This document shows positions 1 through 51,145 of a DNA stretch of 51,145 nucleotides, piece by piece. The stretch covers positions 1 to 51,145 of the forward strand of contig JAGASJ010000102.1 of the NCBI GenBank assembly GCA_017621795.1. Reading direction: 5' to 3'. This stretch comes from Oscillospiraceae bacterium. Lineage in GTDB: Bacteria > Bacillota > Clostridia > Oscillospirales > Oscillospiraceae. Both the position numbers and the translations under genes were made by a program. Under the pieces are notes generated by a model. The model was not told the DNA's origin. It searched no databases and saw only the letters and a program-made list of their open reading frames with translations. Positions within the stretch are counted from its first letter, which is position 1, and each line of letters opens with the position of its first letter.

Positions 1-1
1 C

Positions 2-130
2 TACGGTGATGCATCCAGAAAAATAGTGGACTATATCGAGCTGTATTATAATGCTGCAAGGTTGCACTCTGGGATTGCTTATCTCATTCCAAATGAATTT
101 TTAACTCTTTTATCTGTCAACAAAACTTGA
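2..130 (+). mobile_element. IS3-family transposase (OrfB), C-terminal end only
   Basis: The window opens inside a reading frame of 42 residues before a TGA. It matches the extreme C-terminus of the integrase domain of IS3/IS150-type transposases: a YIELYYN stretch, then RLHSGIAYLIP, then an NEF tail. In that family this part follows the last catalytic Glu of the DDE core. The rest of the gene lies left of the window, so it cannot be said whether the element is intact. No clear terminal inverted repeat could be fixed in the roughly 30 bases after the stop. Confidence 0.8.
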
Positions 131-158
131 CAAGTTTCTAGCTTTGCTGCACAAAGCA

Positions 159-187
159 TTGAATTCAATCTAAAAATATGATATAAT
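159..187 (+). promoter_or_regulatory. Sigma-A type promoter of the Crp/Fnr gene
   Basis: A TTGAAT -35 (159-164), a 17-bp spacer and a perfect TATAAT -10 (182-187). Transcription would start near 194, giving a leader of about 115 nt before the Crp/Fnr start codon. Confidence 0.65.
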
Positions 188-264
188 CCGTCCAAAGAAA
201 AACGTATGTACATATTCTCTATCGCTTTCAAAGAAATGTTAGGCGCTTTCTTCGAACGGTTTTC

Positions 265-280
265 TGTGATGTGCTTTACA
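265..280 (+). promoter_or_regulatory. Candidate Crp-type operator in the leader of the Crp/Fnr gene
   Basis: TGTGATGTGCTTTACA fits the CRP consensus TGTGA-N6-TCACA with one mismatch. It lies about 70 nt downstream of the predicted transcription start, where a bound regulator would block elongation. It therefore suggests negative autoregulation, which is inference. Confidence 0.4.
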
Positions 281-308
281 GCAGATAGAGATATATGATT
301 GTATTGGG

Positions 309-977
309 ATGGATTTTATGGAATTTCAAGATTTTTTCCCCATTTGGGACAAACTAAATGCTGTTCACCAAAAACAGATCCTCAGCACGCTGATTAACCG
401 TACGGCCAAAAAAGGAACGGTGATCCATAGCGGCGGCAACGACTGCACAGGGCTTTTTCTCGTAAAATCCGGTCAGCTTCGTGCCTATATTCTTTCTGAT
501 GAAGGGCGGGAAATCACGATTTACCGTTTGTTTCAGCGGGATATGTGTCTGCTCTCCGCATCTTGCATGATGCGCTCCATTCAATTTGACATCACTATTG
601 AAGCTGAGAAGGATACCGAGCTTTGGATCATCCCTGTAGACGTATACCAAGGCATTATGACCGAGTCTGCGCCTGTGGCAAACTACACAAACGAGCTGAT
701 GGCCACCCGCTTTTCCGATGTTATGTGGCTGATTGAACAGATCATGTGGAAGAGCCTTGACACGCGTGTTGCCGCCTTCCTCCTGGAAGAATCCGCAATT
801 GAGAACAGCGACACGCTGAAAATTACACATGAGACCATTGCGGGTCACCTTGGTTCCCACCGTGAGGTCATCACCCGAATGCTGAAATATTTTCAGAACG
901 AAGGAATGGTCAAGCTCTCCCGCGGCACGATCGAGCTTATAAACAAGTCCAAGTTAGAGGAATTCAGCAGTAAGTAA
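309..977 (+). CDS. Crp/Fnr family transcriptional regulator
   Basis: The 222-residue protein has a cyclic-nucleotide-binding-type beta-barrel (about residues 20-120, with GLFLVKSGQLRAY), a long dimer helix, and a C-terminal winged helix (about 165-220). The recognition helix reads SHREVITRML. Its R-E-x-x-x-R pattern matches the E. coli CRP residues that read TGTGA. The barrel holds two cysteines in CLLSASC, a possible redox or metal site, and no obvious cAMP pocket was identified. An ATG nine bases downstream (318) is an alternative start because a weak GGGATGG lies just before it. The gene ends at a terminator shared with the convergent dehydrogenase. The thioredoxin gene nearby carries a matching operator. 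Confidence 0.85.
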   Translation: MDFMEFQDFFPIWDKLNAVHQKQILSTLINRTAKKGTVIHSGGNDCTGLFLVKSGQLRAYILSDEGREITIYRLFQRDMCLLSASCMMRSIQFDITIEAEKDTELWIIPVDVYQGIMTESAPVANYTNELMATRFSDVMWLIEQIMWKSLDTRVAAFLLEESAIENSDTLKITHETIAGHLGSHREVITRMLKYFQNEGMVKLSRGTIELINKSKLEEFSSK

Positions 978-1008
978 AAATACATTTTGCATTTCTCTCG
1001 ATGTAAGT

Positions 1009-1041
1009 ATGCCCGAGACGGCTCTCTGCCGTCCCGGGCAT
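1009..1041. terminator. Bidirectional terminator hairpin
   Basis: Two 14-nt arms (1009-1022 and 1028-1041), GC-rich and pairing fully with one G-U, around a 5-nt loop. It sits between the convergent Crp/Fnr and dehydrogenase genes. A T-rich stretch follows on the + strand. Confidence 0.75.
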
Positions 1042-1058
1042 TTCCTATTTTGATTTGA

Positions 1059-1817
1059 TCAGCCAGCAGCCCAACCGCCGTCCACCACCAGTACATCACC
1101 GTTTACATAGCCGGAATCATCACTGGCCAGGAACAACGCTGCCGATGCGATCTGCTCCGGACTTCCGGGAGCAGGTGCAGTCGCCATGACATTTTTGATC
1201 CGGTTATAGCCGTTCATATTGGGCATCCCCATAGAGGTGCTGATCTCTGTTGCGATCCCACCGGGGGCAATTGCATTACAGCGGATCCCGTCAGGCATAT
1301 ACATATATGCTGTATTTTTGGTCAGGGATACCAGGGCTGCCTTAGACGCGCCGTATACAGCACCGGCTGCCGTCCGCAATGCACCAAAGGATGCCACATT
1401 GATAATATTGCCGCCGCCTCCCTGCTCCAGGAATACCCGGACCGCTTTGCGCATGGAATACATCGGACCGTAAACATTGACCGCAAACACCTGATCTATT
1501 TTTTCATTCTTCACATCTCCAATAGGGCTCATATCATCCATGATCCCCGCATTGTTGATCAGAATATCCAAACGTCCAAATTCTTTTACAGCCAAGTCGA
1601 TGGCAGAAACCATCGTTTCCTCTTTGGAGACATCTCCAACGAAGGGAATAACTTTTCCCGGTGTATCTTTCAGCGATGCCGCCAATTCATCCAGCCGTTC
1701 CTTGCGGCGGGCAACCGCAATAATATTCGCGCCTTCCTGAGCAAATCGCTCTACGATCGCCTTTCCCATACCGGAAGAAGCGCCGGTCACAACTACAGAC
1801 TTTCCAGTCAATTTCAT
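1059..1817 (-). CDS. Short-chain dehydrogenase/reductase (SDR)
   Basis: This 252-residue classical SDR is an NAD(P)-dependent oxidoreductase of unknown substrate. Visible motifs are the Rossmann TGASSGMG near the N-terminus, NNAG in mid protein, and the catalytic YGASK, with a C-terminal GGWAAG typical of the FabG/glucose dehydrogenase branch. The frame is open 19 codons further upstream, but the ATG at 1817 has AAAGGTGG eight bases before it and begins with the usual MKLTGKSVVVTG, so it is preferred. It lies downstream of the thioredoxin on the same strand with a 119-bp gap. It may have its own promoter (TAATAT-like -10 around 1866-1871), so cotranscription is uncertain. Confidence 0.85.
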   Translation of the reverse strand: MKLTGKSVVVTGASSGMGKAIVERFAQEGANIIAVARRKERLDELAASLKDTPGKVIPFVGDVSKEETMVSAIDLAVKEFGRLDILINNAGIMDDMSPIGDVKNEKIDQVFAVNVYGPMYSMRKAVRVFLEQGGGGNIINVASFGALRTAAGAVYGASKAALVSLTKNTAYMYMPDGIRCNAIAPGGIATEISTSMGMPNMNGYNRIKNVMATAPAPGSPEQIASAALFLASDDSGYVNGDVLVVDGGWAAG

Positions 1818-1936
1818 AATATTTACCACCTTTCTAATGATTGGGTCTATTTTGATTACATTTATATTATGCACTGTTTCTTATTGCTTTTCTCAAAAAT
1901 ATTCACTTTTTTGTAAATACAGTGCCACTTTTTATA

Positions 1937-2242
1937 TTACAGCATAGCAAGAATTGCTTCCTTTGGTCCTGCTCCCATAGCCTGGTTTACAACCTTGCCA
2001 TTTTCGATTACCATCAAAGTGGGAATACTCATAATACCAAACTGTCCGGCAAGCTCCACTTCCTCATCTACATTGATCTTTCCGACTTTAATATCGGGAC
2101 GCTGGCGGGCAATCTCTTCCACAATAGGCACCACCATACGGCAAGGCCCGCACCAAGGAGCCCAAAAGTCCAAAAGAACCTTCTTTTCGGAATCCATTAC
2201 TTCACTTTTGAAGTTATTTTTATTGATGTTGATAGCATTCAT
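1937..2242 (-). CDS. trxA: Thioredoxin
   Basis: A 101-residue thioredoxin: a soluble dithiol carrier that reduces disulfides in the cytoplasm. The active site WCGPC sits in FWAPWCGPC, and the cis-proline loop is in MSIPTLMV. The length fits a single Trx domain. The ATG at 2242 is chosen because AGGAGG precedes it by seven bases; the ten extra upstream codons of the open frame contain that ribosome binding site. Its promoter has a good -10 but no -35, and a TGTGA palindrome centred near -41, so it looks activator-dependent. The gene could equally be a trx paralogue rather than the main trxA. Confidence 0.9.
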   Translation of the reverse strand: MNAININKNNFKSEVMDSEKKVLLDFWAPWCGPCRMVVPIVEEIARQRPDIKVGKINVDEEVELAGQFGIMSIPTLMVIENGKVVNQAMGAGPKEAILAML

Positions 2243-2272
2243 ATTCAAGTCCTCCTTTTTCTTTGTGGTCAC

Positions 2273-2314
2273 ATCATATCACAGCTTTTGATACAGTTCT
2301 GTGATGAAATCACA
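2273..2314 (-). promoter_or_regulatory. Thioredoxin promoter with class II Crp-type site
   Basis: On the - strand, a 15-bp dyad TGTGATTTCATCACA (2300-2314) is followed 21 nt later by TATGAT with an upstream TG (-10, 2273-2278). No -35 hexamer is recognisable. The dyad centre falls 41 nt upstream of the predicted start, the classic class II activator position for Crp/Fnr proteins. A further TGTGA half-site overlaps the -10 region. The N5 spacing is one base shorter than the E. coli CRP consensus. Confidence 0.55.
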
Positions 2315-2330
2315 TTCGCCACATAAAAAA

Positions 2331-2361
2331 ACACATCCACCGGCATCGCCGTTGGATGTGT
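2331..2361 (-). terminator. Terminator of the zinc-ribbon membrane protein gene
   Basis: Hairpin with 14-nt arms (2331-2344 and 2348-2361), one mismatch and a 3-nt loop. It is followed on the - strand by a run of at least six T. Confidence 0.8.
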
Positions 2362-2388
2362 TATTTCTATTATATTTAATTTCGTGGG

Positions 2389-3168
2389 TTATTTCATCTT
2401 ATTGGCAGTTGATATATGCACAACACCCTGTACAGCAATACAGCCAAAGGCCAGCAACTGGCAGATGCCGGCAAAGCTGTCTGTGTTGGCAGAAAGAGAA
2501 TCACCTTCGAGACCAATCATTGCAAGAATAAACACTAAGCCGCCGAAGATTACTGCAGCTACACCTACACCGGAAGTGATTTTACCCGAACTTAACTGCT
2601 TCAGCATCAAGTTCAAAGAGAAAAAAGAGCAAATAAACAGCAGGATCGCAATAATATAGGCTGCCACAAAAGATCCGTCCATATCGCCAAGATCGGAGAA
2701 AATCAGACCACCTAAAAGGACAATCACATAAGAAGCTGTAGCCATCGCTGCGCCATTTTTGGCAATAGAAATACCTTTTCCACCAGACTGAGCCATACCC
2801 ATGCCGGAAGCAAAAGTCATCCAGGAGCCAATCGCAAGAAAAGCACTTGAAACGGTCAACAACACATTTACAACGATTGACAGGATGGTGGTCATAATAC
2901 CGTCAAAGCCTAAATACTTGGAATACTTAAAGCTCTTAAATCTTGCAGGCAAAATATCGAAGAGTTCAATCAGAGCAAAAACAGCAACCACACTGAAAAG
3001 TGCGGCCAAAATTACAATCACAGGATTCTTCATATAAGACTGAATTGCATTTTGGGGATTAGCAGGTTTTTTCTGATAAGTAGTTTGCTGCTGTGCGAGG
3101 GGTGCACCGCAGCTGCTGCAAAAAGCAGCATTGTCAGCATTCTGCTGACCGCAGTGGGAACAAAACAT
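2389..3168 (-). CDS. Zinc-ribbon membrane protein of unknown function
   Basis: The 259-residue protein begins with a zinc ribbon (MFCSHCGQQN, then FCSSCGAPL: two CxxC pairs within the first 22 residues). A Gln/Pro-rich linker follows, then about five to six hydrophobic segments between residues 48 and 255. This layout is widespread in Clostridia, but no function can be named. An AAGGAG site lies before the ATG. A clean promoter precedes the gene and a terminator follows it, so it is monocistronic. Confidence 0.7.
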   Translation of the reverse strand: MFCSHCGQQNADNAAFCSSCGAPLAQQQTTYQKKPANPQNAIQSYMKNPVIVILAALFSVVAVFALIELFDILPARFKSFKYSKYLGFDGIMTTILSIVVNVLLTVSSAFLAIGSWMTFASGMGMAQSGGKGISIAKNGAAMATASYVIVLLGGLIFSDLGDMDGSFVAAYIIAILLFICSFFSLNLMLKQLSSGKITSGVGVAAVIFGGLVFILAMIGLEGDSLSANTDSFAGICQLLAFGCIAVQGVVHISTANKMK

Positions 3169-3212
3169 AGCATATTCTCCTTTTTAATTTCTGTGTGTGT
3201 AGCACTTTTGGT

Positions 3213-3241
3213 ATTATAGCATTTCATTCATAATTCGTCAA
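3213..3241 (-). promoter_or_regulatory. Promoter of the zinc-ribbon membrane protein gene
   Basis: On the - strand, TTGACG, a 17-bp spacer and TATAAT, with a TG just upstream of the -10. Confidence 0.7.
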
Positions 3242-3295
3242 CATTTTCGTCATATTTTCGCTTATCCTGTCGAACGATTGAAAATCATATCCGGA

Positions 3296-3324
3296 TTGAT
3301 TATTCCGTATAACTGTGTTAGTAT
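3296..3324 (+). promoter_or_regulatory. Promoter of the methyltransferase gene
   Basis: TTGATT, a 17-bp spacer and TAGTAT, ending about 30 nt before the start codon. Confidence 0.5.
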
Positions 3325-3353
3325 ATCTTTAAAAAAATGAAGGCGGTGACTCG

Positions 3354-3956
3354 ATGAACGGCTCAAATCAAACGCTCCAATACTATAACGAAAACGCCCA
3401 GTCGTTTATTGCAAACACATTGTCCGCCGATATGTCCGCTCAATATGACTTCTTTCTACCTCTACTTCCTGAAGGCGGTTCCATTTTGGACTTAGGCTGC
3501 GGAAGCGGACGGGACAGTCTGTTTTTTAAAAAGCAGGGATACCGGATAACCGCAGTCGACGGCTCCCCTGCCTTATGCGACTACGCCTCCTCCCTTCTTG
3601 GACAGCCCGTTGAGTGTCTGAAATTTAATGAATTGAATTATCGTGCGCAGTTTGACGGTGTATGGGCTTGCGCTTCTCTTTTACATCTTCCCCTCCCAGA
3701 ATTGACCAAGGTAATCGAACGCATTGCCATCAGTCTGAAGCCGGGTGGAATCCTGTACGCCTCTTTTAAATATGGAACCGGCTCCCATTTTGACGACAAG
3801 GGACGTTATTATTGTAATTTTACCGAGGATTCAGCTCGCTCCCTATTTTATAATAACAAACATTTGAAAATAATAAATGTTGTGGTCACCGAAGATGTCC
3901 GCAAAGATATAACGCAAAAGTGGCTCAATATCATTGTGAAAAAAGAAGCGCACTAA
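3354..3956 (+). CDS. Class I SAM-dependent methyltransferase
   Basis: A 200-residue single-domain methyltransferase. Motif I is ILDLGCGSGRDS (about residues 46-57). An acidic residue follows in ITAVDGS, and the LKPGGILYASF strand (about 137-147) is typical of the Methyltransf_11/TehB-like fold. The acceptor substrate is unknown. AAGGCGG precedes the ATG. The gene stands alone on the + strand between the divergent zinc-ribbon gene and the feo cluster. Confidence 0.8.
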   Translation: MNGSNQTLQYYNENAQSFIANTLSADMSAQYDFFLPLLPEGGSILDLGCGSGRDSLFFKKQGYRITAVDGSPALCDYASSLLGQPVECLKFNELNYRAQFDGVWACASLLHLPLPELTKVIERIAISLKPGGILYASFKYGTGSHFDDKGRYYCNFTEDSARSLFYNNKHLKIINVVVTEDVRKDITQKWLNIIVKKEAH

Positions 3957-3997
3957 TTTTTGCTGTAAAATTTTTCATTAAAAATCTATTTTTCTTA

Positions 3998-4049
3998 TTG
4001 ACAAATGCATACATCAGTGGTAAACTTTAGGGGAATTAGCCGAGGCTAA
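3998..4049 (+). promoter_or_regulatory. feoA promoter with a DtxR/IdeR-like dyad
   Basis: A perfect TTGACA (3998-4003), a 17-bp spacer and TAAACT (4021-4026). Immediately downstream, at 4036-4049, lies the dyad TTAGCCGAGGCTAA. It resembles the TTAGGTTAGCCTAACC core used by DtxR/IdeR-type metal repressors, and its position over the start region suits repression by iron. The regulator itself is not in this window. Confidence 0.55.
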
Positions 4050-4071
4050 CTCCATTGGAAGGAGATTCCCT

Positions 4072-4284
4072 ATGACACTGCTCCAGGCAAATACGGGAAC
4101 TGAATACATTATTCGGGACGTTGTTACAGACGACGAGGAGTTAAACAGTTTTTTGTTTTCTCTCGGTTGTTATGCCGGCGAGCCAATCACCGTTGTATCC
4201 CGTCGAAAGAAAACCTGCGTCGTATCCATTAAAGACGCCAGATACAGTATTGATAATCAATTAGCGGAGGCCATTTTGATTTGA
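4072..4284 (+). CDS. feoA: FeoA domain protein, ferrous iron uptake
   Basis: This 70-residue SH3-like protein accompanies FeoB in ferrous iron transport at the inner face of the membrane. The family pattern is visible as a run of small beta strands, with LGCYAGEPITVVSRR in the middle and a final ARYSIDNQLAEAILI, where the conserved R-x-x-D-x-x-L-A of FeoA lies. AAGGAG precedes the ATG. FeoB follows after 106 bp, an interval holding a terminator-like hairpin and a second dyad. Confidence 0.9.
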   Translation: MTLLQANTGTEYIIRDVVTDDEELNSFLFSLGCYAGEPITVVSRRKKTCVVSIKDARYSIDNQLAEAILI

Positions 4285-4308
4285 TGTGCCACTCCGCTAA
4301 TGTTTTTT
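4260..4308 (+). terminator. Terminator/attenuator overlapping the feoA stop
   Basis: Ten-nt arms ATTAGCGGAG (4260-4269) and CTCCGCTAAT (4292-4301) enclose the stop codon region and are followed by a run of six T (4303-4308). It would end part of the feo transcripts before feoB. Confidence 0.6.
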
Positions 4309-4316
4309 GACTTGCA

Positions 4317-4332
4317 GTTAGCTTTCGCTAAC
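4317..4332 (+). promoter_or_regulatory. GTTAGC dyad upstream of feoB
   Basis: GTTAGC-TTTC-GCTAAC lies 58 bp upstream of feoB. It shares the TTAGC half-site with the feoA dyad but has a wider spacer. It could be a second metalloregulator site or only a small RNA hairpin. Confidence 0.35.
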
Positions 4333-4390
4333 CGCCCATTGAAAGGTATTTATTTGTGTTTTAATGAGGCACAATTCAGGAGGTTATATT

Positions 4391-6388
4391 ATGCGAATTG
4401 CATTAGCCGGCAACCCAAACAGCGGTAAAACCACGATGTACAACGCGCTCACCGGCTCAAACGAGAAAATCGGCAACTGGGCCGGTGTTACCGTTGAGCG
4501 GAAAGAGCATCCAATCAAAAAAAGCATCTATGACGGTGACCTGATCATCGTGGACTTACCCGGTGCCTACTCAATGTCTGCTTTTACATCAGAGGAAAGC
4601 ATCACCAGCTCCTACATCAAAAACGAAAAGCCTGATGCCATCATCAACATCGTCGACGGCACAAATCTAAGCAGAAGTCTGTTTTTCACCACGCAGCTAT
4701 TGGAGCTGGGCGTTCCTGTGGTTGTGGCACTGAATAAAACGGATATCAACGAGAAAAAAGAAACTGTGATCGACGTTCAGTCCCTTTCCCAAAAGCTTGG
4801 CTGTCCGGTTGTTGAAACCATATCCACCACCAGCGAAGGTCTGAAAAACGCAGTATCCGCCGCTGTGGCAGTGGTTGGTCATCAACAGATCGCCCCGTAC
4901 AGACAGGGGGACATTGATACGACCGATAAAAAGGTGATGCAGAATGCTGACCGCAAGCGATTTGAGTTTGTAAACAGCATTGTGAAAAAGGTAGAAAAGC
5001 GCAAGGTATTCACCAGAGAAAAAACCTTTAGCGACAGTGTGGACCGTGTTCTCACCAACAAATGGCTTGGCATCCCCATTTTTGCCGTTGTGATGTTCCT
5101 TGTGTTCCAAATCTCCCAGGTTTGGGTGGGTACGCCTGTAGCGGACCTTTTTGTAGGCTGGCTTGAAAGCTTCCAGGGCTGGGTCGGAGAGCTGCTTGCA
5201 GATGCAAATCCGCTGCTTTCCGCCATTCTTGTGGATGGCATCATCGGCGGCGTTGTTGCTGTTGTGGGCTTCCTGCCGCTGGTGATGGTAATGTACTTCC
5301 TGATCGCCCTTTTAGAGGATTGCGGTTATATGTCCCGTGTGGCGGTGGTGCTGGATCCCATCTTTAAGAAGGTCGGTCTTTCCGGTAAATCCGTTATTCC
5401 CTTCGTGATCACCATTGGTTGTGCAGTCCCCGGTATTATGGCAAGCCGCACCATCCGCAATGAGCGGGAACGCAGAGCCACTGCCATGCTTGCCCCCTTT
5501 ATGCCCTGCGGTGCGAAGATTCCCGTAATTGCCCTTTTTGCAGGTGCGTTCTTCAATGGCGCAGGCTGGGTCAGCACTGTAATGTACCTGTCCGGTATTG
5601 TACTGATTTTCCTCGGTGCGTTGCTTGTGAACGGAATTACCGGTCACAGAGCAAAAAAATCCTTCTTCATCATTGAGCTTCCAGAATATAAAGCCCCTTC
5701 CCTTTGGGGTGCGTTCAAATCTATGTGCAGCCGTGGCTGGTCTTACATCGTAAAAGCCGCTACCATTATTCTTCTGTGTAATATGGCGGTGCAGCTGATG
5801 CAGACCTTTACCTGGAGCTTCCAGGTTGCTGAAACCGCGGATGCATCCATTCTTGCTTCCATCGCCTCCCCCTTTGCATATCTGCTCTTCCCCATTGTAG
5901 GTGTGCTCTCCTGGCAGCTTGCCGCTGCAGCCATCACAGGCTTTATTGCAAAAGAAAATGTAGTCGGTACACTGGCTGTTTGCTTTGTAGGTCTTGAAAA
6001 TCTGATCGACACTGAAGAACTTGAAATGATGGAAGGTGCAGGCGCAGAGGTTGCAGGCATTATGGCAATCACGAAGGCAGCTGCCCTTGCTTACCTGATG
6101 TTCAATCTCTTCAGTCCTCCCTGCTTCGCCGCCATCGGTGCAATGAACGCGGAAATGAAGAGCTCCAAATGGGTATGGGGTGGCATTGGTCTTCAGCTCG
6201 GAACAGGTTACACCATTGCATATTTGGTATACACCATCGGAACACTCATTTATAGCCCTACCTCCTTAAACATCGTCGGTGCCATCGCAGGCTTGGCAAT
6301 TATGATGATCTTCATCTCTACTCTCGTCTATTTGATCGCAAAAGCCAACTCTAAGGTTAAAAAGGAAATTGCTTTTAACAGCAAATAA
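4391..6388 (+). CDS. feoB: Ferrous iron transport protein B
   Basis: The 665-residue FeoB moves Fe2+ across the cytoplasmic membrane. Its N-terminal G domain shows G1 GNPNSGKT (residues 7-14), a G3 region DLPGAYS and G4 NKTD. A helical linker follows, then a membrane part with the Gate pattern GGVVAVVGFLPLV, EDCGYMSRVAVVLD and GCAVPGIMASRTI. The conserved cysteine in MPCGAKIP is present. The frame is open nine codons further upstream, but AGGAGG lies seven bases before this ATG. A small Cys-rich membrane protein follows after 7 bp. Confidence 0.95.
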   Translation: MRIALAGNPNSGKTTMYNALTGSNEKIGNWAGVTVERKEHPIKKSIYDGDLIIVDLPGAYSMSAFTSEESITSSYIKNEKPDAIINIVDGTNLSRSLFFTTQLLELGVPVVVALNKTDINEKKETVIDVQSLSQKLGCPVVETISTTSEGLKNAVSAAVAVVGHQQIAPYRQGDIDTTDKKVMQNADRKRFEFVNSIVKKVEKRKVFTREKTFSDSVDRVLTNKWLGIPIFAVVMFLVFQISQVWVGTPVADLFVGWLESFQGWVGELLADANPLLSAILVDGIIGGVVAVVGFLPLVMVMYFLIALLEDCGYMSRVAVVLDPIFKKVGLSGKSVIPFVITIGCAVPGIMASRTIRNERERRATAMLAPFMPCGAKIPVIALFAGAFFNGAGWVSTVMYLSGIVLIFLGALLVNGITGHRAKKSFFIIELPEYKAPSLWGAFKSMCSRGWSYIVKAATIILLCNMAVQLMQTFTWSFQVAETADASILASIASPFAYLLFPIVGVLSWQLAAAAITGFIAKENVVGTLAVCFVGLENLIDTEELEMMEGAGAEVAGIMAITKAAALAYLMFNLFSPPCFAAIGAMNAEMKSSKWVWGGIGLQLGTGYTIAYLVYTIGTLIYSPTSLNIVGAIAGLAIMMIFISTLVYLIAKANSKVKKEIAFNSK

Positions 6389-6395
6389 TGATGCT

Positions 6396-6572
6396 ATGTT
6401 GAAAAATATTATTCTAATCGCTGTACTACTGATCATTGCAGGCAGTGCATCCGTTTACATCATCAAACAGAAAAAAAGAGGTGCTCGATGCATCGGATGT
6501 CCCTCTGCTAAATCCTGCGGCGCTCAAGGACATTGCACAGGCGGCTGCAGCTGTAATTGTAAGAACAAGTAA
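6396..6572 (+). CDS. FeoB-associated Cys-rich membrane protein
   Basis: A 58-residue protein with one N-terminal membrane helix (about residues 3-21), a basic turn KQKKRG, and a tail with seven cysteines (CIGCPSAKSC, then CTGGCSCNC). This matches the small FeoB-associated Cys-rich family found at the end of feo operons in Firmicutes. Its role is thought to be related to iron handling but is unproven. The ATG lies 7 bp after the feoB stop and lacks a strong ribosome binding site, so translation is probably coupled to feoB. The frame can be read from an upstream TTG inside feoB, which is less likely. Confidence 0.85.
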   Translation: MLKNIILIAVLLIIAGSASVYIIKQKKRGARCIGCPSAKSCGAQGHCTGGCSCNCKNK

Positions 6573-6577
6573 TAGAT

Positions 6578-6615
6578 AGGCGTGGTGCTTCGATCGAAGC
6601 ACCACGCCTGTTTTT
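6578..6615. terminator. Terminator of the feo cluster
   Basis: A perfect palindrome with two 16-nt arms (6578-6593 and 6594-6609), followed by GTTTTT on the + strand. It also sits just past the end of the convergent dprA-like gene. Confidence 0.85.
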
Positions 6616-6618
6616 ATA

Positions 6619-7506
6619 CTAAAATAAGGATTCATCCAAGGATGTAAGGGCATCTATACTATACAGGGCTTGCGGTGAAATGAGCCCTGCGCCCATCTGC
6701 TCCAACGCCTTTGATGCCGCACTGCCGTCTTTATAACAAAACACATACGAATACCGTTTTTTCAGGTTTTGTACCGTACCGTTCCATGTACCGCCCTTTT
6801 CAAGCGTACACTGCGCCACAAATGTACAGCGTCCCATTGCGTGAATCAGTCGATTACGGCTAACGGCACGCAAGGACGAAAAGGGTATATCAAAGCCGTC
6901 TTCACTGAGGTACAATATGCCGGGCATCTCCGTCTGCTCTGCCAAGCTGTCGCTGATGATGCTAACCACCCTGCCACCTGCCTCAAGACAGGCATCCTGT
7001 GCCACCCGATCTGCGCCCCTTGCATTGCCGGAAACAAGCACATAGCCTTGCTGTGCGGCCTGATAGCCTACCATATAAGCAAAATCCTCGTTTTCAGGAT
7101 GAAGATCTCTGCTTCCAACCAACGCAACAGCGGGATACTCCAAAAGCCTACTGTCTCCTTTTGCCCACAAGCACCCCGGGGCATCTAAGCCCAATCTGTG
7201 GTGCAGGGTTGCAGGATAGAAGGTACTGTTGCGGGCAATGGGATAACAGCCTTTTCGTTTGCCCTGCATAATATAATAATCCAGCTGCTCCTGGCGTGAA
7301 AGCAGATACAGGATATTTTCCGCAGTCTCCCCATCATAGCCCAAATATGCCATATCCGACATATTTAATTCCCGTTCATCTTTCGGTTTTTCCATCATCT
7401 GCACCCGATTGGCAAGGGTGCGAAACTGGGCAACGGTTAAGGGCTTGCTTTGGGCGTCGCCTAAATGACTTGTCAGCAACAGAAAACCACGCTCTGTCTG
7501 TTTCAT
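6619..7506 (-). CDS. DprA-like (SLOG-fold) protein, diverged
   Basis: This 295-residue protein resembles DprA/Smf, which loads RecA on incoming single-stranded DNA. The Rossmann-like core has VALVGSRDLHPEN (about residues 126-138), VSGNARGADRVAQDA (about 158-172; canonical DprA has SGLARGIDxxAH) and VSRNRLIHAMG (about 215-225; canonical RRNRIISGLS). The motifs are present but altered, and no clear C-terminal winged helix is seen. It could be a SLOG protein with another role. Its ATG overlaps the helicase stop by 4 bp (ATGA), so the two are translationally coupled. Confidence 0.7.
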   Translation of the reverse strand: MKQTERGFLLLTSHLGDAQSKPLTVAQFRTLANRVQMMEKPKDERELNMSDMAYLGYDGETAENILYLLSRQEQLDYYIMQGKRKGCYPIARNSTFYPATLHHRLGLDAPGCLWAKGDSRLLEYPAVALVGSRDLHPENEDFAYMVGYQAAQQGYVLVSGNARGADRVAQDACLEAGGRVVSIISDSLAEQTEMPGILYLSEDGFDIPFSSLRAVSRNRLIHAMGRCTFVAQCTLEKGGTWNGTVQNLKKRYSYVFCYKDGSAASKALEQMGAGLISPQALYSIDALTSLDESLF

Positions 7507-8690
7507 CTGAACCTCTTTTTTATAACCGGTGCCTTGATCTCCTCCGGCTCAAGACTGCCGTCTTCCTTCAAAATCATAGGGGAGATATGATAGTTGGAGT
7601 ATTTGGCGATCTCATCCAATTTTGCTTTTTCCGGGAAATTCCCAATAATAGACCACGCAACACCCTTGCGTTTTGCCCGTCCTGTTCGACCGATGCGGTG
7701 AACATAGTACTCATTTTCCTCGGGAACGTCAAAGTTGATCACACAGTCCACATCATCCACATCAATGCCACGGGAGGCCACATCGGTAGCAATCAAAATC
7801 GACAGCTTTCCATCGCGGTATCTTTGCATTGTTTTTTCCCGTTGGCTTTGGCGTACATCTCCGTGAATACAGTCGCAATCTGCACCTGCACGCTGAAAAT
7901 CATCGCAAAGGCGCTGACACATGTGCTTGGTGTTGCAGAAGATCATCACCCGTTCATAGCCTTGTGTACGGATCAAACGCAACGCAGTTGCGGCCTTTTC
8001 CAGTGGGATTACCGTTACACAGTACTGATCAATATCCGGCCGATCTTCTTTTTGGGGCTCTACGGTAATTTCCACCTCATCACGCTGGTACATCCAGGAT
8101 ACAGTCATAACCTCCTGGGAGATGGTTGCGGAAAAAAGGCCTAAGTTTTTGCGGTTTTTCACCTTCTCAATGATGCGTGTCACATCTTTGAAAAATCCCA
8201 TATCCAGCATACGGTCCGCTTCATCCAAAACGACCGTTTGAATTTTGTCCAGACGAATGTTTTTTCGGTTATAATGATCCATCAGTCTGCCGGGTGTTGC
8301 GACTACGATCTGCGGCTTTTTTTCCAGCTGCTTTGCCTGTCCGACAATTCCTGCACCACCGTATAAAACCGCCACACGAATGCCCTGATAGTAGGTCAAA
8401 AGTCCCCGAAGCTCATCCCCGATTTGGATCGCAAGCTCTCTGGTCGGTGCTAAAATCAGCCCTTGGACCTCCGGGCAGGACGCATCTACGTGCTCGATCA
8501 TGGGAATACCGAATGCAAAGGTCTTTCCCGTGCCGGTAGGTGCCTTGGCAATCACGTCCTTCCACTGCATAAAGGAAGGAATAGCCTCTTGCTGAATGGT
8601 CGTAGGATAGCCGTAGCCCTTCTTTTCCAGTGCCTTAAGCATACTTTCCGAAAGGCCCAAATCCGCAAATGTTACAGTACTGTTTGTCAT
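7503..8690 (-). CDS. DEAD-box RNA helicase
   Basis: A 395-residue ATP-dependent RNA helicase. It shows a Q motif region (YPTTIQQEAIP), motif I APTGTGKT, PTRELAIQ, TPGRLMDH, DEAD in VLDEADRMLD, SAT, and the C-terminal HRIGRTGRAKRKG. There is only a short basic tail (KKRFR) and no RNA-binding extension, so it is smaller than CshA. The likely role is ribosome assembly or RNA turnover. It is the first gene of a two-gene unit with the DprA-like protein. An AGGA lies ten bases before the ATG. Confidence 0.92.
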   Translation of the reverse strand: MTNSTVTFADLGLSESMLKALEKKGYGYPTTIQQEAIPSFMQWKDVIAKAPTGTGKTFAFGIPMIEHVDASCPEVQGLILAPTRELAIQIGDELRGLLTYYQGIRVAVLYGGAGIVGQAKQLEKKPQIVVATPGRLMDHYNRKNIRLDKIQTVVLDEADRMLDMGFFKDVTRIIEKVKNRKNLGLFSATISQEVMTVSWMYQRDEVEITVEPQKEDRPDIDQYCVTVIPLEKAATALRLIRTQGYERVMIFCNTKHMCQRLCDDFQRAGADCDCIHGDVRQSQREKTMQRYRDGKLSILIATDVASRGIDVDDVDCVINFDVPEENEYYVHRIGRTGRAKRKGVAWSIIGNFPEKAKLDEIAKYSNYHISPMILKEDGSLEPEEIKAPVIKKRFR

Positions 8691-8789
8691 AAACTGTTAA
8701 TCCTCATTTTGTCGTATTTTCAGCTATTATAGCAGAATAACGGAAAATATGCAACAATGTTAAATTTTAAGATATACACCACGCAACAG

Positions 8790-8818
8790 TGGACAAAACC
8801 CGAAAAATATGGTATATT
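8790..8818 (+). promoter_or_regulatory. Promoter of the tmk-mltG-U32 operon
   Basis: TGGACA (8790-8795), a 17-bp spacer and TATATT (8813-8818). The predicted leader is about 35 nt and contains AGGAGG. Confidence 0.65.
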
Positions 8819-8858
8819 CTATTATGAAATGTTATGTGCAGGAGGCTAAAAGCAAAAA

Positions 8859-9527
8859 ATGGGTAAACTAATTGTAATCGAGGGCACAGACGGCTCCGGA
8901 AAATCCACACAATTCGCCCTTTTAAGCAATCATTTAGCAGAAGATGGCATTGCCTTTAAGCATTTGGAATTTCCGCGCTATAAAGAAGAAAGCTCCGCAC
9001 TGATTCGGATGTACCTGGGTGGACAATTCGGAGATAAGCCTTCTGACGTAAACGCCTACGCCGCCAGTTCTTTCTATGCGGTTGATCGGTACGCATCATA
9101 TAAAATGGATTGGGGTCAGTGGTATGAGGACGGCGGCTTAGTGCTCTCCGCCCGCTACACTACCTCCAACGCTGTACATCAGGCCTCTAAGGAAGAGCCG
9201 GAGATGCGCCAGGCATTTTGGCACTGGTTATACGATTTTGAATATAACAAAATGGCACTTCCCCGCCCTGACCTGATCATCTACCTGGATATGCCCACTG
9301 ACTACACAGAGCAACTGATGCGTCAGAGGGAGCAGGCCACCGGTACCAGCGCCGACATACACGAAAAAGATCACAATTATCTTGCCACTTGCCGCGAAAC
9401 AGGCCGTGCCGCAGCGCAATACTATGGCTGGACTGTAGTAAACTGCGTTGAAAACGGTCAAATGCGAAGTCTGGAAGATATTCACAAGGAGATTTACGGG
9501 CACGTTCTGCACTGTTTGGAGGTTTAA
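8859..9527 (+). CDS. tmk: Thymidylate kinase (dTMP kinase)
   Basis: A 222-residue nucleoside monophosphate kinase making dTDP from dTMP for DNA synthesis. The P-loop is IEGTDGSGKSTQ (residues 7-18). VDRYASYK and ARYTTSNAVHQ stand where most Tmk proteins have one DRY-SxxAYQ block, and a D-x-P-T-type DMPTDYTE loop follows. This variant is seen in some Clostridia. AGGAGG lies upstream at a rather long spacing of 13. It heads an operon; the DJ-1 gene starts two bases after the stop. Confidence 0.85.
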   Translation: MGKLIVIEGTDGSGKSTQFALLSNHLAEDGIAFKHLEFPRYKEESSALIRMYLGGQFGDKPSDVNAYAASSFYAVDRYASYKMDWGQWYEDGGLVLSARYTTSNAVHQASKEEPEMRQAFWHWLYDFEYNKMALPRPDLIIYLDMPTDYTEQLMRQREQATGTSADIHEKDHNYLATCRETGRAAAQYYGWTVVNCVENGQMRSLEDIHKEIYGHVLHCLEV

Positions 9528-9529
9528 AA

Positions 9530-10069
9530 ATGGTTTATATGTTTCTTGGGACCGGTTTTGAGGAAACCGAAGCCATCACCCCGCTGGATTTACTGCGCCG
9601 CGCCAATATAGAGGTTTTGACCGTGGGACTGAACGGAAAAATCGTTTACGGTTCCCACAATATCGGAATTGAAGCCGACATCACTATAGATGAAGTGGAT
9701 TTGACCGCCATAGAAATGATTATTCTCCCCGGTGGGCTTGGCGGTGTGGCATCCATCAAAGCCTGCCCTGCCGCCATGGAGGCTATCCGCTTTGCCCATC
9801 AAAACGGCAAGCTGATCGCAGCCATTTGTGCCGGCCCTACCATTTTGGCAAGCTTAGGCATTACAAACGGCAAAAAAGCGGTCTGCTACCCCGGCTGTGA
9901 AGAGCAGATGGAGTCTGCATTGATTGTGCAAGACGCCGCCATTCGTGACAGTAATGTCATTACCGGAACATCCATGGGATGCGCTACTGCCTTCGGACTA
10001 CAGCTGATTGAAGCACTGAAAGATCAAAAAACAGCTCAGCGGATCAAAAACCAAATCGTCATCCGCTAA
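9530..10069 (+). CDS. DJ-1/PfpI family protein (YajL/ThiJ-like)
   Basis: A 179-residue protein of the DJ-1 superfamily. The nucleophile elbow is AAICAGPTILA (Cys near residue 100). The conserved acidic residue near the N-terminus is in GTGFEETEA, and a TGTSMGCATAFGLQLIE segment near the C-terminus is typical of the YajL/PARK7 branch. Reported activities in the family include chaperone and deglycase functions, so a protein-repair role is likely but not certain. It follows tmk by 2 bp and precedes mltG by 13 bp. Confidence 0.87.
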   Translation: MVYMFLGTGFEETEAITPLDLLRRANIEVLTVGLNGKIVYGSHNIGIEADITIDEVDLTAIEMIILPGGLGGVASIKACPAAMEAIRFAHQNGKLIAAICAGPTILASLGITNGKKAVCYPGCEEQMESALIVQDAAIRDSNVITGTSMGCATAFGLQLIEALKDQKTAQRIKNQIVIR

Positions 10070-10082
10070 ACGAGGTACTACT

Positions 10083-11765
10083 ATGGACAACGAGAATTTG
10101 GAAACTCAAAAAATCCCAAATATTGAAGCCGAAAAGCCTCAGCAAGATCAGGTCGAACTTCCCGCGGAAGAGACAGAAAGCATCGCTGAAAGGGATAATT
10201 GGCTGGATGAAATGCTTGGGACATCACCCACAATGCGCGAGCTTGGACCGGACGAATTAGCTGTTCAAGCCGCCGGATTGGCACGCCCTGAAGATATGGA
10301 GCTGGAGAAAATTCTTGCGGAGGATTGGGACAGTGTTCCTACAGACCCTTCCATTTCTACGGAAACCGAGGAAGATCTGCCGCAGCTGTCCTTTGGCGTA
10401 ATGCCCGAAGACCCCGTTCCCGTTCCCACTGAAACCACCATTATTCCCGTTCTTGGTAATGATGATGCAACACCCAAAACAGATGCGGCTTCCATTGACG
10501 AAACGATGTCCTTTGCTCCGATCGCAGAGACACCTGCGGAAGAACCTCCTGTACAGGAGACAACCGATGCTCCTAAGCAAAAGAAAGCCCGCAGGTCTGT
10601 TGATTCCGATCATACTGAAAAATCACGCCCTGCTCGAAAAAAGGGGTACGGATTGCTGGGCATCCCCCACATCGTATCTACGCTAATCTGGCTGGTCATT
10701 ATCGCTGTTGTGGGCTTCACACTGGGACGTACACTGTGGGTCAGTACGGTGGATCTGATGGCCTTTGGTAAACCCGACAGAGAAGTGACCATCACCATTA
10801 CCGAGGATGACACCATTGACTCTATCAGCAAAAAGCTGTATAACGCCGGTCTGATCGAGCATCCCAAACTCTTTAAACAATTTGCTCAAATCACCGGCAA
10901 GGACGCCGACATTGATGTTGGCACCTTTACCCTGAACAGCAAGTACGACTACAACGCAATGATCAATAATATGATCAACTGGGGGCCTGCAAGAGAAGAA
11001 ATTGACATTATGATCCCCGAAGGCTATAACTGCCGTCAGATTTTCAATCTGATGGAGGAAAAAGGTGTCTGTACAGTTGCTCAGCTTGAAGAATATGTTG
11101 AGAACCTTGAAACTCACATTGAAAACGGCGAATTTGGCTCTTATTGGTTCTTAGAGGGTATGACCTACGGTGACAAATACGCATTGGAAGGATATCTCTT
11201 CCCGGATACCTACACCTTCTACACCAACGATGAGCCCGGCAACGTATTGCGCAAGTTCCTCGAGGGCTTCGACTACCGTTTTACTGATGTTATGAAGGAA
11301 AAACTGGAGACGATGGAGAGCAGAACAGGATTGGATCTGAGCATCCGTCAGGTGGTCATTACCGCTTCTATGATTGAAAAAGAGACCGCAAACAATAACG
11401 AAAGCTATACCATTTCGTCGGTTATCTTCAATCGTCTGAGAAACTCTGCAAATTATCCCTATCTGAACATCGATGCCACATTGATTTATGCGCTCAACGG
11501 TAATATTGATCCCGAGACCGGTCTGACGAAGCCGCTGACGTCTGCTGACTTGCAGATGGACCATCCGTATAATACCTACAACCACCGCGGACTGCCTCCC
11601 GGACCCATCTCCAACCCCGGAAGAAACAGCCTTGACGCTGCGTTGGATCCCGAAAACACCGGATACTATTACTATGTTTATAACCCTGAAACCGGAAAAC
11701 ACCTGTTTGCCAAGACCTTGGCTGAGCACGAGAAGAACATCAGCTATGTAGACTCTTTGAATTGA
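10083..11765 (+). CDS. mltG: Endolytic murein transglycosylase MltG with a long acidic cytoplasmic arm
   Basis: MltG cleaves nascent glycan strands at the outer face of the membrane. The C-terminal YceG domain (about residues 230-560) has the catalytic Glu in MIEKETANNNESY and the YNTYNHRGLPPGPISNPG signature. One membrane helix lies at about 192-216. Before it is a roughly 185-residue low-complexity arm rich in Glu, Pro and Thr, ending in a Lys/Arg stretch. The total of 560 residues is well above the usual 340-400. The pairing with a U32 peptidase gene recalls B. subtilis yrrL with yrrN/yrrO. Confidence 0.93.
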   Translation: MDNENLETQKIPNIEAEKPQQDQVELPAEETESIAERDNWLDEMLGTSPTMRELGPDELAVQAAGLARPEDMELEKILAEDWDSVPTDPSISTETEEDLPQLSFGVMPEDPVPVPTETTIIPVLGNDDATPKTDAASIDETMSFAPIAETPAEEPPVQETTDAPKQKKARRSVDSDHTEKSRPARKKGYGLLGIPHIVSTLIWLVIIAVVGFTLGRTLWVSTVDLMAFGKPDREVTITITEDDTIDSISKKLYNAGLIEHPKLFKQFAQITGKDADIDVGTFTLNSKYDYNAMINNMINWGPAREEIDIMIPEGYNCRQIFNLMEEKGVCTVAQLEEYVENLETHIENGEFGSYWFLEGMTYGDKYALEGYLFPDTYTFYTNDEPGNVLRKFLEGFDYRFTDVMKEKLETMESRTGLDLSIRQVVITASMIEKETANNNESYTISSVIFNRLRNSANYPYLNIDATLIYALNGNIDPETGLTKPLTSADLQMDHPYNTYNHRGLPPGPISNPGRNSLDAALDPENTGYYYYVYNPETGKHLFAKTLAEHEKNISYVDSLN

Positions 11766-11766
11766 T

Positions 11767-12984
11767 ATGAAAAAGATGGAACTATTAAGTCCTGCCGGAG
11801 ATATGGAACGGCTTAAAATGGCCGTTCTGTACGGAGCAGATGCAGTATATTTGGCAGGTACCGACTTTGGAATGCGCTCCTTCGCTGGCAATTTTACCCC
11901 GGAAGAGCTGCCCAAGGCTGTGGAATTTGCCCACAGCCACGGCGTCAAGGTACACGCCACCGTCAACACGATGCCCCGAAATGATGAAATCTGCCGCCTG
12001 CCTGCTCACTTGGAAATGCTCCAGGCAGCAGGGGTAGATGCCCTCATTGTTGCGGATATGGGTGCCTTTTCTTTGGCGGGCAAGTATGCTCCCAAGTGCG
12101 ACCGACATATCTCTACCCAGCAGTCCATTGCCAACTATGAATGTGCTACTGCGTGGTATGATTTAGGTGCAAAACGAGTCGTTTTGGCGCGGGAGCTTTG
12201 CTTGGACGAAATTGCTGAAATTCGGGCAAAAACGCCGAAGGATCTGGAAATTGAGACCTTTGGACACGGCGCAATGTGTGTAAGCTATTCCGGAAGGTGT
12301 CTGCTCAGCAACTATATGACCGGAAGAGACTCCAACCGGGGCGCTTGCGCCCAGCCTTGCCGTTACCAATACACCCTGATGGAAGAAAAAAGACCGGGCG
12401 AATACTTCCCGGTTTTTGAAGACGATAAAGGTACATACATTCTCAACTCCAGAGATATGTGCACCATTGATCACATTGGGGCGCTGACGGATGCGGGCAT
12501 TGACTGCATCAAAATTGAAGGCCGTGCCAAGTCCGCTTATTATGCCGCCATTGTTACCGGGGCGTACCGTCACGTGATTGACGATTTGGCCGAAGGGCGG
12601 CCTATCGACCCGATTTGGAGAGATGAGGTTGAAAAAATCTCCCACCGTGTTTACTCCACAGGCTTCTATTTCGGGCATCCGGGGCAATACACCGAGCATT
12701 CCCGATACATTCGTGAGTATCAGGTTGCCGCCATTGTGCAAAGCTGTGATGAAAACGGACTGGCCCTTTGCTCCCTTCGCAATAAGTTTGTAGCCGGCGA
12801 TGAGCTGGAGGTCGTTGGGCCGGATATGCGCCCCTTCCCTGTTACCGTACCGCAAATGCAGGATATTGACGGGCAGGCGCTCACCGAGCCGCGCAAGCCT
12901 GAAATGCTGTTTTATATGCAGCTTCCCTGCCCTGTGCCAGCCTATTCCATTCTGCGAAAAAAAGTCGATCTTTCTGCGAAATAA
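11767..12984 (+). CDS. U32 family peptidase-like protein (TrhP/RlhA type)
   Basis: A 405-residue U32 protein. The N-terminus MELLSPAGDMERLKMAVLYGADAVYL is split by the family barrel. The signature region has the HGAMC motif, SGRCLLSNY and ACAQPCRY (about residues 165-200), with cysteines that probably bind an Fe-S cluster. A C-terminal beta domain follows. In B. subtilis and E. coli, close relatives (TrhP, RlhA) hydroxylate RNA bases using prephenate-derived chemistry; the peptidase name is historical. Which RNA is modified here cannot be told. It starts one base after mltG, without its own strong ribosome binding site. Confidence 0.88.
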   Translation: MKKMELLSPAGDMERLKMAVLYGADAVYLAGTDFGMRSFAGNFTPEELPKAVEFAHSHGVKVHATVNTMPRNDEICRLPAHLEMLQAAGVDALIVADMGAFSLAGKYAPKCDRHISTQQSIANYECATAWYDLGAKRVVLARELCLDEIAEIRAKTPKDLEIETFGHGAMCVSYSGRCLLSNYMTGRDSNRGACAQPCRYQYTLMEEKRPGEYFPVFEDDKGTYILNSRDMCTIDHIGALTDAGIDCIKIEGRAKSAYYAAIVTGAYRHVIDDLAEGRPIDPIWRDEVEKISHRVYSTGFYFGHPGQYTEHSRYIREYQVAAIVQSCDENGLALCSLRNKFVAGDELEVVGPDMRPFPVTVPQMQDIDGQALTEPRKPEMLFYMQLPCPVPAYSILRKKVDLSAK

Positions 12985-12987
12985 TGC

Positions 12988-13034
12988 AAAAGTTCCTCCT
13001 GAAGGGCAGTGCACCACAGGAGGAACTTTTTTAT
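12988..13034 (+). terminator. Terminator of the tmk operon
   Basis: Two perfect 14-nt arms (12988-13001 and 13017-13030) with a 15-nt loop, followed by TTT. Confidence 0.85.
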
Positions 13035-13059
13035 AACGCAATATGCCTAAGCACGGTGT

Positions 13060-13806
13060 TTATTTGATGATGGAAGCCAGTACCGCAACAAACTCCTCTT
13101 GGCTCAAGCCATCGGATGCCACCCGAAAGCCTACATCTTTGTAGAAAAACTCTGCGATATAGATATCTTCAAACTGACCAATATAGATCTCCTCACCACC
13201 AATCTGTGAAGCCTGATAGGTATCCGAAGGAATAATACAGCAGGTGTAAGGAAGCCTTTCCTTGGCGTATCGAATGCCTATACAACGGCAATAGTCCTCC
13301 GGATTTACATAAGAATACTCCTGTGCATCGTGATAGACTTCTCCCGTTCCACCATTTCTCCTATATATTCCATCCGGTCCAAAGCTTCCGAATACAGGTT
13401 TAAGATCTTCAGGAACGATCGGTTTGACTAAGATTCCGTAATACTCCAGCATCTCCTGCTCCGATAATGTTACAAAATCATCAAGATGCAATGCAAAATA
13501 CATATCCTCCTGCGTTGGCATCGCATCCAATTGATTCACCGAAATACGGTCCGGGGTCTGAACCTCTGTTTGTGTATCCCCTGTGGTCTGTTCCTGTATA
13601 TCCGTATCGTTTCCGAGTACAGGAGGGTTAGAGATATCATAAATCGATTGTTTCTGACCAATCCCCAGTCCCAAAAGCACTACGAAGACTGCCACGCACA
13701 GGGATGCTCCCGCAGCAATCAGGCGTTTTTGGTTTTGTCTTTTTTTTGCAATGTAAGCCTGCCGCCTGTCAAGCAGGCTGTTTGTCATTTCCTCACAGCT
13801 CTTCAT
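13060..13806 (-). CDS. Single-pass membrane protein, putative partner (anti-sigma-like) of the ECF sigma factor
   Basis: A 248-residue protein with a basic cytoplasmic arm of about 28 residues, one membrane helix (about 29-48), and an extracellular domain of about 195 residues. The cytoplasmic arm has a single Cys and no HxxxCxxC zinc anti-sigma motif, so the anti-sigma role is inferred only from position. The gene overlaps the sigma factor by 14 bp. The ATG at 13806 is chosen because GGATGG lies eight bases before it; another ATG at 13818 has a GG directly adjoining. The extracellular part shows no named domain. Confidence 0.6.
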   Translation of the reverse strand: MKSCEEMTNSLLDRRQAYIAKKRQNQKRLIAAGASLCVAVFVVLLGLGIGQKQSIYDISNPPVLGNDTDIQEQTTGDTQTEVQTPDRISVNQLDAMPTQEDMYFALHLDDFVTLSEQEMLEYYGILVKPIVPEDLKPVFGSFGPDGIYRRNGGTGEVYHDAQEYSYVNPEDYCRCIGIRYAKERLPYTCCIIPSDTYQASQIGGEEIYIGQFEDIYIAEFFYKDVGFRVASDGLSQEEFVAVLASIIK

Positions 13807-14350
13807 AAGAAAATCCATCCTTTTCCAATTCTGATTTTAATGAAAGCTTCCCACGGTAGAGCAGGTTGCGCATTTGGCGATCTGTTTTATGCAGGACGCG
13901 AGCCGCCTCCCCATTGGAGAAGCCCTCTATGTACACTAAATATAGTGCCGCAGAATACGCCGCCGGAATCCGTTTTAACGCCTCATAAAGCCTGCTGATT
14001 TGTTCAGCACGGATGTAATGACGCTCTAAATCCGTCTCATCCCGAAGAATGTCCTGTACCTCTTCCAGCGGAATTTCGCGACCTTTGCTGTTTCTGCGAA
14101 TATTGTCTACCGCAACGTGATGTGCAACAGAATAAAGCCAGGTTTTAAAGCTGCATTTTCCTCGGAATTTCGCTTTTCCGGTGATTATACGAAAGAAGGT
14201 ATCCTCAGCCAGCTCCTCTGCAATATGGATATTCTGTACATATCTGTTCAGGTATAAAATCAGACCGTCCTTGTATTCCTCTACCAGTTGTGCGATGCCT
14301 TCATCGTCACCATCAAGGAAACGGCGGTAGCTACTTGCACCGTTGTCCAT
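13793..14350 (-). CDS. ECF-type RNA polymerase sigma factor
   Basis: A 185-residue sigma-70 family protein with only regions 2 and 4. Region 2 has AEELAEDTFFRII and CSFKTWLYSVAHHVAVDNIRR (about residues 45-90). Region 4 has IPAAYSAALYLVYIEGFSNGEAARVL and RQMRNLLYRGKLSLK (about 125-175). The ATG at 14350 follows AAGGAG by seven bases; 13 extra codons of open frame upstream are rejected. An ECF-like promoter in front suggests autoregulation. It overlaps the membrane protein gene downstream. Confidence 0.9.
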   Translation of the reverse strand: MDNGASSYRRFLDGDDEGIAQLVEEYKDGLILYLNRYVQNIHIAEELAEDTFFRIITGKAKFRGKCSFKTWLYSVAHHVAVDNIRRNSKGREIPLEEVQDILRDETDLERHYIRAEQISRLYEALKRIPAAYSAALYLVYIEGFSNGEAARVLHKTDRQMRNLLYRGKLSLKSELEKDGFSYEEL

Positions 14351-14395
14351 TGACTGACTCCTTTCCGAAGGTTTTTCTTGTCCCTTCACTTATTA

Positions 14396-14421
14396 GTCGT
14401 TTGGAAAAGGGTTTTGTCTCA
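14396..14421 (-). promoter_or_regulatory. ECF-type autoregulatory promoter
   Basis: On the - strand, TGAGAC, exactly 16 bp, then CGACTAAT. This matches the general ECF pattern TGAAAC-N16-CGTC with two substitutions. It ends 45 bp before the sigma start codon. Confidence 0.55.
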
Positions 14422-14436
14422 GTAAATTGTACACAA

Positions 14437-14464
14437 AGCACCCCTTGGAGATCCAAGAGGTGCT
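14437..14464 (-). terminator. Hairpin at the end of the PFL gene
   Basis: Arms AGCACCCCTTGGA and TCCAAGAGGTGCT pair with one mismatch across a 2-nt loop. The T-tract on the - strand is short (TTTGT), so efficiency is uncertain. Confidence 0.55.
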
Positions 14465-14469
14465 ATTGT

Positions 14470-15828
14470 TTAATTTTTCAGGCTCTGCAAAGGAGCAGGA
14501 ATACGACCGCCACGGGCAATAAAATCCGCGCTGGAACTGTTGATCACCGGCATTACGGGTGCACTGCCCAGCAGACCTCCCATTTCGATCCGATCACCGA
14601 CATTTTTACCGGGTGCGGGAAGAATACGAACAGCGGTTGTTTTGCTGTTGACCATACCGATTGCGGCTTCATCTGCAATAATGGCCGCGATGGTATCTGC
14701 CGAGGTCTCCCCGGGAATGGCGATCATATCCAATCCCACAGAGCACACACAGGTCATTGCCTCTAATTTAGAAAGACTCAGCACACCGCTTTCGGCGGCG
14801 GCAATCATTCCTTCATCCTCAGAAACAGGAATAAACGCACCGGAAAGGCCGCCAACGTGATTGGATGCCATCACGCCACCCTTCTTGACTGCGTCGTTTA
14901 AAAGCGCCAAAGCTGCTGTTGTTCCGTGTGTACCACAGGTCTCCAGGCCCATTTCCTCCAGTATGCGGGCTACACTGTCGCCCACTGCAGGGGTGGGTGC
15001 CAGGCTCAGATCCACAATGCCAAAGGGTACACCCAATCGCTTTGATGCTTCTACGCCAACGATCTGACCCATACGAGTAATACGGAAAGCAGTCTTTTTA
15101 ATTGTTTCCGCAACAATGTCAAAGGGCTTCCCCTTCACGCTCTGAAGGGCGTGATATACAACACCCGGACCGGACACGCCCACATTGATCACGCACTCAG
15201 GCTCTCCAACACCGTGGAAGGCACCCGCCATAAAGGGATTATCCTCTACAGCATTGGCAAATACCACCAGTTTGGCGCAACCCAGACCATCTTGATCTGC
15301 AGTTAATTCAGAGGTTTTCTTCACGATGTGACCCATTTTGGCAACTGCGTCCATATTGATGCCGGCTTTTGTTGAACCAACGTTTACACTGGCGCAGACA
15401 CGCTCTGTACAGGAAAGTGCCTCAGGTATGGAATTCATCAGGATCTCATCGCCTTTAGTGGCGCCCTTTTGTACCAGTGCACTAAAGCCGCCTATAAAGT
15501 TCACGCCGCAGGTTTTAGCCGCCTGATCCATCGCTACTGCTAAAGGAACATACGAATCTGTGTCGCAGCTGCTGCCAACAATAGAAATAGGCGTGACCGC
15601 AATGCGTTTATTCACGATGGGAATACCAAATTCCCATTCGATATCCTGCCCTACTTTCACAAGGTCTTTTGCGCAGCGCACGATTTTGTCATAAATTTTC
15701 TGTGCACATACGTGCACATCCCGATCCGTACAGTCCAGCAATGAAATTCCCATTGTGATGGTACGAATATCAAGATGCTGTTTATCAATCATATCCTGTG
15801 TGGACAGGATCTCCTTCATTCTCAGCAT
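14470..15828 (-). CDS. PFL family protein (DUF711/UPF0210)
   Basis: A 452-residue member of the conserved UPF0210 family, related in fold to pyruvate formate-lyase-like proteins; its biochemical role is unknown. The family is recognised from the N-terminal [11 protein letters not shown] and [10 protein letters not shown], and the long glycine-rich stretches [13 protein letters not shown] and [20 protein letters not shown] stands eight bases before the first ATG; a second ATG three codons on is possible. It lies 11 bp downstream of an ACT-domain gene, a conserved pair in Firmicutes and archaea. Confidence 0.9.
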
Positions 15829-15839
15829 GGCATTCTACC

Positions 15840-16109
15840 TCACACGCGGTGCATTGCCTTAAAGATGTCTGCCCGCTGCAGTTTAATGGACAGATTCATT
15901 TCCTTGCCACTCTCTTCCATTTTTTTCGCCAGCTCTGCAAGGGGCAATGTGCTGTCGGAAACCTGAACCACCATCATCATTGTAAAAAAGCCCTGCATAA
16001 CCGTCTGGCTAATATCCAGCACGTTCACATTGTAAGACGCAAGCTGTGCACATACAGACGCAATAATTCCGACGCGGTCCTCACCGACCACAGTTACAAT
16101 TGCTTTCAT
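15840..16109 (-). CDS. ACT domain protein (UPF0237)
   Basis: An 89-residue single ACT domain, starting MKAIVTVVGEDRVGIIA, with the ligand-binding turn between the first strand and helix (GEDRVGI). Proteins of this family pair with the PFL protein encoded next, and a regulatory small-molecule sensor role is assumed from the fold. A good GAGGAG site precedes the ATG. The Dabb gene lies 12 bp upstream, so the three genes form one unit. Confidence 0.9.
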   Translation of the reverse strand: MKAIVTVVGEDRVGIIASVCAQLASYNVNVLDISQTVMQGFFTMMMVVQVSDSTLPLAELAKKMEESGKEMNLSIKLQRADIFKAMHRV

Positions 16110-16121
16110 TCAACTCTCTCC

Positions 16122-16406
16122 TCAAAATTCATAGTCTGCGCAACAACGGGATTCCAAGAAAGTCCAAAAGTGACTTTTAGCCTCCAAATGCGCCGGGTGG
16201 TTTGCGTAATCACGCAAGGCTTCCTTGCTCTCAAACTCAGAATATAACGCAAAATCCATACCACCCTGATATGCCGGGCGGATCTCAAGGTGTCGAAGGC
16301 CGGGAATAACACCGACCAACGGCTCCAGGGCGTTCTTAGTAATCTCTACAGCTTCGTCTTTGTTTACGTCACTTTTCAGGGTGTAGAGCACAATATGCTT
16401 GATCAT
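16122..16406 (-). CDS. Dabb (stress-responsive A/B barrel) domain protein
   Basis: A 94-residue ferredoxin-like dimeric barrel. It begins MIKHIVLYTLK, has EIRPAYQGGMDFALYSEFES in the middle, and ends with the typical DYANHPAHLEAKSHF segment. The function is unknown in bacteria. The ATG at 16406 has AAGGAAG at a suitable distance. The open frame continues 35 codons upstream through the ispH terminator, which cannot be coding. Confidence 0.88.
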   Translation of the reverse strand: MIKHIVLYTLKSDVNKDEAVEITKNALEPLVGVIPGLRHLEIRPAYQGGMDFALYSEFESKEALRDYANHPAHLEAKSHFWTFLESRCCADYEF

Positions 16407-16428
16407 TGATATGCTTCCTTTCCGATGT

Positions 16429-16463
16429 AAAAAATACCGAGACCGAGCGTATCGGTCCCGGTA
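16429..16463 (-). terminator. Terminator of the hflX-to-ispH operon
   Basis: Twelve-nt arms (16435-16446 and 16452-16463, one G-U) with a 5-nt loop, followed on the - strand by six T (16434-16429). Confidence 0.88.
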
Positions 16464-16473
16464 TGTGTGTACA

Positions 16474-18528
16474 TTAAGCCTCTTCGGAAACTTCCTCAGC
16501 AGCAGCTTCAACAGTCTCTTCTGCAGCGACCTCAGCAGCTTCTTCCGCAGCTTCTACAGTCTCTTCGGCAGCTTCTACAGTCTCTTCGGCAGCTTCTTCA
16601 GCTTCCTCTTCCTGCAGCAGAGCACGGATGGACAGAGAGATGCGCTTATTCTCAGCATCCACTTCGGTGATCTTTACCTGGACTTCCTGACCCTCGGCCA
16701 GTACGTCCTCAGGCTTGCCGATACGCTTGTTGGCGATCTGAGAAATGTGAATCAGGCCGTCAACGCCGGGGATGATCTCAGCAAATGCACCGAAGTTCAT
16801 CAGCTTTACGATCTTGGCATCCACCACATCACCCACATTGTAGTTCATCATAAACTTGTTCCAGGGGTTCATCTCGGCAGTCTTGTAGCCCAAGGAAATC
16901 TTATGCTTAGCAGCATCAAAGGAAATTACGTATACATCCAGCTCATCACCAACACTGACAACATCGGCGGGAGTCTTGATGCGGTTCCAGCTCAGCTCGG
17001 AAACGTGAACCATACCGTCCACACCACCGATATCCACGAATGCGCCGTAAGAAGTCAGGGACTTGACAACGCCGTGATACTTAGCGCCTTCCTGGATCTC
17101 GTTCCAAATCTTCTCCTGAGCAGCCTTGCGGGATTCAGCAGAAACTGCACGGATAGAGCCGATCACACGGCGGCGAGCACGGTTAACCTCGGTAATCTTC
17201 ATCTGTACCTTCTGACCGACCATTGCGGACATATCGCCGCCCTTAGCCACGTCAGACTGAGAAGCAGGAATGAACACGCGGATGCCCTTTACATTGGCAA
17301 CCAGGCCACCCTTGTTTTCTTCCGTGATGACAGCGTCTACCACAGTCTTCTCTTCGCACCAGGTAGCCAGATCATCCCATACCTTCATGCCGTCCAGCTT
17401 CTTCTTGGACAGCTGGCAGGTGCCCTCCTGATCGTTCACACGAACAACGAACACCTCGATCTCATCGCCAACCTTCAGGATATCCTCGGGCTTAACGGTG
17501 GGATCTGCGCTGACTTCATCATACGGGATGTAGCCGGCGTGCTTGGTGCCCAGATCGATCTGGACTTCGGTGGTGCCAATACCTGTTACGATACCGGTAA
17601 CTTTATCTCCTGTATTTAAAGTCTTGATGGACTGCTCAAGAAGTGCTTCAAAGCTTTCCTCCTGTATAGCCTCAGCATTGATAATTTCGCTCATAGTCTT
17701 GTTGACCTCCTTTATAATCCACGCAGGTGTTGATGCACCCGCAGTGATTCCAACTTCTGTTGCACCCTCAAAAAAGCCCGGGACAAGCTCATCAGCATTG
17801 TCTACCATTACAACTTTATCGCAGTGCTCCCGGCAAATGGATGCCAACCGATTAGTATTAGAGCTGTGGGTATCCCCCACAACGACCATCGCCTGACATA
17901 CAGCGCTTAGCTTCGCTGCCTCATTTTGCCGAAACTCAGTAGCTTTACATATTGTATCAAATATTTTTAAATTAGTAAACTGTTTTTTTGCTATTTCGCA
18001 GCAAATTTTCCACAAACTTTCAGTGGATGTTGTCTGACAAACCATACAAATTGGCAAATCTGATCTGCTTTCCTCGGATTTTGCCCATTGCAGCAATTCA
18101 TCAGCAGTTTCAAAAATCTCACAATGGCTGCACCAACCTGCAATACCCTGAACCTCAGGATGGGTTCTCGTTCCGATTACAATGGGAAGGCGACCCTCCT
18201 GTTCCGCATCTGCCACAATGTTATGGATCCGCTTCACAAAGGGGCAGGTTGCATCCACAATATTTGCACCCTGCTGCTCCAATATCTCCTGAACGGCTTT
18301 GGATATTCCATGCGAACGGATGATCACCGTCTGACCGCACTGCGCCTGTGTGGGATCTTCAATCACATGCACACCCATCTCTGCAAAATGCGCAACCGCG
18401 TGACGGTTGTGAATGATCGGCCCCAAGGTAACAACGTCATCATCCCTCTTTGCCGACTGTTCTACCATTTGGACTGCACGGTTCACACCAAAACAGAACC
18501 CTGCGTTTTTTGCGACTGTAATACTCAT
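16474..18528 (-). CDS. ispH: IspH (HMBPP reductase) fused to four S1 RNA-binding domains
   Basis: A 684-residue bifunctional protein of a type known in Clostridia. The N-terminal IspH part (1-285) makes IPP/DMAPP in the last MEP pathway step. Its three cluster cysteines are C12 (AGFCFGV), C95 (DATCPFV) and C194 (DTICKAT), with H40, H73, H123 and E125 around the active site. The C-terminal part has four S1 domains at about 298-370, 385-455, 470-545 and 560-635, the last two best conserved (SYGAFVDIGGVDGMVHVSE, NFGAFAEIIPGVDGLIHIS). It ends in an Ala/Glu-rich tail containing a perfect 21-bp tandem duplication. Its ATG overlaps the cmk stop (ATGA). Confidence 0.95.
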   Translation of the reverse strand: MSITVAKNAGFCFGVNRAVQMVEQSAKRDDDVVTLGPIIHNRHAVAHFAEMGVHVIEDPTQAQCGQTVIIRSHGISKAVQEILEQQGANIVDATCPFVKRIHNIVADAEQEGRLPIVIGTRTHPEVQGIAGWCSHCEIFETADELLQWAKSEESRSDLPICMVCQTTSTESLWKICCEIAKKQFTNLKIFDTICKATEFRQNEAAKLSAVCQAMVVVGDTHSSNTNRLASICREHCDKVVMVDNADELVPGFFEGATEVGITAGASTPAWIIKEVNKTMSEIINAEAIQEESFEALLEQSIKTLNTGDKVTGIVTGIGTTEVQIDLGTKHAGYIPYDEVSADPTVKPEDILKVGDEIEVFVVRVNDQEGTCQLSKKKLDGMKVWDDLATWCEEKTVVDAVITEENKGGLVANVKGIRVFIPASQSDVAKGGDMSAMVGQKVQMKITEVNRARRRVIGSIRAVSAESRKAAQEKIWNEIQEGAKYHGVVKSLTSYGAFVDIGGVDGMVHVSELSWNRIKTPADVVSVGDELDVYVISFDAAKHKISLGYKTAEMNPWNKFMMNYNVGDVVDAKIVKLMNFGAFAEIIPGVDGLIHISQIANKRIGKPEDVLAEGQEVQVKITEVDAENKRISLSIRALLQEEEAEEAAEETVEAAEETVEAAEEAAEVAAEETVEAAAEEVSEEA

Positions 18529-19205
18529 AGCCCAATTTTTTCCCGGATAATGCTCTTCATCGCCTGAACGACGCCATCAACATCCAGTTCAGAGGTATCC
18601 AGCTTAATGGAATCCCTGCACATTTTAAGAGGCGCGATTGCACGATGGGTATCCTGATAATCCCGCTGTACAATATCCTTGAGCACTACATCATAATTCG
18701 ACTTTTGACCTTTTTCCTGCAGTTCTTCACAACGGCGTTTTGCACGCACTTCCGGTGCCGCTGTAAGAAAGATCTTCACGTCTGCCTTGGGAAGCACCAC
18801 ACTGCCAATATCCCGTCCGTCCATAATCACATTGTGCTGACGCGCCACCTCGCGCTGCATTTCCAGCAGCATTTCACGCACTACGGCATGGGCGGAAACC
18901 AAAGAAGATTTAATGGAAATATCCGGTGTGCGGATGTCGTTTGTAACATCCATACCGTTCATAATCATGTGCTGCTCGCCGTTTTCGTCATATTCAATTT
19001 CTACCGTCAGCTCATCAATGTAGCGTTCTACACCGTCTGTATCCTTGGGACTTACGCCAAGCAAGTCCAAAAAATAAGCAACGGTACGATAAATAGCGCC
19101 GGTATCTACATAATAAAAGCCCAATTCTTTCGCAAGGCGTTTTGCAATCGTGCTCTTTCCCGCACCGGCGGGACCATCAATTGCAATGGCATAGGTTTTG
19201 GCCAT
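18525..19205 (-). CDS. cmk: Cytidylate kinase
   Basis: A 226-residue (d)CMP kinase. The P-loop is IDGPAGAGKSTIAKRLA (residues 9-25), then YVDTGAIYRTVA. The CMP-binding insert contains GRDIGSVVLPKADVKIFLTA, and the lid region has RDYQDTHRAIAPL. AAGGAAGGG lies upstream. The order cmk then ispH-S1 is conserved in Clostridia and parallels cmk-rpsA in proteobacteria. Confidence 0.95.
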   Translation of the reverse strand: MAKTYAIAIDGPAGAGKSTIAKRLAKELGFYYVDTGAIYRTVAYFLDLLGVSPKDTDGVERYIDELTVEIEYDENGEQHMIMNGMDVTNDIRTPDISIKSSLVSAHAVVREMLLEMQREVARQHNVIMDGRDIGSVVLPKADVKIFLTAAPEVRAKRRCEELQEKGQKSNYDVVLKDIVQRDYQDTHRAIAPLKMCRDSIKLDTSELDVDGVVQAMKSIIREKIGL

Positions 19206-19230
19206 AATCGTGTAACCCTTCCTTTATGTC

Positions 19231-20268
19231 TTATTGATTTCGAAGCTTTGCAAGTGCGGCAGCCTCCCGCTGCACCACCTGCTCCGGAGTTAATCCTAAA
19301 CTGTTTCCAACCTGCGTTGGAGTCATCGGTGCGCCGCCCTCCAGGCCAAAGCGCATAGTAAGAAGCTTTGCATCTGTTTCCGAAAGCCCGGAAAGCAGCT
19401 CTGCAATTTGCTGGCGAAGCCGGAAGTAGGCCGTATCCTCAACCGCCTGATCATCCTCAGGTGAGGGCTCCGGTTCTTTTTGTGCTTCATGAGCGCGTTC
19501 CACGTTGCGGGCAGTGATCACCATTTTTTCAATCACATTGACTTCTTCCACGCTTATGTGCATTGCCTCAGCAATCTCTTCTGCCACCGCGTTACGCCCC
19601 AGCTCCGCAAGCAGGCGCTGATCAACATCCAGATAGTCTTCCATATCCTGCCGCAGTTTTTGCCCTGCGCCGCTGTCACGGGCCTGCTGTATCACAATCC
19701 GCGCCATATACCGGGAAATGAAGCCTTGGGAATACTCCGAAAAATCTCCCTTTTCATAACTCAAAAGGCTTTGCCACAGACCCATACTGCCTTCCTGAAT
19801 CAAATCCAACAGAAGTACACCGTGCCCTGTGTAGGAAAACGCGGTTTCCACAACACGGCTTAGGGAAAGGGTAACGATCTGCTCTGCCAAATGCTGTTTG
19901 CCTGCGGCATATTCCTCAGCAAGCAGCTGCACATCACCGGCAGCAGGTGTGAATGCCAGCTCTTGTAAATACAGCTTCAGCGGATCATTTTCATCCAATC
20001 CGCAGGTAACATCTCCTGTATACGCCAACTGCGCTTCCTGTTTTAAACGCAATGCATCGCTGCCCGAAAGTGTGATCGGTGGCAGGTCGGAAACATCCAG
20101 TAAAATACGATGATTCTCTATAAACTGAAGAGCCTCATCAAATTCAATTGGATCCTCCCCCTCAGTCAGAGTCAAAAACCGCGCAGCCGAAAATGTTGCC
20201 CCAACAGGAAGCTTCTTAAGCTCCAACATCCACGGAGCATCATCAAATGTAATGTCAAGCATATTCAA
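19231..20268 (-). CDS. Degenerate sigma-70-like protein
   Basis: A 345-residue protein with sigma-70 layout but eroded motifs. Region 1.2 survives as ENDPLKLYLQELAF (about residues 92-105). Region 2 starts well (LLLDLIQEGSMGLWQSLLSYE, about 150-170), but the -10-reading part is replaced by YSQGFISRYMARIVIQQARDS where active factors have FSTYATWWIRQAI. Region 4 keeps LTMRFGLEGG and a helix-turn-helix outline ending QVVQREAAALAKL. The first 90 residues are unlike sigma factors. It starts with TTG, overlapping the RpoD-like stop by 4 bp (TTGA), with GGAGG ten bases upstream. It could be a divergent sigma factor, a regulator or a sigma decoy. Confidence 0.7.
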   Translation of the reverse strand: MNMLDITFDDAPWMLELKKLPVGATFSAARFLTLTEGEDPIEFDEALQFIENHRILLDVSDLPPITLSGSDALRLKQEAQLAYTGDVTCGLDENDPLKLYLQELAFTPAAGDVQLLAEEYAAGKQHLAEQIVTLSLSRVVETAFSYTGHGVLLLDLIQEGSMGLWQSLLSYEKGDFSEYSQGFISRYMARIVIQQARDSGAGQKLRQDMEDYLDVDQRLLAELGRNAVAEEIAEAMHISVEEVNVIEKMVITARNVERAHEAQKEPEPSPEDDQAVEDTAYFRLRQQIAELLSGLSETDAKLLTMRFGLEGGAPMTPTQVGNSLGLTPEQVVQREAAALAKLRNQ

Positions 20269-21131
20269 TCTAAATAATCCTCCAGTCCGAAATCGGCACC
20301 GATTTTCTTCAGCTTAGCAATGGCCTCATGCTCCACCTGCCGCACACGTTCTTTAGAAATAGAAAGGCGCTTTGCAATTTGTTCCAACGAGCACGGCTCA
20401 TCTCCTGTCATACCATATCGAAGCCTGAGCACCTGCTGCTGTCTGCTTGTAAGCATAGAAAGCATATTTTCCATTGTGTTACGAAGCTCACGGCGCACCA
20501 ATTCCTCCTGAGGTTGGGGCGCATGCAGATCTTCCAATAAAGCCGCAAGCCCATCCTCCCCGTCTTCCCCAATAGGCGCATCAATGGAGTACACCTGCGG
20601 AAATACAGAAAGCAACTGACTAACTTTCTCCTGGTCCATATTACAGTGCGCAGCAAGGGTCTGAAGATCCGGCTCATATCCACACATCTGGGTAAGCTCA
20701 CTTTTTGCCTGCAAAACCTTATAAATTTTTTCAGCAGTATAATGAGGCACCCGGATCAGACCGCTATGATCCGCAAAGCAGCGCGCTACCCCCTGGCGAA
20801 TCCATTTGGTTGCGTATGTAGAGAAGCGCACATCCCGTGTATAATCAAATTTTCGGGCAGCGGCAATAAGTCCAATACTGCCCTCCTGAATCAAATCCAA
20901 AAGCGGCACACCTCTGCCGGCGTATTCTCTGGCAACAGATACGACCAAGCGTAAATTGGAGCTGACCATTTTTTTAATGGCCTCCTCGTTCCCCTGGGCA
21001 CAGTCCATTGCCAAGGCCCGCTCTTCGTCTGCAGATAGCCGGGGATAAAGCCGAATATCCCGCATATACTGCCCAATGCTGTCTTCACATACAGCACCAC
21101 TATTTTGTTCGGGTGTTAAAACAGCCGACAT
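20265..21131 (-). CDS. RNA polymerase sigma factor, RpoD/SigA family
   Basis: A 288-residue sigma factor with regions 1.2 (DSIGQYMRDIRLYPRLSADEE), 2 (LLDLIQEGSIGLIAAARKF, then FSTYATKWIRQGVARCFAD), 3 and 4 (RLRYGMTGDEPCSLEQIAKRLSISKERVRQVEHEAIAKL). There is no region 1.1. Region 2.4/3.0 reads IRVPHY where vegetative factors usually have IRIPVHM. Its place after dnaG is that of the housekeeping rpoD, but the short length and altered motif also allow an alternative RpoD-like factor. The start ATG shares one base with the dnaG stop. Confidence 0.85.
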   Translation of the reverse strand: MSAVLTPEQNSGAVCEDSIGQYMRDIRLYPRLSADEERALAMDCAQGNEEAIKKMVSSNLRLVVSVAREYAGRGVPLLDLIQEGSIGLIAAARKFDYTRDVRFSTYATKWIRQGVARCFADHSGLIRVPHYTAEKIYKVLQAKSELTQMCGYEPDLQTLAAHCNMDQEKVSQLLSVFPQVYSIDAPIGEDGEDGLAALLEDLHAPQPQEELVRRELRNTMENMLSMLTSRQQQVLRLRYGMTGDEPCSLEQIAKRLSISKERVRQVEHEAIAKLKKIGADFGLEDYLD

Positions 21132-22882
21132 TATTTCGTTCCTTTGCTTTCTTTAAGTTTATTGCGAAAAGCCATCAAATCCTCATCAGAGGACACCTCC
21201 GATGCCTGATTGGCTTTTAAAATCGTGGATATGCAATCGTGGAATGCTTCCATATTCAGCGGTCCTTCCCGCCTCTGACACAGCCCAACCACGTGACTCA
21301 TTTCCTCGGCAGTCAGGTCTGTAAGACCTGCCAGCGTGACCTCCAATCCCTGACGGTGCATCTGTATCAGCTGGTCATAAACCTTGCCCAGCAGTGGGAC
21401 AGAGAATTTTGTTCCGTCAAACGTCTTGTATTCATCCATCACGGACGGGTCCAACAGTGCCATTGCAATCGCGCCTTCTTCCGCCATTGCAGAGCGCATA
21501 TTATCATAACGGATCGTGCGTGCTTTCGGCTGCAAGTTTCGGACCGGTGCAAGGTCTATTTTTTCCTGCTGCTTTTTTTGCTGAAGTTGACGACGTTTAT
21601 ATGCCTTGCCGACCTCTATCTTCACTGCTTCAGGGGCAACACCTGCACTCTCGGCTATACGCGCGCCATAAACCTCCCGCTGGATCGAGCTTCCCAGTGT
21701 GCTGATCAGGTCCGCGCACTCCTGCACATAGCGCACCTTCTGATCATCCTGATTGATATCATATTTGCGTCTTATGGCATTAAGCTGATATTCCACGCGG
21801 TTAGAAGAATCCTCAAGCAAAATGCGGAACTTATCCGCACCGAATTTTTTAAGGTATTCGTCAGGATCCTTTGCATCTTTCATTTGCAGGACCTTGACGC
21901 GAATTCCCGCCTTCTCCAAGATAGGAATTGCCCGTCGTGTGGCACGCTGCCCGGCTTCATCGGCGTCATAAATCAGCACGACCTGTTCCACATATCGGCT
22001 GATCAATGTGGCGTGTTCTTCTGTCAGGCTTGTTCCAAGGGATGCCACTGCGCAATCAAATCCGTATTGGTGCAGTGCGATGGCATCCATATAGCCCTCC
22101 ACCAAAATCAGGTATCCCAAAGTGCTTTTTTTAGCATAATTCAAACCAAACAGGTTCCTTCTTTTGTTAAAAATGAGTGTTTCCGGAGAATTGAGGTATT
22201 TCGCGGCATCCGCATCCTTATTGTTCATAATCCGACCGCCAAACCCAATGATATTCCCGCGAACATCAATAATGGGAAACATCAGGCGGTCACGGAAACG
22301 GTCAAAAATGTTGCCGTTCTTACGGGAAACAGTCACCAGGCCGCTGTCGATCAGCTCCTGCTGAGTATACCCTTTTTCTGTCAGTGCCCTCACAAGCATA
22401 TCCCAGCTATCGGGGGCATAGCCGATGCCAAACTTTGTCAGTGTATTTTTGGTCATACCACGACCCACGGCATACTCCAAAGCCGCACTTCCCACAGGGG
22501 CATAAAGCTGACTGTGGAAAAACCGGGCCGCCTCTTTATGCAGTGCCCACAAACGCTCCTGCGCGCGGTATTTGCTTTGATATTGCTCATCCTCCGGCAC
22601 TTCCATACCGCTGCGTTTTGCAAGCGCACGGACCGCGTCCGGGTAGCTGAGCCCTTCCAATTCCATCATAAAATTGATGGCACCGCCACCCTTGTGACAG
22701 CCAAAGCAATAGTATATCCCCTTATCCGGTGCAACAGAGAAGGAGGCGGTTTTTTCTCCGTGAAACGGACATAGTCCAAACAAATTTGCGCCGGAACGGC
22801 GTAATGTAACATACTGCCCAACTACATCCTCAATGGGATTACGGGCGATCAGTTCGTCAATAAAGGACTGTGGAAAAGCCAC
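21131..22882 (-). CDS. dnaG: DNA primase
   Basis: A 583-residue primase that makes RNA primers at the replication fork. The N-terminal zinc finger has LCPFHGEKTASFSV and YYCFGCHKGG (CHC2 type, about residues 37-65). The TOPRIM core shows LILVEGYMDAIAL and LIYDADEAGQRAT (about 255-320). The C-terminal helicase-binding part is weakly conserved. Translation starts at GTG, with GGAGG seven bases upstream. It is followed directly by the RpoD-like gene, the classical macromolecular synthesis arrangement. Confidence 0.95.
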   Translation of the reverse strand: MAFPQSFIDELIARNPIEDVVGQYVTLRRSGANLFGLCPFHGEKTASFSVAPDKGIYYCFGCHKGGGAINFMMELEGLSYPDAVRALAKRSGMEVPEDEQYQSKYRAQERLWALHKEAARFFHSQLYAPVGSAALEYAVGRGMTKNTLTKFGIGYAPDSWDMLVRALTEKGYTQQELIDSGLVTVSRKNGNIFDRFRDRLMFPIIDVRGNIIGFGGRIMNNKDADAAKYLNSPETLIFNKRRNLFGLNYAKKSTLGYLILVEGYMDAIALHQYGFDCAVASLGTSLTEEHATLISRYVEQVVLIYDADEAGQRATRRAIPILEKAGIRVKVLQMKDAKDPDEYLKKFGADKFRILLEDSSNRVEYQLNAIRRKYDINQDDQKVRYVQECADLISTLGSSIQREVYGARIAESAGVAPEAVKIEVGKAYKRRQLQQKKQQEKIDLAPVRNLQPKARTIRYDNMRSAMAEEGAIAMALLDPSVMDEYKTFDGTKFSVPLLGKVYDQLIQMHRQGLEVTLAGLTDLTAEEMSHVVGLCQRREGPLNMEAFHDCISTILKANQASEVSSDEDLMAFRNKLKESKGTK

Positions 22883-22925
22883 TTCCTTCCCTCCTTTCGG
22901 TATCTTAATGATGGATTATAACACA

Positions 22926-23939
22926 TTATCCGCGGGTATGCCAACCCATGGGAATAAATAATTCGGTATACTTGTCTATAGCATAATGATCTGTCATACC
23001 TGCAATGTAATCGCACACGATGCGCTCCAGTCCGTCGAAGGACATCTGCGGCTGAAAATCCGGCGGCAAGGCGTGTGGATTATTGAAATAGTAGTCATAC
23101 AGTCTTTTGAGCATAGACTGTGCTTTATTCTCCTGCCCCTTTGCGATAGGGTTGCGGTATACTTTTTCAAAAAGGAAGCTTCGCAGCTCCTGAAGGGCAA
23201 TATCTACCTCCTGAGAAAGCTGGATAACGCCTGATTCTCTGGATGTGTTGATCAGGTCACATGTAAGGCTGTTCACCCGTTCAGAATGAATGGTGCCAAG
23301 AACCCTGCTGATGCTCTTGGGAATATCCTCATTGCTCAGGATACCGCCCCTGATTGCATCATCTATATCATGATTGACGTATGCAAAACGATCACAATAC
23401 CGCACGATTTGACCCTCCAGGGTCTCAGGAATATGTTCACCGGTATGGCCCAATATGCCCATCCGTACCTCGTATGTCAGGTTCAGACCTTCTCCGTTTT
23501 TTTCAAGCACGTCCACCACCCGAAGGCTCTGCTCGTTATGGTAAAAGGGTTTTCCAAGACATTCACTCAGCGCACCCTCCCCTGCGTGTCCAAAGGGGGT
23601 ATGGCCCAAATCGTGCCCCATTGCAATCGCCTCTGTCAGATCCTCATTGAGATTTAGTGCCCTTGCAACAGTACGGGCGATCCGGGAGACCTCAATGGTA
23701 TGGGTCATACGGGTACGGTAGTGGTCACCCTCCGGGCTTAAAAACACCTGCGTTTTGTGCATCAAGCGGCGAAAGGATTTACAGTGTACAATCCGGTCGG
23801 TATCCCGCTGATATGCGGTACGAACATCGTCGTCCGCAATCTCTTCCGGGAAAAGACGCCCCTGGCTTTCATCCGAAAAAGCCGCACGTTCATCCAGCCG
23901 TATATGCTCCTGATGCTCTAAAATATGCCGCAGCTCCAT
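22926..23939 (-). CDS. dGTPase-like HD-domain triphosphohydrolase
   Basis: A 337-residue member of the dGTP triphosphohydrolase family, which cleaves dNTPs to nucleoside and triphosphate. The metal-binding HD pattern is seen as HKTQVF, RTRMTHTIEVSRIARTVAR, then GHDLGHTPFGHAGE, and a later DRFAYVNHDIDDA. This short form, close to dnaG, is common in Firmicutes. GAGGTG precedes the ATG, and the YigZ stop is 11 bp upstream. Confidence 0.92.
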   Translation of the reverse strand: MELRHILEHQEHIRLDERAAFSDESQGRLFPEEIADDDVRTAYQRDTDRIVHCKSFRRLMHKTQVFLSPEGDHYRTRMTHTIEVSRIARTVARALNLNEDLTEAIAMGHDLGHTPFGHAGEGALSECLGKPFYHNEQSLRVVDVLEKNGEGLNLTYEVRMGILGHTGEHIPETLEGQIVRYCDRFAYVNHDIDDAIRGGILSNEDIPKSISRVLGTIHSERVNSLTCDLINTSRESGVIQLSQEVDIALQELRSFLFEKVYRNPIAKGQENKAQSMLKRLYDYYFNNPHALPPDFQPQMSFDGLERIVCDYIAGMTDHYAIDKYTELFIPMGWHTRG

Positions 23940-23950
23940 ATCATCACCTC

Positions 23951-24574
23951 TTAAACCGGGAAAGCACGATATTCCTGACCGGTTTGCATTCCTTCCACTG
24001 TACCGGAGGTCATATCTACGATGCGTTCCAAAAAAGCATCGGCATTCCCCTGCGCCATCAAAATTTCCAGTTCTACCTCTGCCCCAAATTGGGTATCTCG
24101 GATGATCCCTTCAAATGCTTCAGCCTCCAGCTTTACCCGCTCGTAGAAGTTGTAAGGACAAGGTAAATAAATCACAGACCAAACCCGTTTCATGGATTTA
24201 CCTGCCGCGTCGATCGCGATTTTAGCACCCTTTGTGTATGCGCGCACCAAGCCGCCAGCGCCAAGCAGTGTTCCGCCAAAGTATCGAGTAACAACGCATA
24301 CAACGTTATAGAGCCCTTCCTTTTGCAAAACCTGCACCATTGGCATACCGGCTGTTCCGCCCGGCTCACCGTCATCGGAAAAACGCACTGCACCGTCCCG
24401 AATCACGTAGGCCCAACAATTGTGGGTGGCATCATAATGCTGTTTTTTCATTTCGGCGATGCGGTCCAAGGCATCTTGCTCTGTTTCAACCAGCCAAACA
24501 CGACCAATAAAGCGGGACTTCTTTTCAACAAATTCGTCCTCACCGTAACCGCTTGGAACAAGATATTCGTCCAA
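23951..24574 (-). CDS. YigZ/IMPACT family protein
   Basis: A 207-residue protein with the IMPACT N-terminal domain: EFVEKKSRFIGRV, CWAYVIRD, FSDDGEPGGTAGMPM, then TRYFGGTLLGAGGLVRAYTKGA. A C-terminal ferredoxin-like domain follows. Relatives bind ribosomes or regulate translation, though the bacterial role is unsettled. A TTG start (24574) is chosen: AGGAGGT ends seven bases before it, while the GTG three codons upstream lies inside that site. The resulting N-terminus MDEYLVPS also fits the family. Confidence 0.88.
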   Translation of the reverse strand: MDEYLVPSGYGEDEFVEKKSRFIGRVWLVETEQDALDRIAEMKKQHYDATHNCWAYVIRDGAVRFSDDGEPGGTAGMPMVQVLQKEGLYNVVCVVTRYFGGTLLGAGGLVRAYTKGAKIAIDAAGKSMKRVWSVIYLPCPYNFYERVKLEAEAFEGIIRDTQFGAEVELEILMAQGNADAFLERIVDMTSGTVEGMQTGQEYRAFPV

Positions 24575-24590
24575 GGACTGCACCTCCTTT

Positions 24591-25865
24591 TTATAGTTCT
24601 TTTCTGATATATGCTCTTAATTTCCCGTAAAGGATCGGATCAACAATCGTTTCTGCTTCGATGCCTTCCGCTGTATACTCTACAGCGATCACTTGTGCGC
24701 TGTTATGCAGAGTATCGACCATTCCGCCCATAGAATAAGGCAGGCAAACAACAATATGGTGGCGTGCATGTCCCAAAGCCTTCTCGATTGCCTCCAGAAG
24801 CTTGTCCATACCGATCCCCAGCTTGGCTGAGATTTTTACCACATCCTCACCAACAGGAATATCCTCAGCGGGAACCAAATCGGCTTTATTATAACAACGA
24901 AGAATTTTTGTGCCCGGTTTTGCAAGCTTTAAAATTAAGCTATCCACCACTGCAATATGCTCTTCCCGATTGGGATCGGCAGAATCGATGACGTGCAGAA
25001 GCAGGTCTGCGTATTCCAGTTCCTCCAATGTAGCCCGAAATGCGTCTACCAAATGGTGGGGAAGCTTTGCGATAAATCCAACAGTATCCGACAAAATCAC
25101 ATCCAAATTATCGGAAACAGTAAGCTGACGAGACGTAGTATCCAGGGTATCAAACAGGCGGTTATTCGCAGGGATACCTGCATCAGTCAATTGATTCAGC
25201 AGTGTAGATTTTCCCGCGTTTGTATAGCCTACAATCGCCACAACAGGCACGGAATTTTTCATTCTGCGTTCCCGCTGAACCGCACGGACCTGGCGCACCT
25301 GATCCAGCTCATTCTGCAATCTGTGAATCCGCTCCCGTATATGACGGCGGTCAGATTCCAGCTTCGTCTCACCGGGACCGCGGGTGCCGATGCCACCGCC
25401 CTGACGGGAAAGACTGATGCCCATTCCTGAAAGTCGGGGCAGCAAATATTTGTATTGCGCCAGCTCTACCTGCAGGCGCCCCTCACGGGTTTTGGCTCTT
25501 TGGGCAAAAATATCCAAAATCAGGGCAGAACGATCTAATACCGTCACGCCCAAAATTTCCTCCAATGCGCGAATTTGCCCCGGTGATAATTCATTATCGA
25601 AAATCGCCATAGTGGATTCCGTGGATACGATCAGATCCCGCACTTCCTGGGCCTTGCCGTCGCCGATAAAGCTATGGGCATCGGGTGTATGCCGATTTTG
25701 CAGTACCTTCCCGGTGCAAATACCACCGGCTGTTTCGAGCAGTGCCTCCAGCTCTGCCAGTGTTTCTTCGGAGGCTGTTTGTTCTTTTGTAAAGCAGTCG
25801 GCATTCAGCCCCACAAGGACCGCGCGCTCAATCTTTTCCTCGTTTAAACGCTCAATTCTTTCCAA
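24591..25865 (-). CDS. hflX: GTPase HflX
   Basis: A 424-residue ribosome-associated GTPase that rescues or splits stalled ribosomes. The HflX N-terminal domain contains SPGQIRALEEILGVTVLDRSALILDIFAQRAKTREG-like features and GGIGTRGPGETKLE. The G domain has G1 GYTNAGKST, G3 DTVGFIAKLP and G4 YNKAD. TTG at 25865 is preferred: GGAGG sits nine bases before it, whereas the upstream ATG (25883) is only 11 bp from the -10 box and lacks a ribosome binding site. It heads a - strand run reaching ispH. Confidence 0.92.
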   Translation of the reverse strand: MERIERLNEEKIERAVLVGLNADCFTKEQTASEETLAELEALLETAGGICTGKVLQNRHTPDAHSFIGDGKAQEVRDLIVSTESTMAIFDNELSPGQIRALEEILGVTVLDRSALILDIFAQRAKTREGRLQVELAQYKYLLPRLSGMGISLSRQGGGIGTRGPGETKLESDRRHIRERIHRLQNELDQVRQVRAVQRERRMKNSVPVVAIVGYTNAGKSTLLNQLTDAGIPANNRLFDTLDTTSRQLTVSDNLDVILSDTVGFIAKLPHHLVDAFRATLEELEYADLLLHVIDSADPNREEHIAVVDSLILKLAKPGTKILRCYNKADLVPAEDIPVGEDVVKISAKLGIGMDKLLEAIEKALGHARHHIVVCLPYSMGGMVDTLHNSAQVIAVEYTAEGIEAETIVDPILYGKLRAYIRKEL

Positions 25866-25894
25866 AGTCACATTCCTCCGCATTTTATCACTTT

Positions 25895-25924
25895 ATTATA
25901 CCACACATAGTAGTTTATTTACAA
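25895..25924 (-). promoter_or_regulatory. hflX operon promoter
   Basis: On the - strand, TTGTAA, an 18-bp spacer and a perfect TATAAT. The predicted RNA start lies about 25 nt before the TTG codon of hflX. Confidence 0.65.
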
Positions 25925-25950
25925 TAGAAAAAACGAAATTATTTCTTTAT

Positions 25951-25984
25951 ACAAAAAGTCCCCGCCTCGTTTTGAGGCGGGGAC
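25951..25984 (-). terminator. Terminator of the secreted nuclease gene
   Basis: Perfect 11-nt arms (25958-25968 and 25974-25984) with a 5-nt loop, followed on the - strand by five T. Confidence 0.88.
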
Positions 25985-26008
25985 CGCTCTATTTAGAGGG
26001 TTTGCGGA

Positions 26009-29000
26009 TTATTCGAGCACGTCATTGTCGGTCTCAAAATCGTCTGCACCGTTTGCGACCAGGTAATCGGCGGTAACGTAGTAATCATACAACTGCTGCA
26101 TCAGATTCTTCAGATCGTTATCCGTAGTATTGTTATACTGGCGGAAAATATAACACAAGGGGGCATATTGCACGGTCATCGTGTCGTTAATGGTTACAGA
26201 AATATTCTGATCCAGCAGATAGGGCAAAATGCCTGCTGATTCGATATAATACATTCCGTATTGCTCGCTGTATACAGGATTTTGAGCACTTCCCCCTACT
26301 TCAAAGGTATAAGAAGAAATGTCCGCGCCCTCGCTGAGTAGGAAATATAAGCGAGTAGCGACTCTTTCCTTATACAGTAAGGTGGCGCCGTAATATACGA
26401 TGCCGTCCAGGGGATTCTGAATCGCTGTCAGCTCCACCGAATTGATGGAATGATTCGTATTGTCAGTATATCCGTCATTGGCAAGATTATCCACATCATA
26501 ATCAAAATACAGCTGTGCCGCCGCACCGTAATGCAGCATTGCCATGACCATATCCTTCGTTACATCATCAAATTCGCCGTTTTCATCTTTCAGCACATAT
26601 TCGGCGTACTGACGAACAGAATATGTATTTTCCACAGTAGTGTCATTTACCGTGACGGACAATAGGATCTCTTCACGCATCTGACAGGCTGCCACTTCCA
26701 CGTGTAATACAAACTGCCCGTTTTCATTCTTATCCAGGTCAGCAATTGCGTATTCCAGAAGCGCATCGCCAAACATCACCAGCGCCTCTGCGTCAGCGGC
26801 ATCTTCATCGGAAACGTTGAGCACAAAGTTCAGTCCAACATTGTCCGCAAGTTCCACATTCCAGCAATCAATAATGTCCGGCTGTTCCTCAGCAGTAGAC
26901 GGCAGCGTGGTATAGTAAGTTGTTCCCTGCGCTGTCTTTACATAGAACTGAAGCTCCTGACCTCCGATGTTTGTTGAGGAAGAAGTATAGCAGCGCCAGT
27001 CTTGCTTATTGTACACGCCCAGGTATCGGCCTGTACCAAGGTGCTTCAAATATCCGCTGGAAGAGTCGATCACAAATGTATTACTAGAATTGGTACCCAC
27101 AGTTACACCTGTGTTGGAATTACCACAGTAAAGCCAGCTGTCGGTTATGCCGTTGGGATAGAAGATATAGCCGGAGGAATCACCGCCCAAATTCCACAGC
27201 AGGTTTTCCGCAGGCTCTGCAGAAAGCTTGTTGTTGGATACGGCAACATTCACCGCAGTGGGTTTACTGGTCTCATTATTGGGTAATGCATAAGTGCCGT
27301 TTGTTGCGTGGGTCGTGGTGATTACAAACGTATCGCTGGGACCAATAGCGGAAATATCCTTCAATTCGTAAGCAGAATCACCACCACCGTCATTTTCTGT
27401 ATAGGTATAAAGGGCATAATAGGTGGTATTTGCGGAAACCGTGCAACGGTCTCCTGCTTTGTAGATATTTCCCGGCTTATCGGCTGTGACATCCAGTTCG
27501 CTTGCGATCCAACCGAGGAAGGTATAACCCTCCGGTGCGCCTGCCACAGGCATTACTGCGCCGTTTGTGTCGCAAAGGACATCATCCACAGCAGAAACAC
27601 CTGCGGGAACACTAAAGGAAATAACGGGAATCGTATAGCTGTCACTGCAGTTTGTACAGGTATACACATTGCCGGAGAGCACATAATTATGTCCTAAAGG
27701 CTCCAGTAGCTCCGTATACAGGTAGTCGCATCTGATGCAGGTGTACTCTATTTCACCCTCCATATCACAGGTAGGCTCATCAATATAGGTACCGTCATCA
27801 TATTGATGCCCCAATGCCGCAACCTCTTCGTGTCCGCTGATGAAGGTATTGCAGCTGTTACAGTAGACACCTGCAGTATAGCCCACTTCTGTACAGGTCG
27901 CCGCGGTGGCGCCAATATTGGTTGTATTGGTGTGCTCGCACAGGGAGCTGGTGTAATACACTGTGCCACTGCTTTCCTGAATATACAGCTGGGGCAGAAG
28001 CATAGTAGTAGAAGTATTAGATGTATAGGTTGTAAATCTGGGAGAGGTCACATTATACAGGAAACGGCCGTAGGAGCTGGTTCCGTTTTGGATGGTCGCG
28101 CCGTCACTTGTAACAGTGATACTCCAGGTGGTCGTTCCGTTTCCCCAGGACAGACTCTTTGCCGCTGTTGCGCCCAGCAAGCTGCCGCTGTCATTACTGA
28201 AGGTCCACGCGCCGGCAGAACCACCTAAGGTTAACGGCAAAGCTCCCGACGGCACGGTGGAAATTGTGGAATTGTCGGAAGAGAAGGTCGCAGACACATT
28301 CGACAGATATGTCCCGGAAAGGTCACCGTTTACATAGCCCTTCTCATTGGAGGCGATCAGCACCTTTGCGCCGGCTTGAAGCTGACTTGCACTGGTTACC
28401 AGGGTGTATTCCCCGGTACTGCTGCCGCTCCCCTCTCCGTCCGTATAGCTATAGAGCGCGTAAAGAGTGGTATTGGCAGTGGGTGTGAAAGAGCCGGTGT
28501 AGGTAGTCGGCTTTGTCGTCGTATCGGCAGTAAGGGGGGATTTCGTCCAACCGACGAAGTTATATCCATCGGGCGCTGTCGCCGTCGGCAGCGTCATAGA
28601 TTCCCCGGCATAACCGGTTTTGGGTGTCACATTGGCACCGGAAAAAGATACGGTAACCGTGGTCTTCGCCGCAAAATTGATCCGAATGGAGCAATTAGAG
28701 GATGCGGTCACGGTAAATGTATTGCCGCTTTGGCTCACAGTAGCACTGCCGGATACAACAGTATAGCCGGAAACATAGTACCCGGTCTTAGGGGTAGCGG
28801 TAATGGTCTTGCCACTGACAGAAACCGTACCGTAGGAAGTGTTGTTGGATGTAGCTGTGATGGTATAAGATGATGTAGCGCCTTCGCCGGAGGGGGTGAG
28901 CATATCGGCAGGAACAGGCTCTTCAAACAGATCAAATGCCAGCTCGGGATAATCCACGAACACATTACGGAAGCCCAAAATGGACTCAACAGAGTCATTT

Positions 29001-29788
29001 CGGCCCAATTCCCATGTATCCACAGGATCTTCCTCAATCCAGGCAAGCAGCACTTCCTTGCTCTGCATCACACCGCTGGTTCCCCACATATTACCTTTAA
29101 TTGTGGAGTTGGAGCCGTAACGCACCCAAACGCCAAGGACCAGACGGGCAACATCACCTCTGAGGTTACTGGGTGCGCCTTCCGAGTTGGGGTCATAGTA
29201 GCCGCTGCCGGAACCGTATGCGGTATTGCCGCGGCTGGAGTTTTCGGATATGGCCGTAGGCCGAATCATAAAAATGTTTTCGCAATTGCCTCCGCCCTTA
29301 CTGTCGGGCCAGGTATGCTCTCTGTTCCACTCGCTGGTATTCCAGTCCGGTCCAATTCCGGTGCCGGAATAGAACGAAGAAATCTTACCGCCATTCCAAT
29401 TGCCGTTTTGCTGGCAGTCCGTATATTTAGCTAAAGTCTTGACCGCATCATAGGAACTTGACTTTGCGCCGCTGCTCATCAGACTTTGAAGCTTGGAATA
29501 AAGCGTGCTGCTGCCAGCCCCACTTTGGCTGCTGCTGCCGGCATAGCCAGAGAGGATCGTATAAGAGGTATTGGCATCTTCATAATACGAAATTGCCATA
29601 GGGGAAAGGAATGTGGCATTCTCCCCGCGGGTACCCCAGTTGTAAACGACATTAGAGTAACTGCCGGTACCGTATTTGTAGGTAACCGTCCCTGCGGCGG
29701 AAATCTCGACGGTGATGCCGGAAAACACACCGAGCACCATCATCAAAACCAGCAATAGTGATAAGCCCTGTTTTATCAATCTCTTCAA
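26009..29788 (-). CDS. Large secreted modular protein with N-terminal endonuclease I domain
   Basis: A 1259-residue exported protein. A signal peptide (KRLIKQGLSLLLVLMMVLG, with cleavage near SAAG) is followed by an endonuclease I domain (about 35-290). Its motifs are NREHTWP (155-161, H158 the likely catalytic His), FMIRPT, RGN, RGDVAR and DPVDTWELGRND. Then come two InlB-like repeats (YNFVGWTKS..., YTFLGWIAS...) each ending in a Y-ALY motif, two related beta-rich modules, three CxxC-bearing segments (CNSC, CIRC, CTNC), and a C-terminal region of about 260 residues with no named domain. There is no LPXTG anchor. The TTG start is set by GGAGG seven bases upstream; an ATG overlapping that site is rejected. 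A likely role is extracellular DNA or RNA degradation. Confidence 0.82.
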   Translation of the reverse strand: MKRLIKQGLSLLLVLMMVLGVFSGITVEISAAGTVTYKYGTGSYSNVVYNWGTRGENATFLSPMAISYYEDANTSYTILSGYAGSSSQSGAGSSTLYSKLQSLMSSGAKSSSYDAVKTLAKYTDCQQNGNWNGGKISSFYSGTGIGPDWNTSEWNREHTWPDSKGGGNCENIFMIRPTAISENSSRGNTAYGSGSGYYDPNSEGAPSNLRGDVARLVLGVWVRYGSNSTIKGNMWGTSGVMQSKEVLLAWIEEDPVDTWELGRNDSVESILGFRNVFVDYPELAFDLFEEPVPADMLTPSGEGATSSYTITATSNNTSYGTVSVSGKTITATPKTGYYVSGYTVVSGSATVSQSGNTFTVTASSNCSIRINFAAKTTVTVSFSGANVTPKTGYAGESMTLPTATAPDGYNFVGWTKSPLTADTTTKPTTYTGSFTPTANTTLYALYSYTDGEGSGSSTGEYTLVTSASQLQAGAKVLIASNEKGYVNGDLSGTYLSNVSATFSSDNSTISTVPSGALPLTLGGSAGAWTFSNDSGSLLGATAAKSLSWGNGTTTWSITVTSDGATIQNGTSSYGRFLYNVTSPRFTTYTSNTSTTMLLPQLYIQESSGTVYYTSSLCEHTNTTNIGATAATCTEVGYTAGVYCNSCNTFISGHEEVAALGHQYDDGTYIDEPTCDMEGEIEYTCIRCDYLYTELLEPLGHNYVLSGNVYTCTNCSDSYTIPVISFSVPAGVSAVDDVLCDTNGAVMPVAGAPEGYTFLGWIASELDVTADKPGNIYKAGDRCTVSANTTYYALYTYTENDGGGDSAYELKDISAIGPSDTFVITTTHATNGTYALPNNETSKPTAVNVAVSNNKLSAEPAENLLWNLGGDSSGYIFYPNGITDSWLYCGNSNTGVTVGTNSSNTFVIDSSSGYLKHLGTGRYLGVYNKQDWRCYTSSSTNIGGQELQFYVKTAQGTTYYTTLPSTAEEQPDIIDCWNVELADNVGLNFVLNVSDEDAADAEALVMFGDALLEYAIADLDKNENGQFVLHVEVAACQMREEILLSVTVNDTTVENTYSVRQYAEYVLKDENGEFDDVTKDMVMAMLHYGAAAQLYFDYDVDNLANDGYTDNTNHSINSVELTAIQNPLDGIVYYGATLLYKERVATRLYFLLSEGADISSYTFEVGGSAQNPVYSEQYGMYYIESAGILPYLLDQNISVTINDTMTVQYAPLCYIFRQYNNTTDNDLKNLMQQLYDYYVTADYLVANGADDFETDNDVLE

Positions 29789-29834
29789 AGCGAAAACCTC
29801 CATGTTTGAAATTTTTGCATTTTCTTACATTCTA

Positions 29835-29863
29835 ATGGTATCACAATACCTCGTATTTTTCAA
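29835..29863 (-). promoter_or_regulatory. Candidate promoter of the nuclease gene
   Basis: On the - strand, TTGAAA, a 17-bp spacer and TACCAT, about 47 bp before the TTG start. A small dyad GGTAT-CACA-ATACC (29837-29850) overlaps the -10. Confidence 0.45.
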
Positions 29864-30005
29864 CTGATTTTTACGCTTTTGCCCCCTCTTTTACATAAAT
29901 CCCTATAAAAATTCTCCAAACAAATGAGCGGGGTTGCTAAGGAAAGTCTTCTTTAATAAAGATGAAATTTGGCACACAAATTTCCTGCTTGCAACAGTAT
30001 AAGAC

Positions 30006-30060
30006 AAAACTGCCCAAAGAAGAGAAAATTTAACTCTTTTTCGGGTAGTAATTTTTATAT
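30006..30060. repeat. Left flank of the fishbone repeat with AAAACTGCCCAA copy
   Basis: AAAACTGCCCAA at 30006-30017 recurs exactly at 30230-30241 and nearly (AAAACTGCCGAA) at 30152-30163, so three copies mark the left flank, centre and right end of the structured element. The rest of 29864-30060 is AT-rich and shows nothing else that can be named. Confidence 0.5.
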
Positions 30061-30235
30061 AGTGATATTCTGTGCTAAACGCACAGAGTGATATTTCCCG
30101 TTCGGGAAGTGATATTGAAATCCTACGATTTCAGTGATATTTTATTCGCCAAAAACTGCCGAAGGCAATATCACTTGAACTTTAGTTCAAATATCACTGC
30201 AAAGCAATATCACTCGCCGTAAGGCGAATAAAACT
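30061..30235. repeat. Fishbone element: eight 9-bp repeats separating six mini-hairpins
   Basis: Four direct AGTGATATT copies (30061, 30087, 30108, 30133) are followed by three inverted AATATCACT copies (30167, 30190, 30206) and one degenerate copy AATAAAACT (30227). Small hairpins fill the gaps: CTGTGC/GCACAG, TCCCG/CGGGA, GAAATC/GATTTC on the left, and TGAACT/AGTTCA, GC/GC, CGCC/GGCG on the right. Pairing each direct copy with its inverted partner gives a central helix with a side hairpin on both sides at each junction. There is no open frame. It lies between ltaS-like and the nuclease gene, both on the - strand. Confidence 0.85.
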
Positions 30236-30264
30236 GCCCAAGTGTCCTTTAGAACACTTGGGCA
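30230..30264 (-). terminator. Terminator of the LTA-synthase-like gene
   Basis: Perfect 11-nt arms TGCCCAAGTGT (30235-30245) and ACACTTGGGCA (30254-30264), followed on the - strand by GTTTTATT, which already belongs to the fishbone element. Confidence 0.75.
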
Positions 30265-30289
30265 ACGTTTGGGGAATTTTTCTTAAAAG

Positions 30290-32449
30290 CTAAACATTCT
30301 GCAAATCGGAAGGTTCATCCTGGGGGGTGACTACTTTTTTCTTGCTATGTCTGTGTAAAACATACACCGTCACAAAAATCGCCACCGCCACTGCACAGAG
30401 AGAGTAAATCAAAGCCGTTACGTGTCGCATTTCCTGCGGCTGTGTATACTCCCGGGGATTCTTCAGATAACCATAGTAATCCGTTTCCAAAATTTTTGCG
30501 GATATACCTAACGTGTTGTTCACCACTGCCTGCATAGATTCCACATATTCATCCATCTCTTCTTCATTGGAGAAATAATCGGGATCATTGGGCACAAACT
30601 CGTCATCGGTTGCATTGTAGCTACCGTATGGCGTAATAAAAGCCCGGTTCGAAAGGATCACCAAGCCATCGCTGTCGGAAAGAATATCGCTTCCTGCCAG
30701 CAATCTTGAATCATATTCAAAGCCAAACAAATTCAGCAGCGTCGGCAAAATATCGGCGGAATAACAGGGCTTATCGATCACAGGGGGATTCTTTGTGCCG
30801 GAGCAATACAGCAAGAAGCAGCTCTTATACAGCTCAAACTCCAAATCCACCTCGTGACCCAGCAGTTCTTCCCACGCGGCGTAAATATCGCCGGTCTTGT
30901 CTTCCAGGCCGTAAGGGTAATGATCGGGTGTGATGGTGATCACCGTTTTATCCGCAACGCCCGCTTCCTCCAAAGCGAACAGCAATGCCTGCATTGCTCT
31001 GTCCAGCTCAATGTTGCAGGCATAGTAGCCCTTGAGCATATCGCTGCAAGGCAGGTCTTCAACCAAATGCCAGTTCTTGGCCACCATCGCATTGATTTCC
31101 TTATCATACTCCCGGTGGCCGCTAACGGTCATATAATAGGCACAAAATTGTTCGTTAGGCTGTATATAGTCGGAAACCGAGCCTGCAATCATTTCCAGAT
31201 CCGACTGAGGCCATACGTTTTGGACATACTCTTCCAAACCATTGCCCATTGCTTTGAAGGTATACCCCATATTGGGATGGGACAAATCCCGGCGGTAGTA
31301 TCCTGCGGAATTATTGTGATACGCAAAGGTTTTATTTACCCCAATGCTCTTAAACATATTGCCAAGGCAGTATGGCATATCGTTTTCAGCGGAATCGAAG
31401 AAGCTCCACACGCCCGCCTTGGGTAGCAGGCCGGTATTAGCCACATACTCGCCATCAGAGGTGGAAACGCCCCATATTGGCGTATAGAAATTGGTAAATT
31501 TAAAGCCATCGCGTTGCATTTTATACAAGGTAGGCGTCAGCTTCGGGTCAATCGCATAGGGAGAGAAGCCCTCGGCTACAACAGTAATCAGGTTATAGCC
31601 CTTGTACATTCCGGTATATTCATTTTTCTTTGTGGGCATTTGATCGGCAAAATAGCCGTGCATTTCCTTCAGCGTTTCGTCCTCTTCCTGCTCCTCCAAT
31701 GCCTCAAAATCGTATTTTTGAACGTTATATTCAGACGTATCATCTATATCGTCATCCTCAGGAACAGTAACATTTTCTTCTTCAATGCGCAGATCCTGGC
31801 TAAACCCGAACAGATTATATTTTAGGTCCAACGCCTCCGTTCGCATCAGGCCGAAGCTGCCAACGGCATAATTGGGGTCATAAAGTCCGTTTTGAATATA
31901 AGAAAGATTCGGTACAAAACTGATAACGATAACGGCTACAACATGCAGTATCAGGGATGCCAAAAAGGTTCTTAAAGCATTTTGAAACCGCTCATAGGGT
32001 TTTTGAATGCGCTTTGCGAAAATAAAATACAAAACAAGGGGAATTGCGAACAGTAAGATCATAGGAATGCCATCAATTACCGCCGCAACAGTACTATCGT
32101 TGATCTTGCCGGTCAATACCTGATTGACACCACCGGAAACCAGGGAATAAGTGATCAGATATTTGTTAAAAAAGAAGAAGTAAACTGTCTGTGCCGCAAA
32201 AACAACGAAAATAATGCTGAGCATAATTCTTGCGGCAATGCGCTGCCCTTTCTCACAAAACAAAAGGCAAATCGCCTGCATACCCAGCGCCAAGACTGCA
32301 CTGAAAACAGGCATAAAAACAAGACCAAGGTCGAAAAAGCGTCTGCATGTGACGCTCTTGGTCAAGATTTCCCAGTATAATAAAATGACAAAAAAGATTA
32401 CCGCAGGGGGCAGCTTTCTTACTTTTTCTTTCAGTTTATTGAAAAACAT
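30290..32449 (-). CDS. LTA synthase family sulfatase-like membrane protein
   Basis: A 719-residue protein with about five N-terminal membrane helices (residues 15-185) and an extracellular sulfatase-fold domain (about 265-620). The catalytic Thr is probably in GVSTSDGEYV, the metal-binding residues in VVAEGFSPY and ITPDHYPYG. A final membrane helix near 680-700 is unusual for LtaS. The family transfers glycerol-phosphate to build lipoteichoic acid or related polymers; the precise polymer is unknown. The gene has its own promoter and terminator. Confidence 0.88.
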   Translation of the reverse strand: MFFNKLKEKVRKLPPAVIFFVILLYWEILTKSVTCRRFFDLGLVFMPVFSAVLALGMQAICLLFCEKGQRIAARIMLSIIFVVFAAQTVYFFFFNKYLITYSLVSGGVNQVLTGKINDSTVAAVIDGIPMILLFAIPLVLYFIFAKRIQKPYERFQNALRTFLASLILHVVAVIVISFVPNLSYIQNGLYDPNYAVGSFGLMRTEALDLKYNLFGFSQDLRIEEENVTVPEDDDIDDTSEYNVQKYDFEALEEQEEDETLKEMHGYFADQMPTKKNEYTGMYKGYNLITVVAEGFSPYAIDPKLTPTLYKMQRDGFKFTNFYTPIWGVSTSDGEYVANTGLLPKAGVWSFFDSAENDMPYCLGNMFKSIGVNKTFAYHNNSAGYYRRDLSHPNMGYTFKAMGNGLEEYVQNVWPQSDLEMIAGSVSDYIQPNEQFCAYYMTVSGHREYDKEINAMVAKNWHLVEDLPCSDMLKGYYACNIELDRAMQALLFALEEAGVADKTVITITPDHYPYGLEDKTGDIYAAWEELLGHEVDLEFELYKSCFLLYCSGTKNPPVIDKPCYSADILPTLLNLFGFEYDSRLLAGSDILSDSDGLVILSNRAFITPYGSYNATDDEFVPNDPDYFSNEEEMDEYVESMQAVVNNTLGISAKILETDYYGYLKNPREYTQPQEMRHVTALIYSLCAVAVAIFVTVYVLHRHSKKKVVTPQDEPSDLQNV

Positions 32450-32484
32450 TTTGCGTGTTTTCCTTTCTATTTATACTGAAGACT

Positions 32485-32512
32485 ATTATATATTCATTTT
32501 TAGATTTTTCAA
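32485..32512 (-). promoter_or_regulatory. Promoter of the LTA-synthase-like gene
   Basis: On the - strand, TTGAAA, a 16-bp spacer and TATAAT, in a very AT-rich intergenic region. Confidence 0.6.
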
Positions 32513-32547
32513 CCTTTTAATTGTAAAAATTATGATCGATTTTCTTG

Positions 32548-32576
32548 TTGCCCAATTTATAATTCTGTAATAGAAT
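32548..32576 (+). promoter_or_regulatory. Promoter of sfsA
   Basis: TTGCCC, a 17-bp spacer and TAGAAT, about 28 bp before the sfsA start. Confidence 0.45.
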
Positions 32577-32603
32577 GAAAGAAAAACGAACAGGAAACGA
32601 AAA

Positions 32604-33284
32604 ATGTATTATACACAGCCTATTGTAGCCGGCCAGTTTATCAGCCGTCCCAATCGCTTTATCGCCCATATTGAAATAAATAGCAAGGAAGAGATTTGCC
32701 ACGTTAAAAACACTGGCAGGTGCAAGGAGTTGCTTCAGCCGGGAGCAACTGTTTACTGCGCAGACTGCCTCTCCCCTGCCCGTAAAACACGATATGATTT
32801 AATTGCCGTTCAAAAGGGCGACCGTTTGATCAATATGGACTCTCAGCTTCCTAATGCCGCCGCCGATGAATGGCTGCGCGGTGGTGGACTGGGTGCTATC
32901 ACGCAAATTCGACCCGAAACGGCCTTTGGTGACTCCCGTTTTGATTTTTCTTTTCAAAAAGAGGGAAAGCTCTGCTTTTTAGAGGTTAAAGGTGTCACCT
33001 TGGAAAGAAACGGCATCTGCGCTTTTCCCGACGCCCCCACCACAAGAGGGGCAAAGCATCTGCGGGAGCTTACACGTCTGTGCCAGGAAGGTTACGGCGC
33101 CTATGTGCTCTTTGTGATCCAAATGGAGAACGTTTCTTATTTACATCCCAACGACGAAACAGACCCAGTTTTTGGTCAGGCACTGCGGGAAGCCGCAAAA
33201 GCTGGTGTGCAGATATTGGCCATGGATTGCAGTGTGACGCAAAACAGTATGACCATTCATCAGCCAATTCCCATTCAATTGTGA
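32604..33284 (+). CDS. sfsA: SfsA family DNA/RNA nuclease-like protein
   Basis: A 226-residue SfsA protein. It begins with an OB-fold part (GQFISRPNRFIAHIEIN, then HVKNTGRCKELLQPGATVY), followed by a nuclease-like core with GDSRFDFSF, FLEVKGVTLE (the PD-D/ExK pattern) and FPDAPTTRGAKHLREL. The name comes from sugar fermentation stimulation in E. coli; the fold suggests nucleic acid binding or cleavage. It stands alone, divergent from the LTA-synthase-like gene. Confidence 0.93.
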   Translation: MYYTQPIVAGQFISRPNRFIAHIEINSKEEICHVKNTGRCKELLQPGATVYCADCLSPARKTRYDLIAVQKGDRLINMDSQLPNAAADEWLRGGGLGAITQIRPETAFGDSRFDFSFQKEGKLCFLEVKGVTLERNGICAFPDAPTTRGAKHLRELTRLCQEGYGAYVLFVIQMENVSYLHPNDETDPVFGQALREAAKAGVQILAMDCSVTQNSMTIHQPIPIQL

Positions 33285-33313
33285 AAGGGTGTCTCAAAAG
33301 CGAGACACCCTTT
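33284..33313. terminator. Bidirectional terminator between sfsA and the HAD gene
   Basis: Perfect 12-nt arms AAAGGGTGTCTC and GAGACACCCTTT around a 6-nt loop. The stem core GGGTGTCTCA is shared with the hairpin after thrS. Confidence 0.8.
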
Positions 33314-33314
33314 G

Positions 33315-34001
33315 CTATAGTGTTTCAAGAAATGCCTCCAGCTGAGACAGGGCTTCCAGTTCATATTCCGGGGAAATAGCCGTTGTATTTTCCTTGTGAT
33401 CAGCATTGATCCAGCAGGTGTGCAGGCCCGCATTGATACCGCCTTGAATATCAGAGGTTAAGGAATCGCCTACGATCATCGTCTTTTGGGGATCAAAACC
33501 CGGGATCTGCATAGCACAGCGGTCAAAATATCTCTTATCGGGCTTATCGGCACCGATTTCCTCCGAAACAAAGATCTTTATAAAATATTTGCTGATATCT
33601 GCGCTTTTCAGCCGTCCGGCTTGTACACGAGCTGTACCGTTGCTGGTTAGATACAGCTTATATTTTTTCGATAAGCTCTGCACCGCTTCCAATGCGCCGG
33701 GCAAAAAATAATGCCCCACAGACAGGTTTTCTTCATAACTGCGGGCAACCGCAGCAGGCGCAACCGTAATGCCGTATTCATCAAACAGGCTTTCAAATCT
33801 ACCTACCAGAATTTGCGGCCTTGTCAGCTCCTTGCGCTCCAGGCGCTCCCAGTAGGATTTATTGATCTGACTGTAGCGGGAAAGCACCGCTTCCGTAGGC
33901 TCCAAGCCATAGGCTCTGAGGGTTTTAGAAAGTGCTATGTGCTCAGCTTTATGAAAATCTAAAATCGTATCGTCTAAATCCAAAAACAAAAATTCAATCA
34001 T
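33315..34001 (-). CDS. HAD family hydrolase, YjjG-like nucleotidase
   Basis: A 228-residue HAD phosphatase. Motif I is FLDLDDTILDF (nucleophile Asp near residue 7), motif II is LTSNGTA, and motif III/IV is KPDKRYFD-like in GADKPDKRYFDR followed by MIVGDSLTSDIQGG. The helical cap and overall form match the YjjG/YfnB group, which removes phosphate from non-canonical pyrimidine nucleotides. The ATG at 34001 is preferred to a TTG five codons upstream. It lies 29 bp downstream of rsmA. Confidence 0.88.
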   Translation of the reverse strand: MIEFLFLDLDDTILDFHKAEHIALSKTLRAYGLEPTEAVLSRYSQINKSYWERLERKELTRPQILVGRFESLFDEYGITVAPAAVARSYEENLSVGHYFLPGALEAVQSLSKKYKLYLTSNGTARVQAGRLKSADISKYFIKIFVSEEIGADKPDKRYFDRCAMQIPGFDPQKTMIVGDSLTSDIQGGINAGLHTCWINADHKENTTAISPEYELEALSQLEAFLETL

Positions 34002-34030
34002 TTTATGCTCTTTCAATCTCTTATCTAAAA

Positions 34031-34897
34031 TTATGGGTTCTTTCTGCGGTAAATGGCATTGCTGATCGCCGCAAACTGGGGAATAGACAATGTTTCTCCC
34101 CGCACATTTTCAGGTAAGCCGCACTCTGATAAAATAGCCTTTGCCCCTTCCTTTCCCAATTCCGGAAAGCCTGCAGCAAGGCCGTTTTGCAATGTTTTAC
34201 GGCGCATTGCAAAGCTGGCGCGCACTGTGCGGAAAAACAGGTCCTCACTGAGCACATCCCAAGGCAATTCCTTGCGAGTGCGCAAAGTAATAACTGCAGA
34301 AGTAACCTTTGGCTGGGGCATAAAGCAATGGGCAGGCACATCGAAAAGAAGCTCCGGCTCCGCATAATACTGGCAGAAAATTGTAAATGCACTGTAATCT
34401 GCTGTCCCCGGTTTTGCCGCTATACGTACAGCTACTTCCTTTTGCACCATCACCGTCACCGCTTCAAAGCACTTTGCTTCCAAAAGTGCCGAGAGAATAG
34501 GCGAAGTAATATAATATGGCAGGTTGGCACAGGCCATCGGACGTAATGCCCCAAACTGCTCATAGACAAGCTTGGGAATATCCTGCTTCAGAATATCGCC
34601 CCACAAAATATTCAGGTTTTCAAAAGAGCCGACCGTCTCCTTCAAAATAGGCTCCAGACGGTTATCCAATTCCACTGCGCATACTTTCTTTGCCCGCAGG
34701 CACAGCTGTTGTGTCAGCGGACCGATGCCGGGACCAATTTCCAAAACACCAACGGTCTGATCCATGCCGGACTGCTCTGCAATTTGCTCCGGAACCCAGC
34801 TTGCGGTAAGAAAATTCTGCCCTTTTGCCTTTGAAAAATGGAAACCGTACTTTTCCAAAAGCGGCTTCATCACCTGTGTATTGCACACTTCAACCAT
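34031..34897 (-). CDS. rsmA: 16S rRNA adenine dimethyltransferase
   Basis: A 288-residue RsmA/KsgA that dimethylates two adjacent adenines near the 3' end of 16S rRNA. It shows KGQNFLTASWV near the N-terminus, motif I VLEIGPGIGPLT, and the catalytic NLPYYITSPIL. The C-terminal helical domain ends with the family pattern. AGGAGGGG lies five bases before the ATG at 34897; 18 further open codons upstream include that site and are rejected. The neighbouring 3D-domain gene upstream mirrors the yabE-rnmV-ksgA order of Bacillus, but without rnmV. Confidence 0.95.
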   Translation of the reverse strand: MVEVCNTQVMKPLLEKYGFHFSKAKGQNFLTASWVPEQIAEQSGMDQTVGVLEIGPGIGPLTQQLCLRAKKVCAVELDNRLEPILKETVGSFENLNILWGDILKQDIPKLVYEQFGALRPMACANLPYYITSPILSALLEAKCFEAVTVMVQKEVAVRIAAKPGTADYSAFTIFCQYYAEPELLFDVPAHCFMPQPKVTSAVITLRTRKELPWDVLSEDLFFRTVRASFAMRRKTLQNGLAAGFPELGKEGAKAILSECGLPENVRGETLSIPQFAAISNAIYRRKNP

Positions 34898-34955
34898 CTT
34901 AACCCCTCCTTTCATCGGAGGTATTATATCAGGTAAAGCCTCATATTGCAATCCT

Positions 34956-35687
34956 TTATTCCGATAGGAAGTACACCGTTATATCCCGCCGTCCGAAGGC
35001 ATAACACTCTTCCAGCGAGTCAAAAAACAGGTCTATAATTTTACCTTTTACCGCACCGCCGCAATCCTCCGCAGAGGCAACGCCATAATCAAAATCTCCG
35101 TCTTCGGATACAATGTACATTTTTGTAAAATACGGAATAACCGTGGGATCCACCGCAACAGCGCCTACACGTGCCGGTGTTCCACAGGCTGTCGTACCTG
35201 TAACATCTTCAATCCAGGACGTATATGCGGTGGCATTGTATGTGTCTTTTCGGGTATACTGCAAGCACGTTCCCTCTTTTGTAACGATAAATCCCTCCCC
35301 TTCAAGGGGAAATCGACGTGCACTTCCCACCTGTTCGCCTGTTCCAACCGCCATTACAGCAGGCGTAGACGGTCGAAGCGGCTCAGCAGATATTAAACTC
35401 TCCCGCTGCATTTTGCCGTTTACATACAAAACCTCCATCAGTGCATCCACAGCCCCCCACTGTCCCGCAAACAGCAGCTCCTGTTCCCCTTTTTCCAAGG
35501 ATGGGTCTTTGCAGTAGAGTATCTGTCCCGGTGTTTCGATCACTCTTTGCTCCCGCACCGTTTCCCGCACTGCTTCGTGATGCACAGCCGGCTGTGTAGT
35601 TTCCTGTATTGGCGGCGTTTGTTTTGCGCATCCACATAACATAAAGAACAATACAGCATAAGCAATCCCTTGCAATGTTTTCATCAT
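34956..35687 (-). CDS. 3D-domain lipoprotein (YabE/MltA-fold-like)
   Basis: A 243-residue exported protein with a lipobox (FFMLCGCAK, lipid Cys near residue 20). A Thr/Glu-rich stretch follows, then a G5-like region (about 90-125), then a C-terminal 3D domain (about 150-240) with GTTACGTPARVGAVAVDP, YFTKMYI and the Asp/Gly pattern DCGGAVKGKIIDLFFDS. Such proteins are cell-wall hydrolases or resuscitation factors related to B. subtilis YabE/YocH. Two adjacent ATG codons share one AGGAGG; the first is used here. Confidence 0.85.
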   Translation of the reverse strand: MMKTLQGIAYAVLFFMLCGCAKQTPPIQETTQPAVHHEAVRETVREQRVIETPGQILYCKDPSLEKGEQELLFAGQWGAVDALMEVLYVNGKMQRESLISAEPLRPSTPAVMAVGTGEQVGSARRFPLEGEGFIVTKEGTCLQYTRKDTYNATAYTSWIEDVTGTTACGTPARVGAVAVDPTVIPYFTKMYIVSEDGDFDYGVASAEDCGGAVKGKIIDLFFDSLEECYAFGRRDITVYFLSE

Positions 35688-35766
35688 TACTGCCTCCTTT
35701 TAAAATATTTAGCAGTATAGTAGAGATCACATTTCATTTACAAGGCTTTTCTGTCGTCTTCCCTTC

Positions 35767-35795
35767 TTGACAGCGGCAAAATCCTGTGTTATAGT
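35767..35795 (+). promoter_or_regulatory. thrS promoter
   Basis: Perfect TTGACA (35767-35772), a 17-bp spacer and TATAGT (35790-35795). Transcription should begin near 35802. Confidence 0.75.
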
Positions 35796-35801
35796 TTTAT
35801 T

Positions 35802-36069
35802 GGATAAAGGCTTTGACGAAGACTTATGCGCCTTACAAGATACCCAGAGAGGCATCCACTTTGGTGAAAGGATGCTGTACCCCCGTAATGCTGCACACCA
35901 CTTCTGAGCCATCGACCGGAAATGGCCGATCGGGTGCGCCCGTTAAAGCGTCAAGCAAGCAGTTTTCGTTGATCGCTTGCTTACCGAGTGACAGCTTATG
36001 CTGTAACCAGGGTGGAACCGTGGAATACTTTTGTATCCCACCCCTGATTTTCAGGGGTGGGTATTTTTA
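35802..36069 (+). promoter_or_regulatory. Threonine T-box riboswitch leader
   Basis: The T-box core AGGGTGGAACCGTGG is at 36009-36023, before a terminator with perfect 11-nt arms (36037-36047 and 36051-36061) and a T-rich tail. The bulge UGGA suits a tRNA ending U-CCA, as in tRNA-Thr. Stem I begins with GGCTTTGACGAAGA near 35809 and closes with GAGCC near 35906. The terminal-loop motif TTGGTGAAAGG is at about 35860-35870. The likely specifier codon is ACC (Thr) at 35897-35899. Uncharged tRNA-Thr would favour read-through into thrS. Confidence 0.9.
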
Positions 36070-36100
36070 TACCTTCCCCAATAAAAAGGAGGAAACAACT

Positions 36101-37897
36101 ATGAGCGAAGAAAACCTGTACACCTTTGAAAACCCCGACTTTCGCAAAACCTACTGGCACACCAGCTCCCACGTGATGGCGCAAGCTGTCAAGCGTTTAT
36201 GGCCCGAAGTGCAGCTTGCAATCGGCCCTGCCATTGAGGAAGGCTGGTACTACGACTTTGACGCACCCTTCTCTTTCACCCCTGAGCATTTGGAGAAGAT
36301 CGAAGCAGAGATGAAGAAAATTTGCAAGGAACGCATCCGTCTGGAACGCAGTGAGCTGCCCCGTGCGGAAGCGATCGCCTGGGCAGAAGCACACAACGAG
36401 CCTTACAAGAAGGAACTGATCGAGGACCTGCCTGCAGACGCCGTTATTTCCTTCTATACTCAGGGCGAATTTACCGACCTGTGCGCCGGCCCGCACCTGG
36501 ATCATACCGGACGCATCAAGCACAACGGCTTTAAACTGACCAAGTCCTGCGGTGCATACTGGCGTGGTGACTCCAACCGCAAAATGCTGCAGCGTATCTA
36601 CGGCATCGGCTTCCCCTCTAAGGAAGAATTGGATGTTTATTTGGAAAAGCAGGCCGAGGCTCTTAAGCGCGACCACAACAAACTCGGTCGTGAATTAGAA
36701 TTTTTTACCACAGTGGAAGAAATCGGTCAGGGTCTGCCCATCCTGCTGCCTAAGGGCGCTCGTGTCATTCAGACTCTTCAGCGCTGGATCGAGGACGAGG
36801 AGCAAAAGCGGGGCTATTTGCTGACCAAAACGCCTCTGATGGCTAAGCGGGAACTGTATAAGATCTCCGGTCACTGGGATCATTATTTGGACGGTATGTT
36901 CATTTTGGGCGATCCCCATGACGAGGAAAAAGAGTGCTTTGCACTGCGCCCCATGACCTGTCCCTTCCAGTATCAGGTATATTTAAACCGTGCCCGTTCT
37001 TACAGAGATCTGCCCATGCGTTTGGGCGAGACCTCCACACTGTTCCGCAACGAAGATTCCGGCGAAATGCACGGTCTGATTCGTGTGCGCCAGTTCACCA
37101 TTTCCGAAGGACACCTGATCCTTCGTCCTGATCAGCTTGAAGAAGAGTTTAAGGGTTGTTTGGAGCTTGCAAAGCACGTACTGGATACTGTGGGTATGCT
37201 GGAGAACTGCTCCTTCCGCTTCTCTCAGTGGGATCCTGCCAAATCCGGCATCAAATATGAGGGCACAGCTGAGCAGTGGAATGAGGCTCAAAGCGTCATG
37301 AAGACCATTTTGGACAATTTGGGCGTGAATTACGAAGTGGGCATTGATGAAGCCGCCTTCTACGGTCCGAAGCTGGACATCCAGTACAAAAACGTATTCG
37401 GCAAGGAAGATACCATCGTCACCATTCAGATCGACATGCTTTTGGCGCAGAAATTCGGAATGGAATACACCGATGCAGACGGCTTAAAGAAGACGCCCTA
37501 TATCATTCACCGCACCTCTTTAGGCTGCTACGAGCGCACACTGGCTTACTTGATCGAACGTTATGCCGGTGCACTGCCGCTGTGGATGATGCCCGAGCAG
37601 GTTCGGGTACTGCCCATCACCGACCGCACCCACGAATACGGCAAGGAGCTTGCAGAAAAGCTGAAGGCTGTGGGCATTAAGGCTGAGACCGACTGCCGCA
37701 GCGAAAAGCTGGGCTACAAGATCCGTGAGGCCCAAATGCAGAAAGTGCCCTATATGCTGGTTGTTGGTGACCGGGATATGGAAAACGGCACCGTTTCTGT
37801 CCGTACGCGCAAGGGCGATGATCTGGGCGCAATGACCCCCGAAGCATTCATCGCAAAGTGCTTAACGGAAATTGCATCCAAGAGTAAGGAAATTTAA
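36101..37897 (+). CDS. thrS: Threonyl-tRNA synthetase lacking the TGS domain
   Basis: A 598-residue class II synthetase. It begins directly with the editing domain: HTSSHVMAQAVKRLWPE (HxxxH) and, further on, DLCAGPHLDHTG (CxxxH). The catalytic core has the zinc ligands in RPMTCPFQ, ISEGHLI and HRTSLGCYERTLAYLIE, plus the class II motifs around RLGETSTLFRNEDSGEMHGLIRVRQF. The anticodon-binding domain follows (about 500-598). The usual TGS domain of about 60 residues is absent. The start ATG has AAGGAGG eight bases upstream; the open frame continues back through the T-box but is not coding. Confidence 0.95.
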   Translation: MSEENLYTFENPDFRKTYWHTSSHVMAQAVKRLWPEVQLAIGPAIEEGWYYDFDAPFSFTPEHLEKIEAEMKKICKERIRLERSELPRAEAIAWAEAHNEPYKKELIEDLPADAVISFYTQGEFTDLCAGPHLDHTGRIKHNGFKLTKSCGAYWRGDSNRKMLQRIYGIGFPSKEELDVYLEKQAEALKRDHNKLGRELEFFTTVEEIGQGLPILLPKGARVIQTLQRWIEDEEQKRGYLLTKTPLMAKRELYKISGHWDHYLDGMFILGDPHDEEKECFALRPMTCPFQYQVYLNRARSYRDLPMRLGETSTLFRNEDSGEMHGLIRVRQFTISEGHLILRPDQLEEEFKGCLELAKHVLDTVGMLENCSFRFSQWDPAKSGIKYEGTAEQWNEAQSVMKTILDNLGVNYEVGIDEAAFYGPKLDIQYKNVFGKEDTIVTIQIDMLLAQKFGMEYTDADGLKKTPYIIHRTSLGCYERTLAYLIERYAGALPLWMMPEQVRVLPITDRTHEYGKELAEKLKAVGIKAETDCRSEKLGYKIREAQMQKVPYMLVVGDRDMENGTVSVRTRKGDDLGAMTPEAFIAKCLTEIASKSKEI

Positions 37898-37905
37898 AAA
37901 ATCAG

Positions 37906-37934
37906 GGGGTGTCTCATAATGAATGAGACACCCC
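37906..37934 (-). terminator. Hairpin between thrS and the Spo0A-like gene
   Basis: Perfect 12-nt arms GGGGTGTCTCAT and ATGAGACACCCC. A T-run (TGATTTTTTAAAT) follows only on the - strand, so it best terminates the convergent Spo0A-like gene, though it may also stop thrS transcripts. Confidence 0.6.
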
Positions 37935-37962
37935 AAAAAATGTATATTTATTAGAATTTTAC

Positions 37963-38045
37963 TGTAGGGAACGGCCTAATGTGCCGTTCCCTATTGCATA
38001 TTTCGAGGAATATTCTGCGGAACGGCACATAGGCCGTTCCCTACA
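37963..38045. repeat. Nested inverted repeat (REP/MITE-like)
   Basis: A 28-nt left arm (37963-37990) and a 27-nt right arm (38019-38045) are complementary except for one base, separated by a 28-nt spacer. Each arm is itself a palindrome (GGGAACGGC/GCCGTTCCC and GGAACGGC/GCCGTTCC), so it can form either one long hairpin or two short ones. It lies just past the end of the Spo0A-like gene. No coding frame. Confidence 0.85.
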
Positions 38046-38070
38046 TATACTTATTGATACAGCAACTTTT

Positions 38071-38781
38071 TTATGCGGTTTTCATTTGTGCATCGGTGAT
38101 AGATGCAATGGTGCTGATGAATGCACTGTTTGTTGGTTTTACGATTTTACCGTTTCCGTCTGTCGGGAAATAAATACTCCAAATCTGCTCATTGCGCTGT
38201 GCCCAAGCACGCTCTATAGCAAAGCGCATTGCCCGTTCCACTTGGGACGGGGTAGCACCCAAAACAGCTGCAACGGAAGGATACAGCTCCCCAAAGATCG
38301 TTTGATTGGGGTTTCTTCGGTACTGCCGAATCGATTCTTCCAAGCACTTCCCGCCTTTTGTTTGAAGGTGAAAGCCCAAGCTTCGCAAAGTAAAATCAAG
38401 GCCATCGGCACTAATGCTCCTGTTTTCCATTTCACACAGATCCAAAACCTTATTACACAGCAATTGGGCACTGCAGGGCGTGCGCAACAGGCATTGCACA
38501 CGCAAATACTCTACTGTATTGAGCACATAATCACTTACATAAGGTGTTATGGCGATCGTAGAACAATAAAGGCCCCGCATTCCTGCCTCCTGCAATACGG
38601 TAATTCCGTCCATTTCAGGCAGCATTAAATCCAATATCAGTACATCCGGCTTCACTTCCGTCAGCATCGTGAGTGCATCCGGTCCGTTGCCGGCTATAAA
38701 GACCAAAAATTGTTCCCTCAGCTGTTGGGAAATGCGTTCTGACAACACATCATCATACAGCGCAAGCAGTACCGTTTTCAT
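38071..38781 (-). CDS. Spo0A-like response regulator
   Basis: A 236-residue protein with a receiver domain (1-115; phospho-acceptor D51 in LILDLMLPEMDG, acidic pair D10/D11) and a Spo0A-type DNA-binding domain (about 130-230: LRSLGFHLQTKGGKCLEESI, LYPSVAAVL, SQVERAMRFAIERAW, KPTNSAFISTIA). The receiver has RTP where the conserved Lys-Pro is expected, and the recognition helix has Gln before Val-Glu-Arg where B. subtilis Spo0A has Arg. It is therefore probably a divergent paralogue rather than the master sporulation regulator, though this cannot be decided from the window. A strong promoter and tandem 0A boxes lie upstream. Confidence 0.85.
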   Translation of the reverse strand: MKTVLLALYDDVLSERISQQLREQFLVFIAGNGPDALTMLTEVKPDVLILDLMLPEMDGITVLQEAGMRGLYCSTIAITPYVSDYVLNTVEYLRVQCLLRTPCSAQLLCNKVLDLCEMENRSISADGLDFTLRSLGFHLQTKGGKCLEESIRQYRRNPNQTIFGELYPSVAAVLGATPSQVERAMRFAIERAWAQRNEQIWSIYFPTDGNGKIVKPTNSAFISTIASITDAQMKTA

Positions 38782-38807
38782 AGGTTCTCCCTCTATGTTT
38801 TTCTTTT

Positions 38808-38836
38808 ATCATAGCACATTCCAAAACGCTCTTCAA
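38808..38836 (-). promoter_or_regulatory. Promoter of the Spo0A-like gene
   Basis: On the - strand, TTGAAG, a 17-bp spacer and TATGAT preceded by TGC (extended -10), 26 bp before the ATG. Confidence 0.7.
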
Positions 38837-38904
38837 GTGGTAACGCAAACTTTTTTCATTCTTTTTCTGATGTTTTCAATCGCTTTATCTGTTATTTTAA
38901 AACT

Positions 38905-38921
38905 TTCGACATTATTCGACA
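38905..38921 (-). promoter_or_regulatory. Tandem 0A boxes
   Basis: TGTCGAA occurs twice in direct orientation on the - strand (38915-38921 and 38905-38911), 10 bp apart, which places them on the same helix face. TGTCGAA is the B. subtilis Spo0A box. They lie about 105-120 bp upstream of the predicted start of the Spo0A-like transcript. Confidence 0.65.
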
Positions 38922-38943
38922 TTCTTCGTCACCGTAAAGCGAT

Positions 38944-38967
38944 CGGGAGCGTATTGATACGCTCCCG
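38944..38967 (-). terminator. Hairpin at the end of clpE
   Basis: Perfect 10-nt arms CGGGAGCGTA and TACGCTCCCG with a 4-nt loop, 6 bp after the clpE stop. There is no clear T-run, so termination strength is uncertain. Confidence 0.6.
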
Positions 38968-38972
38968 AATAA

Positions 38973-41264
38973 TTACTTTGCATTTACGACGATTTGATCC
39001 TCTTGCACATCCACATCAATGGTAGTAATGGGATTTTCAAAGGATTCAATAATCTTTTCACTGATGGGATCTTCCAACAGGCGCTGAATCGTTCGACGCA
39101 AATTCCGTGCGCCATAGGTAACAGAATACGCCTGCTTAACCAGCAGCTTGCGTACTTCCTCAGTGTAATTCATTGCCAAGCCACGCTGTGCAAGGTTTTC
39201 CTGCAGCTCCTTCAGCATAATATCCGCAATCCCCAGGAAATGCTCCTCAGACAAGTGGTTGAAGGTAATGATCTCATCCACACGATTTAAAAACTCGGGA
39301 CGCAGGAACTCACGCAGTGCCTTCATGGTTTTATCCTTTACCATATCGTGCTGTGTGCGCCCGAATCCCAGACCGCTAACGTTTCCCTCTGAGCCTGCAT
39401 TGGAGGTCATCACGATCACAGCATTTTCAAAATTCACTGTGCGTCCCTGGGCATCAGTGATGCGTCCGTCATCCAAAACCTGCAGCAGCACATTCAAAAC
39501 ATCCGGATGTGCCTTCTCAATTTCATCAAACAGCACCACGCTATAGGGCTTTCTGCGAATTTTCTCGGTTAATTGGCCTGCCTCATCATATCCCACATAG
39601 CCGGGAGGCGAGCCGATCAGCTTGGAAACAGTATGCTTTTCCATGTATTCAGACATATCCAGCCGAATTAAGGAATCAACCGAATCAAACAAATCATCTG
39701 CCAGGCACTTCACAAGCTCTGTCTTGCCCACACCGGTAGGACCTACAAATATAAAGGACACCGGACGGTTTTTTGTAGAAATGCCCACCCGTTTTCTGCG
39801 AATAGCCCGTGCCACCGCATCCACCGCTTCATCCTGTCCTACAATATGGGTTTTCAGGCGGTCTGCCAGGCCCTTGATCTGCTGGTATTCCTGGGCTTTG
39901 ATTTTACTGGCGGGAATCTTCGTCCACAACTCAATAATGCGGGCAAGATTTTCCATCGTGACGGCAGGTGCAGGAATACTTTCCAGCTTCTCAATTTCCT
40001 CTGCCAGCTGGCACAGACGACTGCGAATGTGGGCCAGGCGCTCATAGTGCTCGTTTTCTGTGTCCTCTGTGAGCATACGAAGCTCTAATTCATAGTCATT
40101 GCGCTCTTTCTTCAGTTCCGCTAAACGGGAAATCTCCTTGCAGCGCAAATTCACATCCGAACACGCTTCGTCCAGCAGGTCAATGGCCTTATCCGGCAGA
40201 AAACGATCGGTGATATAGCGCTCCGAAAGCAGCACACACTGACGGGCGATCTCAGGAGAAACCGTCACACCGTGGAACTGCCCGTAGGTCTGGGCAATGG
40301 CTTGCATAATCTGACAAGCCTCCTCCAAAGAGGGCTCTGCCACCATTACAGGCTGAAAACGGCGCTCCAATGCCGCATCCTTCTCAATATGCTTACGGTA
40401 TTCATTAAAAGTGGTTGCGCCGATCACCTGTATCTCCCCACGGGAAAGGGCGGGCTTCAGGATATTGGCCGCATTCATCGAGCCTTCCGCATCCCCTGCT
40501 CCAACCAGATTGTGCACCTCGTCGATTACAAGGATGATATTGCCGCATTCCTTGATTTCACCGATCAGGCTCTTCATACGGCTTTCAAACTGGCCGCGGA
40601 ATTGTGTGCCTGCAACAAGCGCTGTCAGATCCAGCAAAAACACTTCTTTATCACGGAGCTTATAAGGCACATCGCCTGCCGCAATACGCTGTGCCAGGCC
40701 TTCTGCAATGGCAGTTTTACCGACGCCCGGCTCGCCGATGAGGCAGGGATTATTTTTCTGACGGCGGTTCAGTATTTGAATCACGCGCTCTGTTTCCTCA
40801 TCGCGTCCAATTACCTTATCCAGCTTTCCGTCTTTGGCTCTTCCGGTCAGGTCCATACAGTAGCTGTCTAAGAATTTATGCTTTTTATGCTTCTTATTGC
40901 CACTGTTTTGTTGTTCTTCCTCAGGCTCTTCCTGCTTGGCAGGCAAATTGGATCTTCCCGGATTCATTTGATTAAACAACTGATTGATCATGGGGAATGT
41001 GGCTGTGCGGCTCTCCCGCTCATCCGGATCATCCTCATTATCCACTTCATTTTGTCCGAACATATTGCTCATTTCATCGGACAGATTATCTAAATCCTCC
41101 TCAGAAAAGCCCATCTGCCTTACCGCTGCGTCGATCTGAGGAATCCCCAGACTGCGGGCGCATTTCAGGCAAAAGCCTTCGTTCGTGGAAACACCGTTTT
41201 CCACCTTGGTGATAAATACCACCGCAATATTCTTCTTACATTTGGTACACAGCTTTGGCTGCAT
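38973..41264 (-). CDS. clpE: ClpE-type Clp ATPase with N-terminal zinc finger
   Basis: A 763-residue AAA+ unfoldase. The N-terminal zinc finger CxxC-X22-CxxC (LCTKCKKN and FCLKCARS) replaces the Clp_N repeats, the ClpE hallmark. An acidic/Gln-rich linker of about 90 residues follows, then D1 with [15 protein letters not shown], a UVR-like coiled middle ([16 protein letters not shown]), and D2 with [12 protein letters not shown] and [12 protein letters not shown]. The LGF in SGLGFGRTQ is a likely ClpP-docking loop. The ATG at 41264 is preferred over a GTG three codons upstream. No CtsR operator was recognised in front. It is longer than B. subtilis ClpE (about 700). Confidence 0.9.
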
Positions 41265-41320
41265 TTCAATCACAACCTTTCATTTGATGCTTCTTCGCAA
41301 AACATCAAAACAAGAGAATT

Positions 41321-42094
41321 CTAAAATTGCTCGGGATGCTCAAATTTTTCGATCCCATCGTCGTACCACAGGTGGGTCATATACAGTCCTCCCGGAGGAA
41401 CCGTCGGACCGGCCGCGGTACGATTTCCGTTTTCAAGAATCTGCCCGATTTGCTCCGGGGGAAACTTACCCTCGGCGCAATAAACCACCGTTCCCACCAT
41501 TGCACGTGCCATATTATACAAAAAACCGTTGGCGCAGACCTTTAGCTCAATGATGTTGCCGCGCCGCTCCACATTAAAGTAGTATACGGTACGAACGGTG
41601 GATTTAACATCTGTACCTACACTGCGCACAGCAGCAAAATCGTGGGTGCCCACAAATTGATCTGCCGCTTGTTGCATAATTCTTTCATCCAAATGCTTGG
41701 GATAAAACCATGCACGGTTCACGTAAAAGGGATCACGAACACGGGAATTATAGATCGTATAGGTGTACTCTTTTTTGACACATGAGCCGATCGCATTAAA
41801 GTCTTCGTGCACCTCAAAAGCCTTTGTCACTACTATATCCACCGGTAAATGGGTATTCAGCGCATAGGGCAGGCGGTCCACAGGAATGGTCGACTCTGTT
41901 CTGAAATTGGCAACATAACAACGGGCATGGACACCGGCGTCCGTTCTTCCGCAACCGGTAACATGAACAGCGTGATTTACAACCATTGCAACGGCCTTTT
42001 CCAAGGTTTGCTGTACAGTCGCCAGGTTTTTCTGCGCCTGCCAGCCGTGGTACGCCGTGCCCTCATAGGTTAAAAACAATGCAATATTGCGCAT
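41321..42094 (-). CDS. truA: tRNA pseudouridine synthase A
   Basis: A 257-residue TruA that isomerises U38-U40 in the tRNA anticodon stem. It shows LTYEGTAYHGWQAQ, the catalytic Asp in CGRTDAGVHARCYVANF, and the C-terminal FLYNMARAMVGTVV block. Two adjacent ATG codons occur; the second (42094) lies six bases after GAGG. The much longer open frame upstream runs into ecfT and is not coding. It follows ecfT by 8 bp, a conserved Firmicute arrangement. Confidence 0.95.
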   Translation of the reverse strand: MRNIALFLTYEGTAYHGWQAQKNLATVQQTLEKAVAMVVNHAVHVTGCGRTDAGVHARCYVANFRTESTIPVDRLPYALNTHLPVDIVVTKAFEVHEDFNAIGSCVKKEYTYTIYNSRVRDPFYVNRAWFYPKHLDERIMQQAADQFVGTHDFAAVRSVGTDVKSTVRTVYYFNVERRGNIIELKVCANGFLYNMARAMVGTVVYCAEGKFPPEQIGQILENGNRTAAGPTVPPGGLYMTHLWYDDGIEKFEHPEQF

Positions 42095-42102
42095 CATACA
42101 CC

Positions 42103-42909
42103 TCACAGGCCAAAGTGACGCAGCACAATCATACCGGCCAAAAGTACGGCTGCAACGAAAAAGGCAAGCAGATCCGAGCGATGGTAGCGCAATAGTTTCA
42201 TTTTCGTTCTTCCCTTGCCGCCCTGATAGCAACGGCATTCCATGGCTGTTGCCAGCTCATCGGCACGACGGAAAGCGCTGATAAACAGCGGTACCAAAAT
42301 CGGGACCAAAGCACGGACGCGCTTGAAAATATTTCCGGTTTCAAAATCTGCACCCCTTGCCTTCTGAGCAGACATAATCTTATCCGTTTCCTCGATCAGA
42401 GTGGGGATAAAACGCAGCGCAATGCACATCATCATAGACAATTCGTGCACAGGCAGGTGAATCTTCTTCAGCGGACTAAGAAGAGATTCCAATCCGTCTG
42501 TCAACGCGATGGGCGAAGTGGTGTATGTCAGTAAGAATGTACCTGTAATCAGCATCATAATCCGCGAAATCATAAACACTGCTCGTATGATGCCCTCTTT
42601 GGTAATGGATAATCCCCAAAATTCCACAAGCACCGTTTCTCCACCTGTGAAAAAAATGTTTAAGATGGCAGTAAACGCCAAAATAAACACAAGGGGCTTC
42701 ATTCCCCGAAGAATAGACTTAACAGGAATCTTGGATACCGCAATGACAAAAATCAAAAACGCCAGCATCACGCCGTAAGAAATCCAGCTCAAGGCAACAA
42801 ATAGCGCTGCAATATAGACAACTAAAAACAGCAGTTTTGTGCGGGGATCTAACCGATGAATGACGGAGTTTCCCGGGAAATACTGCCCCAATGTAATATC
42901 TTTAAGCAT
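42103..42909 (-). CDS. ecfT: ECF transporter transmembrane protein EcfT
   Basis: A 268-residue integral membrane protein linking the two EcfA ATPases to substrate-specific S components for vitamins and metals. About six hydrophobic segments are visible. The Ala-Arg-Gly coupling motif ARG is seen in MSAQKARGADFETG and in the second AMECRCYQGGKGRT copy. It starts PGNSVIHRLDPRTKLL, typical of the family. Its start overlaps ecfA2 by 8 bp. Confidence 0.95.
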   Translation of the reverse strand: MLKDITLGQYFPGNSVIHRLDPRTKLLFLVVYIAALFVALSWISYGVMLAFLIFVIAVSKIPVKSILRGMKPLVFILAFTAILNIFFTGGETVLVEFWGLSITKEGIIRAVFMISRIMMLITGTFLLTYTTSPIALTDGLESLLSPLKKIHLPVHELSMMMCIALRFIPTLIEETDKIMSAQKARGADFETGNIFKRVRALVPILVPLFISAFRRADELATAMECRCYQGGKGRTKMKLLRYHRSDLLAFFVAAVLLAGMIVLRHFGL

Positions 42910-43765
42910 CCGCAGACCCTCCCTTGCAGGCAGTCAGTGCGTCCACGGCCTGCTCCAATGAGTACACCGGATCCACATCCAAACCTAAGGCCCGCAGCTT
43001 TAGGAAAACACGGGTAACTTCCGGAATATCCAACCCCATTTCTACAAGCTGCTGCGCGTGAGCAAACACCTCACCGGGTGTGCCGTTCATTGCCAGCTGT
43101 GCATCACACAATACAAAAAGCCGGTCTGTCAGCTTGGCTACATCGTTCATAGAGTGACTAACCATCATAATGGTGGCATTTTTTGCTTTTCGGTAATTCT
43201 GAATATTCTGAAGAATATCCTCTCTGCCGTCCGGGTCTAAGCCTGCAGTGGGCTCGTCCAAAATCAGCACCTCCGGTTCCATAGCAATAACACCTGCAAT
43301 GGCAACACGGCGCTTTTGTCCGCCGGAAAGGTCAAAGGGAGACACATTCAGCTGCTCTTCTGTCAGGCCAACAAAGCCGGCAGCCTCCCGCACACGGCGA
43401 TCGATCTCTTCCGGCTTCAGGCCCATATTTTTCGGTCCGAAGGCAATATCCTTATATACCGTTTCCTCGAAAAGCTGATATTCCGGATACTGAAAAACAA
43501 GACCGACACGAAAACGACACTGTCTTGTAAATTTCTTATCCGCCCAAATATCCTTACCATCCAGCAAAACAGTACCTTCTGTAGGTTTTATAAGCCCATT
43601 CAGGTGCTGCATCAGGGTGGATTTTCCCGATCCTGTATGGCCTATAATGCCGATAAACTCACCTTTTTCCACGGTAAAGGAGATATCCTTCAGTGCCACG
43701 TGTTCAAAAGGGGTGCCAATACTATATATGTGTGTAAGGTTTTTTACCTCTAAAATCGGTGCCAA
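42902..43765 (-). CDS. ecfA2: ECF transporter ATPase EcfA2
   Basis: A 287-residue ABC ATPase with Walker A GHTGSGKST, a Q-loop in VFQYPEYQLF, signature LSGGQKRRVAIAG, Walker B VLILDEPTAGLDP and switch His in MVSHSMND. The start is set at TTG (43765), seven bases after AGGAGG; an ATG two codons upstream almost touches that site. No S component is encoded in this window, so the module is of the shared group II type. Confidence 0.93.
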   Translation of the reverse strand: MAPILEVKNLTHIYSIGTPFEHVALKDISFTVEKGEFIGIIGHTGSGKSTLMQHLNGLIKPTEGTVLLDGKDIWADKKFTRQCRFRVGLVFQYPEYQLFEETVYKDIAFGPKNMGLKPEEIDRRVREAAGFVGLTEEQLNVSPFDLSGGQKRRVAIAGVIAMEPEVLILDEPTAGLDPDGREDILQNIQNYRKAKNATIMMVSHSMNDVAKLTDRLFVLCDAQLAMNGTPGEVFAHAQQLVEMGLDIPEVTRVFLKLRALGLDVDPVYSLEQAVDALTACKGGSADA

Positions 43766-43798
43766 TTTCATTCCTCCTGTGGTCAGATCTGTTCCTTA

Positions 43799-44644
43799 TT
43801 ATTTAAAGGCGTTATACAGTGTCTGCGCACACTCTTCTTCATCCAAACAATCAACGCGAACCTCAAAACCCTGCTGCTTCAGCATCCAGCAAAGCTCTGT
43901 GGTCTCAGGGGCGCGAAGACCCATTTCGTGAAGCTTCTCCACCTGAGAGAATACCTCCTTGGGTGTTCCGTCCAGCGCCACCTTCCCCTCATGTAATACC
44001 ACAACACGACCGGCTTTCGCCGCCTCGTCCATGTGGTGGGTAATTAAAACGACGGTAATATCTTTATCCTTATTTAAATCCATAATGGTTTCCAGTACTT
44101 CCCGTCGACCTTGCGGATCCAGCATTGCTGTGGGCTCATCTAAAACAATGCATTTCGGTTCCATTGCAATAACGCCCGCAATTGCAACACGCTGCTTCTG
44201 TCCGCCGGACAGCAAATGGGGGGCGTGATTACGGTATTCATACATCCCCACCCGCTGCAGCGCTTTATCAACCCGCTGACGAATGGCAGGACTGGCAACG
44301 CCCAGGTTCTCAGGGCCAAAAGCCACATCCTCCTCCACCACGTTTGCTACGATCTGATTATCGGGATTCTGAAATACCATTCCCACATGGCGCCGCACCT
44401 GCATCAAGCGGTCGTCAGCAGAGGTATCCATATCGTAAACATAAACCTTACCGCCACAGGGCAGCAAAATGGCATTGAAATGTTTGGCAAGTGTGGATTT
44501 CCCACATCCGTTACCGCCCAAAATTGCCACAAAGCTTCCCTGCTCTACGGTCAGATCCAGGTCCTCAAATACAGCAGTGCCGGGCGTGTCATCCACGCCC
44601 GGATAGCTATATGCCAAATGTTCTACTCGGATTGCTGTACTCAA
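43799..44644 (-). CDS. ecfA1: ECF transporter ATPase EcfA1
   Basis: A 281-residue ABC ATPase with Walker A GGNGCGKST, VFQNPDNQIV, signature LSGGQKQRVAIAG, Walker B CIVLDEPTAMLDP and switch His LITHHMDE. A TTG at 44644 follows GGAGG by eight bases and is preferred; the ATG six codons upstream contains that site in its own reading. It heads the ecfA1-ecfA2-ecfT-truA cluster, with a methyltransferase gene only 22 bp upstream. Confidence 0.93.
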   Translation of the reverse strand: MSTAIRVEHLAYSYPGVDDTPGTAVFEDLDLTVEQGSFVAILGGNGCGKSTLAKHFNAILLPCGGKVYVYDMDTSADDRLMQVRRHVGMVFQNPDNQIVANVVEEDVAFGPENLGVASPAIRQRVDKALQRVGMYEYRNHAPHLLSGGQKQRVAIAGVIAMEPKCIVLDEPTAMLDPQGRREVLETIMDLNKDKDITVVLITHHMDEAAKAGRVVVLHEGKVALDGTPKEVFSQVEKLHEMGLRAPETTELCWMLKQQGFEVRVDCLDEEECAQTLYNAFK

Positions 44645-44666
44645 TTTTATTCCTCCAAGCATTCTG

Positions 44667-45533
44667 TCAAGGTGTCCAACGGCCTGTAGAGCCGCAAGGC
44701 AGCATTAGTCCGCTGCTTTTCACCGGCAGGCCCAATTCCCCTACCGCAGTACTGCCGCCGTGGCTTCCGCCAAATACAACATCCGATGCGTAACCCACCG
44801 CGGAAGGTGCCAAGCCGGTAGTATAAGAGTTGATAATGACAAATAAGGGATCGTCGGTCAACAGCTTCCCTACCTCCAACAGGAAGGGATAAAAGCTTGT
44901 TTCCATCTTCCATATTTCACCGCTGGGACCGCGGCCATAGCTGGGCGGGTCCATAATGATGCCGTCATAGCGTCGACCGCGACGAATTTCCCGCTGAATG
45001 AACTTTGCACAATCGTCCACGATCCAGTGAATGGGACGATCGTCCAAGCCGGATGATTTGGCATTTTCCTTTGCCCACGCTACCATTCCCTTGGATGCAT
45101 CCACGTGAAATACCTCAGCACCGCCGGCAGCTGCCGCCAGTGTGGCGCCTCCGGAATATGCGAACAAATTCAATACCCGCACCGGACGGCCTGCAGATGC
45201 CACCTTTTCCCGAATAAAGTCCCAATTCGCCGCCTGCTCCGGAAACACACCGGTGTGCTTGAAGTTCATGGGTTTTACATTGAAGGTCAAATAGTCCTTG
45301 TAACGAATCTGCCAGCGTTCCGGCAAATGGTTATCCGTCCAATGGCCGCCGCCGGTATTGGAGCGAACATAGCGGGCATCGTACTTTTTCCACTGAGGTG
45401 CAATATGCGGTGTATCCCAAATAACCTGCGGGTCCGGTCGGACCAACAGATATTTTCCCCACCGTTCCAGCCGTTCTCCTGCAGTGGCATCTAAAACTTC
45501 GTAATCTGTCCATTCATCAGACATCCAAATCAT
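44667..45533 (-). CDS. Class I SAM methyltransferase, RlmI/RlmK-like
   Basis: A 288-residue methyltransferase. After an N-terminal beta part (residues 1-110) the SAM-binding motif I is VLNLFAYSGGATLAAAAGGAEVFHVDAS, with KGMVAWAKENAKSSGL following and the catalytic-loop motif MDPPSYGRGPSGE. This is the RlmI/RlmK family, whose E. coli members methylate 23S rRNA. The PUA domain of RlmI is missing, so the substrate is uncertain. The gene is between pbp1A and ecfA1 on the same strand, with short gaps. Confidence 0.85.
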   Translation of the reverse strand: MIWMSDEWTDYEVLDATAGERLERWGKYLLVRPDPQVIWDTPHIAPQWKKYDARYVRSNTGGGHWTDNHLPERWQIRYKDYLTFNVKPMNFKHTGVFPEQAANWDFIREKVASAGRPVRVLNLFAYSGGATLAAAAGGAEVFHVDASKGMVAWAKENAKSSGLDDRPIHWIVDDCAKFIQREIRRGRRYDGIIMDPPSYGRGPSGEIWKMETSFYPFLLEVGKLLTDDPLFVIINSYTTGLAPSAVGYASDVVFGGSHGGSTAVGELGLPVKSSGLMLPCGSTGRWTP

Positions 45534-45554
45534 GGTATTTCCTCACAGGTTCTC

Positions 45555-48260
45555 TTAATGCATATCAATGGTATCATCCGGCTCCGTAGGCTCCGGCTCC
45601 GTGGGCTCCGGCTCTGTGGGCATATTCTGCTGGTATTCTTCCCACAGTCTCTCTGTGTGCACGGGGCAAAGCATATAGGGGGCATCTTCTTCCTGTCTGA
45701 GCTTTCCGTTCAGACCTTTGAATATGCCATCGCTGCCGTCCTCGTTGATCAGGTAGATCCATTCGTTTCCGGTATACTGGGCGACCAAGCCGTACTGGCC
45801 TGCTTTATAAATCTCGTCCACTTCTTCCTGCGTCAGCTTTACCAAAGTCTTTTCTTCAATAACGACTTCCTCGTCGACCAAAGCAAACAGCTTACAGTAG
45901 GGTGTGGCAACACCACCGCCGGAGCAGTATTCTACCGTTACGTGCTTATTGCACTTCTTTGTGGGCAGGTCCTCTTCATAGGCGGCAGAACGCACCACGC
46001 GATTAAATTGTTCAGTTGTGCGAACATCGCTATAGCAGGCCTCTGTTGCCAGCATTCCGGAATCTAAACAGACGTCTACTTCCTTCATCGCGCGGTAGTC
46101 AAAAAGGGACTTGTCTCTCAAGCCGCTGTGGATGGGTCCCATCACCTTTTTGAACAGCACTGCCGCGGGGTTGTTTACATAGATCGGCGAAATGGAATCC
46201 GGCTGATCGAAGCCGCACCAAACAGCTGCCGTATAGTAGCCTGTAAAGCCGCAGTACCACCGGTCTTTATTGCCGGTAGTGGTGCCGGTTTTGCCTGCTG
46301 TTGTGATGCCGTGGCTATAAGAAAGATTCGCTTCCGTACCGGTTCCGCTCCTTGTGGCATTTACAAGGCAGTAGTTCATATAGTCTACTGTTTTTTTGCT
46401 CAAAATCTGTTCGGAGTGTTGTGTGTTGTCCAGTACAACATTGCCTTTGCTGTCAATGACCTTTGTAAAGGTTCTGCCCTCCCGGTAAACGCCGTTATTG
46501 GCATAAGTGGCAAAAGCGCACGCCATATCCCGGACCGTCACGCCCCAGGTCTGAGCACCCATTGCCAAGGGTGCAAAGTTGTTATCACTGTGCACAACAC
46601 CGTTTTCATCCACATAGCGCTCAACCAGTGTGTGCAGGCCAAATTTATTCTTGGCAAAGTCGAAGCTATAGTCTGTGCCGATCATATCCAGCGTCCAGGC
46701 ACACACTGCATTGATGGATGAGGTAACACCTGCGTAAATCGTCCGGGAGTAGTTATACTTCCAGTTGTCGTTACGGGGCCAGTTGCCGTCGTCATAGTTC
46801 AGCGGCAGATCCTTTACAACGGTAGCAGGGGTAATCACACCCATTTCAAAGGCCGGTCCGTAAACCGCAATGGGCTTAATGGAAGAACCGGACTGCAGCT
46901 CCGCATTGGTACGGTCCCATCCGTAATATCCGGTTTTCTCTCCGGTACCGCCCACCAGGGCAACAATGTCACCGGTACGATTGTCAATGATCACCATTGC
47001 AGATTGCAGCTTCTGACCGCCACGCACCGCCGGAATATTGTCCATATCGTAATAGATCTCTTCTAACTGCTTCTGAATATCCCAGTCTAACGTAGAATAA
47101 ATATGATAGCCGCCGTTTTGGATGCGCTGCATATAAAACTCCTGGGTGGAGTAATTCCATTCCACGCCTTCCTGTTCCGCCAGCGCTTTTGCAACATCCT
47201 TTACAACCGCTTCCGTATGATAGGAATACATACTGCTGGAATTGTTCTTTTCCACAAAAATCTGCGTGCCGCAGTAGGGGCAGTAATACTGGCCGTTTTC
47301 TTCCCGCAGGGTGGACACGGTATCCTCGTATCCACAGTTTTCTGCCTCGCACATCACCCATTGATCTTCAAAATCAATGCCACACTTGAGCACCAGCTCC
47401 CGATTCAGCTCCTCCTGATACTGTTCCTCCGTCAGGTAGCCCTGATTACGCATCAGCCACAAAATGGTCTCTGTGCGGTCGCGGTTGTTCTCCGGGTTCT
47501 GATAGGGATCATAGTAGGTAGGGCTGTTGGTGATGCCAATGATACTTGCACACTCAGCTGCCGTGAGCTTCGGAAGCTCCTTGCCGTAATACGTCTCTGC
47601 CGCGGTCTTGATGCCGTTACAGTTCTGACCCAAATAAATGACGTTCAGATAATACTCCAAAATGGTCTGCTTGTCGTATTTCTTCTCCATCTCGGTGGCT
47701 TGGAAGATCTCAAGCAGTTTTCTCTGCACGGTAACACTGGAGCTGCCAAACGTATTTTTTATCAGCTGCTGTGTAATACTGGAGCCACCCACAGAGGAAT
47801 CGCCAAAGAACATTCTGGCACACGCCTGGATGGTCGTGATCCAGTCCACGCCCTGATGCTTATAAAAACGATGGTCCTCCACCGCAATGGCAGCATTGAT
47901 CATGTGCTCGGGGATATCCTCGTACTCGACCCACTTGCGGTCTGTCTTTGCGTCGATCTCCTGCTGGACCTGGATCTGATGGTCATCGTCAATATAATAG
48001 ATGGTTGAATTCAGATCCAAAGTCAGATCACTTAGATCCAGGGAAGCACTGGGTAAGATTTCTTCTTCCAGGAAGTTGCCCAGCATCCCGGCAAAAACAA
48101 AGCCGCTGATAAACACAACCAAAAAAACTGTGGCCAAAGCGCCGGCAGCGATCTTCATCGTTGCAAACAGCACCCGCCAAACACGATATGCAATTTTCAA
48201 ACCGGTAGGGGCCTGCCAGCTTTGCTGCTCAGTACGCTCCTGCTGTTCCTTTCGCTCCAT
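45555..48260 (-). CDS. Class A penicillin-binding protein (PBP1A type) with zinc-ribbon-like insert
   Basis: A roughly 900-residue bifunctional peptidoglycan synthase. Residue numbers count from the first of two ATG codons (48263); the second (48260) is better spaced from AGGAGG. It has one membrane helix (37-60), a GT51 domain with the catalytic Glu in AVEDHRFYKHQGVDW (E129) and GGSSITQQLIKN, and a transpeptidase with SSIK (S460-K463), SIN (516-518) and KTG (658-660). Between them, C305, C310, C328 and C331 form CX4C-X17-CPYC, like a zinc ribbon. The C-terminus has further cysteines and a (TEPEP) repeat tail. Confidence 0.93.
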   Translation of the reverse strand: MERKEQQERTEQQSWQAPTGLKIAYRVWRVLFATMKIAAGALATVFLVVFISGFVFAGMLGNFLEEEILPSASLDLSDLTLDLNSTIYYIDDDHQIQVQQEIDAKTDRKWVEYEDIPEHMINAAIAVEDHRFYKHQGVDWITTIQACARMFFGDSSVGGSSITQQLIKNTFGSSSVTVQRKLLEIFQATEMEKKYDKQTILEYYLNVIYLGQNCNGIKTAAETYYGKELPKLTAAECASIIGITNSPTYYDPYQNPENNRDRTETILWLMRNQGYLTEEQYQEELNRELVLKCGIDFEDQWVMCEAENCGYEDTVSTLREENGQYYCPYCGTQIFVEKNNSSSMYSYHTEAVVKDVAKALAEQEGVEWNYSTQEFYMQRIQNGGYHIYSTLDWDIQKQLEEIYYDMDNIPAVRGGQKLQSAMVIIDNRTGDIVALVGGTGEKTGYYGWDRTNAELQSGSSIKPIAVYGPAFEMGVITPATVVKDLPLNYDDGNWPRNDNWKYNYSRTIYAGVTSSINAVCAWTLDMIGTDYSFDFAKNKFGLHTLVERYVDENGVVHSDNNFAPLAMGAQTWGVTVRDMACAFATYANNGVYREGRTFTKVIDSKGNVVLDNTQHSEQILSKKTVDYMNYCLVNATRSGTGTEANLSYSHGITTAGKTGTTTGNKDRWYCGFTGYYTAAVWCGFDQPDSISPIYVNNPAAVLFKKVMGPIHSGLRDKSLFDYRAMKEVDVCLDSGMLATEACYSDVRTTEQFNRVVRSAAYEEDLPTKKCNKHVTVEYCSGGGVATPYCKLFALVDEEVVIEEKTLVKLTQEEVDEIYKAGQYGLVAQYTGNEWIYLINEDGSDGIFKGLNGKLRQEEDAPYMLCPVHTERLWEEYQQNMPTEPEPTEPEPTEPDDTIDMH

Positions 48261-48459
48261 CATAAAACCTCCTACATATCGCTCGTCGCAATATGATCAT
48301 TTTCATTTATGCAAAAGTACATACCTTTGTTCGTACAATTATAACATAGATGTATCAAAAACGAAAGCCCTAATTTTTAAATATTATTTGAATTATCCAT
48401 TTCGTAGCCGTCACATTGTATATTCTTTACAATTTCACTCTGTGTAACCAAATGCACTC

Positions 48460-48488
48460 TTGATTTTAAGGCATAGAACAGTTAAAAT
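48460..48488 (+). promoter_or_regulatory. Promoter of the DUF1292 gene
   Basis: TTGATT, a 17-bp spacer and TAAAAT, 34 bp before the start codon. The remaining region 48264-48459 is AT-rich and must hold the divergent pbp promoter, which was not located. Confidence 0.5.
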
Positions 48489-48521
48489 AGGCATACAATA
48501 AAACTACACGGAGGGTTTACT

Positions 48522-48809
48522 ATGGAAGATCTGTATGGCTCTGATTTTATGACCATTGTTGACGAAGACGGCACGGAATACGAGCTGGAGGTGCTTTCCA
48601 CCCTGGAATACAACGGCTGCTCCTATATGGCTGTCATTCCCGCCGGTCTTGATGACGGCGAGGACGCCGAGGTCAGTATTCTGAAATCCATCGAAGAAAA
48701 CGGAGAAAGCATTTTATCCGCCATTGAGGACGACGAAGAGCTGGAAACTGTTTACGGTATGATCATGGAGCAGGTTTACGAGGAAGACGATTTCGAGGAC
48801 GAAGAATAA
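48522..48809 (+). CDS. DUF1292 domain protein (YrzB-like)
   Basis: A 95-residue very acidic protein. It has FMTIVDEDGTEYELEVLSTLEYNGCSYMAVIP, the DUF1292 pattern, a KSIEENGESILSAIEDDEELETVYGMI segment, and an acidic tail EEDDFEDEE. The function is unknown. In Bacillus the relative yrzB sits near mltG; here it is separate. GGAGGG precedes the ATG. The downstream structured RNA begins within a few bases of the stop. Confidence 0.88.
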   Translation: MEDLYGSDFMTIVDEDGTEYELEVLSTLEYNGCSYMAVIPAGLDDGEDAEVSILKSIEENGESILSAIEDDEELETVYGMIMEQVYEEDDFEDEE

Positions 48810-48811
48810 TT

Positions 48812-48998
48812 TTATCCTGCTTGGTGCGTAATGTGTCCTTTTGGACCCACATCATTTAATAGGGATGCATAACTTCTGTGCCCGATTGCAGACCTCCCGC
48901 ATTTTGATGCGGACGTTGGGAGCAGCTAAAGCACAGAGAGGCAACCCACCTGCCTTTTCGTGCAGGTCATAATCGGATGCATACGGCCAAAGCGGGTA
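48812..48998 (+). ncRNA. ssrS: Structured RNA, candidate 6S RNA
   Basis: The ends pair: CCTGCTTGG (48816-48824) with CCAAAGCGGG (48987-48996), continued by TGCGTA with TGCATA. Inside lie a small 5' hairpin (48832-48851), a central arm TCTGTGC/GCACAGA (48875-48881 with 48931-48937) topped by CCGCA/TGCGG, and a 3' hairpin ACCTGC/GCAGGT (48948-48967). One long closed rod with an internal bubble, about 185 nt, is the 6S RNA plan, which traps sigma-A polymerase. The name rests on architecture only; a structured leader of the foldase gene is an alternative. Confidence 0.5.
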
Positions 48999-49001
48999 AA
49001 C

Positions 49002-49029
49002 GGCATTGGGGGTCTCGACCCCCAATGCC
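49002..49029 (+). terminator. Strong hairpin after the structured RNA
   Basis: Perfect 13-nt arms GGCATTGGGGGTC and GACCCCCAATGCC with a 2-nt gap. There is no immediate T-run. Confidence 0.55.
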
Positions 49030-49061
49030 CCAGAGTGCAAAAGGACCATTTTTACAGAGTG

Positions 49062-49096
49062 AGGAGGCGAAAAAGCCTCCTTTATTTCTTTTTTTG
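49062..49096 (+). terminator. Rho-independent terminator
   Basis: Arms AGGAGGC (49062-49068) and GCCTCCT (49075-49081) followed by TTATTTCTTTTTTT. It separates the structured RNA from the foldase promoter. Confidence 0.8.
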
Positions 49097-49117
49097 GCAA
49101 AAGTTGATTTTTTATAC

Positions 49118-49146
49118 TTGAAACTTTCGTTTCTATAGGTTATAAT
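49118..49146 (+). promoter_or_regulatory. Promoter of the foldase gene
   Basis: TTGAAA (49118-49123), a 17-bp spacer and a perfect TATAAT (49141-49146). Confidence 0.8.
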
Positions 49147-49211
49147 GCATAGGACTGTGTACCTTTTCCAATAAGATACACCACCACATGCATATGAGAG
49201 GAATTGATTGT

Positions 49212-50996
49212 ATGAGTGCATCCAGCAAAAAGAAACTCCGCAAGGAGCAAAACGTTCAGGCTATGACCGAGCGTCAGCGCAAGGAGCAGGCCGAAGCCAA
49301 AAAAACAAAAATTGCGACCATCGCTTTTATTACTGTGATTGCTGTTATTTTAGTTGCCTTTGTGGCAACTCAGGCAGTAAAGTTCTGGCAGCGCAACGGT
49401 TTTACTGAGAAGAATACTGTAGCCGTTACTGTCGGCGATCACGAGATCAATGCAGTAACTATGAGCTATTACTACAACAACACGATGAACAACATCGGCA
49501 GCCTTGTTGACCAGTACGGCGCCTCCGCATCCATGCTCGCGCCCTACTATATCGGTCTGGAATGCCCCTCCGATCTGTCTAAGCCTTTGGACGAGATGGT
49601 CAAGGACGAAGAGACCGGTGAAACTTGGGCTGACTATTACGTAAACAGCGTTTATGAGACCATTCAGCAGAACTATGCTCTGTATGATGCAGCTCAGAAA
49701 GCAGGCTTTAAGCTCCCCGATGATGCCCGCGCATCCATCGATGCAGAGATGGCAGAGCTGAAGGATGCCGCACTGCAGTACGGTTTCCCTGATACCGACA
49801 CCTTCCTGCGCGCACTGTATATGAACGGTGCTTCCGCAAAGAGCTACAAGAACTTCCTGACTGTTCAGCACACCGCCTCCGCCTACTACAGCCACTATCA
49901 GGAATCTCTGGAATACACCGATGAGGATTATCGGGCACACGACAAGGATATTTACAACGAATTCTCCTCCTATTCCTACAATCAGTACACCTTCAGCTAC
50001 ACCCAGTTCCGCGGTGAGGGCACAAAGGGCGAGGACGACAAGGTCACCTATACTGCTGAGGAAGACGAAGCAGGCCGTGAAGGTGCAAAGGCCGCCGCAG
50101 AAAGCCTGCTGACTGCTACAAGCAAGGACGAGGTTGCCACCTTGGTCGAGGCAATGGAGAAGAAGCCCTCTGTTTCCAATGTGGAAAAGAGACTCTACAG
50201 CACCATTAAGAGCTCCAACGAGGAGCAGGCAAAGTGGCTGGCCGATAAGGACCGCAAGGAAGGCGATATCGCCCTGTTCCCCGTGGTTACCACCGATGCC
50301 GAAGGAAAAGAGATCACCAACAGCTACGTTGTGCTGGTATTTGTTGCCAGAGATGACAACCTGGGCAAGCTGGACAATGTCCGTCACATTCTGATCACCC
50401 CCGATGAAATCGACTCCAGCCTGACCGGCGAAGAGAAGACGAAGGCCCAGGAGGAAGCAAAGGCCGCCGCCAAGAAGGCCGCTGAGGATCTGCTTGCCCA
50501 GTGGAAGGAAGGCGAAGCTACTGAAGAATCCTTCATCGCTTTGGCAAAAGAAAAGTCCAAAGACACCGGTTCTGCTGCAGAGGGCGGCTTGATTGAAGGG
50601 ATCCACAGAGATTCCGGCCTGGTTACCAACTTTAAGAACTGGGCGATCGACGACAGCCGCAAGGTTGGCGATACCGGTATTGTGGACTCCGACTACGGCT
50701 ATCATATTATGTTCTATGTTGGCGAAGATGAGGTCAACTACCGCGACACCTTAATAAAGGCAGAGCTGGTACACGAGGAGATGGAACGCTGGAACGAAGA
50801 ACTGCTGGCAGCCACTCCCATCAAGGCCGGCAGCCGCAAGTATATGAACACCGGCGTGGTACTGCTTCCCGCTACTGAGCCCGAAGCCACCGAGCCTGCT
50901 ACTGCGGCACCTGCTACCACGGCACCCGCTGCAACCGATGCTCCCACCACTTCCCCTGCTGCAACCGACGCACCCACCACTTCCCCCGCAGCCTAA
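49212..50996 (+). CDS. Membrane-anchored peptidyl-prolyl isomerase (PrsA-like, parvulin type)
   Basis: A 594-residue protein with a Lys/Glu-rich cytoplasmic arm (1-33), one membrane helix (about 34-55) and an extracellular SurA/PrsA-like N-domain (60-390). The parvulin domain (about 400-535) shows VRHILITPDE, FIALAKEKSKDTGSAAEGG and VGDTGIVDSDYGYHIMFYV. It ends in a Thr/Pro/Ala tail with imperfect (ATDAPTTSPA) repeats, as in cell-wall-spanning linkers. It probably folds exported proteins. Unlike PrsA it has a membrane helix, not a lipobox. The ATG at 49212 follows AGAGG; another in-frame ATG 24 bp upstream is less likely. Confidence 0.88.
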   Translation: MSASSKKKLRKEQNVQAMTERQRKEQAEAKKTKIATIAFITVIAVILVAFVATQAVKFWQRNGFTEKNTVAVTVGDHEINAVTMSYYYNNTMNNIGSLVDQYGASASMLAPYYIGLECPSDLSKPLDEMVKDEETGETWADYYVNSVYETIQQNYALYDAAQKAGFKLPDDARASIDAEMAELKDAALQYGFPDTDTFLRALYMNGASAKSYKNFLTVQHTASAYYSHYQESLEYTDEDYRAHDKDIYNEFSSYSYNQYTFSYTQFRGEGTKGEDDKVTYTAEEDEAGREGAKAAAESLLTATSKDEVATLVEAMEKKPSVSNVEKRLYSTIKSSNEEQAKWLADKDRKEGDIALFPVVTTDAEGKEITNSYVVLVFVARDDNLGKLDNVRHILITPDEIDSSLTGEEKTKAQEEAKAAAKKAAEDLLAQWKEGEATEESFIALAKEKSKDTGSAAEGGLIEGIHRDSGLVTNFKNWAIDDSRKVGDTGIVDSDYGYHIMFYVGEDEVNYRDTLIKAELVHEEMERWNEELLAATPIKAGSRKYMNTGVVLLPATEPEATEPATAAPATTAPAATDAPTTSPAATDAPTTSPAA

Positions 50997-51056
50997 CTTG
51001 AATAAAAAGGTTCTATGTCAATAGTTGGGGTAGAGCCAAAATAGAATAATTTATGG

Positions 51057-51089
51057 ATCGTGTCGGAGCTATTGCTCCGGCACGATTTT
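51057..51089 (+). terminator. Terminator of the foldase gene
   Basis: Thirteen-nt arms (51057-51069 and 51074-51086, one G-U) with a 4-nt loop, followed by a short T-tract. The 60 bp between the stop and the hairpin hold nothing recognisable. Confidence 0.75.
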
Positions 51090-51145
51090 AAGTATTACAG
51101 AATAAGATCCTTTTTCTGAAATTATTGAAGTTTCGCATACCGTAA

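Follow-up and report, generated by a model that had tools for sequence, protein, structure and literature searches.

Prokaryotic MITEs and palindromic elements of the REP/BIME type are small, non-coding, palindromic and dispersed, and group IIC introns occupy a fixed orientation at intrinsic terminators. Among the intervening sequences (IVSs) of rRNA genes, some also have no S23 ORF. According to one paper on Coxiella (PMC4990558), heptameric repeats precede S23 in that organism, the IVSs replace the tetraloops of 23S rRNA helices and are removed by RNase III, and the S23 family is said to be without a known function. That paper was the only one in the open-access PMC literature in which we found "heptameric repeat" together with S23, and print sources may have more; passages of a second paper (PMC5524665) contained nothing on S23 with repeats. 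The profile of the S23 family, PF05635, resembles Avd of diversity-generating retroelements, as stated in PMC10053308. A further relevant entry is the Gut-1 RNA (Rfam RF01706), which was listed by Weinberg in 2010 among likely non-coding RNAs, from the human gut only (PMC2864571). In the open-access PMC literature the phrase "Gut-1 RNA" was not found and RF01706 occurs in one paper, though print sources may have more.

Here we describe an element in the window, as we call the whole 51,145-nucleotide stretch of Oscillospiraceae DNA that was analysed, in which a short word and its mirror alternate with small hairpins in the manner of a fishbone. We consider it probable that this fishbone is a non-coding copy belonging to a family of mobile elements that is coupled to S23 and resembles IVSs.

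Structure of the fishbone

The fishbone occupies positions 30061-30235. On its left, four plus-strand copies of the word AGTGATATT (30061-30069, 30087-30095, 30108-30116 and 30133-30141) are separated by the hairpins CTGTGC/GCACAG (30070-30086), TCCC/GGGA (30096-30107) and GAAATC/GATTTC (30117-30132). An apical stretch (30142-30166) is followed on the right by three exact minus-strand copies of the mirrored word AATATCACT (30167-30175, 30190-30198 and 30206-30214) and by a degenerate fourth copy, AATAAAACT, which agrees at seven of nine positions (minus strand, 30227-30235); between these lie the hairpin TGAAC/GTTCA (30176-30189), the mini-hairpin GCAAAGC (30199-30205) and the outer hairpin CGCC/GGCG (30215-30226). 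A preliminary description of the window had given this anatomy exactly, including the four words, their mirrored copies (three exact, one 7/9), the six hairpins and the apex. Three further points go beyond it, namely a longer repeated unit (29922-30266), terminator arms flanking that unit, and the inequality of the two halves. The halves are non-equivalent in that TTTTATTCGCC (30140-30150), which the apical stretch overlaps, is an exact 11-nt complement (100%) of 30223-30233 in the right outer hairpin, the 3' arm of which can alternatively pair with the apical stretch.

The word AGTGATATT or its mirror occurs seven times inside the element and nowhere else in the 51-kb window. A word-agnostic detector requiring at least five words found the fishbone as the single array of the window and found none in 40 first-order Markov resamples. 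The predicted fold is exceptionally stable both as RNA (-75.7 kcal/mol, z -8.2) and as DNA (-34.9, z -7.3), none of 200 shuffles being equally low in either case. It had been proposed that each repeat pairs with its mirror, and in the predicted RNA fold this holds fully for words 3 and 4, paired with mirrored words 2 and 1, and over eight of nine positions for word 2 with mirrored word 3, but word 1 is left unpaired with the degenerate copy. The opinion that the element fits no feature class has to be abandoned, because each half matches the Gut-1 model of Rfam (cmscan with RF01706): the right half on the minus strand at 30163-30236 with 54.2 bits, over the curated cut-off of 50, and the left half on the plus strand at 30060-30145 with 45.9 bits, under it.

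Insertion of a 345-bp unit into a terminator loop

The fishbone is part of a dispersed unit of 345 bp (29922-30266), copies of which are present on contigs C83, C79 and C69 of the same genome, with more in relatives. The unit resembles a MITE in being short and non-coding and in occurring at different, dispersed sites with identical ends. Its left module (29922-30056, plus strand) consists of the AAATGAGC end, an oriT-like stretch and a terminator-like hairpin; it is found in C83, C79 and C69 and, more or less complete, in loci L121, L132, L207 and L190, and exact left ends were also identified in L085, L111 and L121. At the right end (30236-30266) a hairpin, GCCCAAGTGT..ACACTTGGGC, extends to 30264 and is followed by the end of the unit in eight aligned copies, among which the similarity ends just past the hairpin, as judged by eye.

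The unit separates the two arms of a host terminator stem, AAAAATTCTCCAAAC (29907-29921) and GTTTGGGGAATTTTT (30267-30281), which are 15 nt long, 93% complementary and 345 nt apart. The gene to which this terminator belongs (30290-32449, minus strand) encodes a sulfatase-family protein (PF00884, 59.3 bits) that reads like a lipoteichoic-acid synthase and that we take to be LtaS-like. In the relative G112 both flanking genes are present and the terminator is intact, AAAAATCCTCCAAC-AAAA-GTTGGGGG, with no insert. Judging from this intact orthologous terminator, the mobile 345-bp unit almost certainly entered the terminator loop of gene 30290-32449. In the predicted fold of the host transcript, 14 of the 15 terminator-arm positions are paired across the insert. 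The outer words of the fishbone are inverted, and no target duplication was seen at the insertion site, either in the flanks of the copies or in the comparison with G112.

The inverted arms that flank the unit differ between copies, and in all seven long-unit copies tested they gave stem scores of 10-18.5 (pairs, with G-T counted half and one mismatch allowed), as against a mean of 5.4 and a maximum of 13 in 42 re-pairings. A related left module, outside this seven-copy test, occurs in L198, L201 and L211, where complementary arms were found in the general arm test (L198 and L211) or by eye (L201). We also considered nested terminator arms as a feature of all fishbones, for which the general test was weak: 19 of 87 elements scored at least 11 versus 26 of 257 re-pairings, in a control that contained redundant pairs. 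Where the left module is present, in the long unit, the arms are evident. At a second site, G108 has the same tRNA as contig C37, identical over 83 nt (100%), but lacks a fishbone in the next 330 nt, the first word marking the boundary in C37; the terminator sequence of G108 differs from that of C37, and this is therefore weaker evidence for insertion. When a tRNA-Tyr locus was compared, the two terminators differed in sequence, and the relative's contig ends at the terminator.

Two observations were made in passing around terminators. In L053, the fishbone at 1768-1913 is bracketed by two nearly identical copies of a 35-nt terminator palindrome. Downstream of the split terminator in the window, the product of the gene at 26009-29803 is 1264 aa long and contains an endonuclease I domain (PF04231) as well as a Listeria-Bacteroides-type repeat.

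Within the left module, the block at 29964-30006 (plus strand) contains the inverted repeat AAATTTG..CAAATTT and, after it, CCTGC and GTATAAGACA; it looks like an origin of transfer. It matches at 86% over 43 nt an intergenic stretch of L202 and L203 (1501-1543 in each), with changes on both sides of the inverted repeat. In L202 the matching block adjoins a NikA-like gene (PF21983), and in L313 a relaxase-like ORF was seen beside the NikA-like gene (by eye, without a profile). Since the block is common to the unit and the NikA/relaxase region of an integrative element, the tiny 345-bp element may be open to transfer in trans. The inverted repeat has been lost from the L132 copy. No matches to the unit or to the oriT-like region were found in plasmids, and of seven stretches with three words in viral contigs none passed the detector at six words. 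Separately, an unannotated phage record from human faeces, MT835815.1, contains part of the right half at 5071-5174 (80% identity, 28% covered).

Distribution, words and orientation of fishbones

The absence of the alternating pattern from other genomes had been named in advance as evidence that would tell against it; other genomes do carry it. A scan for three copies of AGTGATATT gave at least 115 stretches among the matches listed, of which 111 are by title Clostridia, Clostridiales, Oscillospiraceae or Ruminococcus bins, many of them ruminant, and two are unplaced Bacillota. The other two were rejected as fishbones, that of Planktothricoides (L146) being a plain tandem repeat and that of Methanosarcina (L166) having copies in one orientation only. 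In L141 (4329-4647), four matches in a row in the same orientation represent tandem copies of the AGTGATATT array. The word-agnostic detector identified 122 elements, distributed over 109 of 217 loci, whereas base-shuffled copies yielded none. The words vary and include AGTGATATT, GTGAAAT, TGAAAT, ATGATG, AGTTATATT, GTGAAG and TCGATA, among others, so the constancy of the spacers that had been reported applies within one element but not between elements. A lack of compensatory changes in the hairpin arms, the other such evidence named in advance, was not found either: the arms stay paired though their sequences differ, and 324 hairpins of at least four pairs had a mean of 6.2 Watson-Crick pairs.

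Removal of near-duplicates left 92 non-redundant elements, in 79 of which the two outer arms differ by 2 nt or more in the length of their match to the apex (43 versus 36 by side). At an 8-nt threshold the raw counts for the 92 elements were 37 with an apex match confined to the left arm, 36 with one confined to the right, 5 with a match in both arms and 14 with none. The side of the outer arm that matches the apex was designated P1 and used to orient the elements, the matching pair in the window being 30140-30150 with 30223-30233.

Fishbones stand mostly behind terminators, about a third of them behind tRNA genes, in a preferred orientation. Among 74 oriented elements with flanks, a terminator-like hairpin lay within 85 nt on the P1 side of 53 and on the other side of 13, the background being 68 of 1536 random positions. 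A tRNA was located within 160 nt on the P1 side of 26 and on the other side of 3 of the same 74 elements (background on either side, 45 of 1536), and 30 of 31 P1-side tRNAs read toward the element. The word type of the window is found less often beside tRNAs (2 of 22 elements detected as AGTGAT; 3 of 7 as GTGATA). In L025 (1440-1500), L302 and L308, an inverted copy of part of the tRNA 3' end follows the tRNA and its terminator, forming a long palindrome.

Association of fishbones with S23 genes

Genes for S23 four-helix-bundle proteins (PF05635) recur beside fishbones, an association that is new in this analysis. There is no S23 match within the window, and any action of S23 on its fishbone would therefore be in trans. 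The genome from which the window derives has nine S23 genes (10 matches, two of which are pieces of one gene), and four of the nine (on C21, C11, C18 and C37) have a fishbone within 100 bp upstream. Of the remainder, the C61 fragment has a Gut-1 match ~70 bp away, the C90 gene has arrays and a fishbone ~190 bp downstream, the C1 gene has a weak array 543 bp upstream, the C56 gene has an array ~830 bp off on its 3' side, and the C47 gene has mirrored words without hairpins (by eye). An S23 gene beside a fishbone at 9929-10234 of C11 (G000) has an in-frame TGA, indicating that S23 copies decay. Across 61 genomes, S23 was present in 27 of 28 with Gut-1 versus 13 of 33 without (p = 1.7e-6, a value that ignores phylogeny and assembly completeness).

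The loci examined contained 52 unique S23 rows, 47 of which had flanks. A mirrored 6-mer was present at least twice on each flank in 24 of the 47 (mean 2.3 and maximum 8 in 200 re-pairings), and a fishbone lay within 250 bp upstream in 17, corresponding to 16 S23 genes, at 21-165 nt before the matched domain. These array and fishbone classes hardly overlap, the one row in both (L055) being there via a second fishbone behind the gene. A more lenient alignment test of the 47 rows gave a mean of 16.5 for a gene's own flanks versus 9.1 for re-paired flanks, although no more than 11 of the rows beat all their re-pairings. Because some loci had been fetched via fishbones, the best estimate of the fishbone share comes from those fetched by S23 alone (L218-L256), in which a fishbone lies no more than 250 bp upstream of 9 of the 38 genes. 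For 13 of the 16 fishbone genes the P1 side faces away from S23, and for 3 it is unclear; in most, a TATAAT-like box was seen by eye between fishbone and gene. The window's own word precedes S23 in L138. Fishbones are tied to one clade of S23 proteins: in a tree of 42, a branch with support 99/98 has on one side all 14 fishbone genes together with L250, which has a partial fishbone by eye, and on the other all 23 array genes and four unlabelled ones.

Pairs of S23 proteins above 80% identity (19 pairs) share on average 5.8 letters of their 6-mers, those at 60-80% share 3.7 and those below share 3.1-3.3. The words thus turn over faster than the S23 protein changes, which argues against strict word recognition. 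Such recognition was also examined by a Mantel test, and the correlation obtained (r 0.29, with 0 of 1000 permutations as high) can be explained by shared descent. By eye, S23 genes with mirrored arrays were located between purH and purD in L239 (1432-1870), L230, L232, L234, L238, L242, L243 and L246, and at this same site the words differ, being AAGATA in L239 and TGGAGA in L230. Taken with the 6-mer decay, the different words at one site indicate that several copies change together, seven or eight of them in each element; the simplest explanation would be that one arm is copied from the other.

It is against this association that an ordinary MITE, moved in trans by the transposase of a terminator-preferring insertion sequence and linked to S23 by hitch-hiking, has to be weighed. 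The small size, non-coding nature, dispersal, defined ends and different flanks of the unit are all what such an element would have. However, the association with S23 is strong and forms a cluster on the protein tree, and a search of 250 family genomes with one left-end pattern found no autonomous partner, the single genome recovered being the window's own. We therefore regard this explanation as unlikely and retain that of an S23-coupled mobile element.

S23 genes outside the genus

Matches to PF05635 were found in 47 of 299 genomes of a phylum sample. Among the 30 best S23 rows from other genera, 13 had mirrored words (control mean 1.2, maximum 5). Three of the 30, L339, L345 and L350, lie inside 23S rRNA genes and are thus classical IVSs; these three failed the word test and do not count toward the 13. 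When flanks were aligned, those of L339 and L345 were more complementary than in every re-pairing, and L350 scored 19 versus 19.5 for its best re-pairing.

Gut-1 as half of a dyad

The window's genome has 40 Gut-1 matches at E<=1, of which 14 are over the cut-off and many form convergent pairs; at the same E value 4 of 14 control genomes also match, with none over the cut-off. At E<=1e-6, matches were found in 28 of 61 genus genomes and in 3 of 299 of the phylum sample, including the window's genome. Twenty-nine genus loci were fetched by Gut-1 matches alone (L041-L069); 24 of these have a mirrored array of at least six words, and in 21 the array overlaps the match itself. As mirroring is a condition of the detector, it is these 21 of 29 loci that provide the independent figure, and on their evidence Gut-1 models half of a dyad.

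The preliminary description had suggested selection on structure or a dedicated amplification mechanism. A dispersed, inserted element agrees with this, but selection on RNA structure found no support in a strand test. Read on the Gut-1 strand, the 324 hairpins contained 68 G-T, 64 A-C and 14 other mismatches (p = 0.79 for G-T versus A-C), in a test that rests on the arm-rule orientation and in which wrong assignments would blur the result. The common loops of the left half (TTC, TAC, TTAC, TTGC and TGC) are the reverse complements of those of the right half (GAA, GTA, GTAA, GCAA and GCA). Selection at the RNA level would favour G-T, and with G-T and A-C nearly equal and the loops mirrored between the halves we rejected such selection on one strand. 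The data point to a fishbone kept as DNA on either strand, or by a copying process, and not as one RNA.

These results bear directly on the view of Rfam and of the discoverers, in which Gut-1 is a trans-acting small RNA and the mirrored half would be a second gene or a by-product. That view has in its favour the minus-strand match over the cut-off and the inclusion of Gut-1 among likely non-coding RNAs in 2010 (PMC2864571). We judge it improbable given the mirrored array at 21 of 29 Gut-1-fetched matches, the balance of 68 G-T and 64 A-C mismatches, the reverse-complementary commonest loops (TTC/GAA, TAC/GTA, TTAC/GTAA and TTGC/GCAA) and the terminator-like hairpin that precedes 53 of 74 elements. 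Least likely of all is that the element is retained because it acts on host genes, as a terminator in both directions or as a site of RNase III processing. The terminator-like hairpin found no more than 85 nt away on the P1 side of 53 of 74 elements and the still-pairing arms of the predicted fold would suit this, but the orthologous G112 site has a plain terminator without the element, and the 345-bp unit is also at unrelated sites.

Proposed mechanism and relation to known systems

In the S23-coupled family that we favour, one form (H) would have arrays of a short word and its mirror flanking an S23 gene, some such genes lying inside 23S rRNA as IVSs, and another (F) would have the array and its mirror side by side, their words alternating with hairpins, a short way upstream of an S23 gene. 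The stand-alone fishbone of the window would be the array part without the S23 gene. Since the S23 gene is inside the mirrored arrays in form H and outside them in form F, the forms are not simple variants. The window unit almost certainly entered the loop of an intrinsic terminator, much as IVSs replace the loops of rRNA helices, and movement may target hairpin loops in general. The S23 protein may recognise and bind the arrays and take part in movement or control. A self-folding insert would presumably be tolerated because the terminator arms still meet, with limited damage to the host terminator.

A broader reading is possible, and we put it forward tentatively: proteins like S23 and Avd may drive a phylum-wide mobile class whose sole shared signature is a short word and its mirror, rewritten in concert, of which IVSs, operon arrays and Gut-1 fishbones would be three forms, and which would move into hairpin loops, perhaps by reverse transcription. 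The latter is suggested by the fact that the relative Avd works with a reverse transcriptase. If the S23-coupled, IVS-like reading is correct, the S23 family would gain a testable candidate substrate, and Gut-1, presumed to be a small RNA, would be reclassified as one half of a mobile DNA element. The IVSs of rRNA, the S23 genes of operons and the terminator inserts would join in one class, so that IVS movement would become testable outside rRNA.

Compared with MITEs and REP/BIME elements, the fishbone is likewise small, non-coding, palindromic and dispersed, but it has a constant word with variable hairpins and is without an identified transposase or RAYT partner. It shares with group IIC introns the fixed orientation at intrinsic terminators; however, the window insertion is in the loop and not behind the stem, and no intron family of Rfam matched at E<=5 over 29700-30600, the RNA core of such introns being absent from that interval. 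With Gut-1 RNA it has in common that a repeated word separates the hairpins, and both of its halves match the model. The Rfam model, however, describes a single half, over 77 positions, as an RNA whose word is GUGAAAU, whereas the fishbone unit is a dyad that occurs with many types of word and shows no bias toward one RNA strand. The relation to Avd of diversity-generating retroelements is via the protein family, in that PF05635 resembles Avd (PMC10053308). In comparison with S23-type IVSs, including those of Coxiella, the window element is located in the terminator of a protein gene rather than in a 16S or 23S rRNA helix, has hairpins between its words and encloses no S23 ORF. It nevertheless resembles them in its complementary ends and in a stem that takes the place of a former hairpin loop, to which correspond the heptameric repeats before S23 in Coxiella and the complementary flanks around S23 in two of the three 23S genes tested here.
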